Shown here piece after piece: positions 1-32,710 of a DNA stretch of 32,710 nt. Positions within the stretch are counted from its first letter, which is position 1, and each line of letters begins with the position of its first letter. The DNA comes from Anaerolineales bacterium. GTDB lineage: Bacteria; Chloroflexota; Anaerolineae; Anaerolineales; Villigracilaceae. The stretch is from assembly GCA_014860745.1 (NCBI GenBank), contig JACZJC010000015.1, forward strand, positions 1 to 32,710, written 5' to 3'. Position numbers and translations under genes: made by a program. The notes beneath the pieces were generated by a model. The model was not told the DNA's origin. It worked only from the letters and a program-made list of their open reading frames with translations, and ran no database searches.

Positions 1-16
1 AACAAGGAGATATACC

Positions 17-175
17 ATGTTGTACACCATTATCGTAATTCTAATCATCCTGTGGTTGCTTGGCTTTTTAGGTTCGAACATAAGCCCGAGTTTCCCAAAA
101 ACAGGCGGGTGGATCCACACTCTGGTTGTTCTTGCCGTCATCCTCATCATTCTGAATCTGTTAGGGATCATTTAG
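17..175 (+). CDS. Small lmo0937-type (DUF5670-like) membrane protein, 52 aa
   Basis: This 52-residue ORF starts MLYTIIVILIILWLLGFL, has a short Gly/Ser/Pro turn with a TGGWIH motif, and then a second hydrophobic stretch ending LNLLGII. Two closely spaced helices with the pattern ML-TI-vILiiLWLLG and GGwIHtLvVlAvI match the tiny lmo0937/DUF5670 membrane proteins, which are typically about 50 residues and of unknown, often stress-linked, function. The ATG at 17 is preceded by a very strong ribosome site (AAGGAGATATACC). The gene stands 72 bases before the next likely start and may be the last gene of a transcript beginning outside the window. The family assignment rests on my recognition of the pattern, not on a search. 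Confidence 0.75.
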   Translation: MLYTIIVILIILWLLGFLGSNISPSFPKTGGWIHTLVVLAVILIILNLLGII

Positions 176-247
176 TTCTGCGCTTCTTTGAAAACTGGAG
201 GCAGCCTGATACGCTGCCTCTTCACACAAAAGAAAAGTATTCTCGAA

Positions 248-1123
248 ATGAGAGTATCTGTGATTAATCGCAACCTAGTCCGTGAATATATAACCTTGAT
301 CGTTGTGGTTATCACATTTGCAATCAGCCTTTCAGTATATTTAACTCCTGTCAGGGCTGGCACAATTCTCGCCGCGGATTTATGCGGTCAAGGCTCCGCC
401 CCAGATTATGGATTCACTTACGATCTCCAGCAGATCCATTGGACCGTAGATTGGCAGGGCTATGTCTCTGAGAATACTGTGACCGAAGTGGATGTAATTC
501 TCGACCGGCTAAATAGCGATTCGATTGCACAGACGATGATTCTCATCCAATCAGAGGAACAGGTTGGCAACCGCGTCAACTGCGCAGTTCATTTTCTTCG
601 TTACATGCGGCTTGGACTGCCGGATGGTGAACGTAAGGATAACGGCTTTGTATTTTTGATCGTTGTTGAACCCAATAGCATTGATGTGCATTACGGTGTG
701 GGCTTGGGCTTGCCTGCGCTGACAGCTTCTGAATTGACATCCTTAAACCGTGTTGCGGAAGATACTTACCAAACTACCGAGAGTCTTGACCAGGCGCTGT
801 TGACCCTGATCCAGGAATTCGACAAAGTTGCTCGCAGTAACTACTCGCCGCTGATATCCCCCGCTCCGACCCAGGAGATAAACAACCTGCCAACGCTGCC
901 TTCCGGCCCGCTTGGCATTTTGTCCATCTGCGGATTGTTGTGCATTGGCGTCCCTCTTCTACTATTTCTGATGTGGATGCTCCCTAAATTGGCCCGTAGT
1001 GGTATCAGCTTCAATCCATACGGTTCGGGTTCACGCGGATCAGGGTTCCCGCTGGGCGGAGGCAGGAGCACTCCCCGGTCGCGTGGTGGCAGCGGCAGTG
1101 GCCGCTCCGGACGCGGAAATTAA
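248..1123 (+). CDS. TPM-domain membrane-anchored protein (YgcG-like)
   Basis: About 291 residues from the ATG at 248. The frame is open upstream to a TTG at 188, but the ATG places a hydrophobic helix (residues about 14-33) at the N-terminus as a signal or anchor. The central part (about 50-200) resembles a TPM domain: a segment NGFVFLIVVEPNSIDVHYGV is followed by GLGLPALTASEL, the pattern seen in YgcG-type proteins. A second transmembrane helix lies near residues 218-240. The tail is very rich in Gly, Ser and Arg, ending GSGSGRSGRGN, also typical of this family. TPM proteins often neighbour lemA, and a LemA-like lipoprotein follows after 20 bases. The function is unclear; roles in envelope maintenance or photosystem repair are proposed for relatives. 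Confidence 0.7.
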   Translation: MRVSVINRNLVREYITLIVVVITFAISLSVYLTPVRAGTILAADLCGQGSAPDYGFTYDLQQIHWTVDWQGYVSENTVTEVDVILDRLNSDSIAQTMILIQSEEQVGNRVNCAVHFLRYMRLGLPDGERKDNGFVFLIVVEPNSIDVHYGVGLGLPALTASELTSLNRVAEDTYQTTESLDQALLTLIQEFDKVARSNYSPLISPAPTQEINNLPTLPSGPLGILSICGLLCIGVPLLLFLMWMLPKLARSGISFNPYGSGSRGSGFPLGGGRSTPRSRGGSGSGRSGRGN

Positions 1124-1143
1124 AAAGAAAAGGATATTAAATC

Positions 1144-1833
1144 ATGAAACGCTATATTAAACAGATCATACCCATTTTTATACTGGTTGCCATGTTAGTG
1201 GGGCTGACCGGCTGCGGTGTTGTCAAGTCAGGTACGGACGAATACAACGAACTGGTTGCGTTAGTGCAGGGCGTGCAGTCTGCTGCGGCCAATTTTCAAC
1301 TGGTGACGGATACACAGTATGCCAAGATCCAGGCTAAAACTCAGATCACCAAGGATTATTACGATGCGGTCAGCACCAGTGGCGAGGTATGGACGGGAAA
1401 CTTCCGTTCGCAAGCGGATGCGCTGACGGACCTGCTGAAAAATTACCGCGATGAAAACGGCCAGCCGTTGGATCCGACCAAGCTGAACTTGAGCGAGTTG
1501 CAGGGTAAAGGTGCATTGCCCGATGGCTTAGGCCAGGGCTTTACACTCTATGTCAACGCCATTACTCAAGCTCCTCCACCTGTACCGGATGCCGCAGTTA
1601 CCCTGGCGCTTGGCGATACCATTGATGAGGCGATGAACACCATTCAACTGGGCGGCACCGATTGGAACGATGCTGTCAAAGCCTACAATACTCGTCGGGC
1701 ACAAATCAAGGGCGAGATTGTAGCGCGCGTTTCTACGTACTTCGGTTTTGACCTGCCGGTGACTTTCCCCTATTATCAAGGCGGCAATGCCGGCCAGCCC
1801 ATCCAGAATCCGCTGGCGACGCCGAAGCCGTAG
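1144..1833 (+). CDS. LemA-like lipoprotein
   Basis: A 229-residue protein with a lipoprotein signal peptide: a positive start (MKRYIKQ), a hydrophobic core and a lipobox LTGC with the acceptor Cys at 24. The mature part begins with YNELVALVQGVQSAAANFQ and ends with WNDAVKAYNTRRAQIKGEIV followed by YFGFDLPVTFPYY. That matches the LemA pattern (YN.lV near the front; W..aV..YN then fgF near the end). The usual helical middle is interrupted by a Pro-rich stretch. It follows the TPM-domain gene by 20 bases with a good ribosome site (AAAAGGATATT), so the two are probably cotranscribed, as lemA and TPM genes commonly are. The likely location is the outer face of the cytoplasmic membrane. The exact role is unknown. 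Confidence 0.7.
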   Translation: MKRYIKQIIPIFILVAMLVGLTGCGVVKSGTDEYNELVALVQGVQSAAANFQLVTDTQYAKIQAKTQITKDYYDAVSTSGEVWTGNFRSQADALTDLLKNYRDENGQPLDPTKLNLSELQGKGALPDGLGQGFTLYVNAITQAPPPVPDAAVTLALGDTIDEAMNTIQLGGTDWNDAVKAYNTRRAQIKGEIVARVSTYFGFDLPVTFPYYQGGNAGQPIQNPLATPKP

Positions 1834-1852
1834 ACAATGCGGTTTTTAAAAT

Positions 1853-2815
1853 ATGAAAAATAATATGTTATCAGGGAATGTTGTTGAAGCGCAGGACTTA
1901 ACCAAAAAATTTGGTGATGATATTGCCGTGCGATCTCTGAACATGCAGTTGCCGCGCGGCGTTATTTTTGGTTTCGTTGGTCCAAGTGGCTGTGGAAAAA
2001 CCACGACCGTCCGTTTATTAACCGGGTTTTATAAACCGACCTCCGGTATATTGAATGTGTTGGGAACCCCCCCGGCTGATTTTTCGAAATCAGATCGTGA
2101 AAAAATAGGTTATCTGACCCAACAATTTGTTTTATATCCGAATCTAACTGTTTGGGAAAACTTGAATTTTGCGGCTTCCTTTTATGGCGTAAGCCTTTTT
2201 CGATGGGGGCGTTTAAATAAACTGCTTGATTTTGTGGAGTTGAAGGGAGACAAAAATAAATTGGCAAGGGATCTCTCCGGAGGGATGAAGAGACGCCTCA
2301 GCCTGGCCGCCACATTGGTACACAAACCGGAGTTACTTTTTCTGGATGAGCCCACCGCTGGAATTGATCCGATCCTGCGCCGAAAGTTTTGGGATTATTT
2401 TAAGGAACTGCAGGCGGAGGATCATACTCTATTTATCACCACGCAATATGTGGGTGAAGCTGCATTTTGTGACCTGGTTGGGGTAATGTACAAGGGAAGA
2501 CTACTGATGATCGAAACCCCGGATGGGCTGCGCAGGAAAGCTTATGGAGGGGATGTGATCGGGATCAGAACCAATGAAGATATAAGTTCTGAACACAGGC
2601 ATCAATTGGAAGGCCTGCCCTTCGTTCGCGGCAAAGTAAAAATTGTAAGCGACCAAGAGGTTGATGTCATTGTGGACGATGCAAGCATAGCAGTTGCAGT
2701 ACTGCTGGAATGGTCCCAGGCACAAAAGTTGACTGTGGAAATGATGGAGAAAAAATCCCCTCCTTTTGATGATGTGTTTGTCAGATTAATTGAAATGGAA
2801 ATTGCGAATGACTAG
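1853..2815 (+). CDS. ABC transporter ATP-binding subunit (ABC-2 exporter type)
   Basis: A 320-residue ATPase that would power the permease encoded next. Visible motifs are Walker A GPSGCGKTT (about 43-51), Q-loop around YLTQQF (88-92), the ABC signature LSGGMKRR (141-148), Walker B LLFLDEP (161-167) and an H-loop region LFITTQYVGEA in which the usual switch His is replaced by Gln. The C-terminal 100 residues form an accessory domain typical of multidrug or antibiotic exporters of the CcmA class. The gene overlaps the permease start by 8 bases (ATGACTAG), pointing to translational coupling. The substrate cannot be read from sequence. The missing H-loop His (TTQ rather than TTH) is common in this exporter class and not by itself a sign of inactivity. 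Confidence 0.92.
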   Translation: MKNNMLSGNVVEAQDLTKKFGDDIAVRSLNMQLPRGVIFGFVGPSGCGKTTTVRLLTGFYKPTSGILNVLGTPPADFSKSDREKIGYLTQQFVLYPNLTVWENLNFAASFYGVSLFRWGRLNKLLDFVELKGDKNKLARDLSGGMKRRLSLAATLVHKPELLFLDEPTAGIDPILRRKFWDYFKELQAEDHTLFITTQYVGEAAFCDLVGVMYKGRLLMIETPDGLRRKAYGGDVIGIRTNEDISSEHRHQLEGLPFVRGKVKIVSDQEVDVIVDDASIAVAVLLEWSQAQKLTVEMMEKKSPPFDDVFVRLIEMEIAND

Positions 2816-4130
2816 AATCTTCAAATTCCTTATCCGAATTTCTTCATTCCTGAGCAAGGAACTGACAGAAATTTTTCGCCAGCCCAAGCTTATTTTGACT
2901 CTTGTATTGGGACCGTTTTTAATTATGTTTCTATTTGGATTGGCAAATCCTGGCCAGGGCCGAACTTTGAGAACTACGTTTGTAGTCACAGACCCAAATT
3001 CTTTTCAGAAAGAGATTGATGCATTTACCAAGTCCTTCAGCTCGTCACTTGTTAATTATGTTATAGAGAATGATGGAGAACTGGCGCTGAAAAAACTTGC
3101 CCTCAACCAAACTGACATGGTGATCATCATACCGGATGTTCCGTTGGAAACCATCCAAAACAACCAACAGGCAGAGTTTCTTGTTTATCATAATGAAATC
3201 GACCCATTCCAGATCGGATATATCAATTCCGTGGGAAGAATATATGTAGATGAAATCAACCGTCAATTTTTACAATCCATGGTTGAACAGGAACAAGGGG
3301 ACTCTGCCTCCCTGCAAAGCAATTTGGAGGCTGCGATTATAAAAACGCAGACACTCCGACGGGCCATTCCGTCGGGCGATGTAAATACTGCAACGCAAGC
3401 TGCAGATCTTGAGAAAGATCTCACAGACCTGCATGGAAAATTAACTACATTTCGTACACTGGCATCTGGCGTTTTGGTTAGACCGTTCTCTGCAAAGATC
3501 TCCGGATTATCCGATATTCAATTGACTGTCATCGGGTTCTTTGCTCCGGCAGTGATCGTCCTGCTCCTGCAGCATTTCTCCATAACCTTTGCATCCCTAT
3601 CGATTGTTCGGGAAACGCGCTCCGGGATCATGGAGTTGTTCAAAGTGGCCCCCATTACAGCTTTTGAAACTTTGGCGGGAAAATATATTAGTTATCTGTT
3701 CTTTGAAATAATACTTGCCGGCATTATTACTGTCCTGGCTGTCTGGCTGCTAAAGATTCCCATTCTGGGTCAGTTGCAGGATTATGCCCTGGCTGTACTT
3801 GTTCTGCTTTTTACATCCCTTGGGGTCGGGTTCCTCATCTCTTTGATCTCAGAAACCGACACCCAGGCCGTTCAATATTCGATGCTATTGCTGCTGGCAA
3901 GCATTTTCTTTAGCGGATTTTTTCTGGACCTGCGCTTGATGAAGGAGCCAATCACATTTCTTGCGTGGTCATTACCTGCCACATATGGCATTCGAATGCT
4001 GCAAGACATTATATTGCGTGGATCTTCAGCGCCTCCGATGATATTTCTAGGAATCACGCTCATAGGAATAGTGCTCTTCTTGATCGACTGGACACTCCTA
4101 AGAAAAAAAATGGAAAGTCAATACGCTTAA
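2808..4130 (+). CDS. ABC-2 type exporter permease
   Basis: About 440 residues from the ATG at 2808, which overlaps the stop of the ATPase gene; a TTG at 2790 would add six residues but is less likely. One N-terminal helix (about 27-45, LILTLVLGPFLIMFLFG) is followed by a large extracytoplasmic domain of roughly 170 residues and then five or more helices in the C-terminal half. This 1+5 layout is that of the ABC-2 membrane family with a large first loop. The segment SIVRETRSGIMELFKVAPIT matches the conserved amphipathic coupling region of ABC-2 permeases. It works with the preceding ATPase. The substrate is not deducible; lipids, drugs or peptides are all possible. Confidence 0.88.
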   Translation: MTRIFKFLIRISSFLSKELTEIFRQPKLILTLVLGPFLIMFLFGLANPGQGRTLRTTFVVTDPNSFQKEIDAFTKSFSSSLVNYVIENDGELALKKLALNQTDMVIIIPDVPLETIQNNQQAEFLVYHNEIDPFQIGYINSVGRIYVDEINRQFLQSMVEQEQGDSASLQSNLEAAIIKTQTLRRAIPSGDVNTATQAADLEKDLTDLHGKLTTFRTLASGVLVRPFSAKISGLSDIQLTVIGFFAPAVIVLLLQHFSITFASLSIVRETRSGIMELFKVAPITAFETLAGKYISYLFFEIILAGIITVLAVWLLKIPILGQLQDYALAVLVLLFTSLGVGFLISLISETDTQAVQYSMLLLLASIFFSGFFLDLRLMKEPITFLAWSLPATYGIRMLQDIILRGSSAPPMIFLGITLIGIVLFLIDWTLLRKKMESQYA

Positions 4131-4194
4131 ATATAAACCGTTAGGCGTTTAAAAAATACCTCTTCTTTGAGGCAATCTAACTAAAGGAGTTACC

Positions 4195-4587
4195 ATGAAA
4201 GGTTATGTACAAAACATCGAAAGTGTCGCAGTCAAGAATGAAGATTTTCGCCAGGTGCTTTACACCGCCAAGAACTGTCAACTCGTTGTAATGGCGTTGA
4301 AGCCAAAAGAGGAGATCGGGATGGAGGTGCATAAACTCGATCAGTTCTTTCGGGTGGAGGAAGGTACGGGAGAGGCCGTTCTCGATGGTGTTCGCACAGC
4401 GATCAGCGCGGGATTCGCCGTGCTCGTGCCTGCTGAAGCGAATCACAACATCATCAATACCGGTACTATTCCAATGAAACTCTATACGCTCTATTCACCG
4501 CCGAATCATCGGGACGGCGTTGTCCACCACACCCGCGCCGAAGCGGAAAAGGACAAGGAACACTTCGACGGCAAAACGACGGAATAA
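4195..4587 (+). CDS. Cupin-domain protein (mannose-6-phosphate isomerase-like)
   Basis: A 130-residue single-domain cupin. Motif 1 is seen as GMEVHKLDQFFRVEEGTG and motif 2 as GFAVLVPAEANHNIINTG, giving the metal ligand set expected of small cupins (His and Glu in motif 1, His in motif 2). The spacing and the PPNHRDGVVHHT tail resemble proteins annotated as cupin or mannose-6-phosphate isomerase-like. The substrate is unknown. The ATG at 4195 has a strong ribosome site (AAAGGAG) seven bases upstream. The 64-base gap to the permease gene and a hairpin downstream at 4616-4649 suggest it may be a separate short transcript. Confidence 0.85.
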   Translation: MKGYVQNIESVAVKNEDFRQVLYTAKNCQLVVMALKPKEEIGMEVHKLDQFFRVEEGTGEAVLDGVRTAISAGFAVLVPAEANHNIINTGTIPMKLYTLYSPPNHRDGVVHHTRAEAEKDKEHFDGKTTE

Positions 4588-4615
4588 AATCTGACTGAAC
4601 GCTGGGATATGCCTT

Positions 4616-4649
4616 GCAATTGCTTCGATTATATAGTCGAAGCAATTGC
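4616..4649 (+). terminator. Hairpin after cupin gene, possible terminator
   Basis: A perfect 13-bp inverted repeat (GCAATTGCTTCGA / TCGAAGCAATTGC) with an 8-base loop. No clear run of T follows, so it may act as a weak or factor-assisted terminator, or protect the 3' end of the cupin message. It sits just before the start of the prenyltransferase gene. Confidence 0.5.
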
Positions 4650-4687
4650 CTATTTCGATGTCTGGTGATCATGAAAGAGAATTTCAA

Positions 4688-5605
4688 ATGATTAAACTAT
4701 TAAAGATTGCTCGACCGCAATTCTTAATTTCCGGACTTGCCCTTTTTGTCTTTGGGGCATCGTGGGCAATTTTATTGGGAGCGCCTTTTTCTCTGTCGAG
4801 GATACTCTTTGGCTACCTGGTGCTTATGCCAGCCCACCTTTCCATTTCCTACAGCAATGACTACTTTGATGTGGAAGTCGACAAGTACGATAAACCGACA
4901 CTCTTCAGCGGAGGCAGCGGTACTCTTGTGAATCATCCTGGATTAAGAAAACCTGCGCTGTGGATTGCCATAACATTGATATTGATCTCTCTGGTGCTGG
5001 GAATTGCATTTCAAATTATCTATTCGTTTCCGATCTGGTTCCTGGGGTTCGCTATATTGGGTAATCTATTGGGTTGGTTTTACACTGCGCCACCTTTAAA
5101 ACTTGTTTATCGTGGTCTGGGAGAATTGTCGATGATCTTTTCCATCGGACTACTAATCCCGGGATTTGGATATCTGGTTACAAGTGGGAAGATTAATCAG
5201 GATGGATTTCTTTTTTTCATCCCTTTGATGCTGTATGGCTTGGCATTTATTCTTACTGTCGAATTACCGGACATGGAATCAGACCGATTGGGTGGAAAGA
5301 TGACATGGGTGGCTCAAAAGGGACGAAGTTTTGGCTTCACTTTAATTGCGGTGTCATTTCTCTTTGCAACATTATTCTTCTTATTCTTTCCGTTGTTGAC
5401 ATCCCGCAATTACCCAGTGGATTTTCGTTTTTTAGGTGTCCTTTCTCTATTGCCTCTTGGAGCAGGCTGTTTAGGTTTGCTCAAGAGACCTTTAGAAAAA
5501 CCATCGGCTACCCGGGTTGTCAATGGGATCATGATCACTCTGACGGTTTTCTTAATCCTGGTGGATGGATATGTAGTTTCTCTAGCCTTTGGTCGGATGC
5601 TATAA
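4688..5605 (+). CDS. UbiA-family prenyltransferase (MenA-like)
   Basis: About 305 residues from the ATG at 4688; the frame is open to 4646, but that end lies inside a hairpin and GAAAGAG precedes the ATG at 4688. The protein is polytopic with eight or nine hydrophobic helices. The first Asp-rich motif is NDYFDVEVDKYDK (57-69) and the second is DMESDR (195-200), the Mg-diphosphate binding sites of UbiA-type aromatic prenyltransferases. YTAPPLKL (132-139) also matches the family. Such enzymes attach an isoprenoid chain to an aromatic acceptor, as MenA does with 1,4-dihydroxy-2-naphthoate. No other quinone gene is nearby, so the acceptor is uncertain. Confidence 0.85.
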   Translation: MIKLLKIARPQFLISGLALFVFGASWAILLGAPFSLSRILFGYLVLMPAHLSISYSNDYFDVEVDKYDKPTLFSGGSGTLVNHPGLRKPALWIAITLILISLVLGIAFQIIYSFPIWFLGFAILGNLLGWFYTAPPLKLVYRGLGELSMIFSIGLLIPGFGYLVTSGKINQDGFLFFIPLMLYGLAFILTVELPDMESDRLGGKMTWVAQKGRSFGFTLIAVSFLFATLFFLFFPLLTSRNYPVDFRFLGVLSLLPLGAGCLGLLKRPLEKPSATRVVNGIMITLTVFLILVDGYVVSLAFGRML

Positions 5606-5666
5606 ATGAATAAGATTTCCGTACCAATCGCTTATTTTTCGTTTTCACATTCTGGAGGTTTTACCT

Positions 5667-6053
5667 ATGATAAAAAGTAAACCACTTCAACTCTGGGATC
5701 TCTGGTATCCCCAAGCTGGCGCAACGGGCATCTCCTTTGCTCGCGGCAGGTTGGCAGCCACGAACATACTTATCGTGCATGCCCCACCTGCATCACTCAC
5801 AGTTGAGATTCGGAGTGATAACGGTAACCGCCTAGCTTACGGTCAGGATTTGGCACAGACTGCAGACCGACCGATGGCAATCCTGACCCGTCGAGAGAAT
5901 CGAGTAACACGTCAAGATCGCTGGCCGATCAAAAAGGACATCGGTCAGTGCGTGCTGTTACCAGGAGGTGAAGTCGGCGTATTAATCCAATGGTGGAATG
6001 CAGAAGATGGGAGCGAGTGGCGCTGGCAAGTCGAGTTCTACAATCACCGTTAG
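5667..6053 (+). CDS. Hypothetical protein, 128 aa, upstream of flavoprotein
   Basis: I do not recognise a family. The ORF starts at ATG 5667 behind a good ribosome site (CTGGAGG) and stops 17 bases before the flavoprotein start, so the two are likely cotranscribed. The sequence has no signal peptide or membrane helix and alternates short beta-like stretches (NILIVHAPPASLTVEIRSDN, CVLLPGGEVGVLIQWW, WRWQVEFYN). It looks like a small all-beta domain, perhaps ligand-binding. A single Cys is present near residue 92. The strong Trp content (LWDLWYP near the start, QWWNAEDGSEWRWQ near the end) is notable. Its position suggests a partner or accessory protein of the oxidoreductase, which is inference only. 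Confidence 0.75.
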   Translation: MIKSKPLQLWDLWYPQAGATGISFARGRLAATNILIVHAPPASLTVEIRSDNGNRLAYGQDLAQTADRPMAILTRRENRVTRQDRWPIKKDIGQCVLLPGGEVGVLIQWWNAEDGSEWRWQVEFYNHR

Positions 6054-6070
6054 GAACAGGATAAAAGCCA

Positions 6071-7444
6071 ATGACAAAAAACGAATATGACTTAATTGTG
6101 ATCGGAGCAGGCGGTGCGGGCAGTACTGCTGCTGGTAATGCGGCAGGTTCCGGCAAGCGTGTCGCGCTGATCGAGCGTGATAAGTTGGGCGGTACATGTC
6201 TTAATTATGGCTGTGATCCAACCAAAACACTTTTACACACAGCCTCAGTCTTGTACCATGCTCAGCACGCCACCGGACTTGGTTTACGAATCCCACAGGC
6301 TAAAGCTGACTGGGAAGCGGTGCAAGCGCATGTGCAGCAGGTGCAGGATACTATTCGCGGCGGCACACTTGAACAAGCCCGCGCAGGCATAGCTGCGCAA
6401 GGTATTGACCTGTTCATGGGCCAAGCGATGTTCACGTCACCGCATGAAATCCTTGTGAACGGCGAGATATTACGCGGCAAGCGATTCCTCATTGCGACAG
6501 GCACCGTTGCCTTGATTCCGGATATTGAGGGACTTGCAGAAACGGGCTACATCACCAATGTGGAAGCCGTGTCTTTGACCGCACTTCCAAAGCGTCTTGT
6601 TGTGATTGGAGCTGGTCCTATAGGGCTGGAGTTCGCGCAGATGTTCAGCCGCCTTGGCACACAGGTGGTGGTACTTGAACATGGCAAGCAGCCCTTACCG
6701 CGCGAAGACCCCGAACTCGCAATGCTGCTATGTTCGAAGCTTACTGAGGAAGGCATCCGATTGGAATTCGGGGCCGAGATGCGTTGCGGGGAGATCAATG
6801 AGCACGGTAAACATATCCACATCCATGGTGAAGACGGCAGGGAAGAAGATATTGCAACTGATCAACTTTTGGTGGCAGTTGGGCGGCGACCCGCGTTGGA
6901 CAAACTTAATCTTGAGGCGGCGGGTGTTCAATATACAAAAGAAGGCATCACGACCAATGCAGTCCTATGTACAAATGTGCCGCACATCTGGGCAGCTGGT
7001 GATATTGCCAGCAAATATCAATTCACACATGTCGCGTCCGATCAAGGCAAACTGGTTGCGCATAATGTGTTTTCTCGCAAGCCAAAAGCATTTGACGATC
7101 GCGTCACCCCCTGGGTGACATTTACCGACCCCGAACTAGCGCGAGTAGGCATGTCAGAGGCAGACTTAAAGGAAGCCAAGATTGAGTACCGCGTGGGACG
7201 TGCATATTTCAACAAACTCGATCGCGCAATCGCCAACGATCAAACCTTTGGCAGCGTAAAACTTCTGGCAGATGTGGATGGAAAAATACTCGGCGGGCAT
7301 ATTCTCGGCGCGAACGCAGGTGAACTGATTGCGCCCATAGTCTACGCGATGCGCTTTGGCTTGACAGCAAAGAAGATGGCTGAAGCAATGCTGCCGTATC
7401 CGACAATGGCTGAAGCGGTGCGTTGGGCGGCATCTCAAATTTAG
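6071..7444 (+). CDS. FAD-dependent pyridine nucleotide-disulfide oxidoreductase, MerA/Lpd-like
   Basis: A 457-residue class I flavoprotein disulfide reductase. It has an FAD-binding GAGGAG (12-17), the redox-active disulfide in GGTCLNYGCDPTK (Cys43, Cys48), an NAD(P)H site VIGAGPIGLEFAQ near 178-190, and a second FAD contact IWAAGDIA near 305. The C-terminal dimerisation domain ends LPYPTMAEAVRWAA, where lipoamide dehydrogenases have the His-Pro-T-x-x-E dyad; here the His is Tyr443. That Tyr is the pattern of mercuric reductase, but the C-terminal Cys pair and the N-terminal heavy-metal domain of MerA are absent and no mer gene is nearby. So this is a MerA-like reductase of unknown substrate, not a proven mercuric reductase. 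Confidence 0.88.
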   Translation: MTKNEYDLIVIGAGGAGSTAAGNAAGSGKRVALIERDKLGGTCLNYGCDPTKTLLHTASVLYHAQHATGLGLRIPQAKADWEAVQAHVQQVQDTIRGGTLEQARAGIAAQGIDLFMGQAMFTSPHEILVNGEILRGKRFLIATGTVALIPDIEGLAETGYITNVEAVSLTALPKRLVVIGAGPIGLEFAQMFSRLGTQVVVLEHGKQPLPREDPELAMLLCSKLTEEGIRLEFGAEMRCGEINEHGKHIHIHGEDGREEDIATDQLLVAVGRRPALDKLNLEAAGVQYTKEGITTNAVLCTNVPHIWAAGDIASKYQFTHVASDQGKLVAHNVFSRKPKAFDDRVTPWVTFTDPELARVGMSEADLKEAKIEYRVGRAYFNKLDRAIANDQTFGSVKLLADVDGKILGGHILGANAGELIAPIVYAMRFGLTAKKMAEAMLPYPTMAEAVRWAASQI

Positions 7445-7591
7445 TTTTGCGCCAATTACCTTTTACTTATGAATGATTTATCTATATGACAACTCCCACT
7501 CGTATCGAACATGACTTGCAGCCAAAGCCATCATGCCTCCGCCTGCTCGGAAAAGACCAGACAACACGGATCTTAGATAGGAGTAAAGATT

Positions 7592-9040
7592 ATGGCAAAT
7601 AAAACATCGCTGACTGTCATTCAACTGAACGATAGTCATGCCTATTTTGATCTACACCAGGAGCTGTTCTGGCAGGGTGGTCAGGCAGCCTATCGCCCTG
7701 CGGGAGGATATGCCCGCATTGCCGCAATCGTCAACCAGATTCGGGCTGAAAGGCAAGATCATGTTCTGTTTTGCGACTGCGGTGATACGCTGCATGGCAC
7801 GTATCCCGCCCTGAAGACGCAGGGACAGGCATTGATCCCCATTTTGAATTCATTGGGTCTCGATGCAATGACAGCCCACTGGGAATTTGCTTATGGTCCG
7901 GAGATATTCAAGCAGCGCGTAGCAGAACTCAACTATCCGATGCTTGCGATCAATATTTATAATAAAGCGACGAAGGAGCGGCCTTTCCCGACATTCAGCG
8001 TAAAGGAGATCGGCGGTTTGCGAATTGGTCTTGTGGGTATTGCCTGCAATATTATAGACAAGACCATGCCGCCCTCCTACAGTGAAGGACTGGAGTTCAC
8101 TCTTGGTCGGGAGGAACTTCCTTCAATTATTGATATTTTACGCACTCAAGAGCATGTAGACCTGATCGTTCTCATCTCGCACCTCGGGTTTTCCCAAGAC
8201 ATGCAGCTTATGTCAGAGGTGCAGGGTATTGATGTTTGTCTGAGTGGACACACTCATAACCGCCTTTATAAACCGGCACTCCAGGGGAAAACGGTGGTAA
8301 TACAATCGGGCTGCCACGGTTCCTTCCTGGGTCGCTTGGATTTGGAAATTGAGGGAGGAAATGTTGTTGACTACCGACACCAATTGATTGAGGTGGAACG
8401 CAATATCAAGCCTGATCCCATAGTAGATGACCTTGTCCGACACGCACTCGCGCCTTTCCAGGAGGAATTGTCAACGGTTGTGGGTGAAACGACGACTGCG
8501 CTTAACCGATCCACCACGCTGGAAACGACGATGGACAATTTCTTGCTGCAGGCGCTGCTGGAAAGCACGGGTGCTCAAATGGCATTCTCGAATGGTTGGC
8601 GCTTCGGCGCTCCGATAATACCCGGAGACGTCACAGTGAATGACCTGTATAACATGATCCCGATGAACCCGCCCATCTCAACGGTCGAGATCACGGGCGA
8701 GGAAATTGTCGCGATGCTGGAGGAGAATCTGGAACGGACGTTTGCGCGCAACCCGTACAATCAAATGGGCGGTTACGTCAAACGTAGTCTGGGTTTCAAC
8801 GCCTATATTAAGATCGAAAACCCACCCGGGCAGCGCGTCCAGCAAGTATTTGTAGGCGACGAACTACTGCAATCTGGACGCCATTACCCCGCGTCCTTTG
8901 TCACCGAACAAGGTGTTGCAAAAAAGTACGGTCGTAATCGTCAACAGCATACAGAGCACATCATAGACGCGCTTAGAGGTTATCTGGCTAAGCACCACCC
9001 GCTGAAGGTGGAACTTCAAGGCACGTTCGTCGCGGTATAA
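7592..9040 (+). CDS. Metallophosphatase / 5'-nucleotidase family protein, SoxB-like
   Basis: A 482-residue two-domain enzyme. The N-terminal calcineurin-like domain shows QLNDSHAYF (11-19), CDCGDTLHGT (61-70), AHWEFAYG (95-102), a His in LISHLGFS, and SGHTHNR (218-224). The C-terminal 5'-nucleotidase domain runs from about 285 to the end (MDNFLLQALLESTGAQMAFSNG; NDLYNMIPMNPP). Usual 5'-nucleotidases have GNHEFD at the third motif; the HWEF form here is, as I recall, that of the thiosulfohydrolase SoxB. There is no signal peptide, so it should be cytoplasmic, unlike SoxB or UshA, and no sox genes are present. A ribosome site TAGGAG precedes the ATG. Substrate unknown: nucleotides or another phospho/sulfo ester. 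Confidence 0.85.
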   Translation: MANKTSLTVIQLNDSHAYFDLHQELFWQGGQAAYRPAGGYARIAAIVNQIRAERQDHVLFCDCGDTLHGTYPALKTQGQALIPILNSLGLDAMTAHWEFAYGPEIFKQRVAELNYPMLAINIYNKATKERPFPTFSVKEIGGLRIGLVGIACNIIDKTMPPSYSEGLEFTLGREELPSIIDILRTQEHVDLIVLISHLGFSQDMQLMSEVQGIDVCLSGHTHNRLYKPALQGKTVVIQSGCHGSFLGRLDLEIEGGNVVDYRHQLIEVERNIKPDPIVDDLVRHALAPFQEELSTVVGETTTALNRSTTLETTMDNFLLQALLESTGAQMAFSNGWRFGAPIIPGDVTVNDLYNMIPMNPPISTVEITGEEIVAMLEENLERTFARNPYNQMGGYVKRSLGFNAYIKIENPPGQRVQQVFVGDELLQSGRHYPASFVTEQGVAKKYGRNRQQHTEHIIDALRGYLAKHHPLKVELQGTFVAV

Positions 9041-9135
9041 GGTACTCGCCTGATTGCCTGTCCGCATGTGTTGATGTTACTGTGTATCTTGTTTTAGCGA
9101 TTAGCGTCACGTCTGCGGTACAGAATTGGATATAG
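9003..9135 (+). repeat. Copy A of a ~130-bp repeat (3' end of nucleotidase gene plus spacer)
   Basis: This stretch contains the last 12 codons of the metallophosphatase gene and about 95 bases of downstream spacer. It aligns with 12076-12209 with one single-base indel and roughly 20 substitutions by eye. The longest shared block is GGCACGTTCGTCGCGGTATA with GGTACTC after it, followed by TGATTGCCTGTCCGCATGTG. Confidence 0.75.
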
Positions 9136-9157
9136 AAAATATCTCAAGGAAGTAAAT

Positions 9158-10102
9158 ATGCCCCAAAAAAAGGTCAATCACCGCCCGCTCCGGGCAAAAC
9201 TCATCTTTAACGAAATATCCGGCCGGTCCGATGAATCGCCGCAACAGCTTACAGAGATCCTGACTGAGATGCAAAACTTGAATATATTACCGGAAGTTTA
9301 TATGGTGCATCCGGATAGCCAAATTGAATCCGTGGTGCGAAGCGCAATTAAAAGGGGCACCAACTTGATCGTTGTAGCAGGTGGTGACGGAACAATTGAT
9401 AGCGTTATAGGAGCCATGATTGGCAGTTCCGCAACTCTCGGCATTATTCCCACGGGAACGCGAAACAATTTAGCCTTTAACTTGGGTGTTCCCAGCACAA
9501 TTGCGGGTGCTGTTGCGCTTCTACGCAAAGGCCGTCGGCTAAAGGTTGATGTCGGAAAGATCCAGCACGGACGATCCGGCCGTTGGTTCCTGGAAGATGC
9601 GACATTGGGCCTCTTGTCCGATATCTATCCGTTTGCGGACAGTGTTCAACACGGCGATCTGACACAGATTGGAAATTTGTTATCTACAGTTGTTTCTTCA
9701 ACACCTTCGCAGCTGCGAATGATTCTTGAGGGACGTAAGAAGATTTCTATAAGTGCGTACATGGTATTAATTGCCAATATGCCCTATATCGGACCACGCT
9801 TTCATATCTCCCCGAAGGTATTCTGGAACGACAATTATCTGGATGTGTTCGTTTTTTCAGATATGAGCAAACTGGATCTGATCTCCTATGCGGTGCAATC
9901 CACTGGCGGTGCAGTAGAAGATGCCCGCATCAAGCATTACCATGTCAAGCGGCTGACGATCCGTTCCGATCCGCCAATGCCGGTGCTCGCCGACGGTATA
10001 CCTCTTGAGCAGGGTCCAGTAACAGCCTCGGTTTACCCTCGCGCCCTTGCGATCATGGGCGGCGCGGCCAATAAAGCAATGGGGGAAAAGTCCACAACAT
10101 AA
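9158..10102 (+). CDS. Diacylglycerol kinase / lipid kinase family protein (YegS/BmrU-like)
   Basis: A 314-residue protein with the nucleotide-binding motif VVAGGDGTID (72-81) and LGIIPTGTRNNLAFNLGVP (about 93-111), the signature of the DAGK catalytic domain in YegS, BmrU and DgkB. The C-terminal beta-rich domain contains the conserved late motif DGIPLEQGPVTASVYP. It should transfer phosphate from ATP to a lipid acceptor such as diacylglycerol at the inner membrane face. The early NPxSG motif is altered to NEISGR. A PAP2 phosphatase follows after 85 bases, an apt partner for a lipid phosphorylation cycle. Start: ATG 9158 with AAGGA upstream. Confidence 0.88.
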   Translation: MPQKKVNHRPLRAKLIFNEISGRSDESPQQLTEILTEMQNLNILPEVYMVHPDSQIESVVRSAIKRGTNLIVVAGGDGTIDSVIGAMIGSSATLGIIPTGTRNNLAFNLGVPSTIAGAVALLRKGRRLKVDVGKIQHGRSGRWFLEDATLGLLSDIYPFADSVQHGDLTQIGNLLSTVVSSTPSQLRMILEGRKKISISAYMVLIANMPYIGPRFHISPKVFWNDNYLDVFVFSDMSKLDLISYAVQSTGGAVEDARIKHYHVKRLTIRSDPPMPVLADGIPLEQGPVTASVYPRALAIMGGAANKAMGEKSTT

Positions 10103-10187
10103 TTTTCCGACTGCGCCTATTTCCCTTACTGTTGAAAAGAACCAGCCCGTGGAATGCATCACTATATTTGAATAGACTTTAGCTCAA

Positions 10188-10952
10188 ATGGAAACTTCTA
10201 AAATGCCAGACAAAATACCTATTGAAAAGATTACAGAGATGGCGCATCAGTCAGCGCGTACCGCAAGCGCTTCAACTCTTTTGCGACGATATCGGGCTGT
10301 GTTGTTCCAAACAGCGCTGATCTTTGTAGCGAGTGCTTTTGCTGTATTGACTTATTATGTGAAAACCATGCCTTCTTTTGCGATTGATCTTCAGATCACA
10401 AAAGCCATCCAGTTGATTAATTTTCCATTCTTTGCATCATTCATGAATCTGGTGAGCTGGCCGGGGTTTGGTCCACAATTAATCGTTATCACAGCACTGA
10501 TCGTTTTGTTGATTTACAGCTTTGGCCTGCACTGGGAATCTGTAATGGCGTTCGTAGCGGCATCCTTTTCCACCGGGAGCAATCTCATAGTGAAGGATTT
10601 GATTCAGCGTCCGCGTCCTACATCAAACCTGGTAAATGTGTTTGCGAAACTTACCGATTCTAGTTTCCCAAGCGGGCACGTTATGTTTTATATTGGCTTT
10701 TATGGTTTTATTGGGTTTCTGGCTTTTAGCTTGCTAAAACCATCCTTAAAACGCAACTTTCTCCTGGCGTTCTTTGGCGGCTTGGTAGTCTTAATTGGCG
10801 CCTCGCGTATTTACCTTGGACAACATTGGGCTAGTGATGTGTTGGGAGCTTATTTGCTTGGCAGCCTGACTCTGGAAGCTTATATACGAATTTACCTCTG
10901 GGGCAAAACACGCTTTTTTGTTCATCAACCAGTGGTAACGGCTGAATCTTAA
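10188..10952 (+). CDS. PAP2-family phosphatase, membrane protein
   Basis: A 254-residue polytopic protein with about five to six helices. The three PAP2 motifs are all present: KDLIQRPRP (about 142-150), SFPSGH (about 163-168) and SRIYLGQHWASD (about 206-217), giving the catalytic His pair and Asp. Such enzymes remove phosphate from phosphatidic acid, undecaprenyl diphosphate or similar lipids. It follows a lipid kinase, so opposite activities on a lipid are plausible. The ATG at 10188 has no strong ribosome site; ATG 10203 is an alternative five codons in. Confidence 0.88.
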   Translation: METSKMPDKIPIEKITEMAHQSARTASASTLLRRYRAVLFQTALIFVASAFAVLTYYVKTMPSFAIDLQITKAIQLINFPFFASFMNLVSWPGFGPQLIVITALIVLLIYSFGLHWESVMAFVAASFSTGSNLIVKDLIQRPRPTSNLVNVFAKLTDSSFPSGHVMFYIGFYGFIGFLAFSLLKPSLKRNFLLAFFGGLVVLIGASRIYLGQHWASDVLGAYLLGSLTLEAYIRIYLWGKTRFFVHQPVVTAES

Positions 10953-11160
10953 TCGGTGCAAGCATAAAAATTATGTCCATTCATTATTCTGATGTAGATC
11001 AGGTAGGCACCAAAAATAATAAAAAGTTCTATTTCTTGATGACGTCCACCATTAGGCTGACTGCAACCATCTTCCCCATCATCAAAGAAGTTCCTGGGCG
11101 TAATCTTTCAGGCATCAACAATGCAGCAGTAACATTTGATTGTTCAGGAGATTATATTAA

Positions 11161-11856
11161 TTGAGCACAGAATTGATTCTCATCCGGCACGGCAATGCTG
11201 TGCGTGTAAACGGAAACTACTTTCATGCCCCCTTGACACCCCTTGGGCGGGAGCAGGCTGCCCAGACGGGACAATATTTTAGTGCTCCTGAAAACCATCT
11301 TGACGGCTTTTATTCAAGTCCCCTGCGCCGCACGCAGGAAACAGCAAAGATCATCGGGGCAAAAATCGGGCTAGACCCAGAATTGCGGCCCGGCGTACAG
11401 GAGGTAATGTTCTTCGAGACGCCCACATTGGTGATCCTGGAAATTCTTTCGATTTTTAATCCCGTTGAAGATTATCTGGAGGCCCATGTAGGTATTCCAA
11501 TTCGATGGCCGATTGTGGGGCGCGTTTCAGAGGTGTTATTGGATATCTTAGCCAAACATCCCGATCAACGTGTTGCTGTAGTCGCTCATGCTGGCGTAAT
11601 CTCGGCTTCGTTATCATGGTATCTACCTGAAAAACGCTGGCGTTGGTGGCGCACGACCGTGGGCAATTGTTCTTTAACACGATTCAAGGTGGAAGGCAAT
11701 CGGGCGGAGCTTTTGGCGGTAAATGATGTAAAGCATTTGAACCCTGTGATCGTTACGACGCAGCCTCCGACAGTAACTGTTGAAGTCGCCAAGGAAGTCC
11801 ATCCAACTGAGAAAGCATTGGTATTTGAAAAGCCGCCAGAGACAGATGAAAAATAA
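11161..11856 (+). CDS. Histidine phosphatase superfamily protein (phosphoglycerate mutase-like)
   Basis: A 231-residue protein beginning at TTG 11161, chosen because AGGAG lies ten bases before it and the RHG motif falls right at the N-terminus, as the family requires. Motifs: LILIRHGNA (phospho-acceptor His10), YSSPLRRTQETA (about 51-62) and VAVVAHAGVISA (second catalytic His, about 143). The middle carries a family-typical acidic Glu (VQEVMFFE). The last 40 residues are a low-complexity tail rich in Pro, Glu and Thr. The substrate cannot be stated; the class includes cofactor-dependent mutases and broad phosphatases such as alpha-ribazole phosphatase. A strong terminator lies 75 bases downstream. 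Confidence 0.85.
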   Translation: MSTELILIRHGNAVRVNGNYFHAPLTPLGREQAAQTGQYFSAPENHLDGFYSSPLRRTQETAKIIGAKIGLDPELRPGVQEVMFFETPTLVILEILSIFNPVEDYLEAHVGIPIRWPIVGRVSEVLLDILAKHPDQRVAVVAHAGVISASLSWYLPEKRWRWWRTTVGNCSLTRFKVEGNRAELLAVNDVKHLNPVIVTTQPPTVTVEVAKEVHPTEKALVFEKPPETDEK

Positions 11857-11930
11857 TGTACTCAATATGCTTGACATTCTTCTTCGCATAGAATGACCCA
11901 GTAGTTACAAAAAAAGACCTAAAAGGATTC

Positions 11931-11976
11931 AACAAAAAGAACTGCTGGAAAAGGCAGTTCTTTTTGTTGTTTTTTT
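11931..11976 (+). terminator. Rho-independent terminator
   Basis: A perfect 15-bp stem (AACAAAAAGAACTGC / GCAGTTCTTTTTGTT) with an 8-base loop, followed by a run of seven T at 11970-11976. It closes the block of lipid and phosphatase genes. Confidence 0.9.
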
Positions 11977-12017
11977 CGTATTTATGTACCGCCTATGTTG
12001 CCGCCAACGCTTGCGGC

Positions 12018-12078
12018 CGAAATTTATACCCGTTTACCAGATACGTACCCTGTTGGACAGGTAAAATTGCGATTATGA
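12018..12078 (+). repeat. Dispersed ~60-bp repeat, copy 1
   Basis: Shares the block AATTTATACCCGT-TACCAGATA-GTACCC followed by -TTGGACAG / -CTGGGCAG and a GATTGCGG-like end with 20047-20107. About 80 percent identity by eye. Both copies lie shortly downstream of a strong terminator. Confidence 0.65.
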
Positions 12079-12209
12079 AGTCGGAACTTCGGGGCACGTT
12101 CGTCGCGGTATAAGGTACTCATGTGATTGCCTGTCCGCATGTGTTGAGATTGGCTGTGTCTCTTGTCATAGCGATAAGCGCCACGTCTGCGGCGCAGAAC
12201 GGGATGTTG
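12076..12209 (+). repeat. Copy B of the ~130-bp repeat; remnant of a nucleotidase 3' end
   Basis: Aligned to 9003-9135. In the frame equivalent to the nucleotidase gene it reads KSELRGTFVAV and then TAA, against KVELQGTFVAV and TAA in the intact gene. There is no upstream nucleotidase sequence, so it is a detached 3' fragment with its spacer. Confidence 0.7.
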
Positions 12210-12329
12210 AATGCGATGTTGATCTACCCTGGAAGAGGCTCTCCGTGACGCAGAGCGCTCTTCGCGCAGATTGGCGAATAAAAAATCCAAATGCGATTGT
12301 CCTGTGATGGTCACACTTCTTCGCAACGA

Positions 12330-12335
12330 TATAAT
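12330..12335 (+). promoter_or_regulatory. Possible -10 box for the CheB-CheR gene
   Basis: A perfect TATAAT, about 105 bases before the ATG at 12440, in an AT-rich stretch. No convincing -35 hexamer lies 16-18 bases upstream, so support is weak. Confidence 0.3.
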
Positions 12336-12439
12336 GCTATACTATTTATGTTGGCAAAATATATTCGGGGAAATTAGAATTATAGTTCTGCCTTCGTGGA
12401 AATTTTCGTATCAATTTTTTAGCTCAAGGAATTTGGACT

Positions 12440-15061
12440 ATGACTCAAGCAAAGAAAACTCCAGCCAAAGCCAAGACCCCCAAACTTATAACCACCGTTG
12501 ATTCAACTTTCCCCATCGTCGGCATTGGCGCCTCGGCAGGCGGATTGGAGGCGTTGGAAATTTTCCTTGCCAATGTGCCAGAAAACAGCGGCATGGCGTT
12601 CGTCATCGTCCAACACCTTGACCCAACGCACAAGGGCATCATGGTGGAACTGCTCCAGCGTGGCACCAGCATGAAGGTTTTTCAGATCAAGGATCGGATG
12701 CGGGTGGAGGCGAACTGTGTGTACGTCATCCCGCCGAACAAGGATCTATCCATCCTGCACGGAGTCTTGAATCTATTCGCTCCACTCGCCCCGCGCGGAT
12801 TGCGCCTGCCAATTGACTTTTTCTTTCGCGCATTGGCGGAAGACCAGCAGGAACATAGCATCGGCGTGATCCTTTCGGGCATGGGCACAGACGGCACGCT
12901 GGGATTACGCGCCATTAAAGAAAAGGGCGGTAGTGTTTTTGTGCAGTTACCTGACTCGGCAAAATTTGACGGAATGCCGCGCAGCGCAGTGGACGCAGGG
13001 CTGGCGGATGTGACCTCGGCGGTGGAGGAATTGCCCGCCAACATCAACGCCTATGTTCACCATGCGCCGCTGTTCACGAAACCCAACCTTTCCACAGGCT
13101 CAGGGCAGCATCTGTTGGATGAAGACCAGGCGAAAAGTTCCATCGAAAAAGTGATCCTGATCCTGCGCGCGCAAACTGGACATGATTTTTCACACTATAA
13201 AAAGACCACCATCCATAGGCGCATCGAGCGGCGCATTGGTTTGCACCACATGGATAATATCGCCGCGTACGTGCGCTTCCTACGCGAGAATCCACAGGAA
13301 GTGGAATTGCTGTTCAACGAGTTGTTGATCGGTGTGACGAATTTTTTCCGCGACCCTGCCGCATGGGAAAGCTTGAAAACCGAAGCCCTGCCGAAACTGC
13401 TGGCGAAACGCGCGCCTCAACAGACTCTGCGCGCCTGGGTTCCCGCCTGTTCCACTGGCGAAGAAGCTTATTCGCTGGCAATGCTCTTTGAAGAAGCGCT
13501 GGATTCTCTCAAACCGCACAAGACCGTCAAAAAATTTAAATTGCAAATCTTCGCCACTGATCTGGATTTACACGCCATCGAGCGCGCCCGCGCGGGCGTA
13601 TACCCGCAAAACATCAGCGCCGATGTTTCACCAGAACGCCTGAGCCACTTCTTCGTTAAGGAAGAGCGCGGGTATCGCGTCTCAAAATCCATCCGCGAAA
13701 TGGTCATCTTTGCGCCGCAGAACATCATCATGGATCCGCCTTTTACCAAACTCGATCTTTTGACCTGCCGCAATTTGTTGATCTACCTCACGCCCGAATT
13801 GCAAAAAAAACTTTTGCCGCTCTTTCATTACAGCCTGAAACCTGATGGGATTTTGTTCCTGGGCACTTCTGAAACCATCGGCGGATTTGACGATCTATTC
13901 GCGCCAGTGGATGGAAAAATGCGCCTCTATCGGCGGCTGGAAACTGGTCAGCCCGCCCAGGGGGTTGAGTTCCCGACAGCATTTTCAAAGGCGCGTCCGA
14001 GCCCATCTGCCAGGTTGATAAAACCGAGTGTGAATATTCAGTCGCTGGCTGACAGCCTGCTCCTGCAAACCTATTCTCCCGCCGCAGTGATGACCAACGA
14101 GAATGGCGATATTCTCTACATCAGCGGGCGCACGGGAAAATATATCGAAGCGGCGGCGGGCAAAGCCAATTGGAATATTTTTGTGATGGCGCGTGAAGGG
14201 CTGCGCTACGAACTAAGCAGCGCTTTCCAAATAGCGCTGCGCAAAAAAGAGACGGTGACGCTCAAGGATGTTGTGATCGGCACCAACGGCGGGACGCAAA
14301 GGATCAATGTGACCATTCAGCCGATTCAAGATGGGGGCGAATTGCGCGGCATGGTGATGGTCGTTTTCAACGATGTCGCCGCGCCACCCATTAGTAAATT
14401 GAGCGCTAAGCCAGCGCGCGGACGCGGAGCCGCAGCGAAGAATTCAGGGGAGCTGAAAAAACAACTTGATTACTCCCGCATGGAACTTCAAAATGTGCGT
14501 GAAGAGATGCAGACTTCGCAGGAGGAGTTGCAATCCACCAATGAGGAATTGCAATCCACGAACGAAGAACTGCAATCCACCAATGAGGAATTGACCACCT
14601 CCAAGGAAGAGATGCAGTCCATGAATGAGGAATTGCAAACGGTCAACAATGAATTGCAAGCCAAATTGGATGAACTCTCGCACGTCAACAGCGATATGAA
14701 GAACCTGCTCGACAGCACCGATATCGCCACTTTATTTTTGGATAATAATTTGTGTGTGCGGCGCTTCACCGCGCAGACCAGCAAGATCACGCAATTGATC
14801 CCCGCCGATGTGGGCAGACCGATCACCGATATTGCCTCGGCGCTGCTTTATCCGCAGCTGGCTGAGGATGCGCGCGAAGTACTGCGCACGCTGGTCAAAG
14901 TGGATCGGCAGATCTCGCTCCCCAACGGAGATTGGTTCGGCACGCGCATCCTGCCCTACCGCACGCTGGAGAATATGATCAACGGCGTGGTGATCACGTT
15001 TACTGATATTACGGAATCTAAAAAGTTGGAAGCCAAGTTGAGGAAGAGCAGTGAGAAGTGA
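12440..15061 (+). CDS. CheB-CheR fusion with PAS region (methylesterase/methyltransferase signalling protein)
   Basis: An 873-residue fusion. Residues about 24-210 are a CheB methylesterase domain with the triad visible as GASAGG (Ser32), VQHLDP (His59) and GMGTDG (Asp151). Residues about 230-490 are a CheR methyltransferase: an SAM-binding ACSTGEEAYS near 335-345 and DLLTCRNLLIYL near 438-449. A PAS-like segment (about 545-660) follows, then a long coiled coil (about 680-740) built on an EELQSTN heptad repeat, and a final PAS domain (LLDSTDIATLFLDNNLCVRRF) to the end. There is no receiver or kinase domain. Many CheB-CheR-PAS hybrids carry a C-terminal kinase; here a PAS-only protein follows instead. 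No chemoreceptor gene is in the window, so the role is probably signalling other than classical chemotaxis. ATG 12440 has AAGGA upstream. Confidence 0.93.
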   Translation: MTQAKKTPAKAKTPKLITTVDSTFPIVGIGASAGGLEALEIFLANVPENSGMAFVIVQHLDPTHKGIMVELLQRGTSMKVFQIKDRMRVEANCVYVIPPNKDLSILHGVLNLFAPLAPRGLRLPIDFFFRALAEDQQEHSIGVILSGMGTDGTLGLRAIKEKGGSVFVQLPDSAKFDGMPRSAVDAGLADVTSAVEELPANINAYVHHAPLFTKPNLSTGSGQHLLDEDQAKSSIEKVILILRAQTGHDFSHYKKTTIHRRIERRIGLHHMDNIAAYVRFLRENPQEVELLFNELLIGVTNFFRDPAAWESLKTEALPKLLAKRAPQQTLRAWVPACSTGEEAYSLAMLFEEALDSLKPHKTVKKFKLQIFATDLDLHAIERARAGVYPQNISADVSPERLSHFFVKEERGYRVSKSIREMVIFAPQNIIMDPPFTKLDLLTCRNLLIYLTPELQKKLLPLFHYSLKPDGILFLGTSETIGGFDDLFAPVDGKMRLYRRLETGQPAQGVEFPTAFSKARPSPSARLIKPSVNIQSLADSLLLQTYSPAAVMTNENGDILYISGRTGKYIEAAAGKANWNIFVMAREGLRYELSSAFQIALRKKETVTLKDVVIGTNGGTQRINVTIQPIQDGGELRGMVMVVFNDVAAPPISKLSAKPARGRGAAAKNSGELKKQLDYSRMELQNVREEMQTSQEELQSTNEELQSTNEELQSTNEELTTSKEEMQSMNEELQTVNNELQAKLDELSHVNSDMKNLLDSTDIATLFLDNNLCVRRFTAQTSKITQLIPADVGRPITDIASALLYPQLAEDAREVLRTLVKVDRQISLPNGDWFGTRILPYRTLENMINGVVITFTDITESKKLEAKLRKSSEK
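14522..14599 (+). repeat. In-gene 21-bp tandem repeat encoding EELQSTN
   Basis: Three full 21-bp units (14522-14542, 14543-14563, 14564-14584) plus a partial fourth. Each encodes Glu-Glu-Leu-Gln-Ser-Thr-Asn, a coiled-coil heptad between the PAS domains of the CheB-CheR fusion. Copy number may vary by slippage. Confidence 0.85.
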
Positions 15062-15107
15062 AGAGCAGTGGACAGTGACGGACCACTGATTACTAAAAGG
15101 AAATTCC

Positions 15108-15650
15108 ATGAAAAAAACAGACCTCCGCCAGCAAGCTGAAGCGAAACTGAGCAAGCGCAAGAAATCTCCTGCAACGGACGCGAACGCGGATCCCCTGCGC
15201 CTGATCCACGAATTGGAAGTGCATCAGATCGAATTGGAAATGCAAAACGAGGAACTGCTGCAAGCGAACGCGGAGTTGGAATCGACGCTCAGTCAGTACG
15301 CTGAATTGTATGCCTTTGCTTCGGCAGGTTACTTCACACTGACGCGCGATGGTACGATCCGCCGCGCTAATTTAACAGCTGCGAAACTCATGGGCGTGGG
15401 GCTTAGTGAACTGATCCAACGACGCTTTGCTGTGTTTATTTCCCCTGAGTCGCGCATCCCTTTCAGCGCTTTTCTTGACAGGGTATTTACAAGCAGCAAT
15501 AAAGAAACCTGCGAAGTTGCGATCCATAAAGACGGATATGATCCGCTTTGGGTGCAAATCGAAGCCATCGTTGATCCTTCGGGTGGGCAGGATGGATTAT
15601 GCTATGCCATGGTGAGCGAAATCACCGACCGCAAAGCCAGGAAGCAGTAA
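15108..15650 (+). CDS. PAS-domain protein, 180 aa, no output domain
   Basis: Residues about 25-65 form a helix with a coiled-coil run (LEVHQIELEMQNEELLQANAELE). It is followed by one PAS domain (about 66-175) with the pattern YAFASAGYFTLTRDGTIRRANLTAAKLMG and ending YAMVSEITDRKARKQ. The IHELEVHQIELEMQNEEL start is common in PAS/PAC proteins fused to histidine kinases or cyclases, but here the protein stops directly after the PAS domain. It follows the CheB-CheR fusion by 46 bases and has AAAAGGAAA before its ATG. A sensor adaptor that pairs with another signalling protein through its coiled coil is plausible. It may also be a truncated kinase. Confidence 0.85.
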   Translation: MKKTDLRQQAEAKLSKRKKSPATDANADPLRLIHELEVHQIELEMQNEELLQANAELESTLSQYAELYAFASAGYFTLTRDGTIRRANLTAAKLMGVGLSELIQRRFAVFISPESRIPFSAFLDRVFTSSNKETCEVAIHKDGYDPLWVQIEAIVDPSGGQDGLCYAMVSEITDRKARKQ

Positions 15651-15878
15651 GAAGAAAAAAGTGAGGTGTCACTGCAATCCACCTGTGACATAGTTACAGA
15701 ATAAAACCCAACATCGTCTGCCGCCAGAAGTTATCAATGGCAACGCCTACGGGCCGTCCCATTGCAATATCGCTATTATCCTTGATGAAGCCTGTCAGAA
15801 CCTCGCTGGGTCGTCTGATGGCATACCGTCTGTAAACGGCACGAAGATCACTTGGTAGCCGTATCGTACGGTGAATCC

Positions 15879-15898
15879 TCTCCCCCAAGTGGGGGAGA
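15879..15898 (+). other. Short GC-rich hairpin
   Basis: A perfect 8-bp stem (TCTCCCCC / GGGGGAGA) with a 4-base AAGT loop, directly before the terminator hairpin. It may strengthen the transcription stop or the 3' end of the transcript. Confidence 0.5.
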
Positions 15899-15899
15899 T

Positions 15900-15941
15900 A
15901 AACATACCCTGACCGATGGATGCGGTCAGGGTATGTTTTTT
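15900..15941 (+). terminator. Rho-independent terminator before kaiC
   Basis: A perfect 15-bp stem (AAACATACCCTGACC / GGTCAGGGTATGTTT) with a 9-base loop and a run of six T at 15936-15941. It separates the CheB-CheR/PAS transcript from kaiC, so kaiC should have its own promoter within the next 118 bases. Confidence 0.88.
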
Positions 15942-16059
15942 ATAAAATCAAAAGGGAGATACGCGTCCTCGACCTTAAACGTGGGGTAAATGAACCACCT
16001 GGCGAATCTGGTCAGCCGCCGCGCCATCCCAGCGCAGATTTTCAGGATGAAAAGGATAA

Positions 16060-17784
16060 ATGAACATGCCAAAAGCAAGAGGGCAACTACCCAAAGCGCC
16101 AACGGGCATCCAGGGGCTGGACGAAATCACGGGCGGCGGATTGCCCAAAGGCAGACCGACACTTGTCTGCGGCAGCGCAGGCTGTGGCAAGACCCTCCTC
16201 GCCATGGAGTTTCTGGTACGCGGCGCGATCCAGTTCAACGAGCCGGGCGTCTTTATGGCATTCGAAGAGACCGCCCAGGACCTGACCCAGAACGTCGCTT
16301 CACTGGGTTTCGACTTGAAAGATCTGATCGCGCGTAAAAAGATGGTGCTCGATTTTGTGTACATCGAGCGCAGTGAGATCGAAGAGACCGGTGAATATGA
16401 TCTGGAAGGGTTGTTCATTCGCCTCGGACATGCCATTGACTCCATCGGTGCCAAGCGCGTCGTGCTGGATACCATCGAGTCTCTTTTCTCCGGCTTGCCC
16501 AATCCGCTCATCCTGCGCGCCGAACTGCGCCGCCTCTTCCGCTGGCTGAAAGCCAAAGGTGTGAGCGCCATTATCACCGGCGAACGCGGCGAAGGCACGC
16601 TGACACGCCAGGGGTTGGAAGAGTACGTCTCCGACTGCGTCATCGTGCTCGACCATCGCGCGAACGAGCAGGTCTCCTCGCGGCGCTTGCGCGTGGTAAA
16701 GTATCGCGGCTCCACGCACGGCACGAACGAGTATCCATTTCTGATCGACGAAAACGGTATTTCGGTATTACCGGTCACCTCGCTCGGCTTGCAACAGATC
16801 GCCTCCACCGGACGCATTCCCTCCGGCATTCCACGCCTTGATGCAATGCTGGGTGGCGCGGGCTATTACCGTGGCAGCAGCATACTGATCTCCGGCACAG
16901 CGGGCACCGGCAAGAGTAGTCTCGCCGCGCACTTTGCCGCAGCCGCCTGCCGTCGCGGTGAACGTGCCCTTTATTTTGCCTTCGAGGAATCTCCCAGCCA
17001 GATCATACGCAACATGCATTCCATCGGGATCGACCTGCAAGTGTGGGTGAAGAAAGGTTTGCTCCAGTTTCAGGCGAACCGCCCCACGTTTGCGGGGCTG
17101 GAAATGCACCTGACAATGATGCACAAAGCGATCAACACCTTCAAACCGCAGGTTGTGATCGTAGACCCGTTGAACAGTTTCGTCATCGGTGGCAATGAGA
17201 TCGAGGTCAAAGCCATGTTGATGCGGCTGGTGGATTTCCTGAAAATGAATCGGATCACCGGTTTGTTCACCAATTTGACTTCGGGCGGGAGTGCGCTCGA
17301 GCAAACCGATATCGCCATTTCGTCCCTGATCGACACCTGGCTGTTACTGCGCGATATCGAAATCGGCGGCGAGCGCAATCGCGGCTTGTACATCCTGAAA
17401 TCACGCGGCATGGCGCACTCGAACCAGATCCGCGAGTTTCTGCTCACCGACAACGGTGTGGAATTACGAGATGTATATGTCGGTCCGAGCGGCGTGCTGA
17501 CCGGCTCGGCGCGTCTGGCACAGGAGGCGCAAGAGCAAGCCGCGCAGATGATGCACGAGCAGGAAGTGGAACGACGAAAACTGGAACTGGAACGCAAGCG
17601 CAGGGTAATAGAAGCGCAGATCGCCGCGATGCGCGCCGAGTTTGAGGCGCAGGAAGCCGAGACGTTGAACATCATCGGGCAGGAACATGCGCGGGAAGCG
17701 CACCTGTCGCAGGAGCGTGCGGACATGGCGCTGAGTCGCAAGGCGGATGCGAAACCGAACCAACACAAAAGAGGCTCGAAATGA
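16060..17784 (+). CDS. kaiC: KaiC-like ATPase / circadian clock-type protein with coiled-coil tail
   Basis: 574 residues with two tandem RecA-type domains. Domain CI has Walker A GSAGCGKT (38-45) and paired catalytic Glu in FEET (Glu69-Glu70). Domain CII has Walker [10 protein letters not shown] (279-287) and Glu309-Glu310 in FEES. The phosphorylation region of CII reads [12 protein letters not shown], with Ser421-Ser422 where the cyanobacterial protein has Ser-Thr. The C-terminus replaces the short A-loop tail by about 75 residues rich in Glu, Gln, Arg and Ala ([17 protein letters not shown]) that look like a long coiled coil. Cyanobacterial KaiC is about 519 residues. kaiB overlaps its stop by 4 bases. 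No kaiA is present, so oscillation is doubtful; a timer or stress-signalling role is possible. Confidence 0.93.
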
Positions 17785-18086
17785 AAACGAAATCGACCAG
17801 ATCAAAATCGGACGTCTTTCTCCTGCGCCTGTATGTTGCCGGGCAAACGCCCAAATCAATGATGGCTTTTGCCAATCTCAAGAAAATTTGCGAAGAACAT
17901 CTTGCAGGGCGGTACGAAATCGAAGTGGTGGACTTGCTGAAAAACCCAACACTGGCGAGCGGCGACCAGATCCTTGCGATTCCGACCCTGGTGCGGAAAC
18001 TGCCCGAGCCCGTGCGCAAGATCATTGGCGATCTCTCCAACACCGAACGCGTGCTGATCGGGCTGGATCTGCTGCCGCGGGAATGA
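17781..18086 (+). CDS. kaiB: KaiB-like protein, first copy
   Basis: 101 residues with the thioredoxin-like KaiB pattern [41 protein letters not shown], and the fold-switch end [20 protein letters not shown] followed by ERVLIGLDL. It begins in the ATGA overlap with kaiC, so its translation is probably coupled. KaiB binds the CI ring of KaiC after changing fold. Length fits the usual 100-110 residues. This copy differs from the next at many positions, e.g. [12 protein letters not shown] here against YQQPQLAQGEQ in the second. Confidence 0.93.
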
Positions 18087-18095
18087 GAGGATCTC

Positions 18096-18437
18096 ATGCC
18101 AAAAAAGCAAGTGCGCGATTCGACCCAGGAGTTTGAACGGGCGCGGGTCCGCGCACAGAAAACACCCTATGTCTTAAAGTTGTATGTCACCGGCACAACA
18201 CCGCAGTCCGCGCGCGCCATCGCCAACATCAAAAAACTCTGCGAGATACACCTGAAAGGGCGCTACGAGCTGGATGTGGTCGATCTATATCAACAGCCCC
18301 AATTGGCGCAGGGCGAGCAGATCATCGCCGCGCCAACGCTCATCAAGAAATTGCCGCTCCCACAGCGCCGTATCATCGGCGATATGTCAAAGAGCGAGCG
18401 CGTGCTGGCGGGATTGGATCTGCAAAAGAAAGCCTGA
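18096..18437 (+). CDS. kaiB: KaiB-like protein, second copy
   Basis: 113 residues. After a charged N-terminal extension of about 22 residues (rich in Lys, Arg, Gln) comes LKLYVTGTTPQSARAIANIK, GRYELDVVDLYQQPQLAQ and APTLIKKLPLPQRRIIGDMS, ending ERVLAGLDLQKKA. It is closer to consensus KaiB than the first copy. It starts 9 bases after the first kaiB stop with GAGAGGAT as ribosome site, clearly in the same operon. Two paralogues side by side suggest distinct partners or different fold-switching behaviour, which is inference. Confidence 0.93.
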   Translation: MPKKQVRDSTQEFERARVRAQKTPYVLKLYVTGTTPQSARAIANIKKLCEIHLKGRYELDVVDLYQQPQLAQGEQIIAAPTLIKKLPLPQRRIIGDMSKSERVLAGLDLQKKA

Positions 18438-18471
18438 TTACAATTTATGATTTGCGCCACATAGGATTCAA

Positions 18472-19635
18472 ATGCGTATAAAAACCGCACTCCCAACTCA
18501 AAAGCAACTGATGGACAAAAACGCCGACCTGCGTGCGCAGTTGGATGAAGCCGAAGACACGTTGCGCGCCATTCGCAGCGGTGAGGTGGATGCGCTCGTC
18601 GTCTCGGGCGTGGGCGGCGACCAGATCTTTACGCTCAAGGGCGCCGAACTTCCCTACCGCGTATTGATCGAGGATATGAACGAAGGCGCGCTGACCCTGG
18701 CGATGGACGGCGTGATTTTATTTGCCAACCGCTGCTTTGCCGAAATGCTCAAGACGCCGCTCGAAAAGGTGATCGGTTCCACAGTCCACACCTGGATCGC
18801 CCCTGATAACCAGGGAACACTTCGGGCGCTGCTGCAAAAAGGCGCAGAAGAGCAATGCCGCGATGAACTGGTTCTCACCGCCAGTGACGGGACACAGATA
18901 CCGGTCAATCTTTCGGTGAATCGCCTGTCTGTGGAAGGGTCGCCCGATTGCTTCGGCCTGGTGGCAGCCGACCTGACCGAGCAGAAGAGACGCAACGAAG
19001 CGATTGCCGCCGCCGAAAAGTCGGCACGCGAGATGTTGGAAGAACGACAACGATTGGCGCACGACCTGCATGACGCCGTCAACCAGACACTCTTCTCCGC
19101 CAGCCTGATTGCCGAAGTCCTGCCGCGGATGTGGGAAAAGGATCAGGCGGAGGCGCGGCGATCCCTCGATGACCTGCGCCGCTTGACGCGCGGAGCGCTG
19201 GCTGAGATGCGCGGACTGTTGGCCGAACTGCAACCCTCCACGTTGACCGATTCAGACCTAGGTGATTTGTTGCGTCAGTTGGGAAATGCGCTCTCAGGTC
19301 GTACCGACATCCCGGTCATTGTTACCATTACAGGAAAGTTCAGCCTCCCTTCTGAAATCCAGATAACCTTCTATCGTGTCTGCCAGGAAGCGCTGCTTAA
19401 TATCGCCAAGCATGCCAAAACCAGCAGGGTTGAGATAAACCTGCAGCAAGATGGAGATGTGATCGAACTGCGTATTCGTGACAACGGCCAGGGATTTGAC
19501 CCTGAACGATCTGCCGTTTCCGGTCACCATGGCTTGAGCATGATGAAAGAACGCGCTGAAGCAGTGGGAGCGCTATTATCCGTCACAAGCCAACCCAGTC
19601 ACGGGACTGAACTTGCCCTCCGTTGGAAAAAATAG
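18472..19635 (+). CDS. PAS sensor histidine kinase, NarL-type (HisKA_3)
   Basis: 387 residues without membrane helices, so cytoplasmic. An N-terminal coiled coil (LRAQLDEAEDTLRAIRSGEVDALVV) is followed by a PAS domain (about 60-170). Then comes a HisKA_3 dimerisation helix with ERQRLAHDLHDAVNQTLF, where the LHD His (His200) is the likely phospho-acceptor, and an HATPase domain with YRVCQEALLNIAKHA (N box), DNGQGFD (G1) and HHGLSMMKERAEAVG (G2). It follows kaiB by 34 bases in the same direction. HK genes near kaiBC in non-cyanobacterial genomes probably transmit the Kai signal, in analogy with SasA, though SasA has a KaiB-like sensor and this one has PAS. Its partner response regulator downstream is broken. 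Confidence 0.92.
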   Translation: MRIKTALPTQKQLMDKNADLRAQLDEAEDTLRAIRSGEVDALVVSGVGGDQIFTLKGAELPYRVLIEDMNEGALTLAMDGVILFANRCFAEMLKTPLEKVIGSTVHTWIAPDNQGTLRALLQKGAEEQCRDELVLTASDGTQIPVNLSVNRLSVEGSPDCFGLVAADLTEQKRRNEAIAAAEKSAREMLEERQRLAHDLHDAVNQTLFSASLIAEVLPRMWEKDQAEARRSLDDLRRLTRGALAEMRGLLAELQPSTLTDSDLGDLLRQLGNALSGRTDIPVIVTITGKFSLPSEIQITFYRVCQEALLNIAKHAKTSRVEINLQQDGDVIELRIRDNGQGFDPERSAVSGHHGLSMMKERAEAVGALLSVTSQPSHGTELALRWKK

Positions 19636-19648
19636 AAAAACAGACCCT

Positions 19649-19850
19649 ATGAAAACTCCCCCAACCAAACCCATTCGAATCATGCTTGTTGATGATCATA
19701 CGATGGCCCGCCGGGGACTGGCAACATTCTTGAAAGTCTTCAACGATTTACAGCTGGTGGGTGAAGCCGAAAGCGACGGGGCTTGACCTGACGGAACGCG
19801 AGCGTGAAGTCTTATCTTTGATGATCGAAGGGTTGAATGATTCTGCATAG
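19649..19850 (+). pseudogene. Remnant of a NarL/FixJ-type response regulator (internal deletion and frameshift)
   Basis: The ATG at 19649 opens a receiver domain start: PIRIMLVDDHTMARRGLATF with the acidic pair Asp-Asp, then FNDLQLVGEAESDGA and a stop at 19784-19786. Shifting the frame by one base gives GLDLTEREREVLSLMIEGLNDSA and a stop at 19848-19850, which is the opening of a LuxR-type helix-turn-helix. So the phospho-acceptor Asp region, the rest of the receiver, the linker and most of the HTH are gone. The deletion joins residue about 43 to what should be residue about 145. It sits 13 bases after the kinase gene, as its natural partner would. No product is expected to work. Confidence 0.85.
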
Positions 19851-19962
19851 GAACCTGCCTGTAGTGATGGATTTCTTGGATCAGTATAAAGCAGGCAAGC
19901 TCTGGGATCAGACAAGCTGTCGTAGATAGAAAAAGTGGATTGATCATTTACGGGAATGTTTT

Positions 19963-20005
19963 AAACGAAAACACCCCTATACGTGGGGGTGTTCATTCGT
20001 TTTTA
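19963..20005 (+). terminator. Rho-independent terminator after the kai/kinase operon
   Basis: Core stem AACACCCC / GGGGTGTT with an 8-base loop, extended by AAACGA / TCGTTT through a small internal bulge, then a run of six T at 20000-20005. Confidence 0.82.
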
Positions 20006-20046
20006 GATTTTTATTCTCTATCTGGTGGGCATAAACCCGACGGGCC

Positions 20047-20107
20047 TGAATTTATACCCGTATACCAGATATGTACCCCGCTGGGCAGATTAGATTGCGG
20101 TTGTGAG
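20047..20107 (+). repeat. Dispersed ~60-bp repeat, copy 2
   Basis: Matches 12018-12078 (AATTTATACCCGT-TACCAGATA-GTACCC, then TGGGCAG and GATTGCGG). It lies about 45 bases past a terminator, just as copy 1 does. Confidence 0.65.
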
Positions 20108-20500
20108 ATGGAAAATTAACTATTACGCATGAATGCTCGAATACTGCCTTCTACATTTTAGCAGGTTCGATATTCTGGTATCACTGCCCTGTCGTCAACC
20201 GCTGAATGTGCCTGAGTACGAATAGTTTTTCAAAAGCTATTACGCCCTAATAACTAATGGAGCGTAATAGCTACATGATAGATATAAATCCTTGGAAAAG
20301 AAGTGTACACAATCGACCATATTTTTCATGCCAAACTTGAAAAAATAGGCTAATCATGAGATCCACTATAAGGTTTTTGGAGGGCTATGCTAGAAAACAT
20401 ACGGCATATCATCAAGCGTTATAGATAAGCTTTGTAGAGAGTTTTACACAGGCGATTACCTCCTTCCAAAAAGGAGGTAATCGCCTGTGTTGGTTTTTGT
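20107..20500 (+). ncRNA. Candidate untranslated RNA ending at a strong terminator
   Basis: About 390 bases between two terminators without an ORF. It contains a perfect 11-bp hairpin (AGCTATTACGC / GCGTAATAGCT at 20235-20272, loop of 16) and ends in the 20-bp terminator hairpin at 20446-20490. The promoter and true 5' end cannot be placed. An alternative is that this is eroded sequence left after gene loss, with an old terminator kept. Confidence 0.3.
20446..20498 (+). terminator. Very strong terminator hairpin, 20-bp perfect stem
   Basis: Left arm ACACAGGCGATTACCTCCTT (20446-20465), loop of five, and an exactly complementary right arm (20471-20490), then TGGTTTTTGT. The right arm contains AAGGAGG, a Shine-Dalgarno-like block that the stem hides. 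Confidence 0.8.
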
Positions 20501-20615
20501 CCCAATTCTTGTGTAAGTAATGTGTACCAATTATAGAGCGTGATCCCTTATAAATTGATCATGGAAGACGATCTGGGTAACTTCAGATCGATATCATCAT
20601 TTTTAAGGAAAGCAC

Positions 20616-21917
20616 ATGAAACTTACTCGTACTGCAATTCAATCCTCCATTCCCTCGCTGACACTACAAAGCAGCGGTTTGGTAATTCTTTTCGCCTTTG
20701 TCCACACGATCAGCGATGCAATCACCAATATGCTCTCAGCACTCCTGCCAACCCTCCAGAGTCAGTTTAATTTATCTGAAACCATACTGGCGTTGCTGGT
20801 GGCAAGCTTATCCTTAAGTGCGCTTGTAACCCAGCCGCTTTTTGGCGCACTTGCTGATCGAGTGGGATATCGCCGCATTGCCGCCCTGGGCGTGATATTC
20901 AATGCAGTCCTCTTCAGCCTGATCGGTATCGTCCCCAATATTTACATCCTGTTCGGATTGATCCTGATCGGAGGGCTGGGGTCATCGGCGTTGCATCCCG
21001 CAATGGCGAGCATGGCACGTTTGGCGGGTAGAAACAAACCCGATCTAGCCGTTGGGCTTTTTAGCGCTGGTGGAACATTAGGCATAGCCATTGGTCCCAT
21101 TATTATTATAATTTTGTTGTCAAATTTGGGACTGTCATTTACGCCCTGGCTGATGATTCCTGGCATCGTTCTTGGGATTTTGATGTACATTCTGTCGCCG
21201 GCAGATACCCAACCTGCTTCAAATGTTTCAGAAAAAATATTTGATCTCCGCCTCTTAACCGGACCCGTAGGACTCTTATCCCTTACAGGCATTTTAAGTG
21301 GTGTGGCTTTTGTTACCTTTACGAGTGCAATGCCACTCTGGCTTGTTCGGGTTCATTCATTACCCAATGATTCAACCTTGATCGGCTGGACCTTGTCCAC
21401 GTTCTCTCTTGCTGCAGCTGCGGGAGGGATCGCGGGTGGAATGATCAGCAACCGGGTCGGCGTGAAGCGGGTGATCGTCGCATCGACATTACTTGCCCTG
21501 CTGCCACTGTACGCAATCTTTTCTTTGACACCGGGTTCCCTTTTCTACTTTGTGGCGGTCGCTCTGGCAGGCGTATTGATCAACGCAGGAATGCCTTTAT
21601 TGATCGTGATCGCTCAGGACCTGTCTCCGAAAAATGCGGCAGCAGCCTCAGGCATGTTGATGGGCTTTTCAGCCGGAGCAGCAGGATTGGTCTATGTAGG
21701 CATTGGGCGGTTACAGGAAGTGATTGGATTGGCGCCAGCGATGAGCATTGGTTACCTCGCACTCATTGCAGCTGCTGTACTTGCTTCCATTGCGATCAAT
21801 TCACAAGGACCTTCCGCACGGCAGCAACCGGCTCCGATTGAAGGGTGGTCCTGCCTCTGCTCCCCTTGCATGGATCAAAACATTGCCGCTCTCCCGCAGC
21901 GAACCAGAACTTCGTAA
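20616..21917 (+). CDS. MFS transporter, fosmidomycin-resistance (Fsr) type
   Basis: 433 residues with about 12 hydrophobic helices. The first-helix pattern FAFVHTISDAITNMLSALLPTLQSQFNLS and the loop LVTQPLFGALADRVGYRR match the Fsr/YnfM-like branch of the major facilitator superfamily; LGSSALHPAMASMA is another signature of this branch. It should act as a proton-driven efflux pump in the cytoplasmic membrane; substrate unknown. The last 30 residues are an unusual soluble tail with two Cys (CLCSPC). Start at ATG 20616 with AAGGA upstream. A small unknown gene follows after 21 bases. Confidence 0.88.
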   Translation: MKLTRTAIQSSIPSLTLQSSGLVILFAFVHTISDAITNMLSALLPTLQSQFNLSETILALLVASLSLSALVTQPLFGALADRVGYRRIAALGVIFNAVLFSLIGIVPNIYILFGLILIGGLGSSALHPAMASMARLAGRNKPDLAVGLFSAGGTLGIAIGPIIIIILLSNLGLSFTPWLMIPGIVLGILMYILSPADTQPASNVSEKIFDLRLLTGPVGLLSLTGILSGVAFVTFTSAMPLWLVRVHSLPNDSTLIGWTLSTFSLAAAAGGIAGGMISNRVGVKRVIVASTLLALLPLYAIFSLTPGSLFYFVAVALAGVLINAGMPLLIVIAQDLSPKNAAAASGMLMGFSAGAAGLVYVGIGRLQEVIGLAPAMSIGYLALIAAAVLASIAINSQGPSARQQPAPIEGWSCLCSPCMDQNIAALPQRTRTS

Positions 21918-21938
21918 ATTTGAACATCAGGAAATGCC

Positions 21939-22316
21939 GTGAATTCAATCAAACCCCCAACCCGACCCAAATGGCGGTTGATCTATCAACTTTCCATTTC
22001 GGATGACACTCCTATCGAAAAGGTGCTGACCGATAGCCTTGCCGTCGAATTGGAACCAGTGGAAATATCCGCTGAGTTCTTTCAAAAAGTTATCCATTCC
22101 ATAAAGAATTCTGTGGCAAATGCCTTGGATATTCTCAGGTCAGCCGGGACCGATTTCCAGTTGAAGTTGTTTGTCTATGTGCCTAAAAAAATAAAAGCCC
22201 GCAATCACAAAAGGAATTGGGGCTTCTTCAGAGTTGAAAAAACGGAGCCCGTCTCGATTTCGAAAAACCGTCCGGCGACACACTCCATCGAGTTCTATCT
22301 TTATCTGGATGGTTAA
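21939..22316 (+). CDS. Hypothetical protein, 125 aa
   Basis: I do not recognise a family. It begins at GTG 21939 with CAGGA about seven bases upstream; the nearby ATG at 21934 is out of frame. The protein is soluble and mixed alpha/beta, with a basic segment (VPKKIKARNHKRNWGFF) in the second half and no Cys or signal peptide. It follows the MFS gene by 21 bases, so the two may form an operon. Its stop overlaps the stop of the convergent regulator gene by 3 bases. Confidence 0.65.
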   Translation: MNSIKPPTRPKWRLIYQLSISDDTPIEKVLTDSLAVELEPVEISAEFFQKVIHSIKNSVANALDILRSAGTDFQLKLFVYVPKKIKARNHKRNWGFFRVEKTEPVSISKNRPATHSIEFYLYLDG

Positions 22317-24910
22317 CCGATCATTTCTGCTGCAAGCTCGTTGACATTTTTGTTACGGGCTTGCAGTTTGATTTCCTCTGCCCGTGGTTTGGAAAATTCC
22401 TTCTCAATCGCAACAATGAGTTTTTTGGCTCGGTCCTTCGCAGTTTGCGATTTGGAACTGCTGGTATTCACAACGGTCAAGATCTCCAGTGCTCTTTCCA
22501 GATCGGTGCCCAGAATATGAACTTCGGCTTCCCCAATCATGGCATCCAACATAACCGGAGTAATCTTTGCATCCAATGCAACGCGCAACGCTTTCAGAAA
22601 ATGCAGGCGGGCTTTTTCCCCTTCTTTCATTCCAAGCAGGGTATTGCCCATGTGGTTGAGTGTCTGTGCAAGATTGCCTTGTTCCCCGATCTCCGTCCAC
22701 AGGTTGATGCTTTCCTGTAATATTTTTTTCGCCTCGGAATAGTTAGCCTGAGCGGCATACAGAAAGCCTAACCCATCTAAGGCAACTGCAATACTGGCTC
22801 GGTCTTCCAACTGACGGCTGAGTTCCAGACCTTCCAGAAGATATTGTTGTGCCTGTTCATATCTCCCACGAAAATATGCTATATACCCAAGTTGGTTGAG
22901 GGAGGCGGCAATGGACCATGTATTTCCCAAATCCCTGCTGATGGTCAGACTCTCCTCTAACGCCTGTCGGGCTCTTTCATAATCACCTTGATATTGAGCA
23001 GAGACCCCGATCTGGCGCAGACAAAAGGCTGATCCCCATGCATCACCCAGTTTTTTCTTTAATGCCAAGCCTTCCTGTAAATACAGATCGCCCTGAGAAA
23101 AATCTCCCATGACTGCTGTGATCGTTCCTAAAAAGATCAGTGCGTTGGATAAAGCTATTTGCACATCAGGAGCATTCTGATCCTGGATGCTATTCAACAC
23201 ATCAAGGCTGGCTTGCAACGACTCTTTTGCTTCAGGATGGCGTCCCTGCCTGTATTGGAAATATCCCTTGTAACTGAGTGCCTGCCCCATTGCGAGTGGA
23301 TGCGCTTTTTCGTCCGAGGGGATTAGGTTTCCCGTTTGCTTCTGCAGGTGTTCCACTGCCTCCCCATACAAAGGGACGCCCTCACGGCAGTTGCTGCGCG
23401 ACTCGAACAACCAGAAGAGGGTATCGGATGCCTTACTGAGTTCTTCATATTGTTGATGGTTGGATGTCCAATGCCAGACCTGACGCAGGTTGGCCATATC
23501 GGCGATCAACTCCACCACCACAAATGGGCGTTGTTTGCCCTTCAAGGCGGGACCCCGTTCAAAAAGCCAGTTCGAATAATGACTTGCGTAACTTTTATGA
23601 AGAGTATCGAATTCTTCCTCGTCCAATTGCAAACGATCCCAGGCAAACTGTCGGATCAATTCATGCATATCGTATCGGTTGGATTCCGCCCGCCTCAGCA
23701 GGGATTTTGAAACCAGCGATGAAATCACTGAGAGGTTGGCACCGGCAATCTGTTCTCCCGCCTGACGGGTAAAACCGCCACGGAAAATGGACAATCGCGA
23801 CAAGACGGTTCGTTCTTTGGGAGAGAGCAGATCCCATGAATGTTCGATGGTTGCCCGGATGGAACGATGACGTTCTGGCAGGTCCTGGACGGAGACCGCC
23901 AGAAAATCCATTGAACGCCGGATCTCCTGCTCGATCTCCTGGCAGGATAATGTACGCACCCAGGTGGCAGCCAGTTCGATTCCGAGCGGCAAACCTTCCA
24001 CCAACTTACAGATTTGGGCAATGGCAAGCAAGTCTTTCTGATCCGGCTTGAAACTTGAATAGGCTTGAGTAGCACGCTGCAGAAACAATCGCACGGCACT
24101 GCTTTGTTCCAGATCAGATATTTGGTCGTCCGCAGAAACAGGCAGACCCTGCACTTCAAAGCCCCATTCCGTCTGCAGGTTGAGCGGCTGGCGGGAAGTT
24201 ACAAGGATTTTGACCTGATGGGTTCCGCGCAAAATTTCGCTGATGAGTCCGGTACATCCGGCGTCATTCGCCAGGTGTTCGAAGTTATCCAGGATCAGTA
24301 GCTGTTGTTTTTCATGCAGATAGGAAATTAATTGATTTGCGCGATCCGAGGCACTGTACAGAACAATGCCCAACGTATCCGCGATGGTTGTAACCGCCTC
24401 TTCCCGCCCTCTGACCGGGGCGAGGTTAACGAAAGCGCTTCCTCCGCTGGATGTTTCATTCTCTAACTGGGCGGTATGCAAAGCCAGATGGGTCTTTCCA
24501 ATACCGCCTGGACCTGTCAATGTCAGCAAACGGCACTGCGGGTCGCGAAGCAGGCGTGCGATCTCCTCCAACTCGATCTCACGCCCAATCAGCGGAGTGG
24601 CGTTCGGCAGATGATGGGGATGTACTGGTTGGATTTGTTGAGAAGGGGGAACTGGGGGAACAGGCAGGTCGGGCAGGGTCTCGACCGATTTTTCCTGCCG
24701 GGCAACCTTTAAGAAATGTTCCTGTTGTTCGGTGGGAATCTCCAAATGCGTGGCGAGCAACGCCGCGATCTGGCGAGACGGACGGCGTTCATCCGACTCG
24801 ATCTTGTTGATCGCCGACAGCGAACATCCCAACCGGCGGGCAAGTTCCTGCTGCGTCAGGTCCAGGGATTTGCGTCTTCGTTTGACCCAGTTTCCAAAAG
24901 ATACTTCCAT
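22313..24910 (-). CDS. XRE-type HTH regulator with NB-ARC ATPase and TPR repeats (STAND protein)
   Basis: 865 residues from the ATG at 24908-24910. The frame runs on to 25015, but the extra part covers an inverted repeat and the HTH begins directly after this Met. Residues about 5-65 are an XRE helix-turn-helix (LTQQELARRLGCSLSAINKIESDERRPS). A Pro-rich linker leads to an NB-ARC NTPase with GREIELEEIARLL, Walker A GPGGIGKT (133-140), Walker B LLILDNFEH (204-212) and KILVTSRQPL (sensor). The C-terminal third is a run of TPR units (about 555-830; e.g. QGDYERARQALEESLTISRDLGNTWS). STAND regulators use NTP to switch on oligomerisation upon ligand binding; here the DNA-binding head is at the N-terminus. 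It is divergent from the copper ATPase gene and may regulate it. Confidence 0.9.
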   Translation of the reverse strand: MEVSFGNWVKRRRKSLDLTQQELARRLGCSLSAINKIESDERRPSRQIAALLATHLEIPTEQQEHFLKVARQEKSVETLPDLPVPPVPPSQQIQPVHPHHLPNATPLIGREIELEEIARLLRDPQCRLLTLTGPGGIGKTHLALHTAQLENETSSGGSAFVNLAPVRGREEAVTTIADTLGIVLYSASDRANQLISYLHEKQQLLILDNFEHLANDAGCTGLISEILRGTHQVKILVTSRQPLNLQTEWGFEVQGLPVSADDQISDLEQSSAVRLFLQRATQAYSSFKPDQKDLLAIAQICKLVEGLPLGIELAATWVRTLSCQEIEQEIRRSMDFLAVSVQDLPERHRSIRATIEHSWDLLSPKERTVLSRLSIFRGGFTRQAGEQIAGANLSVISSLVSKSLLRRAESNRYDMHELIRQFAWDRLQLDEEEFDTLHKSYASHYSNWLFERGPALKGKQRPFVVVELIADMANLRQVWHWTSNHQQYEELSKASDTLFWLFESRSNCREGVPLYGEAVEHLQKQTGNLIPSDEKAHPLAMGQALSYKGYFQYRQGRHPEAKESLQASLDVLNSIQDQNAPDVQIALSNALIFLGTITAVMGDFSQGDLYLQEGLALKKKLGDAWGSAFCLRQIGVSAQYQGDYERARQALEESLTISRDLGNTWSIAASLNQLGYIAYFRGRYEQAQQYLLEGLELSRQLEDRASIAVALDGLGFLYAAQANYSEAKKILQESINLWTEIGEQGNLAQTLNHMGNTLLGMKEGEKARLHFLKALRVALDAKITPVMLDAMIGEAEVHILGTDLERALEILTVVNTSSSKSQTAKDRAKKLIVAIEKEFSKPRAEEIKLQARNKNVNELAAEMIG

Positions 24911-24955
24911 ACAATAAAAAACCTCGGATTCAGATGTCGGACCCATCAAATTGTC

Positions 24956-24995
24956 GCACAAATTATTGTACTTCTTTTTGTACACTAATTTGTGC
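24956..24995. promoter_or_regulatory. Near-perfect 16-bp inverted repeat in the regulator/CopB spacer
   Basis: Left arm GCACAAATTATTGTAC (24956-24971), loop TTCTTTTT, right arm GTACACTAATTTGTGC (24980-24995); 15 of 16 positions pair. It lies in the 187-bp spacer between the divergent regulator and the P-type ATPase. It could be an operator for the HTH protein or another metal regulator, or a hairpin in the regulator's leader. Confidence 0.6.
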
Positions 24996-25097
24996 TGGAT
25001 TTCCGTACCCGACAAGGCTTGTTTTTCTGTATAACTTGAGCATGGAAATATCTCTGAACGTCATCCATTTAGAGTTGAAAGAAAAGAGGTAAATAAA

Positions 25098-27272
25098 ATG
25101 AGCACAACTATGCAACACCACTCGAATCACAATGAAGAACCGATGGAGGATCACTCCCAGCATAACATGGACCACTCCATGCACGAAGGGATGGATCACT
25201 CCGAACATGCGGGACATAGCATGCCCGCCACCACAAGGGATCACTCTGCCCAAACAGGTCACAACATGTCTGGGGCAATGGATCACTCTGCACACGCCGG
25301 TCATGGAACGGACCACGGCGGACATGAGCAAATGTTCCGCATCCGCTTCTGGTGGAGTTTGCTGTTGAGCATTCCCGTGCTCCTTTACAGCGAGATGATC
25401 CAGCACTGGCTAAACTTTTACCCACCAGTTTTCCCATTCAGCGAATGGGTCCCATTTATTTTGTCTTTGGCCATCTTTGCCTATGGCGGAATTCCGTTCC
25501 TGCAAATGGCAGTCCCTGAATTGAAGGAACGCAAACCCGGCATGATGACGCTGATCTCGCTGGCGATCTCGGTCGCGTTCATTTACAGCGTCGCCGCCGA
25601 GTTCGTTGACCTGGGCGAAGGCTTCTTCTGGGAACTCGTGACTCTTATTGACATCATGCTACTCGGTCACTGGCTCGAAATGCGCTCAGTCCGTCAGGCT
25701 TCCGGTGCACTGAACGAACTTGCCAAGCTCATGCCCGATACTGCAGAACGCGTTATCAAAGGCAGCACCACCGAAACCGTCTCAGTCTCCGACCTTCAAC
25801 ACGGTGACCTGATCCTCATCCGCCCCGGGACAAGTGTATCCGCAGATGGTGAGGTAGTAGGTGGCTTCTCCGATGTCAGCGAAGCCATGATTACGGGCGA
25901 GTCCAAACCCGTCCACAAGCACAAAGGCGAGAAGGTCATCGCCGGTACGATCAATGGCGACGGCAGTCTGCGCGTGAAGGTCACTGCCACAGGAAATGAA
26001 ACCGCTTTGGCTGGCATCATGCGTCTGGTCGAACAGGCACAGCAATCCAAATCCAAGACGCAGGTGCTTGCCGATAAAGCCGCAGGCTGGCTCTTCTACA
26101 TTGCGCTTGCCTCCGCCATCCTCACTGCCATCGCCTGGACCATCGCCGACACATTCAACATCGAAGTGCTCAACCGTGTTGTCACCGTGCTGGTCATCGC
26201 CTGTCCGCACGCGCTCGGTCTGGCTGTCCCGCTTGTCGTCGCCATCACCACGGCAATGGGCGCAAAGAATGGCATCTTGGTTCGCAATCGTCTGGCACTT
26301 GAAGCCGCACGTGAGATCGATGTTGTCATCTTTGATAAAACCGGCACGCTTACACAGGGTCAATTCGGTGTGGTGGATACAGTTACAGCGGATGGCTGGG
26401 ACTCTGCACAGGCATTGGCACTGGCGGCCTCATTGGAAACTGACTCCGAGCACTTGATCGCTCAATCCATTCGCCGCTTTGCCCGTGACCGAAAAATGAC
26501 TTTGCCTGCGATCACTAATTTCTCCGCCCTGCAAGGTCGTGGCGTACAGGCTGAATTTGAGAACGAAACCTATTATGTTGGCGGACCCCGTCTGCTGGAA
26601 ATGCTGGGGCTCACTCCGATGGGTGCGTTCAAAACTTTTACGGATACCGCGAACACCGACGCCCAGTCCGTGGTGTATCTAACGACCAAAGACAGGATCA
26701 TTGCGGGAATTTCGATCGCGGATGTCATCCGTCTCGAAAGCAAAAAAGCGGTCGATGAATTAAAGGCAATGGGCATTGAAGTTGCGATGCTGACCGGCGA
26801 TAGTTATTCTGTTGCATCCGCGGTTGCAAACCAGTTGGGAATCAATCGTGTGTTTGCGGAAGTGCTGCCCGAACACAAGGATCAAAAAGTGATGGAACTG
26901 CAGAAACTTGGCAAACGCGTGGCAATGGTCGGCGATGGTGTGAACGATGCACCCGCCCTGACCCGCGCGGATGTTGGCATTGCCATCGGCGGCGGTACGG
27001 ATGTCGCGATTGAGTCAGCGGGCTTGATTTTGGTCAACAGCAACCCGCTGGATGTGGTCAAGATCTTCAAACTCAGCCGCGCCAGTTACCGCAAGATGAT
27101 CCAAAACCTATGGTGGGCGGCTGGCTATAACATTATTGCCATTCCACTGGCGGCAGGTGTGCTTGCGAATTGGGGAGTCACCCTGTCCCCGGCTGTGGGC
27201 GCGGTTTTGATGTCTATCAGCACGATCGTGGTCGCAATCAATGCGCAGTTGTTGAGAAGGGTAACTCTTTAG
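25098..27272 (+). CDS. copB: Copper-exporting P-type ATPase, CopB type (P1B-3-like)
   Basis: 724 residues. The N-terminal 80 residues are rich in His, Met and Asp with repeated DHS-H-G and HNM-HSM units, a metal-binding tail typical of CopB-type pumps. Eight or so transmembrane helices follow. Catalytic motifs are TGES (265-268), the membrane metal motif CPH (Cys369-His371), DKTGTLTQG (phospho-acceptor Asp413), an ATP-binding region with SEHLIAQSI (a change from the usual SEHPLA), MLTGDS and [11 protein letters not shown] (from 611). CPH marks the P1B-3 group, thought to move Cu(II) or Cu(I) outward. Ribosome site AAGAGGT precedes ATG 25098. It is divergent from the STAND regulator and shares its promoter region. 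Confidence 0.92.
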
Positions 27273-27365
27273 AAGAAACAAGGAGGCTGATTTCCCAAAC
27301 AGGCAGCGATGCCCGGTGTCAATTCCTGATACTTATCTATATGGTTCAAAAAAGGAGATAGAAAA

Positions 27366-28097
27366 ATGAATATAAAAACAGAGAGCACATCTTCACTCAA
27401 GCGCCTCGCTAGAATTGCCGGCGTCTTTTACCTGCTTGTCGCCATCTTCGGCGGCTTTGCCGAAGGCTTTGGAGATCCCATGATGTACGTAGCTGGCAAT
27501 GCGGCGGCCACGGCTGCGAACGTGATCGCGGACCCTGGACTTGTTCGCGTGATCGTCGTCGCCCACTTGGTGAATGCGATCTTCTTCGTCCTCACGGCTA
27601 TGGCCTTCTATATCTTGCTTCAGCACGTGAACAAAAGCGTGGCGAGGGCCATGCTAGTCTTCGTTGCTATTTCGGCCGGTATCACTACCCTAAATGCGGT
27701 CTTCCAGTTTGAGGGCTTGCAGGTAGCAACCAACAGTTCCTACGTAGACGCCTTCGGTGCCGCTGGGTCGAATGCGCTCGTGTTGCTCCTGCTCGACATC
27801 CAGCACTACGGGACTCTCAGCGCGCAGGTTTTCTTCGGCCTGTGGCTGGCGCCGCTCGGGTATCTTGCCTACAAATCGGGACTGTTCCCCAAGGCGCTGG
27901 GCGTCACTCTCGTCGCGGCCACCGTCTACTACTTGGTACACCTAATCACCGCGTTCCTAGTCCCCGACTTTCATAAGCAGATCCAACCGTTCATTCTCAT
28001 CGTGATCATCGCGGAGGTCTGGCTGCTCGGATACCTGCTCATAGTTGGCGTGAGGACTGCGAAACCAGAGCTTGCCGCACTGGTGGGCAAAGGATAA
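27366..28097 (+). CDS. DUF4386-type membrane protein
   Basis: 243 residues with six hydrophobic helices. The start RLARIAGVFYLLVAIFGGFAEGF and the later QVFFGLWLAPLGYLAYKSGLFPK match DUF4386 proteins as I recall them: small polytopic membrane proteins of unknown function common in Chloroflexota, Actinobacteria and Bacteroidota. The gene is visibly more GC-rich than its surroundings, which may hint at separate origin. ATG 27366 has a strong site (AAAAAAGGAGATAG). Confidence 0.82.
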   Translation: MNIKTESTSSLKRLARIAGVFYLLVAIFGGFAEGFGDPMMYVAGNAAATAANVIADPGLVRVIVVAHLVNAIFFVLTAMAFYILLQHVNKSVARAMLVFVAISAGITTLNAVFQFEGLQVATNSSYVDAFGAAGSNALVLLLLDIQHYGTLSAQVFFGLWLAPLGYLAYKSGLFPKALGVTLVAATVYYLVHLITAFLVPDFHKQIQPFILIVIIAEVWLLGYLLIVGVRTAKPELAALVGKG

Positions 28098-28108
28098 ATA
28101 TGGAAAAT

Positions 28109-28145
28109 GGATGGCAGAAATGATATTCAACCATTTCTGCCATCC
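28109..28145 (+). other. Intercistronic hairpin between two membrane-protein genes
   Basis: Perfect 14-bp stem (GGATGGCAGAAATG / CATTTCTGCCATCC) with a 9-base loop. No T run follows, so it is more likely an RNA-stability or processing element, or a weak stop, than a full terminator. Confidence 0.55.
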
Positions 28146-28177
28146 TGACCGATCATTTCCAAAAAGGAGATAGAAAA

Positions 28178-28939
28178 ATGAACATCACTAAAGAAGTAAA
28201 ACTTGCGAGCACCAATCAACAAACCGCGATCAAGGAAAGCAAAATGAAAATAACAGGCTCGAAAATGATCCGCGTGGCAGGTTTAGCAGCCATGGGTGCA
28301 GGGATCCTTTACATAACGATTCAGGCGATCCATCCACTTGATGTTCTTTCGTCAGTCACCACTGCCCAGTGGGCAATCACCCACTACTTGAGCATCGTTA
28401 TGGACCTTCTCGCTATGCTTGGTATAGCCGGGATCTTCGCCCGCCAAGTGGAAAAGTCCGGTTGGCTGGGTCTGGCGGGCTATCTTCTGTTTAGCGGCTT
28501 CTGGACCTTCTCAGTGGCTCTCCATTTCATTGAAGCCTTTATCTCGCCAGTGGCGGCAACCGAGGCACCGAAGTTTGTGGAGGGACTTTTGGGAATGGTC
28601 GCTGGGCACGCCAGTGAGATTAACCTCGGTGCACTCCCAACGGTATATGGGCTGCTAATAGGAGTTGTTGGGTATGTGCTCGGCGGCCTTTTGTTTGGCA
28701 TCGCTACGTTTCGAGCTAACGTCCTGCCGCGCTGGGCCGGCGGACTGCTTGCCTTGGGGACCTTATTGCCCGTCCTTCTGTTCTTTGTCCAGCACCCGTA
28801 CGACCGGATCTTTGCGGTGCCGGTGGGGTTGGCTCTAGCCTGGTTGGGATATTCGCTCTGGTCTGAACGACGCGAGCCAGTTTCAGAACCCGTGCTGGGC
28901 AAGGTCAGCCCAGAGCTCAGCCAAACTGGAGCCGATTAA
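28178..28939 (+). CDS. Hypothetical polytopic membrane protein
   Basis: 253 residues with about six to seven hydrophobic helices, soluble at the first 25 and last 30 residues. No family was recognised with confidence; the general pattern (GLAAMGAGILYITIQAIHP, LPRWAGGLLALGTLLPVL) resembles uncharacterised proteins found near DUF4386 genes. The leader before its ATG is almost identical to that of the previous gene. Two other in-frame ATGs lie at 28244 and 28265; the first has the far better ribosome site. Its 3' end overlaps the end of the truncated regulator by 4 bases. Confidence 0.75.
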   Translation: MNITKEVKLASTNQQTAIKESKMKITGSKMIRVAGLAAMGAGILYITIQAIHPLDVLSSVTTAQWAITHYLSIVMDLLAMLGIAGIFARQVEKSGWLGLAGYLLFSGFWTFSVALHFIEAFISPVAATEAPKFVEGLLGMVAGHASEINLGALPTVYGLLIGVVGYVLGGLLFGIATFRANVLPRWAGGLLALGTLLPVLLFFVQHPYDRIFAVPVGLALAWLGYSLWSERREPVSEPVLGKVSPELSQTGAD

Positions 28940-29826
28940 GTTTGCTTGAATCTGCATGGAGTGAGACAAGCAACCATATGGTTGCTTGTCTCACTCGTGG
29001 GTGGAAGTTTCATAATAGGCTCAGGTTGACGCCGCAACACCTCTTCAGCCAGATAATCCACAATATAGCGATGATCTCCTGCGAACGCCTGGATAAATCT
29101 GTGGACATCCTGTTGTCCCTTCATTGAAAGTGCCGCGAGTTGCAGACCGGCGATCCAACCTTCGGTACGGGTTTCCAATGTGGTAACTTCATCAGCGGTG
29201 AGGTTGAGTCCCATCACTTGGTTGAGAAATTCCGCGGCTTCTGATGGGGTGAAACGCAAGTCCGCCGCGCGGATTTCGGTCAATTGATTTCGGGCACGCA
29301 GGCGCGGGATGGGTAGAGACGGGCCTTCACGGGTGGTAATAACCAGATGCATCTGAGGCGGCAGGTGGTCAATTATAAAAGCAACGGCTTCGTCAATTGT
29401 TTTCGTGTCAGTCAAGTGATAATCGTCAAGGACGAAGATGAAATCGCTTGAAATAGTCGAAATTTCGTTGAGCAGGGCTGTCAGAATTGAATTGGTGGGT
29501 GGTGCTTGAGGAGATTGGAGTGAGTCCAGTAACTCTGTACCCAACTTCACTGAAATGGTTTGCAAAGCGCCGATAAAGTAAATCAAAAACCATGTAACGT
29601 CATTGTCATTTTCATCCAGCGATAACCATGCAGTAGGCCGCCCGCTGTTCACTATCCATTCGCTGACCAGTGTGCTCTTACCAAAGCCTGCAGGAGCTGG
29701 GATGATGGTCAACTTTCGACCCGCAAAGAGACCTTTGTTTAGCTGGTCAATTAGGCGGGAGCGGGTCACGACTTTAGGAGGAGGTGGAGATATGTAAAGT
29801 TTTGTAGCTAATATTGAGATAGCCAT
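28936..29826 (-). pseudogene. Truncated MalT-like LuxR regulator (N-terminal P-loop domain only)
   Basis: About 296 residues from the ATG at 29824-29826. It matches the first third of the neighbouring full regulator: ILATKLY, Walker A APAGFGKST (44-52), FVLDDYHLTD, EIRAADLRFTPSEAAEFLNQVMGL, and TRTEGWIAGLQLAALSM. Clear similarity ends at EEVLRRQPE, about position 29020; then about 27 unrelated residues to the stop. Normal members have 850-900 residues, so the winged-helix/TPR portion and the C-terminal LuxR DNA-binding domain are absent. The most likely reading is a pseudogene; a retained inhibitor-type ATPase fragment is a less likely option. It overlaps a perfect palindrome close to the break. 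Confidence 0.82.
28959..28996. repeat. Perfect 38-bp palindrome
   Basis: Each half is GAGTGAGACAAGCAACCAT read inward, with no spacer at the centre (CAT|ATG at 28977/28978). It lies within the 3' end of the truncated regulator and 20 bases past the end of the convergent membrane gene. It could form a bidirectional termination hairpin, though neither side has a T run. Confidence 0.85.
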
Positions 29827-29832
29827 AGGTGG

Positions 29833-29838
29833 ATTATA
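29833..29838 (-). promoter_or_regulatory. -10 box for the truncated regulator (leaderless)
   Basis: TATAAT on the - strand, exactly 6 bases before the ATG at 29826. A fair -35 (TTGAAT at 29859-29854, spacer 15, or TTTGAA with spacer 16) is present. Transcription would begin at or near the start codon. Confidence 0.6.
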
Positions 29839-29892
29839 TAACACCTGGGTAGAATTCAAATTACACGGGTATATCCTTGAAATTTTCGGAAT

Positions 29893-29898
29893 TATAAT
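29893..29898 (+). promoter_or_regulatory. -10 box for the full MalT-like regulator (leaderless)
   Basis: TATAAT exactly 6 bases before the ATG at 29905, with no ribosome site between. No good -35 hexamer is at the usual spacing, so activation by a regulator is possible. Confidence 0.55.
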
Positions 29899-29904
29899 AA
29901 AGAT

Positions 29905-32559
29905 ATGACGATCCCGATTCTCTCGACAAAATTGTATCCACCGCTCCCAACAGAGAGTTTCGTTTCCCGTGGAAGATTAATAGAACGTGTACAGGCAGGC
30001 GCAAATGGAAGAGTGATGATTATTTCCGCGCCGCCGGGTTTTGGCAAAAGCACCTTGCTGGCGGACTGGCTTGCCGGGGGGGCAGATGAAAAGACGGCAT
30101 GGTACTCATTGGATGAAGACGACAATGATCCAGCCCGATTCTTTGGATATATTGCCGCCTCCTTGTGGACCGTTCAGCCTGATTTCGTCCAATCACTCGA
30201 CTCTCTGCTGGAAACTTTATCTCCCAACCCGCGCGAACTGATCGCCGCGCTCATCAACGACATTTCAGAATTTGTCAGCAAGGATGTCGTGCTGGTCTTG
30301 GATGATTACCACCACATCACCCAACAGCCAATCCATGATGCAATCGCGTATTTGATCGATCATCTTCCCAATAACCTGCATCTTGTCTTCATCAGCCGCG
30401 CCGACCCGCCGCTCCCATTGGGACGTTGGCGCGTGCGCGGACAGTTGACTGAGATTCGCGCCGATGACTTGCGCTTTACCGAAGAAGAAACAGCACAATT
30501 TCTGAATCAAACGATGGGACTCTCACTGAGTGCCGAAGACATCCGCACGTTGGAAGCGCGCACCGAAGGCTGGGTGGCAGGTCTGCAACTCGCCGCGCTC
30601 TCCCTGCAAAAATCATCGAACCCCAGCGAGGTCATTTCCGCATTTGCGGGCAGCAACCGCTATGTGGCAGAGTATCTGACCGATGAAGTACTTTCGCGCC
30701 AATCTGAGACTTTGCGTGATTTTTTATTGAAGACTTCCATTTTGGAACGTTTCAACGCATCCTTGTGCGACCACATGTTGGAAACATCCAATTCAGAATC
30801 CATGCTCGCTGAACTGGAACGCGCCAACCTGTTCATCATCCCGCTTGATTCAGACTCGAACTGGTTCCGCTACCACCATCTCTTTGCCGATTTGTTGCGG
30901 CGGCGGCTTACCCAAGCCGATCAAAGTAAAATCACCAACCTCCATCACCGCGCGGCGGATTGGTTCGAGAAGAATAACTTTCTGCTCGATGCCGTCCGTC
31001 ATTGGATTGCGGCAAATAAGCCTGAGCGTGTGGCTTCCTTGATGGAACACGCCCTCAGCCAGACCTGGGGGCGTGTGGAAATGGCAGGTTTGCTGAAGCG
31101 CGTGGAAACACTGCCTAAAGCGGTGCTGGCGGAATACCCATCCCTGAGCGCGTTTTGGGGATGGTCATGGTTCTGGCTGGGGCATGACAATGAAAAGATC
31201 CTGCCCTTGCTTGAGCGCGCGGAGAAGAACTTGCAGGGCAAGCCCAATGCAGATCATTCTATCGGGCGCTTCAATGTCATCCGCAGTTATTTGCTGCGCG
31301 CTGTGAATACCGATTCGCCATCTGCTCTTTTGCTTGGGAGAACGGCATTGGAGCAACTGGCGCAGGATGATCTGCTGTGGCGCGGATTTGCGGAGTTGAA
31401 CATCGCCGCATCCATTCACTCGATGGGGAGTGAGCTCGCACAGGCAGAGGAAGCCTACGGCGAGACGGTCCGTCTTTGCCAAATGGCGAGGGATTTCACC
31501 ACAGCCTGGATCGCAGCATGTGCGCGGGTGCAAGTGGTGACGGAACGTGGCGAATTGGGACGGGCAATCATACTCAATACTCAATTGTTGGATGAAGTAA
31601 AGCGTAAGGGAGGTACAAACAATGTGCGCGGTTGGGCGCATATTAATCAGGCAGGAATAATGTATCAGATCAATGAACTCGAGACGGCGTGGCGGGAAGC
31701 AAATATCACCATCGAGTTGGAAAAGCAAACGGGCGGTGTGCCCGATGTGGAGTTACGCCTGTTTAGTCTGTTGACGAAACTGGAAAGCCTCAATGGAGAT
31801 GAAAATGCGGCGCGTAATGCCGCGAATGAGTTGATCACGCGCATGAAACGCAGCGGCGTGACAAACGCCATGGACCGCGCCAATTCCATCTATGCAGAGT
31901 TGATGTTCAGACTCGGCGACTGGCACGCATTCGATGCCTGGGCGCAGACGTATCGTCCGCCGCTGCAGCCGTTGTTTCTCCCCTATCGCTTGGCAACGCT
32001 GATGTACGCGCGATATTTGATGCGGCAAAAGGCTTGGGATGAGAGTCGGCGTTTGTTGGAGGAACAGGCTCGGCTGGCGCACGAGGCGGGACACGTCGAA
32101 TACGAGATGGAAATTGGCATCGCTCGCTCCATCCTTGAAAAAGAGGCGGGATGTTCGTCTGAATCCATGCAGGCGTTGATGCAGGCACTGGGAATTGGCG
32201 CGGCAGGCGGATATGTGCGAGCCTTTGTGGATGAGGGCGAGGCAATGAAAAATCTGTTGGTGCAGGCACAGAGGTCAACGAAGGATGAGGCGCTGCGGGC
32301 GTACATCACGAAACTGCTTGATGCATTTGAGAAATCCATTGCTGTTGACCAGTCTTCCCTGATCGAGCCGTTGACCGAGCGTGAGATCGAAGTGTTGAAG
32401 CTGATAGCAGAGGGACTCTCCAACCCTGAAATTGCGGAGAAACTTGTTCTCTCGGTGGGGACGGTCAAGACCCATGTTAAGCATATTTATGGAAAGTTAG
32501 GGGTGGATGACCGCGTGAAGGCGGCAGGCATGGCACGTGAACTTGGATTAATTAATTGA
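29905..32559 (+). CDS. MalT-like LuxR-family transcriptional regulator (STAND ATPase)
   Basis: 884 residues. The N-terminal NTPase domain has Walker A APPGFGKST (42-50), an ATP-linked DEDDNDPARFFGYI, Walker B VVLVLDDYHH near 128-137 and TRTEGWVAGLQLAALSL-like ARTEGW near 233. The middle (about 280-800) is helical, TPR-like, with YHHLFADLLRRRL at its start. The last 65 residues are a LuxR HTH: LTEREIEVLKLIAEGLSNPEIAEKL then SVGTVKTHVKHIYGKLGV. Length and layout match MalT-type activators, which bind an inducer and ATP, oligomerise and turn on target promoters. The effector is unknown; the nearest candidate targets are the adjacent membrane genes and itself. The start codon has no ribosome site. 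Confidence 0.93.
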   Translation: MTIPILSTKLYPPLPTESFVSRGRLIERVQAGANGRVMIISAPPGFGKSTLLADWLAGGADEKTAWYSLDEDDNDPARFFGYIAASLWTVQPDFVQSLDSLLETLSPNPRELIAALINDISEFVSKDVVLVLDDYHHITQQPIHDAIAYLIDHLPNNLHLVFISRADPPLPLGRWRVRGQLTEIRADDLRFTEEETAQFLNQTMGLSLSAEDIRTLEARTEGWVAGLQLAALSLQKSSNPSEVISAFAGSNRYVAEYLTDEVLSRQSETLRDFLLKTSILERFNASLCDHMLETSNSESMLAELERANLFIIPLDSDSNWFRYHHLFADLLRRRLTQADQSKITNLHHRAADWFEKNNFLLDAVRHWIAANKPERVASLMEHALSQTWGRVEMAGLLKRVETLPKAVLAEYPSLSAFWGWSWFWLGHDNEKILPLLERAEKNLQGKPNADHSIGRFNVIRSYLLRAVNTDSPSALLLGRTALEQLAQDDLLWRGFAELNIAASIHSMGSELAQAEEAYGETVRLCQMARDFTTAWIAACARVQVVTERGELGRAIILNTQLLDEVKRKGGTNNVRGWAHINQAGIMYQINELETAWREANITIELEKQTGGVPDVELRLFSLLTKLESLNGDENAARNAANELITRMKRSGVTNAMDRANSIYAELMFRLGDWHAFDAWAQTYRPPLQPLFLPYRLATLMYARYLMRQKAWDESRRLLEEQARLAHEAGHVEYEMEIGIARSILEKEAGCSSESMQALMQALGIGAAGGYVRAFVDEGEAMKNLLVQAQRSTKDEALRAYITKLLDAFEKSIAVDQSSLIEPLTEREIEVLKLIAEGLSNPEIAEKLVLSVGTVKTHVKHIYGKLGVDDRVKAAGMARELGLIN

Positions 32560-32599
32560 CGGTCGCCTGATGAACTTTAACAAAATAATATCGTAACTT

Positions 32600-32710
32600 T
32601 TAGTCGAGTTGATGGCCAGGCAAAGAGCGATAGATTTTGGTTGGATCCTGCAAGCCAACATAACGCAGCAAATCAGAAGATCCATGAGCGAACTGATCTA
32701 AAAAAGATGT
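32600..32710 (-). CDS. Partial ORF at window edge (C-terminal end)
   Basis: On the - strand 36 codons are open from the window end to a stop at 32600-32602, ending DLLRYVGLQDPTKIYRSLPG then HQLD. It would be the 3' end of a gene that converges on the MalT-like regulator, 40 bases away. No domain is recognised and the length is small, so it may be chance. Confidence 0.35.
   Translation of the reverse strand, partial: TSFLDQFAHGSSDLLRYVGLQDPTKIYRSLPGHQLD

Follow-up and report, generated by a model that had tools for sequence, protein, structure and literature searches.

The histidine kinase gene of a Kai cluster in an Anaerolineales genome is followed by a response-regulator gene that has been broken in two places. 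We read this locus as a rather likely fossil of an output swap and, as far as sequences can tell, the orphaned kinase probably acts on the regulator of a paralogous kinase/regulator pair. Indeed, the kinase looks functional and the regulator adjoining it is dead, and the kinase therefore probably acts on a different regulator. Throughout, the window is the whole stretch of DNA analyzed (32,710 nt), and G000 is the genome to which it belongs.

The cluster lies on the plus strand. kaiC (positions 16060 to 17784, 574 aa) matches the Pfam KaiC domain in two stretches (E value 1e-109) and scores above the cut-off of the NCBIfam model PRK09302 (757.8 versus 408 bits) but below that of TIGR02655 (365 of 546 bits). 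Two kaiB copies follow, encoding 101 aa (17781 to 18086; Pfam KaiB, 4e-28) and 113 aa (18096 to 18437; 9e-26). KaiB1 lies above the NCBIfam PRK09301 cut-off of 110 (115.3) and KaiB2 narrowly below it (103.8), and both are below that of TIGR02654 (107.2 and 98.6 versus 145.3). A double-domain KaiC and KaiB are thus encoded in a single cluster, as expected of a Kai system. The kinase gene (18472 to 19635, 387 aa) comes next. A short PAS protein of 180 aa, in which no output domain was found, is encoded between a CheB-CheR-PAS gene and kaiC (15108 to 15650).

In PMC3164672, a histidine kinase or a GGDEF/EAL protein is reported to be encoded directly behind kaiC and kaiB in almost all such clusters of noncyanobacterial genomes. 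The window is similar in that kaiC and kaiB are followed by a signaling gene, but here a NarL-type HisKA_3 half is joined to a PAS module, and the regulator behind the kinase is dead. Similarly, the kinase is Kai linked like that of the cyanobacterial SasA-RpaA system, as described in PMC5520375. Unlike in that system, no KaiB domain was found in the window kinase by Pfam at an E value of ≤1e-2, PAS families being found instead, and no intact regulator adjoins it.

We consider the kinase a fusion because its N- and C-terminal halves match different sets of proteins, with a boundary at about residues 187 to 190. The N-terminal PAS module (residues 1 to 186, 18472 to 19029, plus strand; PAS within residues 62 to 173 in Pfam) is 56 to 67% identical to L013 to L020 and is common to other Kai-cluster proteins. 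These matches stop at kinase residues 189 to 191, and the C-terminal parts of L013 to L020 are dissimilar to that of the window kinase. The catalytic half (19030 to 19632, plus strand) contains HisKA_3 (residues 191 to 258) and HATPase_c (residues 297 to 385), both above their Pfam cut-offs (60.4 versus 24 bits and 49.2 versus 26.4 bits). Both the tree and 65 to 75% identity to 22 nonduplicate unfused loci place it in a NarL-type kinase family. From about residue 187, it matches kinases with PAS, GAF, and HisKA_3 domains (domains taken from two examples). The best of these matches start mostly at residues 182 to 188; in another search, those to L010 and L011 started at residues 155 and 158. 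The best NCBIfam hits of the kinase (MctS, UhpB, LiaS, and NarQ) each remain below the cut-off. By eye, the phospho-acceptor His and the N box, G1, and G2 motifs are all kept, both here and in the closest relative (L009).

Relatives of the PAS module that lie beside kaiB and share the 56 to 67% identity come from Acidobacteriota, Oscillochloris, Gallionella, Syntrophobacterales, and another Anaerolineales genome; those of Desulfobacterales fall within the same range but are cut such that kaiB lies out of view. In a phylum-wide draw, the module was found in 19 of 400 genomes (E value of ≤1e-25), and the loci of this draw match it at 36 to 46% identity. For L156, kaiB and kaiC are absent among its matches. 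L051, L053, and L054 match only part of the module, and L055 and L059 are 44% and 33% identical to it. By Pfam, the module is combined with HisKA_2 in L014, L151, L156, L157, L158, L159, L164, and L165, with HisKA in L013, L150, L153, and L055, and with HisKA plus a receiver in L052 and L160. HD_5 follows a GAF domain in L015, L016, L017, L152, and L154 and also in L054 and L059, which resemble the module less. L019 and the fragment in L051 have no output domain, and L053 has PAS and GAF domains with an HD_5 piece in the next open reading frame, perhaps as a result of a frame split. In this survey, L018 is cut by a contig end, L155 and L161 lie outside the scan, and three pairs of loci (L015/L149, L016/L148, and L020/L052) each represent a single stretch of DNA. 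The module joined to HD_5, which is HD-GYP-like, was seen in Oscillochloris and other Chloroflexota (L015, 4782 to 6848; L016, 2942 to 4990; L017, 5824 to 7869; L152, 2203 to 5940). HD-GYP-like functions concern cyclic-di-GMP, and this combination hints at a cyclic-di-GMP output of Kai systems.

NarX/NarL and UhpB/UhpA are kinase/regulator pairs. Like them, the window combines a HisKA_3 kinase with a REC-LuxR regulator, but its kinase has a different sensor and its regulator is a pseudogene. The same bacterial family also contains pairs of a PAS-GAF-HisKA_3 kinase and a regulator of 211 to 215 aa (e.g., G000:C71 and G037:C6), the catalytic half of which is 65 to 75% identical to that of the window kinase; unlike in the window, their sensor is PAS-GAF and their regulator is intact. 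From among the listed matches, we examined 24 unfused loci, or 22 after removing L010 and L011, which are the DNA of L027 and L028. Directly downstream of the kinase, 21 of the 22 have a regulator match of at least 207 aa without a stop, and the last one (L026) is cut by the contig end. In G037 (L051, 2939 to 7975), an intact NarL-type kinase/regulator pair of this family lies directly upstream of kaiC, behind a GH94 gene, whereas all that is left of the PAS protein encoded after kaiB is a fragment of 112 aa. A link of this kinase family to Kai genes therefore exists in more than one form.

For the fused kinase itself, an order-wide draw of 400 genomes gave four whole-length matches at an E value of ≤1e-98, namely, in the window's own genome, G048, G413, and G370. 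Within the genus, residues 1 to 387 were matched in 2 of 57 genomes, G048 and that of the window; behind these, the longest matches cover about residues 51 to 387 at 32 to 36% identity. A scan of genome contigs gave 13 loci, and the single one near over the whole kinase was L009 (JAUXWL010000251.1, from an Anaerolineales metagenome-assembled genome [MAG]; its contig is also G048:C64). In the tree, the catalytic halves of the four fused kinases group together (98/93) within a clade of 25 rows (97/87), of which the remaining 21 all belong to the window's family. None of the four genomes, which represent this one clade, has an intact regulator directly downstream of the fused kinase; since the four share ancestry, these are not four independent losses. 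A remnant is present behind the kinase in G000 and G048, and nothing recognizable is present in G413 and G370, where searches for regulator remnants in 500 to 600 nt around the 3' ends of the kinase genes gave no match with nhmmer and only chance-level ones with tblastn. The high similarity of the remnant suggests that the regulator loss in the window lineage may be separate from that in G413 and G370.

The remnant opens with a reading frame that has its ATG at 19649, begins with the receiver sequence MKTPPTKPIRIMLVDDHTMARRGL, and stops at a TGA (19784 to 19786). Its 45 codons (19649 to 19783, plus strand), the first of the receiver, are 66.7% identical to residues 1 to 45 of the L011/L028 regulator (nhmmer E value, 1e-29); the corresponding value is 76% for the L009 remnant. 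A piece of a LuxR-type helix-turn-helix (HTH), GLDLTEREREVLSLMIEGL, follows in a different frame (19784 to 19841, plus strand; match at 19767 to 19844, 76.9% identity to residues 147 to 172; E value, 4e-15). When compared to a nucleotide profile (636 positions) that we made from the regulator genes of 13 related loci, among them L026, which is truncated at its contig end, and L010, a duplicate of L027, the window matches only at positions 7 to 123 (1e-29) and 440 to 504 (4e-15) and L009 only at positions 7 to 125 (6e-33) and 445 to 504 (1e-13). Profile positions of about 123 to 125 thus abut positions of about 440 to 445 at a junction located at 19776 to 19783 (plus strand), at the same place and with the same length in L009, and about 320 nt are missing out of frame. 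The phospho-acceptor Asp, residue 57 in the intact paralogue (VLMDMV), falls inside the lost part. Nothing at 19649 to 19841 matches the profile between these two blocks, and no NarL/FixJ receiver with its Asp is left. Neither is a complete in-frame HTH: what remains of it is shifted in frame and breaks off at about residue 172 of 215. At the 3' end, about 43 codons (about 130 nt) have given way to the terminal part of a dispersed repeat. The earlier note had described the out-of-frame deletion that destroys the regulator and removes the Asp, and this description stands; the second lesion, the cut of the HTH by the repeat from about 19830, had escaped it. Further regulator codons that we thought to see by eye in shifted frames downstream of the remnant were discarded, as this stretch aligns to the repeat. 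Taken alone, the remnant is an ordinary pseudogene.

In the kinase gene, 12 substitutions between the window and L009 are nonsynonymous and 22 are synonymous (pN/pS, 0.17; P = 7e-7), and the catalytic half alone gives 8 and 17 (pN/pS, 0.15; P = 5e-6). The kinase of the window lineage is therefore under purifying selection and presumably still signals. In the remnant open reading frame, four changes are nonsynonymous and one is synonymous (pN/pS of 1.25 on only five substitutions), a contrast to the kinase that is not significant (Fisher's exact test, P = 0.14). A relative with the same short form of the regulator does exist, in L009, but we saw no sign that selection keeps it, four of the five changes in 45 codons being nonsynonymous, with the low power that five changes afford. 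Positions 19785 to 19950 differ from L009 by only one mismatch and one gap. A functional RNA was considered there and rejected, since 150-nt windows along 3.5 kb range from 0 to 13 differences anyway. No Rfam match at the gathering score was found on L087, L084, or L009, and window positions 15900 to 20700 gave only two matches, far below that score, at 20422 to 20515.

Which regulator could take the place of the dead one? Intact, closely paralogous kinase/regulator pairs are present in both genomes, at G000:C71 (regulator at 7470 to 8102) and G048:C428. Together with the purifying selection and the kept catalytic motifs, these pairs lend indirect support to the proposal of the earlier note that the kinase uses another regulator. 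The DHp region of the fused kinase is 81% identical to that of the C71 kinase and at most 48% identical to those of the other kinases compared from the same genome, and 29 of 40 residues at the start of the C71 regulator are the same in the remnant. The C71 regulator has 13 matches in this genome at an E value of ≤1e-20, itself included. We judge it the most likely target of the fused kinase, with a candidate orphan regulator, C29:36920-37540, coming second.

No kinase gene was recognized in the 10 kb read around the latter. That the fused kinase phosphorylates a true orphan of this kind seems unlikely to us, as the C29 regulator shares just 39% identity with that of C71, so that a change of specificity would be required, and as its orphan status rests on a crude motif pattern, with few neighbors scanned by Pfam. 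In its favor, its likely ortholog in G048 (C93) has similar surroundings, with no kinase recognized within 7.3 kb, and the closest regulator of G413 (C11:326313-326933, 61%), which is preceded by a gene for a TPR protein, likewise has no recognized kinase in the 10 kb read. Moreover, the REC and GerE domains of the orphan regulators are intact, and L162, L166, and L167 match neither half of the fused kinase. A second regulator of G413 (60%) has its own kinase, and the best one of G370 has no more than 50% identity to that of C71.

It had also been proposed that the whole output path is decaying, in which case the regulator would have gone first, the kinase would be following, and the Kai proteins would be used otherwise. 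For the window lineage, this does not agree with the constraint on the catalytic half and its kept motifs, and we regard general decay as quite improbable. The hints of it come from G413 and G370, both of another family, where the fused kinase lacks both an adjacent regulator and the conserved second glycine in its G1 box (DNGQI in L081, 6103 to 7269; DNGRI in L082, 5304 to 6476), suggesting that kinase activity may be altered or lost. Between these two genomes, dN/dS of the catalytic half is 0.44 (NG86) or 0.68 (YN00), compared to 0.35 for the PAS half, 0.19 for KaiC, 0.15 for KaiB1, and 0.39 for KaiB2. Constraint is thus weaker than on KaiC, the gap to KaiB2 being small, and together with the glycine loss this argues against the fused kinase always staying active; even here, however, dN/dS stays below 1. 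The truncated PAS protein of G037 would also fit decay. Behind the fused kinase of G413, the gene of a MalT-like LuxR regulator of 891 aa starts after 244 nt (L081, 7517 to 10189; 458 of 537 bits with the MalT model).

The lost glycine in G413 and G370 would equally suit a fused protein that needs no regulator and instead modulates the paralogue by forming a heterodimer with the paralogue kinase through their similar DHp helices, for which the 81% identity to the C71 kinase also speaks. We find this very improbable, given that the catalytic motifs of the window kinase are intact and that the next kinase in the G370 stretch read is only 46% identical.

The repeat fragment that replaces the regulator 3' end (about 19830 to 20110, minus strand; borders approximate, from blastn and alignment) belongs to a dispersed unit of about 0.97 kb whose single gene lies on the strand opposite to the kinase. 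Positions 19842 to 20065 are matched in 28 of 57 genus genomes and six times in the window's own genome, this copy included. Compared to the L087 copy, 8 of 11 copies align over 927 to 988 nt and 3 over 496 to 659 nt. For the 245-aa protein of one copy, the sole Pfam hit at an E value of ≤0.01 is a subthreshold HTH_17 (20.4 of 27 bits); a role in defense was rejected, the only PADLOC match being marginal (E value, 0.008). In the copies of L083 to L091, L095, and L096, a conserved hairpin-like stretch lies upstream of the gene. The junction between regulator and repeat falls within a short stretch common to both, around 19830 to 19841. From 20065 on (L009 position 3542), the right flanks of the window and L009 diverge, the window leading towards an MFS transporter and L009 to genes for a ChsH2-like OB-fold protein and a glycosyltransferase. 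Counterparts of these genes are on contig C30 of the window's genome, where no repeat unit was detected next to the one for the ChsH2-like protein. The unit does border this ChsH2-like gene in G011 (L085), its match having the same endpoint there as in L009. The flank difference could reflect recombination between repeat copies, by which the cassette moved, or a misassembly in one genome.

Repeated DNA at one junction, a typical site of misassembly, and the differing flank had made an assembly or binning artifact, also raised by the earlier note, worth considering, but it can be dismissed for the regulator, since the internal deletion is not at a repeat and both junctions recur with identical lengths in L009, a separate MAG that differs from window positions 16525 to 20065 by 128 mismatches over an alignment of 3,542 bases with a single gap (96.4% identity).

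We thus favor a history in which recombination would have joined a Kai-cluster PAS module to a NarL-type HisKA_3 catalytic half, as the two-part homology suggests, and the LuxR-type regulator encoded behind the NarL-type kinase would have been carried along. In the ancestor of the two sampled genomes, the regulator then lost its internal segment and had its 3' end replaced by the repeat, in either order, and the kinase has remained under purifying selection. With the C71 paralogue regulator as the putative target, proposed from the DHp and receiver-start similarities, the Kai-linked signal would enter an existing two-component pathway. That regulator has its own kinase, and it may therefore be insulated from the fused one. 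More tentatively, the KaiB-adjacent PAS module might be a plug for interchangeable outputs (HisKA_3, HisKA_2, HisKA, HisKA plus a receiver, HD_5, or none) which here captured a NarL-type catalytic half and shed the regulator; the Kai timer or switch would then drive a paralogous regulator, the remnant being a record of the rewiring.

Nothing on a Kai kinase that is fused to a HisKA_3 half and accompanied by a dead regulator was found in the literature searched, mostly outside subscription papers, which is weak evidence of novelty. The conclusion of PMC5520375 is that noncyanobacterial Kai proteins must rely on another output path. The locus gives a testable pair in the fused Kai kinase and the regulator of C71. 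It also illustrates a possible route by which such an output may be rewired, in which domains are fused first and the regulator dedicated to the kinase is lost afterwards.
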